This document shows, piece by piece, positions 1-64,000 of a stretch of 64,000 nucleotides of DNA. This DNA is from Gammaproteobacteria bacterium (GTDB lineage: Bacteria > Pseudomonadota > Gammaproteobacteria > Pseudomonadales > Azotimanducaceae). How positions within the stretch are numbered: position 1 is the stretch's first letter; each line of letters begins with the position of its first letter. Both the position numbers and the translations under genes were made by a program. The notes under the pieces were generated by a model. That model was not told the origin of the DNA. It made no database searches and saw only the letters and a list, made by a program, of their open reading frames with translations. The DNA lies in the NCBI GenBank assembly GCA_002690865.1, contig NZGG01000009.1, forward strand, positions 84,725-148,724. The letters run 5' to 3'.

Positions 1-1071
1 CTCTAAAGGGTTAGATATATAGCCTGTTTCAATTAAAAGTGAAGGGATTTCAGGGGACTTTAAAACAACAAAACCCGCCTGCTCAACATTTGACTTGTGC
101 AGCTTACTTACTTTACCAATCTCTCCAAGGATTCTATCACCCATATCAAGGCTAGCTGATAAGCTCGCAGTTGTCGCTAAATCAAGGAGAACCTCGACTA
201 GCAGATCATCCTTATCATGAAGACTAACACCACCCACACCCCCAATTAAATCCGCACGGTTTTCTTGTTCGGCTAGTATCCTTGCGGTTTCACTTGTAGC
301 ACCCTTATCCGATAATGCATAAACTGATGCCCCAGACACTTTTGAGGACGAAAACGCATCCGCATGAATGGAAACAAAAATATCAGCAGAATTTTCATAA
401 GCGATTCGCGTGCGACGCCGCAGCTCAACATAATAATCACCCTTCCTAATCATCAAACCACGATATCCAGCTTCTTCACGAAATAAATCTGCAACCATTG
501 ATGATATTGATAACACAACGTCTTTCTCTAATATATTCCCATGACCTATTGCTCCTGGATCTTCCCCACCGTGACCAGCATCAATCGCAACAATCACATC
601 TCGCATCTGCGGCCTAAAGATTTTTTCTTCAGTTTCTGCTGTATGGCGCTGCTTTTCCGTATATAAATCAACGACAAGCCGATAGCCATATTGCATGATA
701 GGCTTCAATGAAAAAATTTTTGGGCTCACTGCTTCGGCAAGATCAAATACAACCCGAAGATCCCGTTGGTTCCTCGCACCAGTTCTAATTTGTACTATTG
801 GAGTATTTTCGAGATGGATCTCTTTAAGGTCTACGTCAAAGTGAACAGCATCAATATCAATCACTAAACGCATTGGATCATCTAAGGAAAACAGTCGATG
901 CGTGACGGGACCCTCAAGATCAAATACTACTCTCGTTTTTTCTGGCGAGCGGTGAATGCGCACTTGATCTATAGCTTCGGCAACTACCGCGTGATGGAAG
1001 AAAAAGAGCAGGCACAGGGACAATAGTTGCCAAATGTATCGACCAGTAAAGAGCCAATTAAATACTTTCAT
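1..1071 (-). CDS. amiB: N-acetylmuramoyl-L-alanine amidase (AMIN + Amidase_3), C-terminus cut by window edge
   Basis: Manual translation of the minus strand from ATG at 1071: MKVFNWLFTGRYIWQLLSLCLLFFFHHAVVAEAIDQVRIHRSPEKTRVVFDLEGP...VIVAIDAGHGGEDPGAIG...FVSIHADAF...PSLLIETGYISN; open to position 1; follows tsaE as in many gammaproteobacteria. Confidence 0.9.
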   Translation of the reverse strand, partial: MKVFNWLFTGRYIWQLLSLCLLFFFHHAVVAEAIDQVRIHRSPEKTRVVFDLEGPVTHRLFSLDDPMRLVIDIDAVHFDVDLKEIHLENTPIVQIRTGARNQRDLRVVFDLAEAVSPKIFSLKPIMQYGYRLVVDLYTEKQRHTAETEEKIFRPQMRDVIVAIDAGHGGEDPGAIGHGNILEKDVVLSISSMVADLFREEAGYRGLMIRKGDYYVELRRRTRIAYENSADIFVSIHADAFSSSKVSGASVYALSDKGATSETARILAEQENRADLIGGVGGVSLHDKDDLLVEVLLDLATTASLSASLDMGDRILGEIGKVSKLHKSNVEQAGFVVLKSPEIPSLLIETGYISNPLE

Positions 1072-1576
1072 CTTCCCGAAAAACTTCACGTCCTGAGATA
1101 TTCTCTGATACCAACCAAGAATTCATAGTATTTTCACAAATAGTTTTACCTTTGCAGGTTATCGGACGCAGGATGATATCTCTCGATCTGTTTTTCAAGA
1201 TAAGCTCAATTTCGAGATCGGCCCCTGGAAGCTTTCCATCTGCTCGCTCTGGCCATTCAACAAGACATAAGTTACAAACCTCGAAATACTCGTCCATGCC
1301 GATATATTCAAGCTCATCAGGGTCTGCCAACCGATAAAGATCAAAGTGATAAATCGTTCCTGTCTCTAATTCGTAGGGCTCCACGAGAGTAAAAGTAGGA
1401 CTTTTAACAGCACCAAAGAATCCAAACTTACGTAAGATACCGCGACATAGTGTAGTCTTTCCAGCACCAAGATTACCCTTAATATAAACTCTCCCGCCTC
1501 CTAGTAGGAATTCACCTAAGCTCGCACCAAACCTGATGGTATCGCCTTCATTCTTTAATTGGACTTCGTGTTCCAT
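1058..1576 (-). CDS. tsaE: tRNA threonylcarbamoyladenosine biosynthesis ATPase TsaE
   Basis: Walker A GNLGAGKTTLCRGIL, SPTFTLVEPY, HFDLYRL; adjacent to nnr and amiB. Confidence 0.95.
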   Translation of the reverse strand: MEHEVQLKNEGDTIRFGASLGEFLLGGGRVYIKGNLGAGKTTLCRGILRKFGFFGAVKSPTFTLVEPYELETGTIYHFDLYRLADPDELEYIGMDEYFEVCNLCLVEWPERADGKLPGADLEIELILKNRSRDIILRPITCKGKTICENTMNSWLVSENISGREVFREDESI

Positions 1577-1581
1577 AAATA

Positions 1582-3027
1582 CTAACGAATCAATTTCCTA
1601 ACCACGGGAATAAGATCAGTAGCCATTAATCCACGCTCGCCAGTCTTTGACGCGACCTCATCTCCCGCATAAGCGTGCAAAACAACTCCGGTTTGGGCGG
1701 CTTTAAATAATGGCATTCCCTGAGCTAGAAGCCCACAGAGAAATCCACTCAGGACATCGCCCATGCCAGCAACTGCCATACCGGGGTTTCCATAAGGACA
1801 CACAGTTATTGTCTTTCCATCAGTGATTAGCGTACCCGCCCCTTTAAGCACGGAAACTCCTCCAAACTTCTTTTGCATCCTACTAAGAATAGAAAATCGG
1901 TTTGAATCCTTATCTCCATTCAGAAGCCGCCTCGCTTCTCCAACATGAGGTGTCAGCACCCAATCACTGCAATCCTTAGGAGATTCAGCCAACATATTAA
2001 GAGCATCCGCGTCCAAAACCCCAGATTTACCAGCAGATATCAATTTCGTATAGAGCCATCGAGACCATTCACTTTTACCAAGCCCAGGACCAAGAACAAC
2101 ATGGGTAGCTCGTTCAATCAATGGGTCTAGCTCTGTATCATCTGATACCCCCTTGGCCATTATTTCTGGCTGGCGCAATAGTAAAGCTAACGCATGCTGA
2201 TCGCGTGTTGCCACACTAACTAGCCCAGCCCCCGAACGGAATGCTGCTTCGGCAGCCATGATAACCGCGCCACCCATTCCATAATCACCTCCCACGACTA
2301 AAACATGCCCAAATGCGGTCTTGTGTGCATCTCTGTCCCTTCCAGGAATTTCTAATAAACATTCATCAAGTTGCAATAGACGAGTATTTGTAGGATGACG
2401 CAACTGTGATGGAATACCGAGGTCTTTAAATACGACTTCACCAGCTATACTGGTTCCCTTCCCGGTATAGAGGCCTTTTTTCTTAACAACGAATGTTACA
2501 GTCAGATCAGCACGAATAGCTGCACCAAGTATCATCCCATCATCTACGGACAATCCCGAGGGAACATCAATAGCCAATACTGGTATTTGAGCCTTATTTA
2601 TCGTTTCGATTACTTTCAAATAGGTCCCGCTAATAATTCTGCCAATACCAGTCCCCAAAATGGCATCGACGATTAAATCCTCGTTTCCGATATTGCAATC
2701 AGTGCTAATTTCCGCATCCGTATGCTCACAAAAACGCATTGCCGCAATGGCCTCCAGACCAAACTTCTTAGTTTCACCAACCAGAACAACTTTAACGGCA
2801 ATACCCCGGTTAGCAAGAAGTCCAGCGACAATAAAGCCATCACCAGCATTTTTCCCACTACCGCAGTACACTACAACCTTTCTTAATTTTGACCATCGTG
2901 AGAGTGCTTCCTCAATTACGGCTTCTGCAGCGCGCCTCATAAGTGTTAAATCAGAAATGCCAAGTTCCTTATTGGACTTTTCTTCAATATTTTTCTGCTG
3001 CTCCGCTGTATAAAGATAGTTATTCAA
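1582..3027 (-). CDS. nnr: Bifunctional NAD(P)H-hydrate epimerase / ADP-dependent dehydratase
   Basis: N-terminal YjeF_N (VVYCGSGKNAGDGFIVAGLL) plus C-terminal carbohydrate kinase-like domain (GNPGMAVAGMGDVLSG). Confidence 0.95.
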   Translation of the reverse strand: MNNYLYTAEQQKNIEEKSNKELGISDLTLMRRAAEAVIEEALSRWSKLRKVVVYCGSGKNAGDGFIVAGLLANRGIAVKVVLVGETKKFGLEAIAAMRFCEHTDAEISTDCNIGNEDLIVDAILGTGIGRIISGTYLKVIETINKAQIPVLAIDVPSGLSVDDGMILGAAIRADLTVTFVVKKKGLYTGKGTSIAGEVVFKDLGIPSQLRHPTNTRLLQLDECLLEIPGRDRDAHKTAFGHVLVVGGDYGMGGAVIMAAEAAFRSGAGLVSVATRDQHALALLLRQPEIMAKGVSDDTELDPLIERATHVVLGPGLGKSEWSRWLYTKLISAGKSGVLDADALNMLAESPKDCSDWVLTPHVGEARRLLNGDKDSNRFSILSRMQKKFGGVSVLKGAGTLITDGKTITVCPYGNPGMAVAGMGDVLSGFLCGLLAQGMPLFKAAQTGVVLHAYAGDEVASKTGERGLMATDLIPVVRKLIR

Positions 3028-3084
3028 GGGAATCCGAATTGTAGCGTTATACTATTGTAAACCTTATTTGTAGTGGTCGGGTAA

Positions 3085-4161
3085 TTGGAAAAATATTCAG
3101 AATTAGCTAGTTTGATAAAAACTTGGGGTAATCAATTAGGTTTTCAGCAGGTTGGTATAACTGACACAGATCTGGAAGAGCATGAAAAACATCTTAGCTC
3201 GTGGTTGCTTAATGGATATGCGGCAGACATGGAATACATGTCTAAACATGGCGAGAAACGCACCAAACCAGAAATGCTATTGCCTGGGACAATTCGTATT
3301 ATTAGTGCGAGGATGGACTATTTGAATAGAAATGCCCAAACTAAAAAAACCTTGAGATCTAAGTCTAAAGCCTACGTCGCTCAATATGCTATGGGCAGAG
3401 ATTATCATAAGGTCATTCGCGCTCGACTCAACCAACTATCATTAAGAATTAATGATTATATCGAGGCACAAGGGACCCAAGATTTCACTGCACGAGCGTT
3501 TAGTGACAGTGCGCCTGTATTAGAAAAAGGTATAGCGGAAAAAGCTGGGCTTGGATGGATCGGCAAGAATACGCTGATACTAAACGAGAATGCAGGATCT
3601 TGGTTCTTCCTGGGTGAGATCTATACCAATATTCCATTACCAATTGATAAAGATGCTGCCGTTAATAGATGTGGGACGTGCACAGCATGCATCGATGTCT
3701 GCCCAACGAAAGCAATCGTAGCGCCTTATCAGTTAGATTCTAGAAAATGTATTTCCTATCATACAATCGAAAATCGCGGGGTCATTCCGGTCTCAATAAG
3801 AGAAAAAATGGGTAATCGAATTTTTGGTTGTGATGATTGTCAAACAGTCTGTCCCTGGAACCGTTATGCCCGCCCTACTGAAGAGCTCGATTTTAAGCCA
3901 CGTAATAATTTTGATGCTGCTTTACTTTTATCACTTTTCAAATGGACAAAGTCAGAATTTCTAAAGAATACAGAAGGTTCAGCAATCCGCAGAACTGGCT
4001 ATGATGGATGGCTGAGAAATATTGGTATTGCGCTTGGGAATGCCGACTATGACGATCGCATCGTTGAGGCGTTAAAAAGCAAACTTCAAGGAGCTTCGAA
4101 TATGGTTAAGGAACACCTAAATTGGGCAATAAACAGACAAGTGGAGAAAAGCTCTATTTAA
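3085..4161 (+). CDS. queG: Epoxyqueuosine reductase QueG (TTG start)
   Basis: Two 4Fe-4S motifs [16 protein letters not shown] and [35 protein letters not shown]. Confidence 0.95.
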
Positions 4162-4706
4162 GAAAGTAAAAAAAACATTTCTTTATAGTAGCGAAGTTCG
4201 TCGATCGACTCTTTAATATCATCTAAGGCACGATGGGTTTCATCTTTGGTCACTCCTTCAGCTAAATCAGGCCTCCATCGCAACGCTAGCTCCTTAACGG
4301 TACTAACGTCTATATTTCGATAATGGAGGAAATTCTCAAGTTCAGGCATATACCTTACTAAGAAACGTCGATCCTGCCCTATACTATTCCCACACAAAGG
4401 CGATTTACCCTTTGAAACATAGTCACTAATAAAACTGATGGTTCGAGCTTGGGCCTCTGCCTCACTTATGCCATTATTCAAAACCCTGTCGACTAAACCT
4501 GATCTAGTGTGATGTTCCGTATTCCAGTCATCCATACCCGAAATTAATTTTTCACTCTGTCGAACGGCTATCACCGGACCCTCTGCGATTATATTGAGTT
4601 GAGAGTCAGTAATAATCGTTGCTATCTCCAAAATACGCTCTAAATCTGGGTTAAGACCGGTCATTTCGAGATCCATCCAGACTAAATTTTTAGAAAAACT
4701 AACCAT
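4158..4706 (-). CDS. orn: Oligoribonuclease
   Basis: [27 protein letters not shown]; DEDDh exonuclease pattern; [17 protein letters not shown]. Confidence 0.96.
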
Positions 4707-4812
4707 AATTCAAACCATAACTACTGAAGGTGCGTGTAAACCAGCATCTTTGAAGTTACTAAATTTATCCCACAGTTGCTACAACAAACGAATCTATGTT
4801 TAATGGGGCATC

Positions 4813-5616
4813 ATGACGCTTCCTCCTATTATCGAACCTCAAGACCTCCGTAAGATCATGGAATGCCAGAATCTGATAATAATAGATCTGTGCAGACAAG
4901 ACCTATACTCTAAAATGCACCTTCCCGGAGCAATTCACGTCAACCCAGCGGAACTTATTTCTGGAAGACAACCGGCCAGTGGTAAAATAGCCAGATTGGA
5001 GCAGCTCGAGGCGCTATTCACAAAAATAAGCTACGGTCCTGAAAAGCAGATCGTCGCCTACGATGATGAAGGTGGTGGTTGGGCTGGAAGATTTATATGG
5101 ACACTCGATGTGATAGGTCATAAGTCGCGTGCTTACTTAAATGGAGGTTTATTATCTTGGTATGCAGCAGGATTAGAGCTAACAGAAAGCATCCCCGAAA
5201 GCTATCCTGGTAACTCTATCAAACTCGAACTTAAGGGGAAGGTAATCGCATCAAAGTATGACGTGATGAATTCAATACATGATTCTGAAACTATCATTTG
5301 GGATGCAAGGTCAGCAGAGGAATATTCAGGCCAACGCATAAATGCTAGTCGTGGTGGACATATTCCAGGAGCAATAAACTTAGATTGGCTTGATGTGATG
5401 GATAGAGATGATAACTGTAGAATTCGTGACAACATCGCAGAAGTTCTTAAACATCATGGAATCACACCAGACAAGAAAATAATTACTCATTGCCAAACTC
5501 ATCACAGGTCTGGACTAACTTACATTGTCGCCAAAGCACTCGGATACGATGTAAAAGCATATGATGGTTCATGGTCTGAATGGGGAAATGATCCCGATCT
5601 ACCTGTGGAAATGTAA
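4813..5616 (+). CDS. rhdA: Thiosulfate sulfurtransferase (two rhodanese domains)
   Basis: Active-site loop HCQTHHRSGLTY as in Azotobacter/Pseudomonas RhdA; two rhodanese domains; next to psd. Confidence 0.88.
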   Translation: MTLPPIIEPQDLRKIMECQNLIIIDLCRQDLYSKMHLPGAIHVNPAELISGRQPASGKIARLEQLEALFTKISYGPEKQIVAYDDEGGGWAGRFIWTLDVIGHKSRAYLNGGLLSWYAAGLELTESIPESYPGNSIKLELKGKVIASKYDVMNSIHDSETIIWDARSAEEYSGQRINASRGGHIPGAINLDWLDVMDRDDNCRIRDNIAEVLKHHGITPDKKIITHCQTHHRSGLTYIVAKALGYDVKAYDGSWSEWGNDPDLPVEM

Positions 5617-6446
5617 TGCACCCGTTTATAATCTTTCAGAATTTAGTCCCGCAGCATTTACTTTCCCGCATTATTGGCTCTATTGCCAAATCTGAAATCT
5701 GTTGGATCAAAAATATCTTCATCAAAACATTCATTCGCTGGTATAGGGTGAATATGCAGGAGGCAGAATCCTCAACACCGGAGGATTATCGATCATTCAA
5801 TCATTTTTTTACACGAAGGCTCAGACCAAACCAAAGACAAATATTAGGGGATCTGACATCTCCTTGCGACGGCAGAGTGTCACAAGCTGGGCAAATTAAG
5901 AATGGTCGCCTGCTTCAGGTTAAGGGTATTGACTACTCGATAAATAAACTTTTGGGGAAAAATGATGTTGGAAATTATTTGAACGGTAGCTTCATCACGA
6001 TTTATCTTTCACCAAAGGACTACCATAGAGTGCATGCCCCGATAGACTGTGAAATTATTCAAAGTAGATATATCCCTGGGAGACTATTTTCAGTTAATCA
6101 GTTAACTACAAATCAGGTTGAAGGATTATTCACTCGCAATGAACGGCTAATTTGTGAACTGGACACTGACTATGGGCCGGTATCTCTTATTTTTATAGGC
6201 GCGATGATAGTAGCAGGGATCAAAACAGTCTGGAGCGACTCGCCTTATACACCAAATACTTGTATTGAAGAAAAAATATTTAAACCCTCAAACTTCAAAC
6301 AAGGAATGGAATTAGGACACTTCGAACTTGGATCGACTGTAATACTAGCAGCCCAAAAACAAATGGATTGGAATATAGCGCCTGGGGATCAAATACAACT
6401 AGGGCAATCGCTTATTAATTTTGCCGATGGTCACGGGCAAAATTAA
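5616..6446 (+). CDS. psd: Phosphatidylserine decarboxylase proenzyme
   Basis: LGST autocleavage site (FELGSTVIL); SPCDGRVSQAG; YLSPKDYHRVHAP. Confidence 0.95.
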   Translation: MHPFIIFQNLVPQHLLSRIIGSIAKSEICWIKNIFIKTFIRWYRVNMQEAESSTPEDYRSFNHFFTRRLRPNQRQILGDLTSPCDGRVSQAGQIKNGRLLQVKGIDYSINKLLGKNDVGNYLNGSFITIYLSPKDYHRVHAPIDCEIIQSRYIPGRLFSVNQLTTNQVEGLFTRNERLICELDTDYGPVSLIFIGAMIVAGIKTVWSDSPYTPNTCIEEKIFKPSNFKQGMELGHFELGSTVILAAQKQMDWNIAPGDQIQLGQSLINFADGHGQN

Positions 6447-6447
6447 T
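6414..6447. terminator. Perfect 12-bp inverted repeat (10-nt loop) between convergent psd and epmA; candidate bidirectional terminator
   Basis: ATTAATTTTGCC-gatggtcacg-GGCAAAATTAAT read directly; both stop codons lie in the arms. No long T-tract, so terminator function is inferred. Confidence 0.55.
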
Positions 6448-7368
6448 CACTCGCGTAATATTTTTCTCACCCGAGAGGTACATTAATAAACGGTCGATAC
6501 CAATAGCCACCCCAGAACAAGGATCCATCTTACCCATAGCAGTAACAGCAAGCTCGTCGAGGGGAATAAGTGGAAGACCACGTCGTCTCCGATAGAGATT
6601 ATTTTGCAAAAATCTCTCTCGTATTTCTTTAGTATTACGAAGCTCAGAATAACCATTTGCAAGTTCCAAACCTCCAAGAAAACATTCAAATCTCAAAGCC
6701 ACCATCTCGCCCTCCTCGTTGGGTTGTATTTGGGCGAGGGCAGCTTGGCACGCCGGAAAATCAGTGACAATAGCAGCTTCCAAATGTTTCTCCACGAGAG
6801 TGGAGAATATTAGGTCAAGATAATCGGAGAGGTCTTCTTCCCCCAAAAGGTGAGAACAGTCAAGCTCCTTCTTACAAACGAAAGCTCTAAGATCTTCTAT
6901 AGAGGCTATGTGTGCATTTACGTTACAGAAATTCTCGAAAATCTCCTTATAAGTGATGACTTGAAATTGAATTCCACAAATTGCTTGAAATAGCTCCTGC
7001 ACTTCGCAAATCAGATCTTCTACAGTATATTGAGGGCGATACCATTCTAACATCGTAAACTCAATATTGTGGTTCGCACCTAATTCACTCCCGCGGTACA
7101 CTGGACATACTTGATAAATTGGACCGCTTCCTCCTGCAACTAGCCTTTTCATGGCATATTCAGGTGAAGTCTGTAAGTATCCAATTTTAGATCCCAAGAG
7201 TACGGTGAGATTATCAAGATACGGATCGCTGGCGCCAGCCATTCCCAGAGTGGGTGTTGTTACTTCTAAAACATTTCTTTCAGAGAAAAAAGCACGAAGC
7301 TTAATTAGAAGATTGTTCCTAAGAATAAGAGTTTCTTGATTGACTTCCGTAGCCCACTTATTCTCCAT
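6415..7368 (-). CDS. epmA: EF-P--(R)-beta-lysine ligase
   Basis: Class II LysRS-like (RAFFSERNVLEVTTPTL, YLQTSPEYAMKRL, FTMLEWYRP), no anticodon-binding domain; downstream of efp. Confidence 0.95.
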   Translation of the reverse strand: MENKWATEVNQETLILRNNLLIKLRAFFSERNVLEVTTPTLGMAGASDPYLDNLTVLLGSKIGYLQTSPEYAMKRLVAGGSGPIYQVCPVYRGSELGANHNIEFTMLEWYRPQYTVEDLICEVQELFQAICGIQFQVITYKEIFENFCNVNAHIASIEDLRAFVCKKELDCSHLLGEEDLSDYLDLIFSTLVEKHLEAAIVTDFPACQAALAQIQPNEEGEMVALRFECFLGGLELANGYSELRNTKEIRERFLQNNLYRRRRGLPLIPLDELAVTAMGKMDPCSGVAIGIDRLLMYLSGEKNITRVINFARDHRQN

Positions 7369-7374
7369 GCGATG

Positions 7375-7947
7375 CTAAGCTTTGACTCTATTCTGGTAAT
7401 CCCCAGTACGAGTATCAACCCTAATAATTTCTCCTGCATTAACGAACAGGGGAACCTTGACAACCGCACCAGTGGCAAGTGTAGCTGGCTTAGAACCCCC
7501 TTGAGCTGTATCACCCTTGAGTCCGGGATCAGTATCAACAATCTCCAAATCTACGAAATTTGGTGGATTTACCACAATAGGATTTTCATTCCAAAGGGTG
7601 ACGACATACTTCTCATTCTCTTTAAGCCAGGGGATACATTCCTCTACTGCCGCCTTGTCTGCAGCAAGTTGATCGTAACTACCATCAGTCCTCATAAAAT
7701 GCCAATACTGACCATCGGTATACACATATTCCATATCCAAATCCATTACGTCAGCCGCTTCTAACGACTCTCCCGATTTGAATGTTCGCTCCCAAACACG
7801 CCCGGTTTTAAGGTTCTTGAGTTTAACTCTATTAAATGCCTGTCCTTTCCCAGGCTTCACAAACTCATTATCGACAATACTACATGGGTCCCCTTCAAGA
7901 ATAACTTTAAGACCAGATTTAAATTCATTGGTAGAATAACTCGCCAT
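7375..7947 (-). CDS. efp: Elongation factor P
   Basis: [33 protein letters not shown]; modifiable Lys in PGKGQAF. Confidence 0.97.
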
Positions 7948-7975
7948 CAGTCTCTCATTAATTAGTAGTGGCCTA

Positions 7976-8968
7976 ATGATACTCCGAACTAAGGATGCTT
8001 TGTACGATCAATCTTGGCAATGGCATCTAAAAAATTCTCTAACGAATATTGAAGAACTTGCAGAAGCACTAAATATTAAGCTTCCAGATGTCCCGACAAA
8101 TTTCCCTTTACTTGTTCCTTTACCGTACCTCAACCGGATTAAAAAGGGTGATCCAAATGATCCCTTACTTCTTCAAATTTTGCCGATAGGAAAAGAAAAT
8201 ATGCCTACGCAAGGGTTCTTAAAAGATCCACTGGAAGAAGTTAGTCAGACTAAGAGTCATGGAATAATTCATAAGTACCATGGACGAGTCCTTATCGTTG
8301 CTACTGGTAGCTGTGCAATAAACTGCCGTTACTGCTTTAGACGTCATTTCCCCTATAACGAATACAAATTATCAAAGAAAGATTGGCGAGAGATAGAGGA
8401 ATACGTTACCAAAGATCCTTCCATAAAGGAGATCATTCTAAGCGGAGGAGATCCGTTGATAATGACGGACAAGCGTTTAAACGAATTTATTGGCAGAATC
8501 AAAGAACTCAAGCAAGTTACCCATTTGCGCGTGCATACGAGACTGCCAATTGTAATCCCTCAACGTGTCACAGAGGATTTAATTAGTTGGGCCGGAGAAA
8601 CGAAATTACGCACCATATTTGTGATACATGCTAATCATGCGAATGAGCTTGATGATGCTGTTGGTAGCGCCATATTGCGACTCAGATCAGCAAACGTTTC
8701 CGTCCTTAATCAAAGTGTATTACTAAAAGGCATTAACGCTAATCTCAAATCACTCGTTGATCTTTCATGGCGATTGTCCAATCTCGGCGTTATACCTTAT
8801 TACTTACACCTGCTAGATAAGGTTTCGGGATCTGCACATTTTGATGTTCCTGAAGAATTAGGTATTCAATTAGTGGATCAGATGACTGCCCAACTACCTG
8901 GGTATTTGGTTCCGAAATTAGTTCGAGAAGTTCCCGACGCACCAGCAAAAGTTCAGATAAGAGGTTAA
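7976..8968 (+). CDS. epmB: EF-P lysine 2,3-aminomutase (radical SAM)
   Basis: [15 protein letters not shown] radical SAM motif; IILSGGDPL; divergent from efp. Confidence 0.95.
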
Positions 8969-9029
8969 CCAAAGGAATCTATCGATAACAATCGAGCCCA
9001 TAATTAAACACAAAAGCAAGAAAATAGTA

Positions 9030-10229
9030 TCAAGGGCTCAATGTATCCCTGTCGCGGATGCCCATTAGATATAGGATACTGTCCAGACCAAGAGTAGAGA
9101 TAGATTGTTTTGCATTTTCTCTTAGGAAAGGTTTAGCGTGAAAAGCAATGCCCAAGCCAGCGGCCTGCAGCATTTCTAAGTCATTAGCTCCATCACCGAC
9201 TGCCACAACTTGCTGCAAAGAAATATTTTCTTTTTTTGCAAGCATACGTAGGAGTTCAGCTTTTTTTTCTGAGTCTACAATGGGTTCTCGAACATGACCT
9301 GTTAATTGGCCATTGATTATTTCAAGCTCATTGGCGAAGACATAATCTATACCAAGCGTATTCTGTAGGACTTTACCAAAATACATAAAACCACCAGACA
9401 GGATTGCTGTTTTATAACCCAATTTCTTAACTGAACTTACAAGGTTTTTTGCCCCCTCTGTTAAAGGTAAACGACTAGCAATTAATCTCATTTTCTCTTC
9501 TGGCAAACCGGCCAACAAGGACACTCTCCGTTTCAAACTTTCGCGGAAGTCCAAGCGACCGTGCATTGCTTGTTCTGTTATCGCCGCAACTTCAGAAGCA
9601 GAACCCACCAGTTTAGCCAACTGGTCAATAACTTCAGTCTTAATGAGGGTTGAATCCATATCGAAGGCTATAAGCCTCCTGTGCCGACGGAAAACATTGT
9701 CTTCCTGAACAGCTATATCAATATCCTGATTTGAACAAACTTTGAGCAAGGCTTCCCTAAAGGACTTATTAACTTCTCCTCGAAGGGAAAATTCAATACA
9801 AGCTTTTGTGGTTGTATTATCCGCACCATTATCATCTGATAAGGGAACACGACCCGATAGTCTTGTAATATTATCGATACTTAAACCATAGGTTTCAATG
9901 ACCTTACAAACCACAGCCAAGTGAGTTGCGTCTATTCTGCGCGCCAACAAAGTAAGAATTTGGCGATTACGGCCTTGCATCCCCACCCAATTCTCATAAC
10001 TATCCGAGTCAATCGGGGTAAATTTAGCCACAATACCTAAGTTGCTAATCGCTTTCTTTAAAGAGTCTAATCCCACAGGCAAACTCACCAGAAGCCCCAA
10101 TGACAGATGGTTATGTATCACAGCCTGCCCAACATCCAAGATCGCAGCGTCAAACTCTGACAACAGGACTGTCATCTCGGATGTTAACCCTGGCCTATCC
10201 TCACCAAATATGTTTATAAGTATAAGCAT
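9030..10229 (-). CDS. serB: Phosphoserine phosphatase with N-terminal ACT-like region
   Basis: AFDMDSTLIKTEVIDQLA, AILSGGFMYF, VAVGDGANDLEML; N-terminal NIFGEDRPGLTSEMT. Confidence 0.93.
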   Translation of the reverse strand: MLILINIFGEDRPGLTSEMTVLLSEFDAAILDVGQAVIHNHLSLGLLVSLPVGLDSLKKAISNLGIVAKFTPIDSDSYENWVGMQGRNRQILTLLARRIDATHLAVVCKVIETYGLSIDNITRLSGRVPLSDDNGADNTTTKACIEFSLRGEVNKSFREALLKVCSNQDIDIAVQEDNVFRRHRRLIAFDMDSTLIKTEVIDQLAKLVGSASEVAAITEQAMHGRLDFRESLKRRVSLLAGLPEEKMRLIASRLPLTEGAKNLVSSVKKLGYKTAILSGGFMYFGKVLQNTLGIDYVFANELEIINGQLTGHVREPIVDSEKKAELLRMLAKKENISLQQVVAVGDGANDLEMLQAAGLGIAFHAKPFLRENAKQSISTLGLDSILYLMGIRDRDTLSP

Positions 10230-10328
10230 AATATCAAATGTCGACTTGTCTAGATTAACCTTACAACAATATCAAATAGGCATATGTTTATTCAGTTATA
10301 CTTATCTTTTTCTTAGATAGCGACCAGG

Positions 10329-11342
10329 ATGTCAGTGTTTCCCTTGGGTTCTTTCCGACTTCAATATATATTGGCATCCTTAGCTCCTGCACTTATTGTA
10401 AGTTTCTTTGTCACATTATTTACCATAAATCTCGTACATTCTGTTACCAGAGAAGAAATTCTGCGATCTGCTAACGCACTTGCTAACCAAGTAGCGATCA
10501 TATCAGCTGAACACCTTGTTAATAACGATGCGTTATCCCTGAATATAATGCTACGCCGACTTTGCTTAGAAACCGATTTCGAGATAGCAATGATCTTTGA
10601 TGAGGGGCGCAATGTTATCGCACGAGCTGGTGAATCTAAAGACAGCCATCTCACATTTATTCGCGATATTACCTTCCAAAACTCGATGATCGGGAAACTC
10701 GAAGTCGGATTGAATTTAAACACCTCATTCAGTTTCGAGCTTGTGACAAAAATGATACTTCTATTTTTAATTTCATCCATATGCATGGGGGTTGCCATTT
10801 GGTCTGGTAGCGTTGCAAAGTTCACGCGGTTGAGAAACTTCGATGGGCCGAATCAACAAATAGAGGAAGCTAAAGAGGAGATATGTTACTTGGTCCTGAA
10901 ATTAGAGCCCTTTGCACTCACTCACACGTATAGTGAAGCACTATCTAACCTGTGTAAAACCCATTCGGGTGAGAAGAGGATTCTTGGTAAAAATCTAATC
11001 ATTAGCTTTCGCTCCGGTAATCACGTAGAGAACGGGATTCTTTTTGCATTGCATATCAGAGCTATTAGCGAGTTGCTACCTGAGAAATCAAGCTTTGAGG
11101 GAGGATTAGATGTTGGCAAAGATGCCGAAACCACTCGTAAACAGGCCACGTATCTGGCTGGAATAAGCCAAGGTCAATTTATTATAAGTCACCGAGTACA
11201 AAATTATACTAAAGCCTTCGAAAATCAAAGTTTTGAACTGAAAGCAATACATCACAATCTAATGGAGGAAAATCAGGTGTTTGTTGCAGAGGAAGTAGGC
11301 ACTTTAATCAAAGAGCAAGCCCTAGAAATTCTTAGTCTTTAA
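10329..11342 (+). CDS. AhpA/YtjB-like (Smp) membrane protein
   Basis: N-terminal TM segment, periplasmic region, second TM; divergent to serB as ytjB is in E. coli. Confidence 0.6.
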
Positions 11343-13591
11343 CCCTTGGATAAGGTTTCTACCCCATCAACTTTGTGAAATCCTCTAGGTAGTTTTAAAC
11401 CTCGACGAGCTCGCTCTCCCCGATAGTGCTCCAACTCACCCATCTTTAAATTAAGGGTTCGTTTTCCAGAGCTTACTACCAAAGTATCCTTTTCGGAAAA
11501 AACGATCAAACACGACATTATCTCAACACGCTCTCTAGAACGAGAAGAAGGTATATTTATAATTTTTATACCCTTTCCCCGAGACATTATTGGTAGATCC
11601 TTGAGTGGAAAAATTAGAAGTCGTCCCTCATTAGTAAACGCCGCCACTAATTCTTGATCGATATCTTCTACGGCTAAGGGTTGCATAGATAAGCTTCCCT
11701 TAGGCACAGATATTATAGACTTTCCGGACTTATTCTTCGTAACCATATCTGCCACACTCGTTATAAACCCATATCCAGCGTCGCTCGCTACCAAAACTTT
11801 TTGCTCACGTTCACCGATTATAACTCCAGTGAAACTAGCTTCGTCTGGTGGATTTAATCGACCTGTAAGAGGCTCCCCCTGTCCCCGAGCAGATGGTAGA
11901 GTATGCGAGTCTAAAGAATACGTCCTGCCAAATGAGTCCATAAAAACAGCTTCTTGATTAGATCGACCAGGGGCCGAGGCCAGATATTCATCACCACTTC
12001 GATAGTTAAGATCTCTGGGGTTTGTTTCATGCCCCTTTGCTGCCCGGACCCACCCGTTACTAGAAAGAATAATTAATACTTGTTCCGTGGAAATAAGATC
12101 TTTATCGCTAAACGCAATAGCCTCTTGTCTTTCCACGATAATTGATCGGCGATCATCGCCAAAGGACAACGAATCATTTGAGAGCTCTTGTTTGAGGAGA
12201 GTTGTTAATTTTGACTTGGATTTAATAATTGCTTGAAGGCTCTCGCGCTCAACCTTTAATTCATCTCTCTCACCCAGAATTCGTTGTTCTTCAATTCGAA
12301 CTAGTTGTCGTAACCTTGTATCAAGAATAGCATCAGCTTGAATCTCTGATAGTTTGAACATTGTCGTAATCGCAGCTTTCGGATTCTCTTCCTCTCGCAC
12401 TATACGAATAATTTCATCGAGATTTAGATAAGCGACTAATAGACCGTCTAGGATATGGATACGTGCTAGAATTTTATTAAGACGATGTTCCAGTCGCTTA
12501 ATAACTGTGGCAGAGCGAAACGCCAACCACTCTTTTAGGAGAGGGACAAGAGGACGAACTCTCGGCCGACCATCAATTCCAATCATATTAAAATTAACAC
12601 GATATGATCTTTCTAGGTCAGTTGTAGCAAAAAGATGACTCATTAGCTGATTGGTATTTACCCTATTTGACTTAGGCACTATGACAATTCTAGTTGGATT
12701 TTGATGATCAGATTCGTCTCTTATATCTACAACCATAGGCAACCTTTTAGCATGCATTTGAGCAGCAATTTGCTCAAGAACCTTGGATCCTGAAACCTGA
12801 TGAGGTAATGCGGTAATAATTATCTCACCTGATTCAATGATAAATATCGCTCGCGCTCGAATTGAGCCTCGACCAGTTTCGTAAATATCATTAATAGTAT
12901 CCGCAGAAGCAATAATCTCAGCCCCAGAAGGAAAATCTGGACCTTTTATTAGCTCACATATTTCCCTATTAGTTGAGTTAGGCTTTTCTAAGAGACGAAT
13001 ACAAGCTGACGTGACTTCATTCAAATTATGAGGAAGAATATCCGTTGCCATACCAACCGCAATACCCATTCCACCATTCAACAAGATATTCGGAACACGA
13101 GCCGGAAAATAACTAGGCTCATCAAGGGTGCCATCAAAATTAAGATGCCAGTCAACGGTTTCTTGATCCAATTCGCCTAACAAGACTTCAGCATACTTTG
13201 TTAATTTTGATTCTGTATACCTCTGCGCTGCAAAAGATTTTGGATCATCTGGAGATCCCCAATTACCCTGTCCATCAACTAAAGGATAACGATAATTAAA
13301 CGACTGGGCCATCAACACCATGGCTTCATAACAAGCACTATCGCCATGCGGGTGAAACTTTCCTATGACATCACCTACCGTTCGTGCAGATTTAGAATAT
13401 TTTGCAGAGGCATGAAGCCTAAGCTCTGACATCGCATAGATAATACGCCGTTGCACTGGCTTCAACCCATCACCAATATGAGGGAGTGCTCTATCATTGA
13501 TGACATACATTGCATAGTTGAGCATCGCTGCTTCGGTAAAAGCTTCGACACTAACTGACTCTGCGACATCCGAATTAAGGTTATCAATCAT
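11339..13591 (-). CDS. parC: DNA topoisomerase IV subunit A
   Basis: [46 protein letters not shown]; paired with parE. Confidence 0.96.
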
Positions 13592-13617
13592 CGCTTTACA
13601 TCTTTACCATAAATGAT

Positions 13618-15519
13618 TCAAACTATTTCCGCTTGGTGTCCCTTTTTTTCTAACCATGACTTACGATCTCCAGCTCTTTTTTTAGCGAACAGCATATCTA
13701 ATAATTCATGTGTAGATTTTAGCTTATCAGGTTTTAGCTGAATCAAGCGCCTGGTATCCTCTGCCATAGTCGTTTCTCTAAGCTGCGAAGGATTCATCTC
13801 ACCCAACCCCTTGAACCGCTGCACTGAAATCTTGCGATTCTTTTTCTCATTCGACAAACTGTCCAAAAACTTTTGTCGATCAACCTCATCTAAAGCATAG
13901 TAAACATCTTTACCAACATCGACACGATACAGAGGAGGCATCGCGACAAATAAATGACCTGTTTCAACTAACAACGGAAAATGCTTTACAAAAAGAGCAA
14001 TCAGTAAACTAGATATATGAAGCCCGTCAGAGTCTGCATCGGCTAGGATGCAGACTTTCCCATAACGCAGCCCCTTTAAATCAATGGATCCTGGATCAAT
14101 CCCCAGTGCAACAGAGATATCGTGCACCTCCTGAGATGCAAGAATCTGGCTAGAATCTATCTCCCAAGTACTAAGAATTTTACCTTTAAGAGGAAGTATT
14201 GCTTGAGTCTCTCTGTCTCTGGCTTGTTTCGCGGATCCACCAGCGGAATCCCCCTCGACCAAGAATAACTCCCCTCGCATGGCCTCCTGACAAGTACAAT
14301 CTGCAAGCTTGCCCGGTAATGCTGGGCCAGAGGTTACTTTTTTCCTAGCAACTTTTTTGCTTTCTTTAAGGCGATTCTGAGCATTATTGATGGCAAGCTC
14401 AGCTATAGCCTCTCCATCAGAAATATGCTGACTAAGCCAAAGACTAAAATTATCCTTGACGATATTAGAAATAAAATTAGCAACCTGACGAGAGTTTAAC
14501 CTCTCTTTCGTTTGTCCGGAAAACTGAGGGTCAACAATTTTAGCCGAAACTACATAGCTACACTTATCCCAAACATCTTCTGCTGAAATTTTTAATCCTC
14601 TCGGCAGAAGATTCCGAAATTCACAGAACTCTCTCAGAGCTTCCAGCAAACCGCTTCGCAAGCCATTTACATGTGTACCACCCTGAATGGTGGGGATAAG
14701 ATTGACATAACTCTCTGTTATCCCATCTCCGCCTCCGGGCAACCATTGAATAGCCCAATCGACCCCTTCGTTTATTCCCGAAGACGAACCAATAAAAGGA
14801 TTCTTTGGTAAAAGTTCGAACCCATCTAACTCAGAAAGCAAATAGTCAGAAAGACCATCTTCATAATACCAATTAAACTGTTCCTCTTTTTTATTCGCAG
14901 TAGTTTCATCAGTAAACGAAACCCTCAATCCTGGACACAAGACAGCCTTTGCTCGCAGCATGTGCTTCAAACGAGGAACTGAGAACTTTGGCGAATCAAA
15001 ATATTGCGGATCAGGCTTGAAATCGATTAATGTACCTGTATTCCTTTTTCCAACTTTATCTTTAACAGTTAGACTCTGTGACTTTTTCCCTCCCTTGAAA
15101 GCCATATGGTGCAGATTGCCATCACGCTTAACAAATACTTCCAGGGATTCCGATAACGCATTGACTACCGACACACCAACGCCGTGGAGGCCACCAGAGA
15201 ATTTATAGTTCTCACTATTAAACTTAGCTCCAGAATGTAATTTCGTCAGGATAAGCTCAACACCAGACACTTTCTCTTTCTTATGGAGATCAACAGGCAT
15301 ACCGCGACCGTCATCATTTACTGACATAGATCCATTTTTTCTTAGGACTACACGGATCTCAGTAGCAAACCCCGCTAATGCTTCGTCTACAGAATTATCA
15401 ATAATCTCTTGAGCAAGATGATTTGGCCTCGCGGTATCAGTGTACATGCCTGGCCGCTTCCTTACAGGATCTAGCCCTTCTAGTACCTCAATCGAATCTG
15501 CTTTATACAGGCTGGCCAT
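13618..15519 (-). CDS. parE: DNA topoisomerase IV subunit B
   Basis: EVLEGLDPVRKRPGMYTDTARPNHLAQEIIDNSVDEAL; LVEGDSAGGSAKQ; QRFKGLGEMN. Confidence 0.96.
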   Translation of the reverse strand: MASLYKADSIEVLEGLDPVRKRPGMYTDTARPNHLAQEIIDNSVDEALAGFATEIRVVLRKNGSMSVNDDGRGMPVDLHKKEKVSGVELILTKLHSGAKFNSENYKFSGGLHGVGVSVVNALSESLEVFVKRDGNLHHMAFKGGKKSQSLTVKDKVGKRNTGTLIDFKPDPQYFDSPKFSVPRLKHMLRAKAVLCPGLRVSFTDETTANKKEEQFNWYYEDGLSDYLLSELDGFELLPKNPFIGSSSGINEGVDWAIQWLPGGGDGITESYVNLIPTIQGGTHVNGLRSGLLEALREFCEFRNLLPRGLKISAEDVWDKCSYVVSAKIVDPQFSGQTKERLNSRQVANFISNIVKDNFSLWLSQHISDGEAIAELAINNAQNRLKESKKVARKKVTSGPALPGKLADCTCQEAMRGELFLVEGDSAGGSAKQARDRETQAILPLKGKILSTWEIDSSQILASQEVHDISVALGIDPGSIDLKGLRYGKVCILADADSDGLHISSLLIALFVKHFPLLVETGHLFVAMPPLYRVDVGKDVYYALDEVDRQKFLDSLSNEKKNRKISVQRFKGLGEMNPSQLRETTMAEDTRRLIQLKPDKLKSTHELLDMLFAKKRAGDRKSWLEKKGHQAEIV

Positions 15520-15627
15520 TTATAACCCAACAAAATAATTTTTATCAAATAAATTAAAACAACAAGAAAAATTCATCGTCTAGTTGGGAAGAAAATTATA
15601 ACTCGAGAAACCTCATTCCCCTAGTTT

Positions 15628-16083
15628 TTAGGGTAGCCAAGAATAAGTCTTATCCAAAGAATACCCATGTCGTAAACAAAAAGTTAACAGTTCTCCAAGA
15701 AAACGGTTGATCTGAGACTTTTCGTCAGGTTGATACATTTCTGGATTATCAATTGGGTAACGATATCTAAGATTTCGGTGCCTTTCAAAGCTTACAACTT
15801 CTGCTGTACAAAGATCGTGATATACGCGAACTTCGAGACGAGGCCACTTTAACAAAGACGTTTCCATTTCACATTCTACTCTTATTGATAACATGGTAGT
15901 GTAAGGACACCATTCTGAAATTGATATCGTCACGAGAGAGCCATCCTCAGTGGTGCCTTGGACACCAAATTCCATACAATTAGCGTCTCGAAGATTCGGA
16001 AACAAACGATGAAGGCGAAAATAATTAGCGTCGCATTCTGCCATATCCGATATCAGGTTAGGAACATACCTAAGTTTTTTCAT
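15628..16083 (-). CDS. DUF1249 (YqiB-like) protein
   Basis: MKKLRYVPNLISDMAECDANYFRLHRLFPNL; near parE as in other gammaproteobacteria. Confidence 0.85.
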   Translation of the reverse strand: MKKLRYVPNLISDMAECDANYFRLHRLFPNLRDANCMEFGVQGTTEDGSLVTISISEWCPYTTMLSIRVECEMETSLLKWPRLEVRVYHDLCTAEVVSFERHRNLRYRYPIDNPEMYQPDEKSQINRFLGELLTFCLRHGYSLDKTYSWLP

Positions 16084-16133
16084 TTAAAGCGGTCTTGATT
16101 CCATCAAATTAACGTAACGCACAATCTTCTATC

Positions 16134-16153
16134 TAGAACCCACTAGAACCCAC
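16134..16153. repeat. Two perfect tandem copies of TAGAACCCAC
   Basis: Read directly in the yqiB-waaA intergenic region. Confidence 0.9.
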
Positions 16154-16251
16154 GAAAAGCATGATAATAAAAATATAAGAAAACTTGCAATTCATTACTC
16201 TACTTCGTTCCAGCCGAACCCCAATAAAGAGGTTGTTTATGCACAAGTCCT

Positions 16252-17511
16252 TCATTTTAGTTGCGCTAAGATTAGCCGTTCAACCCTCTCTATGGCACCT
16301 TGATTACGTTCATAAACAGCCGTTGCCCTGCGTACCATTAACGACCGCCTATCAATATTTTTCAAAAGTAAATGCAGCGTATTTATAAGTTCTTCTAAGT
16401 CAGAAACAGTAATAATTGCATCTTTTTCAATAAAGTCTTCCAGCAATTCTTCAACGTTATCTAGATGGGGTCCCATTATTACCGGTAAATTAGCAGTGAC
16501 TGCTTCTATGAAATTATGGCCACCAACGGGGACAAAACTTCCCCCGATAACGGCAATTTCACAAGCACCATAGAAATAACTTAACTCACCCATACTGTCC
16601 AAGATAAAAATATCTGTACTTGCATCACATGGTCTTCCAGTGCTGCGCCGGTTAACTACCATTCCCTGTCTTTTTACCACAGCCTCAACTTCCTCAACTC
16701 TAGAGACATGGCGCGGAGCAATTACTAACATAAGGTCAAGCCATTCTGATTTTAGTTCCTCGAAAGCTTTAACCAATAATTGCTCCTCACCGGCATGGGT
16801 ACTGGAGGCAATAATTTTTCTCTTAGGCCCAAGAATTTGAATGGCAGACTTTAATCTGTGATGATTTTTGGATTGGTGGATAGAGTTAAATTTGATGCTA
16901 CCCGCTACATACAACTTAGAATTTTCAAGACCCAAGTCAACGAAACGTTTACCATGAGCGGGCTTTTGTACTGCAACAATATCTAATTTTTTTAGCATCT
17001 GAGATGCAAAGTTACCTATGAACCTATAAGACTTCGCAGATCTCTCGGATAGCCTAGCATTCACCGATAAAATCTTTGTTCCACGAGCATGAGCATAGTG
17101 GATCATGTTAGGCCATAATTCTGTGTCAACTATTACAAGCACCTGGGGACGTATACGAAAAAGAAAACGTTTCATAGCACCCGAGAAGTCATAGGGGGCA
17201 TAATAATTCTCCACCCGAGCGCCCAAAAGGGCGTCGCAGCGCTCCCGGCCAGTAGGGGTCATATTGGTCATCACAATTTCGCAATGCTTTTCTAGCAACC
17301 GATTGACCAATGGTACAACCGCGATAGTTTCGCCGGCAGACACAGCATGAACCCAAATAATAGGCTTTAGAGAAACCTTCCTTGGTACAAACCCCAATCT
17401 CTGAAATGGATTCTCCCTATAAGCAGGCTCCTTTAAAGACCTCCATAACAAACGTATAAAGACAAGTGGTAGTAATAAATAAAATAATAAATCATAAAAA
17501 ATTCGTGACAT
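16252..17511 (-). CDS. waaA: 3-deoxy-D-manno-octulosonic acid transferase
   Basis: IWVHAVSAGETIAVVPLV, VDTELWPNMIHYA, GGSFVPVGGHNFIEAV. Confidence 0.95.
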   Translation of the reverse strand: MSRIFYDLLFYLLLPLVFIRLLWRSLKEPAYRENPFQRLGFVPRKVSLKPIIWVHAVSAGETIAVVPLVNRLLEKHCEIVMTNMTPTGRERCDALLGARVENYYAPYDFSGAMKRFLFRIRPQVLVIVDTELWPNMIHYAHARGTKILSVNARLSERSAKSYRFIGNFASQMLKKLDIVAVQKPAHGKRFVDLGLENSKLYVAGSIKFNSIHQSKNHHRLKSAIQILGPKRKIIASSTHAGEEQLLVKAFEELKSEWLDLMLVIAPRHVSRVEEVEAVVKRQGMVVNRRSTGRPCDASTDIFILDSMGELSYFYGACEIAVIGGSFVPVGGHNFIEAVTANLPVIMGPHLDNVEELLEDFIEKDAIITVSDLEELINTLHLLLKNIDRRSLMVRRATAVYERNQGAIERVERLILAQLK

Positions 17512-17573
17512 ACAAGTAACCGAGACAAGAGTCCTATGCTGTTATACTAGTACTTTTGACAACTATACACTTC

Positions 17574-18731
17574 ATGATTAAAACTGACATTGCTATTGTT
17601 GGCGGTGGTATAACAGGATTGTGGCTACACAGTCTGCTAAAAGCCCGTGGCTATCAGGCTCTTTTATTTGAAAAAAGCAGACTTGGGTCAGGCCAAACGT
17701 TGGCATCACAAGGAATGATACACGGGGGTCTAAAATATAATCTCGATGGCGTGACAGGATCTGCATCAGAAACTATCTCGTCGATGCCGGACATCTGGAG
17801 AGCATGTCTCTCCGGGGAAAGCGACGTTGATCTGAGTGATGTAGGTTGTGTCGCGTGGCAATATCATATTTTTTCTGACGGCAGGTTTGGTAATAAATTA
17901 TCAGCTTTTCTTGGGAGTCGTGCTCTACGAGGCGGTCCAAGAATGCTTTCACGAAGAGAATTGCCTCCCCCCTTCAACAATGATGAGTTCAAGGGTGTCG
18001 TTTATGAAATACCAGATTTGGTTCTGGATACACCGTCACTGATACAAACGTTGGCTAAGACAGATCGGAACGATTTGATTGAGGCAAAGGCGTCACCCAT
18101 ACCGCAAGAAGGGCCTGGAATAAATAGCCTAATCCTAGAAGACGGAACGAAGATTAAGGCAAAATATTTCATTTTTGCGGCGGGTATCGGTAACGAAGAA
18201 CTAATAGCCGAAAGCAATATTTCAGTAGCCACCCAAAGACGAGGACTTCACCAGGTTCTAGTAAAAGGTACATTACCATTTCTAAATGGTCACGCCGTCA
18301 GTCTTCGATCGAAGGATAAACCACGATTCACAGTCACATCCTACAGGATGAATTCGAAAACTACTTGGTATCTCGGAGGAGACCTGGCGGAAACAGGCGT
18401 CGAGCGAGGATCAAAAGATCAAATCGACTTCACAAAGCAGGAGCTTAACCAGTTTTTACCATCGATTGATATAGAAACTTGCGAAATTACCACACTCCGC
18501 ATTGAGCGAGCTGAACCTCGGGACCGAAATAAGCTTAGACCGGACCGACCCTCGTGTGTGCGAGATGGAAATGTAATCGTTTGCTGGCCTATCAAACTTA
18601 CATTAGTGCCATTACTAGCGGAAAAAGTATTAGCGCAAATCACGCTTAGTTCTCCAAATAGCGGTGCAAGCGATACTTCTATGTTGAAAAAAGCACAAGT
18701 TGGAGCTTATCCCTGGGATAATTTACTGTGA
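17574..18731 (+). CDS. FAD-dependent oxidoreductase of the LPS-region type (track start TTG 17556; ATG 17574 preferred)
   Basis: MIKTDIAIVGGGITGLWLHSLLKARGYQALLFEKSRLGSGQT Rossmann GxGxxG; next to waaA and an aldo/keto reductase. Confidence 0.8.
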   Translation: MIKTDIAIVGGGITGLWLHSLLKARGYQALLFEKSRLGSGQTLASQGMIHGGLKYNLDGVTGSASETISSMPDIWRACLSGESDVDLSDVGCVAWQYHIFSDGRFGNKLSAFLGSRALRGGPRMLSRRELPPPFNNDEFKGVVYEIPDLVLDTPSLIQTLAKTDRNDLIEAKASPIPQEGPGINSLILEDGTKIKAKYFIFAAGIGNEELIAESNISVATQRRGLHQVLVKGTLPFLNGHAVSLRSKDKPRFTVTSYRMNSKTTWYLGGDLAETGVERGSKDQIDFTKQELNQFLPSIDIETCEITTLRIERAEPRDRNKLRPDRPSCVRDGNVIVCWPIKLTLVPLLAEKVLAQITLSSPNSGASDTSMLKKAQVGAYPWDNLL

Positions 18732-19489
18732 AACATTTTTCAGCAGATGACATGCGGCAAATCGGGGAAATTAACATCTCACCAATTGGTCTTGGCACAG
18801 TGAAATTCGGCCGTAATACAAATGTAAAGTATCCTCACCCTTTCGATCTTCCATCATTAAAAGATCTAAGAGTATTCTTGGACTTAGCTCATGCTCTTGG
18901 GGTCAATTTTCTTGATACTGCTCCAGCTTATGGCGAAAGCGAGAATCGATTAGGCCAACTAATAGCTAAGCAGAGACATGATTGGATTATTTCCACTAAA
19001 GTGGGTGAAGATTATCAAGGAAGTTCAGTTTTTAATTTCTCTTCTAAACATACTCGTCTTAGCATAGAAAAGAGCATGAAAAAACTGCGTACAGAATATC
19101 TGGATATTGTATTTATTCACTGTAATGATAATGATTTAGAAAATCTACGATCTACAGACGTGATTAGCTCGCTCAGAGCCATGCAAGAAAAGGGTTATGT
19201 TCGCTATATAGGGGCATCAACAAAGACCTTAGCCGGAGGGTCTTATGCAATAGATAACACTGACCTAGTAATGGTTTCCAACACATCCAGCCAATTGCCC
19301 ATACTAGAAAAAGCCCACACAAAAAAAAAGCCAACTATAATTAAAAAGCCGCTTCAGAGCGGATTTTCCACCAATATTCACTCTAGCATTAAAAAGGCGC
19401 TTGCTCATCCGTCAGTCGCCAGCATAATCGTTGGCAGTATCAACAAGGCGCACCTCAGAGCTAATATTAAATATGCTACATCTCTCTGA
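18728..19489 (+). CDS. Aldo/keto reductase family protein (GTG start, overlaps upstream stop by 4 nt)
   Basis: FLDTAPAYGESENRLG, ISTKVG, IVFIHCND catalytic pattern. Confidence 0.85.
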   Translation: MKHFSADDMRQIGEINISPIGLGTVKFGRNTNVKYPHPFDLPSLKDLRVFLDLAHALGVNFLDTAPAYGESENRLGQLIAKQRHDWIISTKVGEDYQGSSVFNFSSKHTRLSIEKSMKKLRTEYLDIVFIHCNDNDLENLRSTDVISSLRAMQEKGYVRYIGASTKTLAGGSYAIDNTDLVMVSNTSSQLPILEKAHTKKKPTIIKKPLQSGFSTNIHSSIKKALAHPSVASIIVGSINKAHLRANIKYATSL

Positions 19490-20891
19490 TTTTTTCTACC
19501 AACGCACTCGTAGAACAATCCTCAACGAGCGATACAACTCGAACCTCACCATTATATGCTCTCACAATCCCCCCCCCAACAACTTGGTCTACAGAGTAGT
19601 CTCCTCCTTTCACCAATATATCCGGCTTTAGTAACCTTATTAACTCTTCAGGAGTATCTTCATCAAATGACACCACCCAATCGACATCTGCTAGTCCTGC
19701 TAAAGTAGTCATTCGATGATCAAGTGTTACGAGCGGCCGACCATCACCTTTTTGCCGAGCCACTGAATGATCGCTATTAACTGCAACAACAAGACGATCA
19801 CCAAGACTTCTCGCCTCTTTTAAATAATTCACATGGCCGGCATGTAATAAATCGAAACATCCGTTAGTCATGACTATTTTTTCACGCTGAAGTTTAGCTT
19901 CGTTAACAACTTTTAATAGTTGTTCTCGGGACATTTTTCCTTTATCAAAGTCTAAATGACCAGCTACTTCTTGTCGCAGTTCAGGACCGCTCACACTTGT
20001 AATTCCAAAATGTCCTACAACCAGACCTGCTGCTATGTTAGCTAAGCCCACTGCGTCAGTTAAAGTATTTCCTGCTCCCAGTGCAGAGCAGACAGTAGCA
20101 ATCACTGTATCTCCTGCTCCAGACACATCATATACTTCCCTAGTCCTTGCAGGATAATGCGTCACACTGCCAGTTTTTTCTAATAAAGTCATACCTTCTG
20201 AAGATCTCGTCACTAAAATTGCATCTACCGATATGTCATTCATTAACTGTTGGCATCGCTTCGTCATCTCCAACTCTGTATCCCACTGTCCAATCGCATA
20301 AGACAATTCAAGGATATTTGGTTTTATAATTGTTGCACCCTGATACTCTTTAAAATTTTTGAATTTCGGATCTACCATAACCGGCTTTTTATAAGCTCGT
20401 GCTTGAGCTATGAGATGCTGTGGATCCGTAATCACGCCTTTATCATAGTCAGACAAAAGTAAGTTGTTCGCTTGAGACATACTCTCATCTAAAAGAGTTC
20501 GTAAAACTTTTTCATCCATCGGTTCGTATAATTCGAAATCCGCACGGAGAAGCTGCTGATTACGGCTTACAATACGTAACTTAGTCGTAGTCCTGTAACC
20601 GGGTTGCTTATGCAAGCGACATGATATTCCCGCACTATCGAGTTTCTCTATCAGCACTTCACCCGACTCATCAGAGCCTACCATCCCTATTATTGCTACT
20701 TTAGCTCCTAAGGAAGCGACGTTAAGAGCCACATTAGCTGCAGCCCCAGGCCGATCTTCTATATCCTTTACACCAACTATTGGAATTGGCGCCTCAGCCG
20801 AAACTCTTTCCGTAATACCGTGCCAATATCTATCCAGCATCAAATCGCCAATGACGAGGACTGACGCATTATCGAATCGAGGTAATTTCAT
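19476..20891 (-). CDS. hldE: Bifunctional D-glycero-beta-D-manno-heptose-7-phosphate kinase / 1-phosphate adenylyltransferase
   Basis: PfkB domain (DVSGAGDTVIATV) plus nucleotidyltransferase domain (MTNGCFDLLHAGHVNYL). Confidence 0.96.
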   Translation of the reverse strand: MKLPRFDNASVLVIGDLMLDRYWHGITERVSAEAPIPIVGVKDIEDRPGAAANVALNVASLGAKVAIIGMVGSDESGEVLIEKLDSAGISCRLHKQPGYRTTTKLRIVSRNQQLLRADFELYEPMDEKVLRTLLDESMSQANNLLLSDYDKGVITDPQHLIAQARAYKKPVMVDPKFKNFKEYQGATIIKPNILELSYAIGQWDTELEMTKRCQQLMNDISVDAILVTRSSEGMTLLEKTGSVTHYPARTREVYDVSGAGDTVIATVCSALGAGNTLTDAVGLANIAAGLVVGHFGITSVSGPELRQEVAGHLDFDKGKMSREQLLKVVNEAKLQREKIVMTNGCFDLLHAGHVNYLKEARSLGDRLVVAVNSDHSVARQKGDGRPLVTLDHRMTTLAGLADVDWVVSFDEDTPEELIRLLKPDILVKGGDYSVDQVVGGGIVRAYNGEVRVVSLVEDCSTSALVEKIREM

Positions 20892-20937
20892 TAGAAAAAT
20901 CTCTCTTTATGCAGTCTAATCATATCATAGTGATTAA

Positions 20938-21879
20938 ATGAGCCGCGTTAAAATAAAAAGCTTGAGCAATTCAACGATATTACAACTAAGGTTCTTGCAT
21001 CCCCGTTTTTGGTTTACGTGGGTGGGACTTGCTTTGATATTTGTAATTATCCATTTTCCTCATCCTTGGAGACTCTGGTGTGGATCTATTCTAGGGAAAA
21101 TGGGGTATTACTTTGCTCTTGATCGAAAGAATATAGTCGATATTAATTTGTCTATTTGCTTCCCTGAGTTATCAGAAACAGATAGAAAAAAACTTAACAA
21201 AAAAGTCTTTCGATCCGCAGGTCTCAGTATTATAGAAACAGCATTAGTTTGGCTTCGCTCACCTATAACATTTCGAAATCTTGCCAAAATTGAGGGTCTT
21301 GAACACTTAGAAACTGCTCTCAAACAAGACAAAGGGGTTGTTCTAGTTGGGATGCACTTTTCTACGTTGGATTTTTGTGCAGCAATTCTCTCCAGCTATT
21401 GTAAATTCGATGTAATGTATCGCGGCAACAAGAATCCACTGATAGAAGCCATTATGAATCGTGGGCGGGTAAAAAATTTTTCGAATGCAATAGAACGGAA
21501 GGATGTTCGATCAGTAATCAAAAGTCTGAAGCAAGGTAGAGCAGTCTGGTATGGTCCAGATCAAGACTATGGTCGCGCTCACTCAGTATTTGTACCTTTT
21601 TTTGGTTATCCAACAGCAACAATTTCAGCCACATCACGCATTGCAGGGATAAACAAATCGCCGGTAATAATATTCACTCACTATCGTCTTCAAGGCGACT
21701 CTCGTTATCGAATATGCCTGAGTAAGCCTTTAGATAACTTCCCTTCCAAGGACCCTGTGCTTGATGCCTCTCGCATTAATGGGGAAGTCGAAAAAGCTAT
21801 TAAAAAAGCTCCAGAACAATATTGGTGGTTACATAGAAGATTCAAAACTCCTCCGAAGGGGAAAAATCGACCTTACTAA
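20938..21879 (+). CDS. LpxL/HtrB-family lipid A acyltransferase
   Basis: LVGMHFSTLDF (HX4D), GPDQDYGRAHSVFVPFFG. Confidence 0.88.
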   Translation: MSRVKIKSLSNSTILQLRFLHPRFWFTWVGLALIFVIIHFPHPWRLWCGSILGKMGYYFALDRKNIVDINLSICFPELSETDRKKLNKKVFRSAGLSIIETALVWLRSPITFRNLAKIEGLEHLETALKQDKGVVLVGMHFSTLDFCAAILSSYCKFDVMYRGNKNPLIEAIMNRGRVKNFSNAIERKDVRSVIKSLKQGRAVWYGPDQDYGRAHSVFVPFFGYPTATISATSRIAGINKSPVIIFTHYRLQGDSRYRICLSKPLDNFPSKDPVLDASRINGEVEKAIKKAPEQYWWLHRRFKTPPKGKNRPY

Positions 21880-22990
21880 AAGCTAGCATAGGCGGGAGCT
21901 GTTTTAGTTTCTTTGAAAAACTTTCAATAAAAAACTCTTGATCTAATCGTTCTCTTGCTGTGAAGCCAAGCTCTGATCTTTGATCAGAGGAGAGTCTATA
22001 TAATCTCTGCAGGTTCCTAGTTAGTTCTTCCTGACCCGAAAATCTAATACCAACATTGCAAAGGACGTCATCAAGGCCGGGGGCATCACTCGCAATGATA
22101 GGCAACCTAGCGAACATGGCTTCGAGAAGGACAACACCAAAAGCCTCCGCTTCACTAGATGGCATTACAAAACAATCAAAAGCTTTGTAATATTGCGCAG
22201 CTCGATCCAAATGACCAACAAAAAATACTTGATCTAGGATGCCGAGACTTTTGGCCAAATCAGTAAGAGACGATGCTTGAGGACCGTCCCCGAGAATAAC
22301 TAGAACGCAATTATCATCAAATTCGGCAGCTGCAAAGGCTATAAGTAATAAATCGAACCGTTTCTTTTCTATAAGTCGGCCTACTGCTCCAAATATGAAA
22401 TAATCAGAACTTATCCCAAACATTTCCCGAGCTGTTTCCCGGCTTAATAACTTGGCATCCTTACTTAAAGCATGACCCAGCACATGAATTCTTCTATCTC
22501 GAGCAATTGAGGGAATTGCCTGTGCTATATTATTTGCTACAGATCTTGAAACAGCGATCAGATGTATTCCCCTTCGCCAGAACTTAAGAAATGAGGCTCG
22601 AGTGAATCTATGGAAAACATTGTGTTCATGCACAACCCCAAGGATCAGCAATGACCGATAGAAAAAACTAATCACTCCTGCAAGATAAATTGGCTTGTAA
22701 CGATGTGCAATAACAATATCAAAGTTGGCCCTATAGAAAAAAACAAACAAACGACATAAAAGAGAGAATTTTACTCCCCGTAAAGACCTACTGGGACTAT
22801 GTAGGTAAATCACCTTATCGCCCCCAGTTCTTTCCGTTATAATATTACTGGCCTGTCCCTTTAAATAAATCGTAGTGACATCTGCATTAGAAAATGCATC
22901 ACAATATTGTCGGCAAATCAAAGGAAAGGGTCCCTTATAATCGTGACATAGCTGCAATATTTTTAATTTCCTCGACGCACTAACTGACAT
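21842..22990 (-). CDS. GT4-type glycosyltransferase, LPS core
   Basis: AVGRLIEKKRFDLLLIAF, EAEAFGVVLLEAMFARLPIIASDAPGLDDV. Confidence 0.85.
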   Translation of the reverse strand: MSVSASRKLKILQLCHDYKGPFPLICRQYCDAFSNADVTTIYLKGQASNIITERTGGDKVIYLHSPSRSLRGVKFSLLCRLFVFFYRANFDIVIAHRYKPIYLAGVISFFYRSLLILGVVHEHNVFHRFTRASFLKFWRRGIHLIAVSRSVANNIAQAIPSIARDRRIHVLGHALSKDAKLLSRETAREMFGISSDYFIFGAVGRLIEKKRFDLLLIAFAAAEFDDNCVLVILGDGPQASSLTDLAKSLGILDQVFFVGHLDRAAQYYKAFDCFVMPSSEAEAFGVVLLEAMFARLPIIASDAPGLDDVLCNVGIRFSGQEELTRNLQRLYRLSSDQRSELGFTARERLDQEFFIESFSKKLKQLPPMLAFSKVDFSPSEEF

Positions 22991-24725
22991 CGAAATTAGG
23001 CTTTGTTACGAGCAAATCTTCAAGAAATAAATATTCTAAATCTGAACCAAAAAACATATCTAGAGCATCAGAGGGAGAACAAACCATAGGCTCACCTCTC
23101 CGATTCATTGAAGTATTAAGTAGAGCTCCATTACCGGTAAGCTTCTCCATTTCCTTAAGCAAGTCGTAGTATCTAGGATTGAAGTCTTTTTTGACGATTT
23201 GCACACGCGAAGTACCATCCTCATGAACCACCTCTGGAATTCGGTCTGCCCAAGATTTAGCCACTTCAAATGTAATGGTCATAAAGGGTGCTGGGTGTTC
23301 TGTCTGAATAACTTCAGGGGCGACAGAATCGAGAATGCTAGGACAAAATGGACGCCATCGCTCGCGGAATTTAATCTGTTCATTTATCTTATCTGAAATG
23401 CCAGCACAGCCAGGGTTGCCAAGAATACTTCTCCCACCAAGAGCTCTTGGCCCGAACTCCATCCTACCCTGGCACCAAGCGATAGGATTCCCTTCACAAA
23501 GGAGCTTTGCTGCTGCCTTCGCCACATGTTTAATCCGTCGGTACATTGGTTTTTTCTTATGTAATTTACACGCCTGAATACACTCATCTGAGGTATAAGA
23601 GGGGCCAAGATATACGTGCTCCATTTTCTCTGGGTAAATCCCTCGTTTCCAGGTAGCATAAGAAGCAGCGCCTAATGCAGAACCAGCATCACTCGCCGCT
23701 GGCTGCACGAATAGCTCATCTACATAAGGCAACTGTAAAATCTTCTGGTTCAACTTCACGTTCAACGCACCTCCTCCCGCAAAAACAAGCTTTCCCGTTT
23801 CCTCAAGTATATCCTTAAGGTAGCAGTCAATTAGAGCAAGTGACACGTCTTCATAAAGTTTCTGTATCGCTGAGGCGTAATGAATATAGGGATCATCTGC
23901 CACATCGCCTTGCCGTCTTGGCCCCAACCAATCCACCAACTTTTGTGAAAAATAAAAACCTCTACCCCCCTCCTTGTAACGCCTAAGACCAACAGTATTC
24001 ACTAAACTAGTGTTAACCCTAATATCTTTACCGTCGAAAGCGAGCAATCTCGATAAATCATAACGATCGCTATCACCATATGGAGCCATGCCCATGACCT
24101 TATATTCCCCATCCAACATTTCAAAACCAAGGTATTCTGTAAAAGATGCATATAGCTGACCAAGAGAATCAGGGTCGAAAAATTCCTTAATTCGATGAAT
24201 GTCACCATTTTCTCCATACCCAAAGAAAGTCGTGGCATATTCTCCCTTCCCATCAATACCTAGAATTGCTGTCTTTTCCCGAAACCCACTGAGATGGTAG
24301 GCACTGCTAGCATGAGCAATATGATGCTCCACTGGATCAAAATCAATTTTATGCCAATCAATATCAAGATCATCCAACAAACTACGAACCCGCTTAACAT
24401 TACGACGGTAATGTCTATTACCATTTAGCAAAGCATCGAGGGACCGTTCAGGTGCATACCAATACCTTTTGGCAAAATGCCAACGTGCAGGCGATAACAA
24501 ACTTACTTTAGCAAAAGGGAATGCAACAACATCAATATCCCCAGGCTTAACTCCTCCAAAATCCATGCAAAATTTCGCTGCGTTGAGCGGCATCCTATCT
24601 TTGGCATGTTTATCACGAACAAAACGTTCCTCTTCAGCAGCAGCTATAAGCTTTCCATCAATATAAAGAGCCGCGGAAGGATCGTGCTTTAACGCGCCAG
24701 ATAAACCGAGTACAGTGAGTGTCAA
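22980..24725 (-). CDS. NodU/CmcH-type carbamoyltransferase, probable LPS core carbamoylation (TTG start)
   Basis: LGLSGALKHDPSAALYIDGKLIAAAEEERFVRDKHAKDRMP; VEHHIAHASSAYHLSGF; EFGPRALGGRSIL; LPS locus context as for P. aeruginosa wapO. Confidence 0.88.
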   Translation of the reverse strand: MTLTVLGLSGALKHDPSAALYIDGKLIAAAEEERFVRDKHAKDRMPLNAAKFCMDFGGVKPGDIDVVAFPFAKVSLLSPARWHFAKRYWYAPERSLDALLNGNRHYRRNVKRVRSLLDDLDIDWHKIDFDPVEHHIAHASSAYHLSGFREKTAILGIDGKGEYATTFFGYGENGDIHRIKEFFDPDSLGQLYASFTEYLGFEMLDGEYKVMGMAPYGDSDRYDLSRLLAFDGKDIRVNTSLVNTVGLRRYKEGGRGFYFSQKLVDWLGPRRQGDVADDPYIHYASAIQKLYEDVSLALIDCYLKDILEETGKLVFAGGGALNVKLNQKILQLPYVDELFVQPAASDAGSALGAASYATWKRGIYPEKMEHVYLGPSYTSDECIQACKLHKKKPMYRRIKHVAKAAAKLLCEGNPIAWCQGRMEFGPRALGGRSILGNPGCAGISDKINEQIKFRERWRPFCPSILDSVAPEVIQTEHPAPFMTITFEVAKSWADRIPEVVHEDGTSRVQIVKKDFNPRYYDLLKEMEKLTGNGALLNTSMNRRGEPMVCSPSDALDMFFGSDLEYLFLEDLLVTKPNFDVS

Positions 24726-24739
24726 GAGCGAGTCTCTCT

Positions 24740-24750
24740 AAAAAAAAAAA
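24740..24750. repeat. Homopolymer A11 (T11 on the coding strand) upstream of the carbamoyltransferase start
   Basis: Read directly: cta aaaaaaaaaa t. Confidence 0.9.
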
Positions 24751-24781
24751 TCGTACTCTACTCTTTTATAGAATTAAACAG

Positions 24782-26242
24782 TTAGTTTACTCTGACTTCA
24801 AATTCATTGATAAGATCAGATAGCAATCTACTAAGGCCTCGTTTGATAGCAGGTTGATCTCTCCAATTTTCCATAAAACGCTCCAAATCATGTCTGAAGG
24901 CATCACTAAAACCTTTTCTCGTCGTGAACTCGCGCATAGAATCCAAGTCAATAAGCAAAGGTTTATGTTGGGACAATAGGAAATTTGTAGCCTTGAGGTC
25001 TCCATGGCAAATTTGGGATTCTGATAATTTAGTGAAAATATCTTTTAGAGCAGTTATTTCAATGGAAGTACTGTCTGTCAGATGGGAAGCTCGAAGAAAT
25101 TCCCAAGCTGTAGGGCCTTCGATATACTCTGTAATCAAGTAAGCTTTTGAACCAAAAAACCCTAGCCTATTTTCGATCAACGCTAGCGCTTTAAGAGCAG
25201 GGATACCTAAAAACTCCAACCGAAATGCATTTTTCCAAGAAATCCTCGCTCTACTTACCCGCAATGCCAACTTTAATCCGTGGAAAAAACCCTTTACGTT
25301 ATAGCGCTTTATTACTACTGAGCGATCGCTCAGCTTTACTAGCGAGACCGTAGCAGTATTTCCGCTCTTCAATATAAATCCGGAGTCAACGAACCTATCT
25401 GGATCTTGAATTACTTGTCTCATTTCATGATTGAAATTTTTACGCTCACAAACCATGAAACGAGTGAACGTCGAACTAGATACGAATCTTGTGCAGTCAC
25501 GCACCGTTTTCCTTAGAAAAGAGCGCTTTCGAGTCTCTCTGGAACGTTGAATTTCAATCATTAGTTGATTCAACCTTCGCTTATCGTGCTGCCAGTTTCT
25601 GGCATTCTCATATTGAGTAAGTGCCGGCGGTACGAAATCATCAAGCTCTGCGGAAAATTGAGCAAAGAACAACGATAGATTCCTTAGGCTAAGACGCTCA
25701 GGAAGACTTTGCTGAGATTGCTTTCTTATACCTGCTCCATCAATAGTGTAACAAGCACCCTCACTCAGAAGAAAATTTTCTAAGTGAATATCTCTCTGTA
25801 CAACACCGTTATCATGAAGTTGTGCCATAACCTCCATTACCTTGCCAACTAATCGATCTCTTTCCACTTGAAATTTTTGTAACTCCATATCTAAGCTAAC
25901 GGCATCAGGTAAAAACTCAAATACTAGCAGCACACCTCCATCAGAAATCACGCCCTCCCAGAGCAATTTTGGAGTGGCAACGCCAGTATTTTGAATATGA
26001 GTTACACCCAGATGCTCTCGCGTAGAATTTCGTTTAGCATTTTTACCAAAAAATAATTTAACCAAAACAAGTCGGCCTTTATCATTTGCGAGTGCCACTA
26101 GTCTCTTTTTTGGTAAAAGGCGGAAAACTCGAAGAAATTGGATATCGATCCATGCCCCCCCTGACTTTTGTACACTCAGCAAGAACGGTGCCACAAGATT
26201 CCGATCTCGACTTACTAAGGACAGGCCGGTCATTCTTTCCAT
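24782..26242 (-). CDS. Two-domain LPS core kinase (InaA/WaaP-like repeats)
   Basis: Two kinase catalytic loops in one ORF: NGVVQRDIHLENFLL...YTIDGAGIR and SQICHGDLKATNFLL...LLIDLDSM. Confidence 0.8.
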   Translation of the reverse strand: MERMTGLSLVSRDRNLVAPFLLSVQKSGGAWIDIQFLRVFRLLPKKRLVALANDKGRLVLVKLFFGKNAKRNSTREHLGVTHIQNTGVATPKLLWEGVISDGGVLLVFEFLPDAVSLDMELQKFQVERDRLVGKVMEVMAQLHDNGVVQRDIHLENFLLSEGACYTIDGAGIRKQSQQSLPERLSLRNLSLFFAQFSAELDDFVPPALTQYENARNWQHDKRRLNQLMIEIQRSRETRKRSFLRKTVRDCTRFVSSSTFTRFMVCERKNFNHEMRQVIQDPDRFVDSGFILKSGNTATVSLVKLSDRSVVIKRYNVKGFFHGLKLALRVSRARISWKNAFRLEFLGIPALKALALIENRLGFFGSKAYLITEYIEGPTAWEFLRASHLTDSTSIEITALKDIFTKLSESQICHGDLKATNFLLSQHKPLLIDLDSMREFTTRKGFSDAFRHDLERFMENWRDQPAIKRGLSRLLSDLINEFEVRVN

Positions 26243-26284
26243 GCTGAGGGTAACTCCCTAACTCAAAAGTGTTAGCAATACGTA

Positions 26285-26458
26285 CTACATTCTTTTAGTA
26301 AGCAATCCTAAATTAAAATATAGCGAGACATATAAGCAGAAAAGGTCTTTCGACTCCTGCCTGTATCGGTCTTTAAGCATGCGTCGCTTAGATTTCATGA
26401 CTGGAATATGAATCGAGCAATTTTCATAAACATGAATAAGCAGCATACTACCGCGCAT
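26285..26458 (-). CDS. Candidate small ORF (57 aa), unknown
   Basis: Manual translation: MRGSMLLIHVYENCSIHIPVMKSKRRMLKDRYRQESKDLFCLYVSLYFNLGLLTKRM*; AGGGG 9 nt upstream; below the track's size cutoff; no family recognised. Confidence 0.25.
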   Translation of the reverse strand: MRGSMLLIHVYENCSIHIPVMKSKRRMLKDRYRQESKDLFCLYVSLYFNLGLLTKRM

Positions 26459-26460
26459 AA

Positions 26461-27276
26461 TCATTTACCCCTGGAATCCATTTTAATGACCCAATCCGGC
26501 AAGTACTCGTAATCTTGCAGGTAAAACCGACTAGCACGTTTATATACTTGTCGCCAGAATTCGGCATCCTCAACCAACGTTCTTCGCAAGCTTTTACCAC
26601 TATAAAAAACCATAAAACGGAATACATCACGGGAATTAATATTATAATTGAAGGAAGAGAAAAATAGGGCCCCAATATCCTTAACTCTCCATCTTAGAGG
26701 CGTGCGATTCCTTAACTGGGCACGGTGCAAATCTATAAGATAAAGCGAAGGGTCTAGACTATCGACTTCGTAAAGGAAGTGACAAAGGTAGAAATCACGG
26801 TGATTTATTCCATTCACGTGAAGTTTGCGCGCAATTTGCCCAAGCTTCCCAGCTAATGTGCGTTTTAAAGGGAAAGTAACCTGCCTTTCCTCAAATAATT
26901 CTTCTAAGCTTTTGGTGCCCTCTAGGGCTTTAGTAATGATACACGATCGTTTGTACGCAGGATTTAAACCCTCACTAACATAAACTACTGGCGTTAGTGA
27001 ATTTACGCCTAAACGATTTAATTCAGTCAATGCTTTAAATTCATTCTCAGCACCAACCACAGGCCATCGTAATTGACAGAGGTTTTTAAATATTTCCCGC
27101 CAGCCCACCCCTAAGTGACATTTTACGAAAAACCTTTGATCAGCCTTCTCAATTCTAGTTGTACGTCGATTTTCTAAAGAACGAAATACGACACCATCAA
27201 ACTGTTCAATCTGTTCAAAAAGATTTTTGTCATCAAATAAATCGATAAATTGCGGATCAATATATTTTTGTGCCAC
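26461..27276 (-). CDS. waaP: WaaP-like LPS core kinase
   Basis: NGINHRDFYLCHFLYEVDSLDPSLYLIDLHRAQ; next to waaG/waaC/waaF. Confidence 0.85.
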   Translation of the reverse strand: MAQKYIDPQFIDLFDDKNLFEQIEQFDGVVFRSLENRRTTRIEKADQRFFVKCHLGVGWREIFKNLCQLRWPVVGAENEFKALTELNRLGVNSLTPVVYVSEGLNPAYKRSCIITKALEGTKSLEELFEERQVTFPLKRTLAGKLGQIARKLHVNGINHRDFYLCHFLYEVDSLDPSLYLIDLHRAQLRNRTPLRWRVKDIGALFFSSFNYNINSRDVFRFMVFYSGKSLRRTLVEDAEFWRQVYKRASRFYLQDYEYLPDWVIKMDSRGK

Positions 27277-27283
27277 GCTTAAC

Positions 27284-29629
27284 TCACAGATCTTTATTTA
27301 TATGTACGACTGGAGATTGCTGTGCATAGTTGCAAATAAAATCTGCCGCTCTTTCAGGCATACTATAAATATCCGCATATTTAGCGAAAGATAGACCATT
27401 GTTCTTCATTTTAGTTAAGTCGTCTGAGACGATCATTGAAAAGAGTTGTGAAACGAATGTCTTCATATCAAAGGGCGAGGTCACTAGAGTTCCCGCTCCT
27501 GCTTCTTCGACGTAGCGTGCATACCCGCAGACATCAGAAGCAAGAACTGGTAAGCCAGCAACTATCGCTTCCAATAAGACAGTCCCTGTATTCTCCATAT
27601 ATGCAGGATGTACCAGCAAATCAGCACCTAGTAAAAAACGTGGGATATCGTCGCGTCCCTTAAGAATCTGTACGGACTCACTCAGACCTAAACGGTGCGC
27701 CATACGATAGAACTGATTTGGACCATCTTCCCCTATAGCAATGAGACGGGTACGAGAGAGAACATCATGTGGCAATGAAGACATCCCCAATAAGACTCTA
27801 TCTAATCCTTTTGTTATGAACCCTGAACCAACCAATAGTAGAAGAAAGTCATTCTCTCCTAAGCCAAACTCATGACGAAAGTCTTTACGGACAATATCAG
27901 CATCGGCTGGCGCTCTTCTATTTAACAAGATACCTGGAGGTAGCAGGTGGAATCGAGATTCTTGCGTTCCATAGTATTTTATAAAAAGTGGCTTTTGAAC
28001 CTCTGAAATCATAAGTATCTTAGTATCGAATGATTTGTCGAAAACAGCGCTTTCATACTTTGAGAAATGATGGTACCTAGGTAATTGTCTATCAAACCAA
28101 CCTCGCTGAGTGTACATTTTTTCCTGATAGCAATAGTCAGCCGCATAATAGATATCTAATCCGGGCATTTTGTTAAACCCTACAAGACAGTCTACTGGAT
28201 ATTTCTTTAGATGCGCCTGAATCCATCGAGAAAACTTTTGGTTTCGGCTGTGGTTCGTCAACGCGCTGACTGGTACGAGAATAATATCAAAGCCCTCAGG
28301 GATATAGCCGTCCCAAGATAGAGCATAAACTCTGATGCTATAACCACGAGACTGACATTCCATAGCAATACGGATGAAATCAAGTTGTAGTCCACCAAAA
28401 GTCATGTATTTATATAGGCAAAAGGCTAAAGTGCATCCGTTCTGTTTACATAAAGGCTTGTCTAGGACAACCTCTTCGATTTGAGAAGCTGCATCATTGT
28501 GCAAAGAGTAAATATTTGCTTTTTGCGCAAACTCACGACCTCTGGAAACAAATTCATCGCGCGCACTTAATAATAACATCTCTAATAGCTTTTCATTGAG
28601 CTCCCTCTGTGAGAAAGGATTTCCAACAAGATATCCAACATCTGCTTCTTCTATATAGTGCCCATAGCCACAGTTCTCTGTGGCTAGAACCGGCAGACCC
28701 GCTACTACAGCCTCGAGTAGAATAATACCGGCATTCTCATCAGTCGCTGGATGAAGTAAAAGATCTGCTGCAAACAGGAATTCGGGTATCTCATCAGGAT
28801 CACGTCCAAAAGAGAAAATTGTCACGTTTTTTTGTAGTCCCAAACGGAAAATTAATCGCTTAAACGGTCCTGGATTATCTCGACCGACAATAAAGTATTT
28901 AGTCCTCCTGCGGATCTCGCGCGGCAACGAACTTAAAGCATAAAGAGCTCGACTGACTCCCTTTTTTATGAACCCTGATCCTACAGTAAGCAGCATATAC
29001 TGATCATCTGCTACACCTAGTCGGACTCGCATCTTTTTTCTAATTTCATCTACATCAGGCGGAGCAATACGATTTTTAGCAATTCCAGGTGGCAAAAAAT
29101 GCATACGATCACTGGGGGTCTCATAATATTTTTTAAAAAAAGCTGTCTGCGCATCGGAGATCATAAGAATTTTGGTAGGACTATCATTCCCAAAAACTGA
29201 TCGCTCATAATGAGCAAAATGATGATACCTTGGTAATTGACGGTCGAACCAGCTGCGCTGAGTCTGCATTTTCTCCTCATAACAGGAGTCTCCACAGAAG
29301 TAGACGTCTAGATCAGGCATCTTATTTATTCCAATAACACCATCGACAGGCGCTTTCCGCAGTGCGCTCTTTACCCATGAGCTAAAGCGTTCATTTCTGG
29401 TATGGTTTGTAAAGGCAGTTACCGGCACAATTACGATCTCGAATCCTTCCGGTACTTCACCCATCCAATCTAAGGTATAAACACGCACAGTATGGCCTCG
29501 TTGCTGACAAGCCATAGCAATATTTAGAAAATCAAGCTGAAGACCCCCATAGGGAAAATACTTATATAGGCAAAAAGCAAGCTTTAAGCTTGGGACTTGA
29601 TGTCGATTTGTTTTTGGAGTGTTTTCCAA
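27284..29629 (-). CDS. waaG: Fused tandem WaaG-like glycosyltransferases (two full copies in one ORF)
   Basis: LAFCLYKYFPYGGLQLDFLNIAMACQQRGH... (copy 1) and LAFCLYKYMTFGGLQLDFIRIAMECQSRGY... (copy 2); EX7E motifs ENAGIILLE and ENTGTVLLE. Confidence 0.88.
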   Translation of the reverse strand: MENTPKTNRHQVPSLKLAFCLYKYFPYGGLQLDFLNIAMACQQRGHTVRVYTLDWMGEVPEGFEIVIVPVTAFTNHTRNERFSSWVKSALRKAPVDGVIGINKMPDLDVYFCGDSCYEEKMQTQRSWFDRQLPRYHHFAHYERSVFGNDSPTKILMISDAQTAFFKKYYETPSDRMHFLPPGIAKNRIAPPDVDEIRKKMRVRLGVADDQYMLLTVGSGFIKKGVSRALYALSSLPREIRRRTKYFIVGRDNPGPFKRLIFRLGLQKNVTIFSFGRDPDEIPEFLFAADLLLHPATDENAGIILLEAVVAGLPVLATENCGYGHYIEEADVGYLVGNPFSQRELNEKLLEMLLLSARDEFVSRGREFAQKANIYSLHNDAASQIEEVVLDKPLCKQNGCTLAFCLYKYMTFGGLQLDFIRIAMECQSRGYSIRVYALSWDGYIPEGFDIILVPVSALTNHSRNQKFSRWIQAHLKKYPVDCLVGFNKMPGLDIYYAADYCYQEKMYTQRGWFDRQLPRYHHFSKYESAVFDKSFDTKILMISEVQKPLFIKYYGTQESRFHLLPPGILLNRRAPADADIVRKDFRHEFGLGENDFLLLLVGSGFITKGLDRVLLGMSSLPHDVLSRTRLIAIGEDGPNQFYRMAHRLGLSESVQILKGRDDIPRFLLGADLLVHPAYMENTGTVLLEAIVAGLPVLASDVCGYARYVEEAGAGTLVTSPFDMKTFVSQLFSMIVSDDLTKMKNNGLSFAKYADIYSMPERAADFICNYAQQSPVVHINKDL

Positions 29630-30651
29630 GTCTCTTCTGGTGTAATCGCAAAGCAGGGAGGGTAGAGTTTACAATCGTCATTAGAGAACTTACAGTCCCT
29701 CTTCAGACATGGAATGCATGGTAAGTTGCTACTCGCTAAAGTTAGCTGGTACTTTCCCGAAATACCGGTAAGGTTCGGATCAGTTGGCCCAAACAATGCC
29801 ACAGTAGGTACACCTAACGCTTGTGCTAAATGCCCCAGGCCGGTATCGACCGTTATTATACCGGCGCAACCTGCTATCCGTTTTGCGAGCGCATTTAAAG
29901 ATAATCTAGGTAGCAAGTCTGCGCCTTTGCTTGCAATTCGACATGCCCGCTCAAAATCAGAGTCATTTCCCGAAGGAATAAGCACCTGAAAACCGTCGTT
30001 TTCTGCAAGTTGCGATAATCTTATCCAGTTTTCTTCTGGCAAAAACTTAGAAGCCCAAGTCGTTCCATGCAACAGCATAATCGATTTAGTGCTTACTTGG
30101 TCGGAGCAGAAGAGGCCAAAATCCGCTCCTGATGAAAAACGATAATGCAGAAGCTTCGCTCCGAGTGTTCGTAACCGATCAATAGCGTGAATTCCCTTGT
30201 TCACATTAATCCTTCGCTGATACAAAAAGCTAGATACAAATTCACGACTGGAATAGAAACCAAACCCGCCAGTGGGTCCTTTTGCTATCGATGCTACTAA
30301 AGCACTTTTAACTAGCCCCTGAGCGTCAATTATCAAATCATATCTTTCTGAACGCAAAAGCCTCAGAAATTCCCATAACTCCCTCCATGTATGAGCATAA
30401 AACCATGTTCTTCGCCATCGACGAAATGCTACTTTAATAATTTTTGAAATGCCTTTGTGTATGGTGGGAATATCCGAGAACTCATCCTCTACAACCCAAT
30501 GGATAAGTGCCCCCTCATGATATCTTTGGATATCAGTAACGAGGGGAAGCGTATGAACCACATCACCCAGGGAGGATAATTTCACAATAAGAATTTTCAT
30601 TAACGCTCTAGTTGTAACAGAACATCCTCTGGCTCGATTAAATTCAAACAA
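29584..30651 (-). CDS. waaC: LPS heptosyltransferase I
   Basis: MKILIVKLSSLGDVVHTLPLVTDIQRY; GIITVDTGLGHLAQALGVPTVALFGPTDP; internal ATG of MKILIV likely the true start. Confidence 0.92.
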   Translation of the reverse strand: MFEFNRARGCSVTTRALMKILIVKLSSLGDVVHTLPLVTDIQRYHEGALIHWVVEDEFSDIPTIHKGISKIIKVAFRRWRRTWFYAHTWRELWEFLRLLRSERYDLIIDAQGLVKSALVASIAKGPTGGFGFYSSREFVSSFLYQRRINVNKGIHAIDRLRTLGAKLLHYRFSSGADFGLFCSDQVSTKSIMLLHGTTWASKFLPEENWIRLSQLAENDGFQVLIPSGNDSDFERACRIASKGADLLPRLSLNALAKRIAGCAGIITVDTGLGHLAQALGVPTVALFGPTDPNLTGISGKYQLTLASSNLPCIPCLKRDCKFSNDDCKLYPPCFAITPEETWKTLQKQIDIKSQA

Positions 30652-31616
30652 TTTTTGTGTTCAAGTGGGCAATTTCTCTTGAAGCAGGGACTACATTGGA
30701 TTGATTTTCTGATTACTATAGGATTAGTCGTTAAAGGAGGCGTAAATGTAGGCGAAGTAGACCCATATACAACAACGATTTTACAACCCACTGCAGAGGC
30801 AACATGCATTAATCCTGAATCGTTACTAATAACCTGACCACAGAGATTAATTAGGTCAACGACATCAAGTAGGGTTGTACGACCAGCCAGATTCGCACAA
30901 TCTTTTTCATAACTAGACGGTAAAATTTTACAAATTTTGTTGGTTAAAACACGATCTCTCGCTGACCCAAACAACCATACTTGCATACCACTCTCAATCA
31001 CTTCCTTAGCTACTCCGGCAAATTTTTCTTCTGGCCACCGCTTAGCATCACCAAACTCTGCGCCCGGGCAAATGCCGAGGATAGGCTTTGATGCATCAAG
31101 ATTAAATCGTCTCAAACAGTCATCCTGATTAATTCGATCGATAGCGAGAGACGGCTCACGATACTGGGGTAGCGGTTTACTAGAGCCCAAGCCAAGCGCC
31201 ATGAATCTATCAATCATTCTAGGCAACTTAGCCCGATCGAGTATCCGCATATCATTCAGTAACTTATACCGCATCTCGCCTCTATATCCTGTCCGCAAGG
31301 GTATATCTGCAAAAAATGGAACAAGCGCCGATTTGAAGGAATTGGGTAAAACTATAGCCTGATCATATCCTGTTTTCTGGAGCGCTCGCGCAAATAAGCG
31401 CCGATAACCTAAATTCATCTCCCCATGACCAACATCAAATAACAAAGGGCGATCAACATTAGTCATCCTAGATAACAGGGGTTTAGAAGCACTAGGTGCC
31501 ATTACATCGATTCGCACGCCTGGATCATTCTCTTTCAGCAAAGAATATAAGGTCTGAGACATAATTATATCACCGACCCAAGATGGGCTAACGACAAGTA
31601 TTCGTTGTTCAGTCAT
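30600..31616 (-). CDS. waaF: LPS heptosyltransferase II
   Basis: RILVVSPSWVGDIIMSQTLYSLLK; GICPGAEFGDAKRWPEEKFA; VISNDSGLMHVASAVG. Confidence 0.95.
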   Translation of the reverse strand: MTEQRILVVSPSWVGDIIMSQTLYSLLKENDPGVRIDVMAPSASKPLLSRMTNVDRPLLFDVGHGEMNLGYRRLFARALQKTGYDQAIVLPNSFKSALVPFFADIPLRTGYRGEMRYKLLNDMRILDRAKLPRMIDRFMALGLGSSKPLPQYREPSLAIDRINQDDCLRRFNLDASKPILGICPGAEFGDAKRWPEEKFAGVAKEVIESGMQVWLFGSARDRVLTNKICKILPSSYEKDCANLAGRTTLLDVVDLINLCGQVISNDSGLMHVASAVGCKIVVVYGSTSPTFTPPLTTNPIVIRKSIQCSPCFKRNCPLEHKNCLNLIEPEDVLLQLER

Positions 31617-31643
31617 TGGTAATCATTCGTGGTCACCACTTGA

Positions 31644-32573
31644 TTAAACGACAGCGGTAGACCACTCCGGGTGCTGCGTTCGCTTACCTGTAACCTGGTC
31701 AAAATACATTGTTTGAAGTTTTTCTGTAATAGGGCCCCGTCTACCGTTACCGATAGTTCTAGAATCGACCTCACGAATCGGCAAGACTTCAGCTGCTGAT
31801 CCAGTAAAAAAGGCTTCTTCAGCAATATAAACCTCATCTCTCGTAATCCTCCGCTCGGTAACTGAAATGCCAATTTCATGTGCAAGCGCAAACACCGTTG
31901 CCCTGGTGATTCCTTCCAAGCAGGAAGTCAACTCTGGAGTGACAAGCTGGCCGTTCTGAACCAAAAAGAAATTCTCACCACTACCTTCGGAGACATACCC
32001 CTCGTTATCCAATAAGAGAGCCTCATCGCACCCGCTATCGGTTGCCTCCTTCAGAGCAAGAAGGGAGTTTATATAATTGCCATTTGCTTTAGCTTTACAC
32101 ATTGTTATGTTTACATGGTGACGTGTGTAAGAAGAAGTTCTTACCTTTATGCCCTCCTCTGTTGCCTCTGGAGAAACATATGCTGGCCATTCCCAAGCAG
32201 AAATGGAGCAATGCGGTGTAAGGCCTTCTGCACGTAAGCCCATATTCTCTGACCCTAGAAAACACATCGGCCTGATGTAGGCTTCTTTCAATTCGTTTTC
32301 TCGAACCACTTGAATCTGTGCCTCATTCAGTTCGTCTTCAGACCAAGGCATTGGAAAAGTGAGAATATGTGCTGAACGAAATAGACGCCGAGTGTGATCT
32401 TGCAATCGAAAAATCATCGGCCCTTGACTGGTTGCGTATGCTCGCAATCCTTCAAAAACACCAAGGCCATAGTGCAGAGTATGCGTTAGTACATGAACTT
32501 TAGCATCCCGCCAAGGCACCATCTCCCCGTCAAGCCAAATTACACCGTCTCTATCTGATAAAGAATTTGCCAC
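31644..32573 (-). CDS. ilvE: Branched-chain amino acid aminotransferase
   Basis: WLDGEMVPWRDAKVHVLTHTLHYGLGVFEGLRAY; GSGENFFLV. Confidence 0.95.
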   Translation of the reverse strand: MANSLSDRDGVIWLDGEMVPWRDAKVHVLTHTLHYGLGVFEGLRAYATSQGPMIFRLQDHTRRLFRSAHILTFPMPWSEDELNEAQIQVVRENELKEAYIRPMCFLGSENMGLRAEGLTPHCSISAWEWPAYVSPEATEEGIKVRTSSYTRHHVNITMCKAKANGNYINSLLALKEATDSGCDEALLLDNEGYVSEGSGENFFLVQNGQLVTPELTSCLEGITRATVFALAHEIGISVTERRITRDEVYIAEEAFFTGSAAEVLPIREVDSRTIGNGRRGPITEKLQTMYFDQVTGKRTQHPEWSTAVV

Positions 32574-32756
32574 TTTCTGATCCTGCTATTCGGAGGTGAG
32601 AGCTTACACCTTTTTGGTCATTCTTGCCGCCTACAAGCTATTTATGGCAGGATCAAGTGTTTAAATTTCCAGAAACCTTGATCACTGTTAAGGAACTATC
32701 ACTAACTATTGTTATAATTAAAATAGTAATAAAAAAGACCAGGAACATTCAACATT

Positions 32757-34094
32757 ATGGATGAAAGGAATAACCTTAAATGGTTTAGGGCTTCCACCCC
32801 CTACATAAATAGCCACAGACACAAAACGTTTGTTATGTTTCTTGGTGGCGAAGTTATCCTTGACCGAAATTTCGTAAATATATTGGGTGATATTGCACTA
32901 TTAAGTAGTCTTGATATTCGATTAGTAATCATTCATGGAGCAGAGCCCCAAATTGCTAATAGTCTGGGCGAAAGAGAATGGCCTCATACTGGACTGATGC
33001 ATATAACCTCGCAGGAACTCCTCCCAATTATTTTATCAGGCATCTCCCAGGCAAGGCATAAATTAGAAGCTGGTCTGTCGAAAGGGCATGCAAATATGAG
33101 ATTGGAACTACTCGTAACAGCGGGTAATTTTGTAAGGGCAAAGCCTATCGGAATTAAAAATGGTGTTGACTATCAACATACAGGGACTGCTCGAAATATT
33201 AATTCAACCGCGATAGAGAATCAGCTCGCAAACAAAGCAATAGTGCTTCTTTCTCCCTTCGGTCACTCTCCTTCAGGAGAAACATTTATCTTCGATGCAC
33301 ACGAACTAGCTAAAGATGTTGCCTCTACTTTAAGGGCTGAAAAACTAATTTATTTTTCGGCAGATGATGGAATTCGTGACAGTGACAAAAATCTCATAAA
33401 CGAATTGACAGAAAGCCAACTATCTTTGGTATCTGACCCAACTCAGAAAAAGCTTGCTGACCTAACTCTTTCAGCCTGCCTCCAGGGAGTTTGTAGAGGC
33501 CATATCATCAACTACAAACGAGATGGTGCATTGCTGGAAGAACTATTTACTCGTGATGGATCAGGCACTCAGATAATCAAAGAAAGCTATGAAAAGCTAA
33601 GGATAGCTACCTCTAATGATGTCGCAGGCATACTCGAATTAATTAGTCCTCTAGAACTGGATGGACTCCTAGTCAAAAGACCAAGAGAGTTAATCGAAAC
33701 TGAAGTTAACCACTTTAGAGTTATTGAGCGAGACGGAATGGTGGTAGCTTGCGCAGCTTTGTATCCGTTTGAGGGAAAAGGTGAACTCGCCTGTCTAGCG
33801 ACTCATGTCCATTATCGTAATGATAATCGAGGGGAATTATTATTGGCACGTATTGAGCATGATGCAAAAATACTAGGGCTTTCTGCCATATTCGTGCTAA
33901 CCACTCAAGCTGAACACTGGTTTAGTGATCGGGGTTTCTCAGAAGCTGCGATTGATGTTCTGCCAGATAGCCGGAAATGTCTATACAACTATCAGCGCAA
34001 TTCAAAATACTTGGAAAAACTGATTCAAGCACCTTCTGAAAATACAAGAAAGCAGGATCGCGCTACGCGGCTCGATACTCCTGAACAGTCCTGA
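32757..34094 (+). CDS. argA: Amino-acid N-acetyltransferase (AAK + GNAT)
   Basis: WFRASTPYINSHRHKTFVMFLGGE; C-terminal GNAT region (ACAALYPFEGKGELACLATH). Confidence 0.94.
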   Translation: MDERNNLKWFRASTPYINSHRHKTFVMFLGGEVILDRNFVNILGDIALLSSLDIRLVIIHGAEPQIANSLGEREWPHTGLMHITSQELLPIILSGISQARHKLEAGLSKGHANMRLELLVTAGNFVRAKPIGIKNGVDYQHTGTARNINSTAIENQLANKAIVLLSPFGHSPSGETFIFDAHELAKDVASTLRAEKLIYFSADDGIRDSDKNLINELTESQLSLVSDPTQKKLADLTLSACLQGVCRGHIINYKRDGALLEELFTRDGSGTQIIKESYEKLRIATSNDVAGILELISPLELDGLLVKRPRELIETEVNHFRVIERDGMVVACAALYPFEGKGELACLATHVHYRNDNRGELLLARIEHDAKILGLSAIFVLTTQAEHWFSDRGFSEAAIDVLPDSRKCLYNYQRNSKYLEKLIQAPSENTRKQDRATRLDTPEQS

Positions 34095-35100
34095 TGAGTG
34101 CCTTGACATTCTTCACAGGAGTTTCAGGTATAATACCATGGCCCAAATTAAAAATATGACCGGGCTTACCCGCTACGCTGTCCATTAAAGCCCTAGCCTC
34201 ACGCACCACTGAATTCTCATCTCCACAGAGTATTAAAGGATCGAGATTCCCCTGAACTGCAGACAGATTAAGGCCTTGCCAAACATCCATTAAAGATGAT
34301 CTCCAGTCAATGGCCAAAACATCGGCTCCCGCCTCATGCATTTGGGGCAGTAAGGCAGGATTACCCGTGCCAAAATGAATGATGGGAACGTTTCCTGCTA
34401 CCGACTCAATAAGTCTCTTAGAATGGGGTAGCACAAAACGCCGATAAGCGTCCGGCCCTAAACAACCAACCCAACTATCAAAAAGTTGGACTGCTTGAAC
34501 TCCTGAATCAATTTGATACGAGACGTAGTCAATTACAACATCAGTGATTTTCGACATCATCACATGCCAAGCACGCTCGTCACTAAACATAAGTTTCTTT
34601 ACAAAAAGATAGTTCTTTGAACCTCGTCCCTCAATAGCATAAGCCGCTAAGGTGAAAGGCGCCCCAGAAAAGCCAATCAGTGGTATATCTTCAGGAAGTT
34701 CTGAACGAACTAGTTTTATCGTGGCTCCGATATAATCGACTGTATCCGACGCTGGCATGACTCTTAGGTCATCAATATCTTTATTATTGCGTACAGGATT
34801 ACTAATATCCGGACCGATACCAGGCAAATAGTCCAGCACGAGACCCATGGGTTCAAGAATGGGAAGCAAATCGGTAAAAAGAATCGCTGCGTCGACACCT
34901 AATATACGCTGTGCGTCACATGTAACCTTTGCAGCTAGCTCTGGATTTTTAAAAAATTGAAGACTGGGAGTATCACCCTTCACCTGATGATATTCGCTCA
35001 TATAGCGACCCGCCTGACGATAGAGCCAGATCGGTGTTTGATCTGTCTTTTCGCCACGACAAGCCTTCAGGAAAATACAATTATTAAGTCGTGAAGACAT
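34063..35100 (-). CDS. hemE: Uroporphyrinogen decarboxylase
   Basis: TPIWLYRQAGRYMSEYHQVK; ILFTDLLPILEPMGL; FNLGHGIIPETPVKNV. Confidence 0.97.
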   Translation of the reverse strand: MSSRLNNCIFLKACRGEKTDQTPIWLYRQAGRYMSEYHQVKGDTPSLQFFKNPELAAKVTCDAQRILGVDAAILFTDLLPILEPMGLVLDYLPGIGPDISNPVRNNKDIDDLRVMPASDTVDYIGATIKLVRSELPEDIPLIGFSGAPFTLAAYAIEGRGSKNYLFVKKLMFSDERAWHVMMSKITDVVIDYVSYQIDSGVQAVQLFDSWVGCLGPDAYRRFVLPHSKRLIESVAGNVPIIHFGTGNPALLPQMHEAGADVLAIDWRSSLMDVWQGLNLSAVQGNLDPLILCGDENSVVREARALMDSVAGKPGHIFNLGHGIIPETPVKNVKALIRTVQEYRAA

Positions 35101-35241
35101 TACAGGCCCATAAAAATAAAAGAAACTTCTTTTTGGTCACCTTCGTAACCTTACGCCATCGAGTTGCTAGTATAACTCAGCAAACCCGAGACATAATCAG
35201 GAATTCAAATTAAATAGTTGTTTACAGAATAGCATAAACAC

Positions 35242-36432
35242 TCATCCTACCAACGTCATTGCAACGGAAGGTGATACGTCCGCTAAGTAATCAATATCTT
35301 GGAATCCAAACCCATGTAACTGTAGGAAAGCCTTTTGGTATCCAGTGAAGTCTGTAAGCTCTCTAAGGTTAGACTCGGTTACTTTCAACCAATTTCTACT
35401 GACATAGGACTGTATATCTTCTGCAAGTTCCCACTCATCCATACGGATTCTTCCAGCATCGTCTGTCACTAGATCACCTTCTCCAAATAGCTTAGAAGAA
35501 AAAAGACGAGTAGTCTGCTGGATGCAGTCCTCATGACTCCCAGCTTCCTTCATTACCTTATACAATAAGGACAGATAGAGGGCCATTCCAGGGATAGCAG
35601 AGGATGCACTAGTTAATAATCCTTTCATGACTGCTACTCTAGCGGTGCCACCCAAACTAGATAATTGAGCATTAATAAATCTTGCCGCGCGATCTAGATC
35701 TTCCTTTGCTTTTCCGATAGTCCCATGGTTGTAGATAGGCCAAGTGACCTCGCTACCAAGGTAAGTATAATTTGTAGTTATACAACCTTCAGCTAATGCG
35801 CCTCCCTCCATAAGAGTCTTAATCCATAACTCCCAATCTTCTCCACCCATTACCTTTACTGTCTCGGTTATTTCATTCTCACTTGCCGGTTCAAGACTCA
35901 CAGGTCTGATTTTAGAAGTATTAATATCAATAGTAACCCCCGAAAACGGCCTGCCAATCGGCTTAAGTACAGATCTAAAAACTGTACCGTCTGGAAGAGT
36001 CCGCTGCGGTGCAGCAAGTGAATACACAACCATATCAACCTTGTCCAAATCTCGCTTTATCAGTTCTACTGTCTGCTTTTTAACTTCGTTAGAATAGGCA
36101 TCGCCATTTATATTTCCCACATATAAACCGTTGTTTGCTGCCTCTCTAGAAAAAGCGGCTGACTTATACCATCCAGGAGATGCTGTCCTTTTTTTTTGTG
36201 CAGGACGTTCATAAAAAACTCCGACTGTTGAAGCCTCAGATCCAAATGCCGCGGAAATACGAGAAGCCATCCCATAACCACCAGAAGCTCCGATTATCAG
36301 TACACGAGAAGGTCCATTTTTTATAGGGCCTTTCTTTTTTACATAGGCTATCTGTTGTAACACCTCTTGAGCACAACCAACCGGATGCGCTGTTGTACAC
36401 AAAAATCCCTTTATTCTTGGTTCTATAATCAT
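35242..36432 (-). CDS. fabV: Trans-2-enoyl-CoA/ACP reductase, FabV type
   Basis: MIIEPRIKGFLCTTAHPVGC; VLIIGASGGYGMASRI; ERPAQKKRTASPGWYKSAAF. Confidence 0.94.
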   Translation of the reverse strand: MIIEPRIKGFLCTTAHPVGCAQEVLQQIAYVKKKGPIKNGPSRVLIIGASGGYGMASRISAAFGSEASTVGVFYERPAQKKRTASPGWYKSAAFSREAANNGLYVGNINGDAYSNEVKKQTVELIKRDLDKVDMVVYSLAAPQRTLPDGTVFRSVLKPIGRPFSGVTIDINTSKIRPVSLEPASENEITETVKVMGGEDWELWIKTLMEGGALAEGCITTNYTYLGSEVTWPIYNHGTIGKAKEDLDRAARFINAQLSSLGGTARVAVMKGLLTSASSAIPGMALYLSLLYKVMKEAGSHEDCIQQTTRLFSSKLFGEGDLVTDDAGRIRMDEWELAEDIQSYVSRNWLKVTESNLRELTDFTGYQKAFLQLHGFGFQDIDYLADVSPSVAMTLVG

Positions 36433-36442
36433 CCTTCCCTCT

Positions 36443-37222
36443 TCACTTATAATTACCTACAGTACGATAACTGGATGCCAGCACCACGAGTCCAAAAAGA
36501 ATCATGGGTAAGGATAACAATTGTCCCACCGTAAGCCATTCATATACCAAAAAACCAATGTGAGGATCTGGTTCACGAAAAAACTCTGTAAAAATTCTTA
36601 TTAATCCATAACTCAATAAAAACATACCTGACACTGCCATGCGTGGCCTATTACCGGCAGCATAAAACCACATAATACTAAAGAGGACTGCACCCTCCAT
36701 AAATGCTTGATACAAACTCGAAGGATGCCTAACCACTATTTCACCCGGATAAATAAAGCCCCAAGGCACCTCCGTAATCCGACCAGGCAATTCGCCATTA
36801 ATGAAGTTGCCAATTCGACCACACCCTAAAGCCAAAGGAATACTCGGAGCAATCAGGTCCATGGTAACCATAAAACTGTCAACATTTCTTTTTACATAAG
36901 TAAAAATAGCCAGAACCACACCCAACAACCCACCATGGAATGACATGCCTCCCTGCCAGATCTTTACGATACTTATAGGATCAGAAATAAATTGATCAAA
37001 ATCATAGAATAATACATACCCAATGCGACCACCAAAAATAACGCCGAAAACAGCGTAGGTAACAAGATCAGATATAGCTTCATTAGTCCAACCATGGCTA
37101 TAACGTCTATTACGAATACGAACCGTCCACCAAACCAAGGTGATACCCACTAGATAGCTGACAGCATACCAATGTATGTTAATAGTCAACGCTATTGGAT
37201 CGAAATTTGGATAGCTCCACAT
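36443..37222 (-). CDS. lgt: Prolipoprotein diacylglyceryl transferase
   Basis: GGMSFHGGLLG; GCGRIGNFINGELPGR; HPSSLYQAFMEG. Confidence 0.96.
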   Translation of the reverse strand: MWSYPNFDPIALTINIHWYAVSYLVGITLVWWTVRIRNRRYSHGWTNEAISDLVTYAVFGVIFGGRIGYVLFYDFDQFISDPISIVKIWQGGMSFHGGLLGVVLAIFTYVKRNVDSFMVTMDLIAPSIPLALGCGRIGNFINGELPGRITEVPWGFIYPGEIVVRHPSSLYQAFMEGAVLFSIMWFYAAGNRPRMAVSGMFLLSYGLIRIFTEFFREPDPHIGFLVYEWLTVGQLLSLPMILFGLVVLASSYRTVGNYK

Positions 37223-37291
37223 ACTTCCTCCTGACGTATATTATCCACTCTGATAGACTCAAATGCTTTTGTTAATGATGACGTAATCTCA

Positions 37292-38011
37292 ATGTGTTTG
37301 ATACTCTTTGCGATAAGCCCTTTGAGTTCCTATCGGCTTATAGTTGCAGCAAATAGAGATGAGTACTACGCGCGGCCAACTCGACCCGCAATGTTCTGGC
37401 CAGAAAATACCCAGATTTTAGCCGGCAAAGATCTGTCGATGGGTGGAACCTGGATGGGCATAACACGATCAGGTCGATTTGCTGCGATCACAAACTTGCG
37501 TGGAGCGCCTAGACACGAAACACATACATCTTCACGGGGCCAAATTCCAAAAAAATATCTCGAATCAAGTGAGAGCCCAAAAGCCTATCTAGATAAGCTA
37601 ACTAAAAGTCTAAAAGAATTTGAAGATTTCAATTTACTTATTGGAAACGGCAAAGATTATTATTATTTTAATAGCCAATCCTCTAACATTCTCCAACTCT
37701 CAGCAGGTTTCTATGGTTTGAGCAATCAACTACTCAACTGTAATTGGCCCAAAGTTCAGCTTGGTAAGGAGCAACTAAAGACAGCGGTCAATAGCGATAA
37801 GATGGAGCAGAATTTATTTCAAATCCTATCCAATACTGGCGACGAAAGACCATTCTCTGGCAGCTTCATAGCAGCTTCGGCATATGGTACACGATCGAAA
37901 ACAATCCTAACTTGGAGTGACGATGAAGAACTGAAGTTTACCGAGAAGAGTTACACACAAGGTGGCAAACCAGGAATCACTAAGCATATTTCTTTTTCGA
38001 TTTCGTTATGA
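37292..38011 (+). CDS. NRDE/TANGO2-family protein
   Basis: MCLILFAISPLSSYRLIVAANRDEYYARPT; GGTWMGITRSGRFAAITNLR. Confidence 0.9.
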   Translation: MCLILFAISPLSSYRLIVAANRDEYYARPTRPAMFWPENTQILAGKDLSMGGTWMGITRSGRFAAITNLRGAPRHETHTSSRGQIPKKYLESSESPKAYLDKLTKSLKEFEDFNLLIGNGKDYYYFNSQSSNILQLSAGFYGLSNQLLNCNWPKVQLGKEQLKTAVNSDKMEQNLFQILSNTGDERPFSGSFIAASAYGTRSKTILTWSDDEELKFTEKSYTQGGKPGITKHISFSISL

Positions 38012-38086
38012 ACTAGAAGTACTTTTCCAAGATCTGCCCTACACAATTACTCTTTACGTATTTCTGAATGATCTATGTGCAATAAA

Positions 38087-38584
38087 TTACTCTGAGGGAA
38101 GCTCCCTAGGCAAAATAGCCGATAATTCCTTCATTGCCCTTCGGTATACATCTCTTTTAAAGCTAACGATGTGACTAAGGGGATACCAGAAGCTCACCCA
38201 ACGCCAGCAATCAAACTCCGGCTTTGCTGAATATTTAAAAGTTATGGATTCATCCGAATCAAGCATTTTCAATAGAAACCACTTTTGTTTTTGACCCACA
38301 AAACCTGGCATGCTATGCCGTAACATATGCTTTGGGAGACGATACCTCAACCAGCCCTTCGTACATCCAACCAACTGCACATTACGTTGACTTAACCCAA
38401 TTTCTTCTCGAAGTTCTCTATACAGGGCTTGTTTCGGCAATTCTTCTGCCTTAATACCTCCTTGGGGAAACTGCCAGGCTCTCTCTCCCGCCCGCCGTGC
38501 CCAAAGAACCTGACCTGTATCCTTTACCAAGATAATGCCAACATTGGGTCTATAACCGTCCTTATCTATCACAGGCTTTCTCAT
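38087..38584 (-). CDS. rppH: RNA pyrophosphohydrolase (start re-set to internal ATG; track ORF begins 38635)
   Basis: [14 protein letters not shown]; Nudix box [23 protein letters not shown]; conserved start [16 protein letters not shown]. Confidence 0.92.
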
Positions 38585-38587
38585 TTC

Positions 38588-38605
38588 ATTATTATTATTA
38601 TTATT
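38588..38605. repeat. (ATT)6 trinucleotide repeat
   Basis: Read directly, just upstream of the preferred rppH start. Confidence 0.95.
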
Positions 38606-38692
38606 CTCTCCGAATATACAATAATCAGCAATCAACGTGTTTGTTATGTCCGAAGCACGCTAAACTAATAATCATTATCCCAGGACTATACG

Positions 38693-39349
38693 ATGACCCT
38701 AGCCTTATTCGATCTTGACGAAACCCTGATCGCTATCGATAGCGATCATGAATGGGGGAATTTTATTATGGGGAAAGGTCTTGTAAATGAATCAGCCTAC
38801 AGGCTTCGTAACGAAAAATTTTTTTCTGACTATAAGAAAGGCACCCTAGACATTAACGCTTATTTAGCTTTTACATGCTCAATACTAACTAACTATAGCA
38901 TCGAAGAATTAAATGAATTTCGTAGAGAATTTGTATCCAGTTTCATAACGCCTTTTATACTTCCAAAGGGTATCGAATTGATTAAATATCATCGGGATAA
39001 TAATGACCGCCTTTTAGTAATTACTGCTACTAATCAGTTCATCGCTGAACCTATCGTCTCTCTTCTTGGGATTGATACGTTAATAGCTCCTAGGCCAGAG
39101 ATTAAAGAAAACCAGTATACGGGACGAATTCTAGGGACTCCGAGCTTTGGAGAGGGGAAATTGAATCGTCTCCATGAATGGATGACTAAAGAAGGGGAAA
39201 CATTAGATGGAAGTTTTTTCTATACTGACTCGCACAATGACTTGCCCTTACTAAGGGCAGTAAGTAATCCAGTAGCGGTGGATCCAGATGACGTTCTTAG
39301 AGCAGAAGCAGAAAAGGAAAAATGGTTAATAATCAGCCTAAAGCATTAA
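38693..39349 (+). CDS. HAD-IB family phosphatase (SerB-like fold; possible histidinol-phosphatase type)
   Basis: LALFDLDETLIAIDSD; VITATNQFIAEPI; YTDSHNDLPLL; next to rppH. Confidence 0.85.
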   Translation: MTLALFDLDETLIAIDSDHEWGNFIMGKGLVNESAYRLRNEKFFSDYKKGTLDINAYLAFTCSILTNYSIEELNEFRREFVSSFITPFILPKGIELIKYHRDNNDRLLVITATNQFIAEPIVSLLGIDTLIAPRPEIKENQYTGRILGTPSFGEGKLNRLHEWMTKEGETLDGSFFYTDSHNDLPLLRAVSNPVAVDPDDVLRAEAEKEKWLIISLKH

Positions 39350-40305
39350 CACTTCTATTTTATTGTTTGCTAACTACTTCCTGCTCGCAAGAGAGTCCTG
39401 AAAGCAACCAACAAAACTTGTTTAGTCCTATTGAAAAACTTCACACTGATAATAGAACTGATGCAAAGGAAAAATTTGAAAGTTTTAAGGTGGCGACTGA
39501 TAGTTTCCTTGCAAATCCTACCGCTAAGACACTCACCGCGTTAAAAGAGAAGTGGGTGAAAGCCCATAATGGCGTACTAAAGTTTCAATTTTTAGCCAAT
39601 CCTTCCAGCCATGAATCATTTACAAGACTCATCGATTCTTGGCCAATAGAACCAGGGTTTATTGATACACTTCCCCTTTATCCCAAAACCGGAATCGTTT
39701 CAGATGTCACTATTACCATTAATGAGGAAGCCATCCGTAAACAGCACCAATTCACAGATCACAGTGAAGCTGCTATTGGGTTTCATGTAATTGAATATCT
39801 AATTTTTTCAAGATCCTTAGAGGAATTTATACCTGAAGATGACTACAGAATTGTGCGACGTCGGCTATTGTTATCAACATTAGTAAGTAGCCTAGCGAAA
39901 GATCTTGATACTTATTTGGATGTGCCCCAATTTGATAAAAATTCACAACCGACATTGGGGAAAATAATGGAGATACTAGAAAATGGGGTCAGTCGCCTTC
40001 ATCAACATTCACTAAAGCTTTTGACAAATCCTCACTCCGCTTTCTCAAACAAAAGCCGAACAAATCTCCAGAATCAGATATCCATAGTAGAAAAAGTTGT
40101 ATTCGAACCAGCCAACCTTGGATCAGAACTCGTCTACCTAGACGAGGTTCTCGCGAGAGACATAATCCATACCATCCGAGAGTTGAGCTCTCTGATTAAT
40201 TCAGAGACTACAGATGAGGAAATCGCTTTTCAGTGCTCATCATTACTTGAAGGACTAAAGCATCAACTAAGAAGCTTGATTACGATTCTCAAGTTGAATA
40301 ACTAA
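39322..40305 (+). CDS. Imelysin-family lipoprotein
   Basis: Signal and lipobox LLTTSC; GFHVIEYLIF (GxHxxE); 28-nt overlap with upstream HAD gene. Confidence 0.85.
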   Translation: MVNNQPKALTLLFYCLLTTSCSQESPESNQQNLFSPIEKLHTDNRTDAKEKFESFKVATDSFLANPTAKTLTALKEKWVKAHNGVLKFQFLANPSSHESFTRLIDSWPIEPGFIDTLPLYPKTGIVSDVTITINEEAIRKQHQFTDHSEAAIGFHVIEYLIFSRSLEEFIPEDDYRIVRRRLLLSTLVSSLAKDLDTYLDVPQFDKNSQPTLGKIMEILENGVSRLHQHSLKLLTNPHSAFSNKSRTNLQNQISIVEKVVFEPANLGSELVYLDEVLARDIIHTIRELSSLINSETTDEEIAFQCSSLLEGLKHQLRSLITILKLNN

Positions 40306-40320
40306 TTTGCTAGACACAGA

Positions 40321-41766
40321 CTAGCCAACGTATACAAGATCCAGATCTCTAGCTGCTCGTACATCATCCAAACGCTTCACTGGCAAAGTGTGTGGAGCAG
40401 TTCTAACTAACTCAGGAGTCCGCCTTGCTTCTTCGAGAATCGCAGCCATAGCATCTACAAAACCATCTATCTCTTCTCTAGTTTCAGTCTCTGTAGGTTC
40501 GATCAAAAGACATTCAGGTACCAATAAGGGAAAATATGTAGTGGGCGCATGGTAGCCATAATCAAGGAGCCGCTTCGCAAAGTCCATAGCCGTTACCCCT
40601 AAATCTTTAGCTTCGTCTGAAAGCGAAATTATAAATTCATGGGTCGGTCTCCGTTTTGGATAAGCCAAACGAAATCCGGCCTGAGTCAGTCGTTTAGCCA
40701 TATAATTCGCGTTAAGGGTTGCGTACTTTCCAACACGCTGCATGCCCTCAAACCCCAACATTCGCGCATATGCATAAGCCCGCAGTAAAATTCCCGCATT
40801 CCCCATAAAAGTAGATAGATGACCGATACTATTTGGCAAGTCCTGCTCATCAATCCATCGAAAATCACCATTATTATCCTTGCCTACAACAGGGGTGGGA
40901 ATAAAAGGTGCTAATTTTTCTCCAACTCCGACGGGTCCTGCACCAGGACCGCCGCCGCCATGAGGGGTTGCAAATGTTTTGTGCAAATTCATGTGCATAA
41001 CATCGAAGCCCATATCACCTGGCCTAACCGTCCCTAAAATCGCATTAAGATTTGCCCCATCGTAATAAAGTAACCCTCCTGCATTATGCACAACATCAGC
41101 TATTCCTTGAATTTGGCGCTCGAATACACCGCAGGTTGATGGATTAGTCATCATAAACCCCGCTGTTGCCGGCCCAACCGTATTTTTTAATTGATCAAGA
41201 TCAACATCACCGTCTTTTGTGACTCCCACTTCACGAACTTTGTATCCGCACATAACAGCGGTTGCAGGATTCGTTCCATGCGCGGCGGTAGGAATTAAAA
41301 TCTCCGAACGGTTGGGATCACCATTCTTTTCATGATAAGACTTTATCATTGCAACACCAGCCAACTCACCCTGTGCCCCTGCCATGGGTGTTAAAGAAAC
41401 TGCCTGCATACCCGTTAAATCTTTCAAATATTCTTGCAGTTCGAACATACAAGCTAAGAAGCCTTGGCTCTTGTTCTCTGCAGTCAGAGGATGGCGATTT
41501 AAAAACCCATGGATTCTAGCTGCTTGATGAGCACCTCTTGGATTATATTTCATAGTGCAGGAACCGAGTGGATAAAACTGTCCGTCGATTGAAAAATTTT
41601 TCTTAGATAAATTTGTAAAATGCCTTATTACCTGTAATTCTGAGACCTCAGGCAAACCAGTAGGTTTGTTACGGAGATATATTTCGGGTATGTCCTCTAC
41701 ACTTTCGCATTCCTCATACTGAGCAGAAGCACTGCGACCTTTACTAGACAACTCAAATATCAACAT
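40321..41766 (-). CDS. gcvPB: Glycine dehydrogenase (decarboxylating) subunit 2
   Basis: PLP site MNLHKTFATPHGGGGPGAGPVGV; FYPLGSCTMKYNPR. Confidence 0.95.
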   Translation of the reverse strand: MLIFELSSKGRSASAQYEECESVEDIPEIYLRNKPTGLPEVSELQVIRHFTNLSKKNFSIDGQFYPLGSCTMKYNPRGAHQAARIHGFLNRHPLTAENKSQGFLACMFELQEYLKDLTGMQAVSLTPMAGAQGELAGVAMIKSYHEKNGDPNRSEILIPTAAHGTNPATAVMCGYKVREVGVTKDGDVDLDQLKNTVGPATAGFMMTNPSTCGVFERQIQGIADVVHNAGGLLYYDGANLNAILGTVRPGDMGFDVMHMNLHKTFATPHGGGGPGAGPVGVGEKLAPFIPTPVVGKDNNGDFRWIDEQDLPNSIGHLSTFMGNAGILLRAYAYARMLGFEGMQRVGKYATLNANYMAKRLTQAGFRLAYPKRRPTHEFIISLSDEAKDLGVTAMDFAKRLLDYGYHAPTTYFPLLVPECLLIEPTETETREEIDGFVDAMAAILEEARRTPELVRTAPHTLPVKRLDDVRAARDLDLVYVG

Positions 41767-43124
41767 TCTTTAATCGCCTCACGCAGAACATCAGTAAAAA
41801 ACTCTAAATCAGAATCATTCTTTTTCTCAGTAGTGTTAGTCAAAATACAATTGGAAAGCCCTCTGTTTACTTGACCAAGATCATAACCACCAAGGATTCC
41901 CTTCTCTGCCATTTTATGAAGAACATGGGACGCAGGTTTAGGGAGCTGAAATACCGCTTCATGAAAAACCGGACTAGAAAAACGAACAGACACACCAATA
42001 ATGGAAGATACTTTACGTTTAAGGGATACGATATTGTTATGACTCACCGCTGCAACCGACGCTAATCCCGTCTGACCTAGAAGGCTAAGATAAATTGTAG
42101 CTGCCGTAACTAAAAGACCTTGGTTAGTACAAATGTTAGAGGTAGCTTTTGCTCTCCGGATGTGTTGCTCCCTCGCTTGCAGCGTTAAAGCAAAACCTTC
42201 TTTCCCATCAAAATCAACGGTCCGACCAATTATTCTACCCGGTAACTGACGTACCAGAGACTTCCTACAACACATATAACCTAAGTAAGGTCCCCCAGAA
42301 CACATTGGAATACCGAATGGCTGCGCTTCACCTACTACAATGTCAGCACCCTCCTCACCCCAGTCACCCGGAGCTCGAAAAAGTGCTAAAGCTAGCGGGT
42401 TGACAACACCTATGACCAATATTCCCTTCTCATGAGCCCAGTTGGTAAGAGCATCTATATGCTCTAGACCACCAAAAAAATTCGGATAAGGTATCACCAA
42501 GCCCGCATAATCCTGATCTCGGTAATAATCTAGCGCTGATGAATCTATAGTTCCTGTACTATCCACATATGGTATTAAATCAATCTCAATATCCTGATTC
42601 GAAACGATCGTGCGGCACGTAGCCAGATATCCTGGATGGACGGTAGATGCACAAAGCAGGCGCCTAGATTGCGATTTTTTATTCGCACGTACTGCCATAA
42701 GTAACGCTTCAGCCAACGCAGTCGCACCGTCATAAACTGATGCATTCGCAACGTCCATAGCAGTAAGTCGCGATATCATTGTTTGGAACTCATAGATAAG
42801 CTGTAACGTTCCTTGGCTAGCCTCCGCCTGATATGGGGTGTAGGCGGTGAGAAATTCACCTCTTGCTGCTATGTCCCATACTACACTTGGAATATGATGA
42901 TCGTAAGCACCCGCACCAAGGAAACAAGATGTTACGGTGTCTTTTGCGGCTCTTTCTGACATAAGACGCAGCATTGCCATTTCAGAGATACCTGAAGGTA
43001 AGATCTGCAAATCAGCATCACTAAGATTTTTGGGGATTTCATCGAAAAGAGAATCAATACTAGCAACGTCAATAGTCTCTAGCATTCGTCTTTCATCTTC
43101 TAAAGTATGGGGTATAAATGGCAT
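41760..43124 (-). CDS. gcvPA: Glycine dehydrogenase (decarboxylating) subunit 1
   Basis: MPFIPHTLEDERRMLETI; FLGAGAYDHHIPSVV; YTPYQAEASQGTLQ. Confidence 0.95.
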   Translation of the reverse strand: MPFIPHTLEDERRMLETIDVASIDSLFDEIPKNLSDADLQILPSGISEMAMLRLMSERAAKDTVTSCFLGAGAYDHHIPSVVWDIAARGEFLTAYTPYQAEASQGTLQLIYEFQTMISRLTAMDVANASVYDGATALAEALLMAVRANKKSQSRRLLCASTVHPGYLATCRTIVSNQDIEIDLIPYVDSTGTIDSSALDYYRDQDYAGLVIPYPNFFGGLEHIDALTNWAHEKGILVIGVVNPLALALFRAPGDWGEEGADIVVGEAQPFGIPMCSGGPYLGYMCCRKSLVRQLPGRIIGRTVDFDGKEGFALTLQAREQHIRRAKATSNICTNQGLLVTAATIYLSLLGQTGLASVAAVSHNNIVSLKRKVSSIIGVSVRFSSPVFHEAVFQLPKPASHVLHKMAEKGILGGYDLGQVNRGLSNCILTNTTEKKNDSDLEFFTDVLREAIKEC

Positions 43125-43161
43125 TATCTATTCACAAAAAGTTAATATACGTTTTCCACCT

Positions 43162-43548
43162 CTATTCTTCGCAAATCTCCCGATATTTTTCTACTGACAA
43201 TAACGATGACAACTCTGTTGAGTCTGAAGGCCTAATCTTGAAAAACCATCCTTCATCATATGGGAAATCATTAACAATCTCGGGAGATTCCTCCAGCTGC
43301 TCATTAATTGCGCTAACAACACCAGAAATCGGTGTGTAAATATCTGAAGCTGCCTTTACAGACTCAACTACTCCAGCTTCACTTTTAGCTACAAGCTCAT
43401 CACCAACTTCCGGAAGCTCGACAAAAACCACATCCCCCAGCGCCTCTTGGGCATGATCACTAATACCAACAACTACTGTCCCATCTTCTTCGAGTTTAGC
43501 CCACTCATGAGACTCGAGGTAGTAACGGTCATCTGCAAATTTCACCAT
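43162..43548 (-). CDS. gcvH: Glycine cleavage system H protein
   Basis: [52 protein letters not shown] lipoyl site. Confidence 0.97.
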
Positions 43549-43572
43549 TGTCTAATACTCCTTTTCATTGCC

Positions 43573-44649
43573 TTACCAGGTATTACATACTGGCTTACCA
43601 TTTCGTACGAAAGGTGGTCGGACTAGAGCCACTGACATACGTCTACCTCGTATCTCAACAGTCAAGTTACCATCCGTCTTGTTAACGCGCGCTAAAGCAA
43701 TAGACGTTCCAAGGGTTGGAGAGAACGCGCCACTCGTAATTTCACCAACCAGCTCATTTTCCATGAATACTGGATAATGAGGTCTTAAAATACCTTTATC
43801 ATTCATTATAAGCCCAACTAAAATTCGAGGACTTTGATGAAGTCGAAGGGCCTCAGATCCTATAAACTCTCTTTTTTCCAAAACAACAGTAGCCGCCATA
43901 TTTGATTCAAAAGGCGTCACCGTTTCGTCCATGTCATTACCGTACAGGTTCATACCCGCCTCAAGCCTCAATGTATCTCTTGCGCCTAACCCTATCGGCC
44001 TGACTCCATGTAGGAGTAACTTTTTCCATAGTTCTTTAGCAGGGGTGGCTGGCAACATGATTTCTAAACCTCTTTCCCCTGTATAACCCGTTCGAGCAAT
44101 AAAATACTCCTCACACCAAGCACCTTGAAATTCAGTCAATGACTCCAGCGTCGAGCAGTAAGCACCTCCTAAAATTTCAGTAGTTTTAGACAACGCATCA
44201 GGACCTTGTATCGCTAATATTGACAGATCTTCCCTCTCATTTAGCTCACAATCCATGTGCCGCATACGCTGCTGAAACCACGCTATATCTTTCTCTCGGT
44301 TTACGCAATTGACCACTAATAGATACCTATCATTAGCTAAAAAATAGACAATGAGATCATCTATTACGTGTCCCGAGAAATCTAGCATAGCGCTGTATAA
44401 CGCCTTGCCTGGAACTCGAAGACGGGAGATATCATTCGCCAATAATTTACCCAAAAGAAGCTGACTGGCATTGCCAAAAATCTCTATAATAGCCATATGG
44501 CTAACGTCAAAAACACCAACACTTTTTCTGACTGCATGGTGTTCTTCGATCTGCGAATCATACCTTATCGGCATATCCCAACCTGCGAAATTCACCATCT
44601 TGGCTCCAGCTTTTTGATGCAGTTTATATAGGTGTGTTCTATGACCCAT
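43573..44649 (-). CDS. gcvT: Aminomethyltransferase (T protein)
   Basis: MVNFAGWDMPIRYDSQIEEHHAVRKSVGVFDVSHM. Confidence 0.97.
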   Translation of the reverse strand: MGHRTHLYKLHQKAGAKMVNFAGWDMPIRYDSQIEEHHAVRKSVGVFDVSHMAIIEIFGNASQLLLGKLLANDISRLRVPGKALYSAMLDFSGHVIDDLIVYFLANDRYLLVVNCVNREKDIAWFQQRMRHMDCELNEREDLSILAIQGPDALSKTTEILGGAYCSTLESLTEFQGAWCEEYFIARTGYTGERGLEIMLPATPAKELWKKLLLHGVRPIGLGARDTLRLEAGMNLYGNDMDETVTPFESNMAATVVLEKREFIGSEALRLHQSPRILVGLIMNDKGILRPHYPVFMENELVGEITSGAFSPTLGTSIALARVNKTDGNLTVEIRGRRMSVALVRPPFVRNGKPVCNTW

Positions 44650-44730
44650 AGTTACAACCCATAGCTTCTATCCCTAAAATATTATAAACCAATCGTAGGA
44701 GGACCTCGTTAACCGGCAAAAAAGCTGACG

Positions 44731-45960
44731 TCATCTCAACGTCGCTAATTTAACAATGACCTTTTTAAAAAATCCTGAACTTTCCACTTTATTCAACCCT
44801 TCATTACGTAACCATTGGATGGCGGGATTACTCGAAGAAAAACCCCGAGCAAATACTTCCATCAACGCTGCAGTAGAGAGACTATCGGGCCTTCTGGAAG
44901 ATTGGTATTGGTTTAAAACTTCAAGGCACCCGATAGGAATTCCTTTCAAACAGGCTTGCTTTATTGATTGACTCAATTGTTTTGCATCTGCAAGGCCAAT
45001 ATTAGCACCCTGACCCGCTAAAGGATGTATCGTGTGCGCTGCATCCCCTATTAGAACAAGGTTTTTTTCAACGTACCGCACGCTGTGTTGCTGAGAAATT
45101 GGAAAAACCAACCGATAGTCAATACCGAAAATCTTGCCCAATACTCCTTCTGATAAATTCTCAAGAAGTTTAGCTATACTCTCATCATCCATCAGCATGA
45201 TCTCATCATAATCGCTTGTGGATAACACAATAGAACACAAATTTTTATCAGAAAGAGGAAGGAATGCTAGTGTTCCTCTAGATGTAAACCATTGGCGAGC
45301 AGTTCTACCATGTTGAAGTTCAGTTTCAACAACAGCTACTATGCCTTTTTGATTATAAGTCCACTTACAATAATTAAGGTTAGCTAGTTTTCGAACTTTA
45401 GACTGACTACCGTCTGCACCCACCAGTAGCTTCGTGCATATGACATTTTTATCCGTTTTAACGACATAACCATCTTCTAATTTCTCAAGTTCTTTTATTT
45501 CCGTATCCCAATAAAAAAATACATTTTTAGACTTTTTGATGTTGTTAATAAGCTCTATACTTAATTTGTCGTTTTCAACGATGTAACCCAACTGCTCTAA
45601 AGCCAATTGTTCCGCACAAAATGATAGTTTACCGGTGCCTTCTCCATCTAACACCTCCATGCGAGTGTACGGGGTGCCAGTCAGGCTCTCCCCGACCCCA
45701 TTTAAAAACTGCCAAGCGCTAATACTAAGGGCACTTATTCGAGGATGAATATGAGAATCCAATGTCCAATTTTTTCGCTTTTTTGGAACCGAAGAGGTTC
45801 GTTGCGGTTTTGATCCACGATCTATTACAGTAACAATTAGTCCAGATGATTTAAGTGACGCGGCAAATGCGAGGCCTACGATTCCGCCTCCGATTACCAA
45901 TACATCCGTACGTTCCACTACATTACTCCTAGTTTTTTCATTTTCTGGATGGTTTTGCAA
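44731..45960 (-). CDS. UbiH/UbiF/VisC-family FAD monooxygenase (ubiquinone biosynthesis)
   Basis: DVLVIGGGIVGLAFAASL; LIGDAAHTIHPLAGQGANIGLAD; between gcvT and ygfB. Confidence 0.9.
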   Translation of the reverse strand: MQNHPENEKTRSNVVERTDVLVIGGGIVGLAFAASLKSSGLIVTVIDRGSKPQRTSSVPKKRKNWTLDSHIHPRISALSISAWQFLNGVGESLTGTPYTRMEVLDGEGTGKLSFCAEQLALEQLGYIVENDKLSIELINNIKKSKNVFFYWDTEIKELEKLEDGYVVKTDKNVICTKLLVGADGSQSKVRKLANLNYCKWTYNQKGIVAVVETELQHGRTARQWFTSRGTLAFLPLSDKNLCSIVLSTSDYDEIMLMDDESIAKLLENLSEGVLGKIFGIDYRLVFPISQQHSVRYVEKNLVLIGDAAHTIHPLAGQGANIGLADAKQLSQSIKQACLKGIPIGCLEVLNQYQSSRRPDSLSTAALMEVFARGFSSSNPAIQWLRNEGLNKVESSGFFKKVIVKLATLR

Positions 45961-46056
45961 TTATTCCCTAGTAATACTTTATCTCTTCCCAACACAAAAT
46001 CATTCGAAACAAATTGACGATAAATGCACCACTAATCATCAAAACAATAGCTGTTT

Positions 46057-46587
46057 TCAATTACTTGTAGCGATTTCAAAAAAAACAAAAAATACGGATG
46101 CTCTCACGAATTCAACCAACTGAAAAAAGTCTGATTCGTTGTCTTCAGTTTCTTCCATTTCATCACGGACTGCTGCAATACTTTGTATATCAACCAAAAC
46201 TTCACTAACTTCTTCATTAAGTGCCACTGAAGCCAAAGCCGCCAGAAACCCGGCACAAAAAGCTCTTAAGGCCCTCATTCTTTGATTAATATTCTCCTCA
46301 TCTTTAGGCATGAGGATGCGAAACTGGTAATCGCCAAATTCATCTAGCTGTTCTAGCGTCGAATTAAAAAGCACATCGAGTTTAGATACTATCTCGTCTT
46401 CTAAGCTACCCACTTTATCGTAATCACCAGTGATTAAATCCCAATAAAGCCGTCGGCGCTCTGAGGATGAGGTTTTTCTATTAGAGCACATGTAACCAGT
46501 CATGAAGCCGTGAATTTCAGATATAGATAAGGTGATTCCAGCCACACGGCAAAAATCGTCGAAATCAGAATAATCAATATTATGCAA
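46057..46587 (-). CDS. ygfB: UPF0149 (YgfB-like) protein
   Basis: EIHGFMTGYMCSN; RALRAFCAGFLAAL; context. Confidence 0.88.
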   Translation of the reverse strand: MHNIDYSDFDDFCRVAGITLSISEIHGFMTGYMCSNRKTSSSERRRLYWDLITGDYDKVGSLEDEIVSKLDVLFNSTLEQLDEFGDYQFRILMPKDEENINQRMRALRAFCAGFLAALASVALNEEVSEVLVDIQSIAAVRDEMEETEDNESDFFQLVEFVRASVFFVFFEIATSN

Positions 46588-46732
46588 CTCAGTATCCGGT
46601 AAGATGTCAAGGGTTGGAGTTTAACCTGCAATAGGAGTGCTGAAAAATAAATAACTCGCGTTTGACCTATTGCAAAGCCTCGCTTTATAGTTAGCTTCCG
46701 CTTTAGTGTAACTGTCACACGTATCTAGTGAG

Positions 46733-46948
46733 ATGAATGAGGTGCTCGCTTTGGAAATTGAAGACTTAGAGAATAAGATTGATGAGCTCATACAACTTTG
46801 CGACGAGCTTGAACACAAATATAAAGTTCTACAATCCGATCAAGAAACCTGGCTAACAGAGCGATCCAGCCTAATGCAAAAAAATAAATTAGCAAAGAAT
46901 AAGGTCGAAGCTATGATTATGCGTCTGAAAGCTTTGGGAGAGGAATGA
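46733..46948 (+). CDS. TIGR02449-type small coiled-coil protein
   Basis: Short coiled coil directly upstream of zapA. Confidence 0.8.
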   Translation: MNEVLALEIEDLENKIDELIQLCDELEHKYKVLQSDQETWLTERSSLMQKNKLAKNKVEAMIMRLKALGEE

Positions 46949-46952
46949 GGGC

Positions 46953-47264
46953 ATGAGAGACGCAAAAACAATTACCGTAAAAATTTTAGATAAGGAATAT
47001 CAGGTTAGCTGCAACGCTAACGAAGTGGAGGAACTTAGACAATCGGCAAATTACGTTCATGATAAAATGCAGGAGATCAAGAAGAGTTCTTCCGTCGTAG
47101 GATTAGAGCGTCTTTCGGTAATGGTTTCTCTAAACATAGCAAATGATTTTCTTAGGGAAAAAGAGAAATCAATATCACAAAAAACATTCCAAGATAATAA
47201 TATGCAGGCTCTTAATGGGAAGCTAGAAAAGGCTTTGTTGCGGCTAAAGAACAAAGAAAATTGA
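46953..47264 (+). CDS. zapA: Cell division protein ZapA
   Basis: ITVKILDKEYQVSCNANEVEELRQSANYVHDKMQEI; upstream of 6S RNA. Confidence 0.92.
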   Translation: MRDAKTITVKILDKEYQVSCNANEVEELRQSANYVHDKMQEIKKSSSVVGLERLSVMVSLNIANDFLREKEKSISQKTFQDNNMQALNGKLEKALLRLKNKEN

Positions 47265-47289
47265 GTCTATAACTTTTGACAAGAAGAGA

Positions 47290-47295
47290 TATAAT
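47290..47295 (+). promoter_or_regulatory. -10 element TATAAT of the 6S RNA promoter
   Basis: TATAAT ending 6 nt before the predicted 6S 5' end; nearest TTGACA (47276-47281) is only 8 nt away, so not a standard -35. Confidence 0.6.
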
Positions 47296-47301
47296 TTAAA
47301 A

Positions 47302-47482
47302 GATGTTCCCTGGGTTGTTTGCCAGTCGATATGTCCTCGACCCTTTAAGCGAAAACCAGGAGGTCTTTTGGCTTCGTCATGTGCATGTCCGAATTACGGA
47401 AAGCCTGAGACGAGTCGGAGATCACCGCCTTGAACCGCTGGGTTCAAGGGCTTATCCGAACAGCGGCAACTTGGGGAATTAT
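47302..47482 (+). ncRNA. ssrS: 6S RNA
   Basis: Between zapA and ygfA; 3' ATCACCGCCTTGAACCGCTGGGTTCAAGGG resembles E. coli ssrS; terminal stem pairs GATGTTCCCTGGGTTGTTTGCC with GCGGCAACTTGGGGAAT. Confidence 0.92.
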
Positions 47483-48077
47483 TATCCAGACCAATAGACA
47501 ATGTCTCCGTAAATCGTTTCGAAAACATAGACGATCTCTTACCCGAATCGCACAGGGGAAAACTAATGAAAAAGTTACTAAAACAATTGCAAATAGACTA
47601 TTTTTTCAACGTGCTTCGAAAGTTGCATTCTATTTACCATTTGATGGCGAAGTAAATCCCCTCTACTTATGCTCCTTAGCACACCATCTCGGTAAAAAAT
47701 GCTACATGCCTCAGGTATCTGGACGGACTTTAAAATTTAAACAGTTCATCCCGAACAAAACTAAATTACAAAAAAATGAATATAATATTTTTGAACCCGT
47801 TGGAACGGAAATAATTTCTTCGGAAACACTTGATGTTGTATTCATGCCACTAGTAGCGTTTGACAGAGATGGGAACAGAATCGGGATGGGGCAGGGATAC
47901 TATGATAATACTTTTTCGGAGAAATCTCGGTGGGAAAAAAAGCCCCTTCTGATAGGGCTAGCCCATAGTTTCCAGGAAACCGTATTGGAACCTCACACTA
48001 AAGACATACCAATGGACGGAGTCACAACAGAAAAGTCTTTTATCTGCTGCCAAGGAAATGCTAACACACTCGCCTAA
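47430..48077 (+). CDS. ygfA: 5-formyltetrahydrofolate cyclo-ligase family protein; true start uncertain
   Basis: FYLPFDGEVNPLYL; RIGMGQGYYDNTF; downstream of 6S RNA. Confidence 0.88.
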   Translation: MNRWVQGLIRTAATWGIIIQTNRQCLRKSFRKHRRSLTRIAQGKTNEKVTKTIANRLFFQRASKVAFYLPFDGEVNPLYLCSLAHHLGKKCYMPQVSGRTLKFKQFIPNKTKLQKNEYNIFEPVGTEIISSETLDVVFMPLVAFDRDGNRIGMGQGYYDNTFSEKSRWEKKPLLIGLAHSFQETVLEPHTKDIPMDGVTTEKSFICCQGNANTLA

Positions 48078-48101
48078 TAAACGCCGGAGAATTGCCCCAC
48101 A

Positions 48102-48644
48102 ATGAAAAGAACGATAATACGCATGGGACATCCAAATCTGAGAGAAATAGCCCAACCCTATCCAAACGATAAAATTGGCAGTCAAGAATTATTCGAACTA
48201 ATAGAAGACATGAGAGAAACCTTGCATTACTCTGGTGGCATCGGTTTAGCTGCACCCCAAATCAGCGTTCCATATCGCCTTGCAGTAATCGAGACTACAA
48301 ACTCTCAATCGCGCTACGGAGATATTCCCATCATTCCATTTACAATCTTTATAAATCCAAAAATAACTGTGCTAGATAGCAATCAATCGGGCATGTGGGA
48401 AGGATGCCTTTCAGTCCCTAACATTAGAGGTTACGTCAAGAGACCTCAAAATATTCGTATTGACTGGTTAAGCGAAACCGGCCAATTAAAAACCCTAAAT
48501 GCTCGAGGACTACTCGCTACTGTTTTCCAACATGAGTTCGATCACTTAAATGGGAAACTTTTCATTGATCGAATCCAAGACACGACTAAGATATCCTTTG
48601 ATGATGAATTCCATCTTTACCACCAGCCCCTTGAACAATTATGA
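48102..48644 (+). CDS. def: Peptide deformylase
   Basis: [39 protein letters not shown]. Confidence 0.96.
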
Positions 48645-49318
48645 ATCAACAACTTTTAAAATCCTCGGTTGCTAAAGCAGCGATAGATTATATAGAAGCC
48701 GACTTGCAGTCGGACACTATCATAGGGGTAGGTACAGGTTCGACCGCAAATCTTTTCATCGATTATCTAGCAAGTATAAAGCATAAATTTATGGCTGCTG
48801 TAGCCAGCTCCAAAGAAACCCAATCGCGCCTACAGGCAAAAGGTATAGAGGTAGTAGACCTAAATATTGTTGATGAAATAGCTATTTATATTGATGGGGC
48901 CGATGAAACAAATGACGCTCTAGAATTAATCAAAGGTGGTGGTGGCGCATTGACAAGGGAAAAAATAATTGCTGCCGCAACCCGGAAATTCATTTGCATA
49001 GTAGATTCAAGCAAGTGTGTAAAAACTCTGGGTGAATTTCCACTGCCTGTTGAAGTCATACCAATGGCTCGCTCTTTAGTAGCGCGTAAGCTAGTTCATT
49101 TGGGTGGAAACCCAGTTTATCGGGACAATTTTCTTACAGACAATGGCAATATGATTCTTGATATACATGGACTTAGGATTTCTAATGCCAAAAGTCTGGA
49201 AGAAAATATCAACTCTATCGTTGGAACAGTTACGAATGGTTTATTTGCTCTTCGAAGGGCTGACGTTTTACTGGTAGGCACTGCAAATGGAATCTTGGAG
49301 AAAAAATCATCAGAGTAG
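48641..49318 (+). CDS. rpiA: Ribose-5-phosphate isomerase A
   Basis: [42 protein letters not shown]. Confidence 0.97.
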
Positions 49319-50680
49319 CTTCCCTGGATTCATAACATCATTAGGGTCAAATACTTTTTTCAAAGCCTGCATAGTAGCAATTTCTATTTCGCTACGTGTA
49401 TATCTCAGCTGATCCCTTTTAAGTAAACCTACACCATGCTCAGCAGAGATACTTCCTCGGAACGACGAGACGACACCAAGTATACTCTCACTTACTTTCT
49501 CACAACGTTGCTTGAAGCGGTCCAGATCCCAACTTATCGGTTTCAAAATATTTAAATGGAGATTGCCATCTCCAATATGTCCAAACCAAACAATTTCAAA
49601 ATCAGGATATTGACTCATGACCTTATCCTGAATTGCAGCGAGGAACTCTGGAACTTTTGAGACACGAACAGAAATATCGTTTTTATAAGGAGTAAATGGT
49701 GTGATTGCCTCCGAGATATTTTCTCTATAACGCCAAAAATCCTTATTTTGTTGTCCGCTTTGGCTCACTATGCCATCAACTACCCAGCCACTATCGGTAC
49801 AGTCCATAAACACATTCGTTATAGCATCATCATCTTCTATACACTCCACCAACACATAGTAGTCTGAACGTTTTGAGAAAGGCACTGAGAGATCCATATG
49901 CTCAATAACATACTGCAAGGCAACGTCAGAGAAAAACTCGAAAGCAGTTAGGCTAGTCTGTTCGCGAAAGGCCCTCAACACCGCAACGACATCAGTCATT
50001 TTAGGAACTGCCAATAGGACCACTGATAAGCTTCCGGGATCAGTGGTGAGCTGCACACTTGCCTCAGTAACAAAACCTAGCGTTCCCTCAGAACCAATAT
50101 ATAAATGACGAAGATCATAGCCGGTAGCGTTCTTAATTAACCCGTGATTGAGTTCTAGTATGTCACCTCGACCAGTTACCACTTTCAGACCACTAATCCA
50201 GTCTCGGGTAAGTCCATATCTTAATACTTTAATGCCCCCAGCATTAGTTGCGATATTACCGCCAAGTTGGCTTGAGCCTGAAGAGGCAAAATCGACAGGA
50301 TAATAAAGTCCCTTGTTTCGCGCATATTCCTGAAGAGTCCTAGTAACAACTCCTGCTTCGACACGCACGCTGCAATCGACCGCATCAAATTCAAGAATCT
50401 TATTCATTTTATCAAACGATACTACCAGCTCCTTATTGATCGCGACTGCGCCACCACTAAGGCCTGTTCTACCCCCCGAAGGCACCAATCCAAAATTGTA
50501 CTCATTCGCCAACTTAACTATAGCGCCAACTTCCTGCGTTGTTCTTGGGAATACCACAGCTGAAGGGTTAGGTTTATAAAAACGTGTCCAGTCTAGTCCA
50601 TGAGTTTGACAGGTGGAATTATCCGTATGCACTTCGCCACTAATGTTACGTATTTTGTCGAGAACAGATTCAGATATCAT
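49310..50680 (-). CDS. FAD-binding oxidoreductase, GlcD/D-2-hydroxyglutarate dehydrogenase-like
   Basis: [54 protein letters not shown]. Confidence 0.9.
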
Positions 50681-51864
50681 CTCAAGTATTCCTTGGAATT
50701 ATGCTGGTTCGCTAACTCTTGGACAGCAGGTAATGTTTGCCCTCCCACATACTCCAAAAAAGCGCCTCCTCCCGTAGATGAATAGGAAATTCCCGAATTC
50801 ACACCATACCTCTCAATCGCGGCTAGAGTATCGCCTCCGCCTGCTAGAGAGAAGGCCCTGGACGATGCGATTGCTTCTGCAATTTGTTTAGTTCCTTCCT
50901 CAAATTTATCAATCTCAAAAACACCAATAGGACCATTCCACAAAATAGTACCCGCGCAAGCAATGAAATCCTTCAGACGTGAAATACTTTCCGGACCGAA
51001 GTCAACTATCATTTCTTCAACCCTGATATCGCTAACATTACAAATTCTGATCTGCGCATCTGATTTAATTCCAGAAGCAACTACAACATCAGTTGGCAAA
51101 GGAATATTAATTTTTTTATATAAATCAGCTGCAAATTCTAGTAAATCATTCTCATAAAGAGATCTGCCTATATCAAAACCTTTGGCTGCTAAAAATGTGT
51201 TAGCAATACCACCGCCTACTATTAGTTGATCCAGTTGGTTAACAAGCGATTCCAAAACGGCGAGCTTAGTTGAGACTTTACTACCTCCTACAATGGCGAG
51301 CATTGGCTTTTTAGGCGCATACAATGCCTTTCTTAGTGCATCAAGCTCTTTCCTTAACAGTGGTCCTGAGCATGAGATGGGAGCGTACCTTATTATTCCT
51401 GTCGTCGAGGAATGCGCTCTATGCGCACATGCAAATGCATCCATTACGTAAATGTCACATAATGCGGCAAGACGTTTAGACAATAATTGATTATTTGTGC
51501 TTTCACCTAAGTTTAGGCGAACATTTTCCAAAACTGTGACATCAGCTTTGCCTCGAACGAATCCATCTATGTAGTTAGATACTAATTCAAAACTTAATCC
51601 TGAAAGGACCTCTAAACGATCCACTACAGGTTTGAGACTAAATTCTGGTTGATCTCTAATAGACAAATTTTCGCGTGGTCTACCCAGATGAGACATAACC
51701 GTGACCTCTGCTCCGTTATCCACAGCATGCTTAATTGTTGGTAAAGCTGCCAGCAATCGAGCGTTGCTTAGGATCTTGCCTTTCTTCATCGGCACGTTAA
51801 GATCTTCTCGAATCAGGACACGCTTATTTTTTAAATCGAGTTCGAGAAAATCTACATCTAACAT
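50677..51864 (-). CDS. pgk: Phosphoglycerate kinase
   Basis: KRVLIREDLNVPMKKGKI; TVMSHLGRP; VGGSKVSTKLAVLESL. Confidence 0.97.
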   Translation of the reverse strand: MLDVDFLELDLKNKRVLIREDLNVPMKKGKILSNARLLAALPTIKHAVDNGAEVTVMSHLGRPRENLSIRDQPEFSLKPVVDRLEVLSGLSFELVSNYIDGFVRGKADVTVLENVRLNLGESTNNQLLSKRLAALCDIYVMDAFACAHRAHSSTTGIIRYAPISCSGPLLRKELDALRKALYAPKKPMLAIVGGSKVSTKLAVLESLVNQLDQLIVGGGIANTFLAAKGFDIGRSLYENDLLEFAADLYKKINIPLPTDVVVASGIKSDAQIRICNVSDIRVEEMIVDFGPESISRLKDFIACAGTILWNGPIGVFEIDKFEEGTKQIAEAIASSRAFSLAGGGDTLAAIERYGVNSGISYSSTGGGAFLEYVGGQTLPAVQELANQHNSKEYLR

Positions 51865-51868
51865 CGGG

Positions 51869-53857
51869 CTAAATCATCTCTTTAACGGCACTGACTACAG
51901 CTGTTGATGTAAATCCAAAATGTTCAAAAACTTGTTTCCCAGGCCCCGAGGCACCAAAGTCTCGCAATCCAATAACGTCGCCATCTAACCCAACCCACTT
52001 TCTCCAATAATCTGGATGGGCTGCTTCTACAGCGAGCCGGCACCGTATTGAAGACGGAAGTACGGAATCACGATATGCCTGTTCCTGGTTCTCAAAAATC
52101 TCAGCTGATGGCATCGAAACAACCCTGACAGAAATACCGCTTCTTAATAGTTCTTCGTGTGCTTTCACCGCAATCTCAACTTCAGATCCTGTAGCAATAA
52201 CAATGGCTACAGGATCTGCTGAGTCACGGAGAATGTAGGCTCCTCGCCTAATATTTTCAATTTGTGTTTGATTACGTGATTGGTAAACAAGACTTTGACG
52301 AGAGAAAATTAATGCACTGGGTCCAGTTGTCCTTTCAATAGCTGCTTGCCATGCTACTACAGTTTCAAGACTATCGCAGGGTCTCCAGGTTACCATATTA
52401 GGCGTTGAACGAAGATTGGCTAGTTGCTCGACCGGTTGATGTGTTGGACCATCTTCACCCTGACCAATCGAATCGTGGGTATAAACTAAAATATTTCTTA
52501 TTCCCATTAAGGCCGACATACGCACTGCGTTGCGCCCATACTCCATGAAGGTGAGAAATGTCCCTGAAAAAGGAATCAAACCACCATGCAAAGCGAGGCC
52601 GCTAGAGATTGCAGTCATACCAAACTCGCGGACCCCATAATAGATATAGTTACCTCCAGCGTTAGTATCAGAAACTGGTGACGCATTCGCCCAACTCGTC
52701 AAATTAGAGCCCGTTAGATCAGCAGAGCCTCCTATTAACTCTGGCAACACGGAAGCTAAAGCAGATATCATATCACTACTAGCAACCCTAGATGCCTTGC
52801 TCTCGCCTAGCTCAGATACTTCCTTTAAAAGAGAATTCATACTTTCCTCCCATAACTCTGGGAGAGAACCCGACATTATACGAGTGTATTCTTTTGCCAA
52901 TTCAGGAAAGCTAGAGGAGTATCTTGTAAATTGTTCTTTCCATAGAGCTTCTATTTTTTGCCCTTTCTCTCGCCCGTCCCAAGCCTTCATATATTCCTCA
53001 GGAATTTCAAAGGATGGAAAATGCCAATCAAGGGTTTTTCTTGCACCCAAAATCTCTTCATCGCCAAGTGGTGAACCGTGTGCTGAAGAGGTACCTGATT
53101 TTGTTGGCGATCCAAAACCGATTATAGTCTTACAGCAAATTAAAGTTGGCAGATCAGATGCTTTTGCTTCCTTTAGTGCCTCGATAATCTCCTCGGAGTT
53201 ATGCCCATCTATATTGTCGATGACGTGCCAACCGTAGGCTTTAAAACGCTGCGGGGTGTTATCTATAAACCATTCTTCCACATTTCCATCAATTGAAATT
53301 CCATTATCATCGTAGATACAAATCAGTTTGCTGAGCTTTTGGACTCCGGCAAGTGAGGCGACTTCATGAGAGATACCCTCCATCAAACACCCATCACCGA
53401 CAAAAGCGTAGGTATAGTGATCAACAACCTCATAATTTTCTCGATTAAATCTTGATGCGAGGATTTTCTCTGCCAATGCCATACCTACAGCATTAGCAAG
53501 CCCCTGACCTAGTGGGCCAGTAGTCGTTTCAACACCTGGAGTATCGTTATACTCCGGATGACCAGGTGTTTTTGACCCCAACTGTCTGAAATTTTTTATA
53601 TCCTCTATGGAAACTTCATAGCCAGAAAGATGTAGCACGGAATAAAGCAGCATCGATCCATGACCATTGGAGAGGATAAATCTATCGCGGTTGTGCCAAT
53701 CAGGATTAGTAGGATTATGTTTTAAAAAATCTGCCCAAAGCACCTCTGCAACATCTGCCATGCCCATTGGCGCTCCAGGGTGTCCAGAGTTCGCTTTCTG
53801 AACAGCATCCATACTTAATGCTCGAATAGCATTCGCTTTTGCTTTCCTTGAAATCAT
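51869..53857 (-). CDS. tkt: Transketolase
   Basis: [61 protein letters not shown]. Confidence 0.97.
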
Positions 53858-54035
53858 GACCCAAATTTTCCTTGGTGATTGCTTTGTTATTCTCTCTTAG
53901 CGAACTAGAATCATCAACGCACTTTTATGCTTATGAATATAATTATTTACCAAGTTGAACGAATGTCAGGTAGTTTTCTGGGCATCCAATAGCTGAAATA
54001 GTAGAATTAGGTGAAAAAATATATGGTTACTACAC

Positions 54036-55193
54036 ATGACATCTAACAAAACGTTTACCTCAGAATCAGTTTCTGAAGGACATCCCGATAAGATAGCTGA
54101 CCAGATCTCTGATGCTGTTCTCGATGCTGTGATCTCAAGAGACACCAGAGGGCGAGTGGCATGTGAAACGCTAATCAAAACGGGCATGGTCGTGTTAGCT
54201 GGCGAAATTAGTACAACTGCAGATGTTGATTTTGAAAAGATTTGCAGGAAAGTGCTAATTGATATTGGCTATAATAGCGACGAAATTGGATTCGATGGTG
54301 CTTCCTGTACAATCATAAATGCTCTCGGTAAACAGTCATCAGATATTGCTATTGGTGTGGATGAAACAGCAGATCATGAACAAGGTGCAGGAGATCAGGG
54401 GTTAATGTTTGGATATGCATGCGATGAAACAGATGTCTTAATGCCAGCACCAATTACCTTCGCTCACAGACTAGTGAAAAAACAATCAGAAGTTCGTAAT
54501 GAAGGTCATCTCACTTTCCTTAGACCCGATGCCAAGAGTCAGATTTCATTTAAGTATGACGGCCAAGGAAGGCCCGTTAGTATAGATACAGTGGTTCTGT
54601 CTACCCAGCATGATCCTGATGTAAGCCTTAAGGAACTTCGAGCAGGAGTGATCGACCAAATAATACGCCCTGTACTCCCTTCTAATTGGTTACACCAAGA
54701 CACTAAATTCTTTATTAATCCAACAGGGAATTTCGTAATTGGTGGTCCTGTTGGTGATTGCGGCCTGACAGGTCGGAAAATTATTGTGGATACCTATGGA
54801 GGCATGTCGCGTCATGGCGGTGGTGCGTTTTCGGGCAAGGATCCCTCAAAGGTAGATCGCAGTGCAGCATATGCAGGGCGCTACGTCGCAAAAAATATTG
54901 TAGCAGCTGGTCTAGCTAAAAAATGTGAGATTCAAATCTCCTACGCTATAGGTATAGCGGAACCTACATCTATCAGTGTGGAAACGTTTGGTACTGGAAA
55001 AATAGCGGAGACAAAAATAGAATCCCTCATTCGCGAACATTTTGATCTTAGGCCAAAAGGCCTCATAAAGATGCTCAATCTTAATAGGCCAATCTACACC
55101 AAAACAGCGGTATATGGACACTTTGGTCGCGAAGAAGAAGACTTTACTTGGGAGAAAACCGACAAAACGGATGAGCTTCAGGCGGCATTGTGA
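54036..55193 (+). CDS. metK: S-adenosylmethionine synthetase
   Basis: [56 protein letters not shown]. Confidence 0.98.
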
Positions 55194-56014
55194 ACCAACA
55201 TCTCAGCTTCGAGTTTTCGGCCCCAAGAAATCCGGTAGAAACGAAGAAACTGCTGAGTGTTTACAAAAGGTTAAAGGTTTTTTCTCCAGAGTTTTTCTCC
55301 GTAACCTATGGAGCAGGCGGGTCAACGAAAGATGGAACGAAAGACGCTGTTTTGAACATCCAAAAACTTGGTAGCAGCGTGGCACCGCATCTCTCTTTCG
55401 GTGGCGACACCTCTGAGAAGATCGAAGCACTTCTGCAGGATTACCAGAAAGCGGATATAAGAAGAGTAGTAGCATTACGTGGCGATATCCCTTCAGGTCA
55501 AATGACGAAAATGACCTTCGCTAGTGAACTGATAACATTCATTCGTAATAAAACAGGGAGCCATTTCCATATAGACGTAGCTGCATATCCAGAAACCCAT
55601 CCTGATTCTCCTAGCGTAGAAAGCGATATTAAGTTTTTCAAAAACAAAGTGGATGCGGGAGCCAATAGTGCAATCACACAATACTTTTACAATGCCGACG
55701 CATATTTTCGGTACATAGATAAATGTGCCTCCCATAATATCGACATCCCTATAACGCCCGGAATAATGCCAATAACTAACTATAACGGTATAATTCGTTT
55801 TTCAAAAAACTGTGGTGCAGAGATACCGCGCTGGATATTAAAACAGCTCGATAGCTACAAGGACAATCCAGATAGTCTCAAAGCTTTTGGCCTCGAGGTT
55901 GTTACCGAGCTATGCAGCAGACTATTAGAAGGTGGAGCACCAGGACTTCATTTTTATACGTTAAACCAGTCTTTACCGAGTGCTCGTATATTGCGTAATT
56001 TGAACGCGCAATAA
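55190..56014 (+). CDS. metF: Methylenetetrahydrofolate reductase (GTG start)
   Basis: [47 protein letters not shown]. Confidence 0.96.
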
Positions 56015-56727
56015 TGAGGACGCGCCGGGTTTTTTTGGACCAGGAACTCGAAATCGAGAAGGAGTTCATTCTTCCAGCAAATGCAGCTCATTATGTACTT
56101 CGTGTATTACGGATGAAATCGGGAGAAAAAATCACTTTAATCAATGGCGATGGTTGCGAATATGCAAGTAGTATTTTAAAGACCCATCGTTCAGAAGCAG
56201 TAGTACTGATTCACTCAAAAAATGCAGTAAACAAAGAATCTAAACTTATTTCCAAACTGGGTCTCGGAATTCTCAAACGTCATGCAATGGAATCTGCACT
56301 TGCTCGAGCTACAGAACTCGGTGTAACAGAAATAACGCCATTAATTACGACTCGCACTAATGGCCTGCGCCCTAGAGAAAATCATTGGAAACAAGTTATT
56401 CAATCAAGCTGCGAACAATGTGGGCGAAACCGCTTACCCAGATTGCAAAAACTAACAGCTTTAAAAACATGGTTAAAAACTACTGAGACTAATCTAAAAC
56501 TCGTTGCCCATCCAGGATCTAAATTTAGATTGAAGGAGATAGCCTCGAAACCAGCAGCAGTGTCAATCCTGATCGGACCCGAAGGAGGTTTAAACATTGA
56601 AGAGATCCAACTTGCTTTAGATAACGGATTTTTAGGCATTGATCTAGGTAAAAGAGTACTGAGAGCAGAAACGGTTCCTGCAGCGCTTATGTCTATAATT
56701 CAATTTTACTGGGGAGATATTAGTTAA
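56014..56727 (+). CDS. rsmE: 16S rRNA m3U1498 methyltransferase
   Basis: HYVLRVLRMKSGEKITLINGDG; ILIGPEGGLNIEEI; LGKRVLRAETVPAALMSIIQ. Confidence 0.95.
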   Translation: MRTRRVFLDQELEIEKEFILPANAAHYVLRVLRMKSGEKITLINGDGCEYASSILKTHRSEAVVLIHSKNAVNKESKLISKLGLGILKRHAMESALARATELGVTEITPLITTRTNGLRPRENHWKQVIQSSCEQCGRNRLPRLQKLTALKTWLKTTETNLKLVAHPGSKFRLKEIASKPAAVSILIGPEGGLNIEEIQLALDNGFLGIDLGKRVLRAETVPAALMSIIQFYWGDIS

Positions 56728-56829
56728 CCTAAAGATGAATTAGACTTAATGGTTATTACAACTAACGTAAGTATCGGTATAAAAATCTACCTACTTCTTA
56801 AAAGGTTCCTTCCTAAATGGAGATAGTTC

Positions 56830-57786
56830 TTGAAAACCAAGCTCGGTGTCGTCATGGATCCTCTGGAATCCATAAAACCTAATAAAGATAGTACTTTGGC
56901 AATGATGCAAGCGGCCCAAGCACGCGGTTGGCAAATATTTGAAATACAGCAAAATAGTATATTTTTGACTAAGGATCAGGTCTTTGGAAGATGCCGTGAA
57001 GTAAATATACATATCGACCAAACTAACTACTTCAGTGTTGTAAATTCTTGGACAACGTCGCTGGAAGAAATGGATATCGTGCTTTTACGTAAGGACCCCC
57101 CTTTCGATATGGAATATATATACACAACCTATCTTCTTGAATTGTTGGAAAAGAAAGGTGTTCCAGTACTTAACAAGCCTTCCAGTATTCGAGATTGTAA
57201 CGAAAAATTGTATGCTCTTGAATTCCCAGAATGCTGTCCTGAGTATCTTGTTAGTAGAGACGAGAAAGTATTACGCGATTTTTATGAGGAACATCAAGAT
57301 ATCGTCTTTAAGCCATTAGATGGCATGGGCGGCTCATCGGTATTTCGGGTGTCTCCTAAGGATAAGAATCTTGGAGTAATAATTGAAACATTAACGCAGC
57401 ATGGTAAGTTCCAAACAATGGCACAGAAGTACTTGCCAGCTATTCGAGATGGGGATAAGCGCATTCTAATAATTAATGGGGAACCAATACCTTATGCCCT
57501 CGCTCGAATACCTTCTGCAAATGAAAATCGTGGTAATTTAGCAGCTGGTGGCAAAGGTGTTGGGAAAAAATTAACGAAACAAGATCATTTTATATGCGAC
57601 TTGGTTGGTAAATCACTAGTATCCAAAGGGCTTTATTTTGTAGGAATTGATGTTATTGGGGACTACCTAACAGAAATTAATGTAACTTGCCCAACCTGTA
57701 TACGGGAGTTAGATCAAGCCTTTGGACTCAATATCGGCGATGAGTATATACATTTCATCGAGAAAGAAATCCTGAGTAGTGGCTGA
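56830..57786 (+). CDS. gshB: Glutathione synthetase
   Basis: LGVVMDPLESIKPNKDSTLAMMQAAQARGW; LLRKDPPFDMEYIYTTYLLE; FKPLDGMGGSSVFRV. Confidence 0.97.
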   Translation: MKTKLGVVMDPLESIKPNKDSTLAMMQAAQARGWQIFEIQQNSIFLTKDQVFGRCREVNIHIDQTNYFSVVNSWTTSLEEMDIVLLRKDPPFDMEYIYTTYLLELLEKKGVPVLNKPSSIRDCNEKLYALEFPECCPEYLVSRDEKVLRDFYEEHQDIVFKPLDGMGGSSVFRVSPKDKNLGVIIETLTQHGKFQTMAQKYLPAIRDGDKRILIINGEPIPYALARIPSANENRGNLAAGGKGVGKKLTKQDHFICDLVGKSLVSKGLYFVGIDVIGDYLTEINVTCPTCIRELDQAFGLNIGDEYIHFIEKEILSSG

Positions 57787-58666
57787 CAGTCAATTACAGG
57801 TCGTTGGGAGCATATCTTCACTAGATAGGCTCACTTTTACGGGCTTTTTAGCAATAATAGTGCATGCAATGATAATCCTAGGTATAACATTCACTTGGGA
57901 GAAGCGTTCCTCCTCCACACACACCATGGAGGTAACCTTAGCCCAACATCGAAGCCTGAACCGTCCTGAAGAAACTGATTTCCTTGCACAATTCAACCAG
58001 TTAGGAAGCGGGACTTTAGATGATAAAAAGTTACTTACATCTCCAAAAAGCTCACGTTTTTTTGATACTCAAATCAGAAATATTGAAGTTTTTCCAGAGA
58101 TACAAAGTACCGAAAATCCGCAACCGGAGCTAAATACAGTAATTGATATCTTAAATAATAATAAACTAGTACCAAATGAATATGAGTTGAGATCAGAGCT
58201 AATCAACCAAAATAACCTAGCTGGTAAAGAATCACTACTCGAGAGAAGCCGAGAAATTGCCAGCCTAGAAGCGCGACTCGATAAACAAAGATCGATTCAT
58301 GCAAAGCGTCCCAGAATAAAACGGCTCACCAGTCTGTCTGCCAAATACAGTAGCGACGCTAAATATCTAGATTCTTGGCGTCGAGAAATCGAAGAGATCG
58401 GAAATAATAATTACCCCGAAAAAGCTCGTAGACAAAGGATATATGGATCTCTAAGGCTGCTAGTGGCCATATTTCCTGATGGAGAATTGAAAGAAATCAA
58501 GATGCTTGAGTCATCTGGAAAAAGTATTTTAGACCATGCAGCAATTGACATAGTGCAGCTAGCTGCTCCATTCCCACCATTTCCCGAAGAATTGCGAAGA
58601 ACAACCGATGTTTTAGAAATTATACGAACTTGGCGTTTTCAACAAGACAGTATCCAGAGCTTCTAG
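57779..58666 (+). CDS. TonB-like energy transducer (TonB3-type context)
   Basis: N-terminal TM; C-terminal YGSLRLLVAIFPDGELKEIKMLESSGKSILDHAAIDIVQLAAPFPPFP; between gshB and yqgE. Confidence 0.85.
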   Translation: MADSQLQVVGSISSLDRLTFTGFLAIIVHAMIILGITFTWEKRSSSTHTMEVTLAQHRSLNRPEETDFLAQFNQLGSGTLDDKKLLTSPKSSRFFDTQIRNIEVFPEIQSTENPQPELNTVIDILNNNKLVPNEYELRSELINQNNLAGKESLLERSREIASLEARLDKQRSIHAKRPRIKRLTSLSAKYSSDAKYLDSWRREIEEIGNNNYPEKARRQRIYGSLRLLVAIFPDGELKEIKMLESSGKSILDHAAIDIVQLAAPFPPFPEELRRTTDVLEIIRTWRFQQDSIQSF

Positions 58667-58668
58667 AA

Positions 58669-59217
58669 ATGAATAAAAACTTTTTTGGTGGTACTTTTCT
58701 AATTGCTCTACCAGGTTTGGAAGAAGGCTACTTTAAACATACTATAACCTTACTGATAGAGCATTCGGCTTCTGGTGCTTTTGGTATGATTATAAATAAG
58801 CCAGCTGAAACTAACCTTTCAGACTTTACTGCTACCAACTTCGAGCTGCCAATATTAGAACTACCCATCTTATTAGGAGGACCTATTGAGCAGGACCATC
58901 TATACTTTCTACATAGCACCGAAAAAAGCTATCCCCAGACATTAAGTATAAACAGACAAATATCTTTAACTACTTCGAAAACAATCCTAGAAGACCTTTC
59001 AAAAGAGTGCGCACCAGCACATGTATTACCTTTATTAGGTTATGCGGGCTGGGGTGCAGGCCAACTCGAGTTTGAAATAAGTCAGGGTGCATGGCTCATT
59101 TCACCATTCGATAAAAAAATTGTGTTCTCTACCCCATGCTCGGAAAAGCGGGAAGCAGCCGCAAAACAGATCGGTGTAGACGTAAACCTTATAGTTATGG
59201 ATCCAAGGAAACATTAG
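58669..59217 (+). CDS. yqgE: UPF0301/YqgE (AlgH-like) protein (start re-set to internal ATG)
   Basis: NKNFFGGTFLIALPGLEEGYFKHTITLLIEHSASGAFGMIINKP; GYAGWGAGQLEFEI. Confidence 0.93.
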   Translation: MNKNFFGGTFLIALPGLEEGYFKHTITLLIEHSASGAFGMIINKPAETNLSDFTATNFELPILELPILLGGPIEQDHLYFLHSTEKSYPQTLSINRQISLTTSKTILEDLSKECAPAHVLPLLGYAGWGAGQLEFEISQGAWLISPFDKKIVFSTPCSEKREAAAKQIGVDVNLIVMDPRKH

Positions 59218-59222
59218 TTATT

Positions 59223-59636
59223 ATGAATACTGGACTGATTATGAGTTTCGATTTTGGTACTAAGAAAATAGGAGTTGCTATAGGCCAGAGGGTCACGGGA
59301 ACAGCCACGCCGCTGTCAATTATACGGGTAGAGAATGGAGTACCAGATTGGAATAGTTTGGAAAACCTTATTGCCCAATGGCAACCAGAGCAAATAGTGG
59401 TAGGACTGCCTCTAAATATGGATGATTCTCAGAGTAAAATGTCAAAGCAAGCACTTTGGTTTTCATCTGAACTAGAAAACAGATTTGGTCTTCCTACCAG
59501 TAATGTAGATGAACGTTTAAGCACTTTCGAAGCCCGTCAGATTTCTCTAAAAAAGCGTAACGAGGGTGAGCGAGTACAACTAGATGACATCGTAGCCGCA
59601 TTAATCCTTGAATCATGGCTACGCGATAAAGACTAA
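59223..59636 (+). CDS. ruvX: YqgF/RuvX-type putative Holliday junction resolvase (start re-set)
   Basis: MSFDFGTKKIGVAIG; IVVGLPLNMDDSQSKMS; VDERLSTFEA. Confidence 0.93.
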   Translation: MNTGLIMSFDFGTKKIGVAIGQRVTGTATPLSIIRVENGVPDWNSLENLIAQWQPEQIVVGLPLNMDDSQSKMSKQALWFSSELENRFGLPTSNVDERLSTFEARQISLKKRNEGERVQLDDIVAALILESWLRDKD

Positions 59637-59719
59637 AACGGTAGATAGACCTTGGTAGACTTAGGTATTGCAATGGGTAATTCTAAGCTCTGAAGATATC
59701 GAAACTAAAGGTACAAATA

Positions 59720-60412
59720 TTGAACTTGGTTGTTAGTAATCTTTTACGTGTTAAAGAGCGAATACAAAGTGCTTGCCTAGAATCTGGACGTGATCCAAGT
59801 ACAGTTATGCTGCTAGCGGTTAGTAAGACCAAGCCTATTGAAATGTTACAAATTGCCATGGCAGAAGGACAAAACGCGTTTGGGGAAAGTTATGTTCAGG
59901 ATGCTATAGCCAAGATAACCGTGCTTCCTAACGCAAGTTGGCATTTCATCGGGAATATCCAGTCAAATAAAACTCAGCTGATTGCTAATAATTTCGATTG
60001 GGTACATTCATTAGCGAGCTTGAAAATTGCAAAAAGACTTAATGATCAGCGAGAAAGAAAAAAAGCCCTTAATATTTTGCTACAAGTCAATATTAGCAAG
60101 GACCCTAAGAAAGCCGGCATTCAGGCGAATACCGCGAACGAATTTCTCAAAGCAATTGAAGATATGGAGAAACTGAAATTACGTGGTTTAATGACAATTA
60201 TAGAGAATACGAAAGATCAAAGACAACAACGTGCCCAATTTGCACGACTTTCCAAACTCCACGAAGAACTAAATAGTAAATATGTACTTCCCGATTTTAA
60301 CCAGCTTTCAATGGGAATGACACAAGACCTCGAGGCAGCAATTGCAGAAGGCGCTACAATTGTGCGGATAGGGACAGATATCTTTGGCGCAAGGGAGAAA
60401 TTACTAAAATGA
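59720..60412 (+). CDS. yggS: YggS-family PLP homeostasis protein (TTG start in track)
   Basis: LLAVSKTKPIEML; AFGESYVQDA; WHFIGNIQSNKT; LSMGMTQDLEAAI. Confidence 0.95.
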   Translation: MNLVVSNLLRVKERIQSACLESGRDPSTVMLLAVSKTKPIEMLQIAMAEGQNAFGESYVQDAIAKITVLPNASWHFIGNIQSNKTQLIANNFDWVHSLASLKIAKRLNDQRERKKALNILLQVNISKDPKKAGIQANTANEFLKAIEDMEKLKLRGLMTIIENTKDQRQQRAQFARLSKLHEELNSKYVLPDFNQLSMGMTQDLEAAIAEGATIVRIGTDIFGAREKLLK

Positions 60413-61215
60413 AAATTACGTTCTTAGGTTCAGGTAATATTGCACAAGCCATTATGAAAGGGCTAATAGCTAACGGAATATCAGTCAGTCAGATAACTGC
60501 GGCGGATCCAAATAAAGCTGCTAAAGATCAAACTGGGAAACTGGGTGTTAATATCACGGCGGATAACCAAGCGGCGGTTGAATGGGCTGATGTCATCGTT
60601 ATCTCCGTAAAACCGAATGTTGTCACGGAAATAACCAGAGAAATAGCGGATATTATTAATGAGAAATTAGTGATCTCTGTAGCCGCAGGGATTACCTGCC
60701 AAACATTACAGGATTCACTTGGCTCAACCGCACATGTTATCCGTTGCATGCCTAATACTCCCGCACAAATACAAAGTGGGATAACTGGACTATTCGCAAC
60801 CTCCATAATCTCTGCTGAGGAACAGAAAGTCGCCGAGCAAATACTTGGTGCCGTCGGCAAATATATATGGGTGAAAGAAGAAACAGAATTGCATGCGGTC
60901 ACTGCGATCTCAGGCAGTGGCCCCGCATATTTTTTTTATATTATCGAGGCGTTGCAAAAAGCAGCGACTCAATTGGGTTTAAGTGAAGACTTGGCGAGAT
61001 TGTTGGTCATTGAAACAGCGATCGGTGCATCTAAGATGACACTTGCAGAAGAAACCAAAACAGCTGAGCAACTAAGACGCGAAGTTACTTCTCCAGGAGG
61101 GACTACCGCTGCTGCGATCAACATTTTAGAAGAAGGGGACCTTGTTGGACTTATGTCCCGGGCCGTATGCAGTGCAAATGCAAGATCGATAGAACTTGCT
61201 CAAGACATAAGTTAA
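60409..61215 (+). CDS. proC: Pyrroline-5-carboxylate reductase
   Basis: ITFLGSGNIAQAIMKGLI; VIRCMPNTPAQIQSGITGL; AISGSGPAYFFYIIEAL; VTSPGGTTAAAI. Confidence 0.97.
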   Translation: MKITFLGSGNIAQAIMKGLIANGISVSQITAADPNKAAKDQTGKLGVNITADNQAAVEWADVIVISVKPNVVTEITREIADIINEKLVISVAAGITCQTLQDSLGSTAHVIRCMPNTPAQIQSGITGLFATSIISAEEQKVAEQILGAVGKYIWVKEETELHAVTAISGSGPAYFFYIIEALQKAATQLGLSEDLARLLVIETAIGASKMTLAEETKTAEQLRREVTSPGGTTAAAINILEEGDLVGLMSRAVCSANARSIELAQDIS

Positions 61216-61260
61216 TCAGTAAGCTATCAGTAATCTACTACAAGGTGGCGGTACTCAGCT

Positions 61261-61860
61261 ATGACTAGTAATTTTGGAGATGCAGGCATTTTCTTAATAG
61301 ATACATTTCTAGGTCTATATCTGGTCGTGGTAGTACTTCGCTTTCTGATTCAAGCGTCAAGAGTCGATTACTATAACCCTATTTGCCAAGCAATCATCAA
61401 AATTAGTGATCCTATAAGTAAACCTTTCCGAAAGATTTTGCCAACCATAAAGCGTATAGATTTTTCCGCCCTTATGTTAGCGGTCATAGTACAAGTGTTT
61501 GCGGCTTTAATGATTATCTTAATTACAGATTATTCCACATACTTTTTAGACCCCATATTGGTAGCTTGGTCGTTGCTTGGCATCGTTGCAGTAATCATGG
61601 ATATATACTTTATCGCGCTTCTGATTAGTGTGGGAGCCAGTTGGATTGCTCCTTTCTCTAACCATCCTGCTCTTTCTTTAGTACGCCAGATCACAGAACC
61701 CATTTGTGCACCCGCAAGGAAATTACTACCGCCCATAGGTGGTATGGATTTTTCGATAATATTAGTTTTTGTCATGATCAACCTAATTGATTCATACTTC
61801 CTAGTTCGGCCATTAGCAGAAATTTTAGGGGTTATACCAGATTTGGTTCTTTGGGCATAA
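61261..61860 (+). CDS. yggT: YggT-family membrane protein
   Basis: Two YggT repeats (NPICQAIIKISDPISKPFRKILP; ALSLVRQITEPICAPARKLLPPIGGMDFS). Confidence 0.94.
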   Translation: MTSNFGDAGIFLIDTFLGLYLVVVVLRFLIQASRVDYYNPICQAIIKISDPISKPFRKILPTIKRIDFSALMLAVIVQVFAALMIILITDYSTYFLDPILVAWSLLGIVAVIMDIYFIALLISVGASWIAPFSNHPALSLVRQITEPICAPARKLLPPIGGMDFSIILVFVMINLIDSYFLVRPLAEILGVIPDLVLWA

Positions 61861-62279
61861 AAGCTCTTCTGAAATATTCATTCTTATGCTTACTCTTAAT
61901 ATCTATCGGAGAAGCTACCTCCGAGCAAAAAGAAAATTGGAAGGATTATGAAATTCACTACTCAGTGGTCCCCAGTAGTTTTTTATCCCAGGAAGTCGCA
62001 AAAATACACAGCATTGTCCGCGCTGAGGGTCGTGTCATAATAAATATTGCAATAAAAAAAGATGGGGCTTCTATAAATGCTCAGGTAAAAGGCACGGTTT
62101 CCAACCTACTTAAACAACAGAGCAGATTGCATTTTAGGGAAATAATTAATAATCAAACAATTTATTATCTTGCCAACATTATCTTCGATGACAAAGATAA
62201 AATAACCTTCTGGATTACTATAACACCCAAGAACGAGAGCGAAACATACGAATTGAAATTTACTAGGCAATATTACTAA
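61851..62279 (+). CDS. DUF4426-type exported protein
   Basis: N-terminal signal, ENWKDYEIHYSVVPSSFLSQEVAKIHSIVRAEGRVIINIAI; between yggT and rdgB. Confidence 0.8.
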   Translation: MGIKALLKYSFLCLLLISIGEATSEQKENWKDYEIHYSVVPSSFLSQEVAKIHSIVRAEGRVIINIAIKKDGASINAQVKGTVSNLLKQQSRLHFREIINNQTIYYLANIIFDDKDKITFWITITPKNESETYELKFTRQYY

Positions 62280-62854
62280 TGCGCTTTTTAGTTGCGACAA
62301 ATAACACACACAAATTCAGGGAAATAAGAGAATTAATGCCAGATAAATTCGAACTTGTGAATCAGATCGAATTTAATATCCCTAGCCCGAAAGAGACAGG
62401 TTTAACCTTTATTGAGAATGCTCTGATCAAAGCTCGCCATGCCAGCATTAAAAGCGGACTGCCCGCAATTGCTGATGACTCTGGTCTAGCAGTCGAAGCT
62501 CTAGGCGGGAAACCCGGTATTTATTCATCTCGATTCGGAGGCCCAACGGCAACAGATAATCAGAATACCCAAAAGCTGCTGAAGGAAATGGAAGGCAAAG
62601 ATAATCGTACCGCCTGTTTCCATTGTGTCGTAGTTCTTGTTAGAAACGAATTTGATCCAGTACCCCTCGTCACTCAAGGTATATTGAAAGGCGAAATACT
62701 TATAACGCCTAAAGGGAAAGAAGGCTTTGGTTACGACTCCATATTTTTCCTTCCAGATATTAAAAAAACTGTTGCTGAGTTGCCCATTCATGAAAAAAAT
62801 AAACTTAGCCACCGTGCTGAAGCATTACGCCAATTAACTAGGATGATTCAGTGA
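62279..62854 (+). CDS. rdgB: XTP/dITP diphosphatase
   Basis: FLVATNNTHKFREIRELM; TFIENALIKARHASIKSGLPAIADDSGLAVEALGGKPGIYSSRFGG. Confidence 0.97.
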   Translation: MRFLVATNNTHKFREIRELMPDKFELVNQIEFNIPSPKETGLTFIENALIKARHASIKSGLPAIADDSGLAVEALGGKPGIYSSRFGGPTATDNQNTQKLLKEMEGKDNRTACFHCVVVLVRNEFDPVPLVTQGILKGEILITPKGKEGFGYDSIFFLPDIKKTVAELPIHEKNKLSHRAEALRQLTRMIQ

Positions 62855-63960
62855 ATCCTATAGGGCTTTATATCCACTTTCCTTGGTGTATAAAAAAATG
62901 TCCGTACTGTGACTTCAACTCCCATGTAATCGATGGTCAGATTCCAGAGAAAGAATACATATCGAGCCTAATAAATGATCTATATGATGATGTCGCCGAT
63001 TTTCACGGCCCAATAAACTCGGTTTTTCTTGGTGGTGGAACTCCAAGTTTGTTTTCACCCCGCAGTATTTCAGAAATCCTCTCCACTACAAAGAATGTGT
63101 TAAAAGTTAGTGATGATGCAGAAATAACATTAGAGGCTAATCCTGGGGCTCTAGATGCCGCTAATATAGAAGGTTTCCGACAGATAGGGGTCAACCGACT
63201 TAGTCTTGGTGTCCAGTCCTTTCAGGACCAACATCTTAGTTCACTAGGAAGAGTGCATAATAATGACGACATTAACTATGCGATTGCGGCGATAAAATCG
63301 GCAGGGTTTACTAATATCAATTTTGATCTAATGCATGGCCTTCCAAAACAGGACTGGAAATCGGCGAAACGAGATCTTCTCCAAGCCATAAGTCATGAAC
63401 CGACTCATATTTCATGGTACCAATTAACCATTGAACCCAACACTGTATTTAGTCATAAGCCGCCTTCGCTGCCATGCGAAGAGATGCTCATTGAAATTTA
63501 TGAGAGAGGAATCGAATTGCTATCCCAAGAAGGGTATAACCGTTATGAGATTTCAGCTTTTAGTCAACTAAACAAGGAAAGTCGGCACAATCTAAATTAT
63601 TGGCAATTTGGCGACTACATAGGAATAGGGGCAGGTGCACATGGCAAGCATACTATTGGGGGAAATATATATCGAACAACGAAGTCTAGATCACCTCGAG
63701 ATTATTTAATATCTCCAAACAAAAAGATCAAAACAGTTTCTCGTTCAGAAATACCACTCGAATACTTGATGAATAGTCTCCGGTTAGTATCGGGATCGGA
63801 ATTACGAGATTTTGAAGAACGGACTGGTCTCTCTAAAGAAGTCATTAACAACTTCCTTAATAAGGCATTCGAGGGTGGCTTTATTGATAATAAACGTCGT
63901 CTGGTACCGACACAACTAGGACTGAGCTTTTTAGATGAAGTCCTACTTCTGATCGATTAG
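62851..63960 (+). CDS. hemW: HemW-type radical SAM heme chaperone
   Basis: GLYIHFPWCIKKCPYCDFNSH; VFLGGGTPSLFS; LSLGVQSFQDQHLSSLGR. Confidence 0.96.
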   Translation: MNPIGLYIHFPWCIKKCPYCDFNSHVIDGQIPEKEYISSLINDLYDDVADFHGPINSVFLGGGTPSLFSPRSISEILSTTKNVLKVSDDAEITLEANPGALDAANIEGFRQIGVNRLSLGVQSFQDQHLSSLGRVHNNDDINYAIAAIKSAGFTNINFDLMHGLPKQDWKSAKRDLLQAISHEPTHISWYQLTIEPNTVFSHKPPSLPCEEMLIEIYERGIELLSQEGYNRYEISAFSQLNKESRHNLNYWQFGDYIGIGAGAHGKHTIGGNIYRTTKSRSPRDYLISPNKKIKTVSRSEIPLEYLMNSLRLVSGSELRDFEERTGLSKEVINNFLNKAFEGGFIDNKRRLVPTQLGLSFLDEVLLLID

Positions 63961-64000
63961 ATCGCAGAATCGATAAGCAATATCAAAAATCTGATTACCG

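Follow-up and report, generated by a model that had tools for sequence, protein, structure and literature searches.

Enzymes of the LPS core are normally described as one gene for one sugar. WaaG of Pseudomonas aeruginosa (PA5010; structures 8b5q, 8b5s, 8b62 and 8b63), a single-domain GT4 enzyme of about 373 aa with a GT-B fold, whose gene sits between waaC and waaP, hydrolyses UDP-GalNAc and not UDP-glucose, and a mutant changed together at positions 97, 208, 282, 283 and 285, including T208R and T283A, was switched from the hydrolysis of UDP-GalNAc to that of UDP-glucose (PMC10579960). The WaaG orthologue of P. syringae has been assigned as a GalN transferase (PMC8005017). WaaG (RfaG) of Escherichia coli (2iv7, 2iw1) is likewise a single-domain GT4 enzyme with an EX7E motif, one segment of which binds the membrane (PMC7558818).

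Polypeptides with several glycosyltransferase modules have also been described, among them WbdA of E. coli O9a and Klebsiella O3/O5, which carries one module per linkage type (PMC11231755). WbdA, however, is an O-antigen mannosyl polymerase that uses GDP-mannose, and is neither a core enzyme nor a recent duplicate of a core glycosyltransferase. Within the core, LgtF of Campylobacter jejuni is a two-domain glucosyltransferase of the GT2 family. Truncation of LgtF results in loss of the glucose on heptose II (PMC7248181); the enzyme resembles the product proposed below in being one polypeptide for two core sugars, but belongs to another glycosyltransferase family and is unrelated to WaaG. Multi-module glycosyltransferases and a two-domain core glucosyltransferase are already known, and what appears new here is a clade-wide, ancient WaaG tandem with divergence in the donor pocket. 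Our search of open-access PMC text returned no WaaG-WaaP fusion and no tandem or fused WaaG, the latter absence being no proof that such a protein is unreported.

The present study examined a reading frame that joins two full WaaG domains in the window, by which we mean the whole analysed stretch of 64,000 nucleotides of DNA from a marine bacterium. Our main reading, to which we assign a probability of roughly 60%, is that duplication and fusion in place yielded two intact enzymes that add two different core sugars.

Materials and methods

Genomes were surveyed in samples of 59 relatives, 201 members of the window's family, 293 members of its order, and 370 members of its class, which overlap one another. 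Residue numbers follow P. aeruginosa WaaG unless protein numbering is indicated. The 365 columns of the domain alignment were ranked by how well they separate N-terminal from C-terminal halves over 46 fusions. A careful tree was inferred for 52 domains, and a wider quick tree was also built.

Results

A single frame with two WaaG domains

The waaG-waaG fusion gene (27284..29629, minus strand) runs from a TTG start through 781 codons without interruption. Its N-terminal WaaG domain (copy 1; 28475..29587, minus strand, approximately residues 15-385), identified by phmmer matches to 8b5s and 2iv7 and by a residue table, is followed by a linker of about 14 aa (28433..28474, minus strand, residues 386-399) and by the C-terminal WaaG domain (copy 2; 27326..28432, minus strand, approximately residues 400-768). 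The best solved relative in phmmer was P. aeruginosa WaaG for both copy 1 (E 3e-121) and copy 2 (E 4e-147, to 8b5s), and Pfam PF00534 matched the protein twice. Residues 17-397 match residues 401-778 along the whole of WaaG, with 52% identity (E 2e-149), so the likeness between the halves is far beyond chance. In a joint alignment, copy 2 was 60% identical to P. aeruginosa WaaG, and copy 1 was 51% identical to it and 47% identical to the E. coli enzyme. The sequence-only reading had described two full tandem WaaG-type GT4 enzymes in a single ORF, about half identical to one another and with copy 2 the nearer to canonical WaaG, and the open frame and these alignments agree with it on all three points.

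The product combines the GT4/GT-B and EX7E features of WaaG with a WaaG as its closest solved relative over the full length and with the waaC-waaP position; since it has 781 aa and two domains, unlike single-domain WaaG (~370-400 aa), it is best described as a protein with two WaaG domains. It is the sole WaaG found in a search of the genome, in which the one other match was weak and was a different GT4. The AlphaFold model of the protein was weak (pLDDT 65, pTM 0.38) and is silent on the arrangement of the halves; it depicts, at low confidence, what may be two GT-B-like halves, and its PDB matches merely restate the homology to WaaG.

The TTG start lies in the last codons of waaC (heptosyltransferase I; 29584..30651, minus strand; TIGR02193, 298 bits, over the cut-off), the 3' end of which is overlapped by 46 nt, and waaP (heptose I kinase; 26461..27276, minus strand; NF011703, 285 bits, over the cut-off) begins 7 nt past the stop; with waaF (heptosyltransferase II; 30600..31616, minus strand; TIGR02195, 441 bits, over the cut-off), these genes therefore form a tight waaF-waaC-waaGG-waaP string. 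Further along the same strand are genes for a two-domain kinase that is PA5006-like in its position (24782..26242, minus strand; WaaY and Kdo kinase Pfam matches, synteny), a wapO-like carbamoyltransferase (22980..24725, minus strand; Carbam_trans_N and Carbam_trans_C, 67% identity to its positional counterpart in L149) and a wapH-like GT4 glycosyltransferase assigned by synteny (21842..22990, minus strand). The order waaF-waaC-waaG-waaP-double kinase-wapO-wapH is common to the window and L149 (G316), which comes from a genus-level group whose WaaG (L051) adjoins P. aeruginosa WaaG in trees; L150, from the same genus as L149, agrees with the window as far as the carbamoyltransferase, and the published order of PA5012-PA5004 agrees with it as well (PMC8005017). 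The interval 26242-26461 of the window is free of wapP/wapQ-type kinases, and in L149 and L150 about 1.5 kb lies between waaP and the double kinase, space enough for two further kinases, which in the published table are wapP and wapQ (PMC8005017). The protein has two GT4 domains, but it is encoded in a waaF-waaC-waaP core locus and not, as a WbdA-type polymerase would be, in an O-antigen (ABC transporter) locus.

Divergence of the donor pocket

At the five positions shown to govern donor choice in P. aeruginosa WaaG, the C-half of the window protein has Y97, T208, N282, T283 and T285 (Y495, T606, N680, T681 and T683 in protein numbering), which is the Pseudomonas-type pocket at five of five positions. 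The N-half has F97, K208, N282, A283 and I285 (F111, K222, N299, A300 and I302), sharing only N282 with the Pseudomonas type and three of five residues (F97, A283 and I285) with the E. coli type (F97, R208, A282, A283, I285), from which it differs by K at 208, where both are basic, and N at 282. The earlier description of WaaG as an inner-core glucosyltransferase does not suit copy 2, whose five pocket residues are those of an enzyme that hydrolyses UDP-GalNAc and not UDP-glucose; copy 1 is the more E. coli-like of the two.

Across the fusions, column 208 was the best separator, with Lys in 46/46 N-halves and Thr in 46/46 C-halves; column 280 ranked second (Asp in all N-halves) and column 283 fifth (Ala in N-halves vs Thr or Gly in C-halves). 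The five published donor positions as a set outranked random columns (p 0.006) and conserved columns (p 0.0007), a signal carried first by 208 and 283 and then by 282 and 285, with nothing contributed by 97. Subfunctionalisation, as previously suggested for this gene, is supported by this concentration of the divergence in the donor pocket together with the catalytic residues kept in both halves.

Redundant copies would not be expected to hold K208 against T208 in 46 pairs and A283 against T/G283 family-wide, nor was there a sign of general gene conversion between the halves, and we consequently think it unlikely that both halves perform the same transfer, whether to raise the dosage or to bring one kind of donor sugar to two heptose acceptors, even though the two pockets are not fully separate: N282 occurs in some N-halves and N-type singles, and L017, L091 and L092 have N/T/T at 282, 283 and 285.

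Catalytic residues and selection

Gly15, Asp100, Arg173, Lys209, Glu281 and Glu289 are invariant in all 92 halves of the 46 main-type fusions. The EX7E motif that had been read in both copies comprises E298/E306 in the N-half and E679/E687 in the C-half of the window protein, both glutamates being invariant in each half across the fusions, and Lys209 corresponds to K223 and K607 (protein numbering). For both halves, dN/dS was ~0.05-0.18 in most close unsaturated pairs, the few higher values falling mostly where dS was ~0.1 or less, and synonymous change far exceeded amino-acid change. The low dN/dS in both halves argues that each is selected for function.

Both the invariance of every catalytic residue in the main-type fusions and the similar purifying selection on the two halves stand against a single working half, with the other serving as a regulatory, membrane-anchoring or acceptor-binding pseudo-enzyme. 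Such an arrangement is suggested by the second WaaG domain of L139:1166-3325 (+) and L142:3404-5629 (-) (genera g59 and g7), from which the EX7E glutamates E281 and E289 and Lys209 are gone, so that this domain is a putative pseudo-enzyme half and the C-half would not always be active in g7 and g59; it also draws on the membrane-binding segment of E. coli WaaG (PMC7558818), which is kept in both halves, and on the replacement of Arg18, a ribose contact in P. aeruginosa WaaG, by Leu in both window halves (L32 and L416). For the main-type fusions we judge it distinctly improbable and retain the reading of two working enzymes.

Five genomes of the window's genus carry the R18L change in their N-half and their C-half alike, with differing codons, and most of the five also have a WFDRQLPRYHHF-like membrane-contact segment in each half. 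Gene conversion between the halves was considered as an explanation for this sharing of R18L and rejected, since the codons differ and identity between N- and C-halves within a genome was no higher than between genomes over most alignment windows; within the window's genus, the halves resemble each other somewhat more closely in a short stretch at approximately residues 107-137.

Distribution and origin of the fusion

Among the surveyed genomes, two colinear full WaaG domains per frame were found in the window's own family only, with complete main-type two-domain frames in 46 genomes of 15 genera. Their linkers measure 7-16 aa (median 13), and the fused gene sits in the waaC-waaP slot wherever the flanks were readable. 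Outside the family, in the order and class samples, WaaG is a single-domain protein of ~380-400 aa, which in some cases is followed by WaaP in the same frame. The fusion is thus the common, and apparently the ancestral, form of WaaG in the family. A fusion unique to the window's genome is rejected by the presence of the same frame in its relatives; the sequence-only reading had itself allowed that a fusion common in the clade would not be novel, and the survey of relatives found it to be common. An assembly artefact or collapsed repeat can be dismissed with near certainty, because 46 assemblies, independent of one another and drawn from 15 genera, show the same open frame at the junction, and identity between the halves is only 52%. 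In-frame stops in some matches (G002, G008, G025 and G023) were examined as evidence of two genes and discarded, as none falls at the junction.

In the careful tree, N-halves, C-halves and family singles formed one clade (support 97/95), within which the N-halves and the family's N-type singles formed another (99/97); the C-halves were not recovered as a clade, and a clade was not rejected either (AU p 0.42). The quick tree also placed the N-halves together, and drew the C-halves nearer to Pseudomonas WaaG at weak support. Distance matrices of N- and C-halves mirrored one another (r = 0.93; 0/2000 permutations as high), and both halves have co-evolved after duplication. These results are most simply read as a single duplication and fusion that preceded the radiation of the family, after which several lineages lost one half, and the trees in this way support the duplication-fusion that had been inferred beforehand. 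An N-type WaaG alone is kept by many genera of the family, and in G029 a C-type copy is fused to WaaP (L140). Separate copies of both types are also kept, since genus g29 (G081, G115; L156-L159) has an N-type waaG within the core cluster, and its T-type waaG-waaP pair lies elsewhere; two short contigs from the same genus (L161, L162; G099, G034) encode a further WaaG-like protein with ~31% identity to the C-half. A recombinant origin was considered for the N-type singles with a C-like 282-285 motif (L091, L092) and set aside, as sliding identity gave no clear breakpoint.

Discussion

Proposed function

Under the main reading, waaG would have been tandemly duplicated in place and both copies merged into one reading frame in the ancestor of the family, giving two separate, catalytically intact GT-B enzymes held by a short linker at the same inner-core acceptor on the membrane. 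By analogy with Pseudomonas, the C-half is predicted to keep the reaction of that genus, the alpha-1,3 transfer to heptose II of GalNAc, later GalN, from UDP-GalNAc. The N-half would be the derived copy, in which K208, A283 and I285 should exclude the N-acetyl group and accept a UDP-hexose, Lys208 disfavouring UDP-GalNAc and Ala283 relaxing the block on glucose. Judged by its pocket residues, its donor is probably a UDP-hexose without an N-acetyl group, most likely UDP-glucose, an assignment made uncertain by K208, which is neither the Arg of E. coli nor the Thr of Pseudomonas, and by the Pseudomonas-like N282. The genome encodes galE and galU, which fits both donors and is specific to neither. 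One polypeptide would in this manner add two different core sugars at a fixed 1:1 stoichiometry; we infer the donors, the acceptors, the order in which the sugars are added and whatever advantage coupling may bring. The lone N-type copy of some family members suggests that the N-half does not need a C-half to act on the inner core, and because many members have the N-type only, some lineages may do without the second sugar, or the N-half may itself perform the first transfer.

A further version, which we hold to be rather doubtful, is a two-step core-assembly enzyme, with adjacent sites that would add GalNAc and then hexose, or the reverse, to the same acceptor without release.

Other fusions of core genes

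In-frame fusions of WaaG to WaaP, of 650-717 aa, occur outside the window's family in at least three families of Gammaproteobacteria, f188, f179 and f151 (L143, G812; L144, G614; L145, G719; L146, G586; L147, G786), and inside it in two members (L140, G029; L141, G133), and altogether WaaG-WaaP fusions are found in f151, f179, f188 and parts of f1, at least four families. They resemble the double WaaG in the in-frame joining of neighbouring core genes starting from waaG, and differ in that the second domain is a heptose kinase. WaaG, a degraded second WaaG and WaaP share one frame in L138:1978-4764 (-) and L137:944-3667 (+) (929 and 908 aa; G012 and G121), and in L142:1309-3432 (-) (G066) one frame of 708 aa encodes both WaaP and the double kinase. 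Fusion of core enzymes is frequent in the waa gene string.

Significance

In the double WaaG, nature has duplicated a drug-target enzyme of solved structure and kept both active sites; the divergence is sharpest in the donor pocket, at residues whose mutation has already been shown to change the donor that is used, and the 46 natural pairs are a test set for sugar selection by WaaG. The repeated joining of adjacent core genes (WaaG-WaaG, WaaG-WaaP and WaaP-double kinase) is a pattern that deserves its own study, and the double WaaG raises the question of a physical coupling between glycosylation and phosphorylation of the core. If the two-step enzyme proves true, the WaaG-WaaG, WaaG-WaaP and kinase-kinase fusions would be the mark of core-assembly enzymes that form a physical complex at the inner membrane. 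Annotation of this gene as a single-domain WaaG could miss one core sugar transfer across a whole bacterial family.
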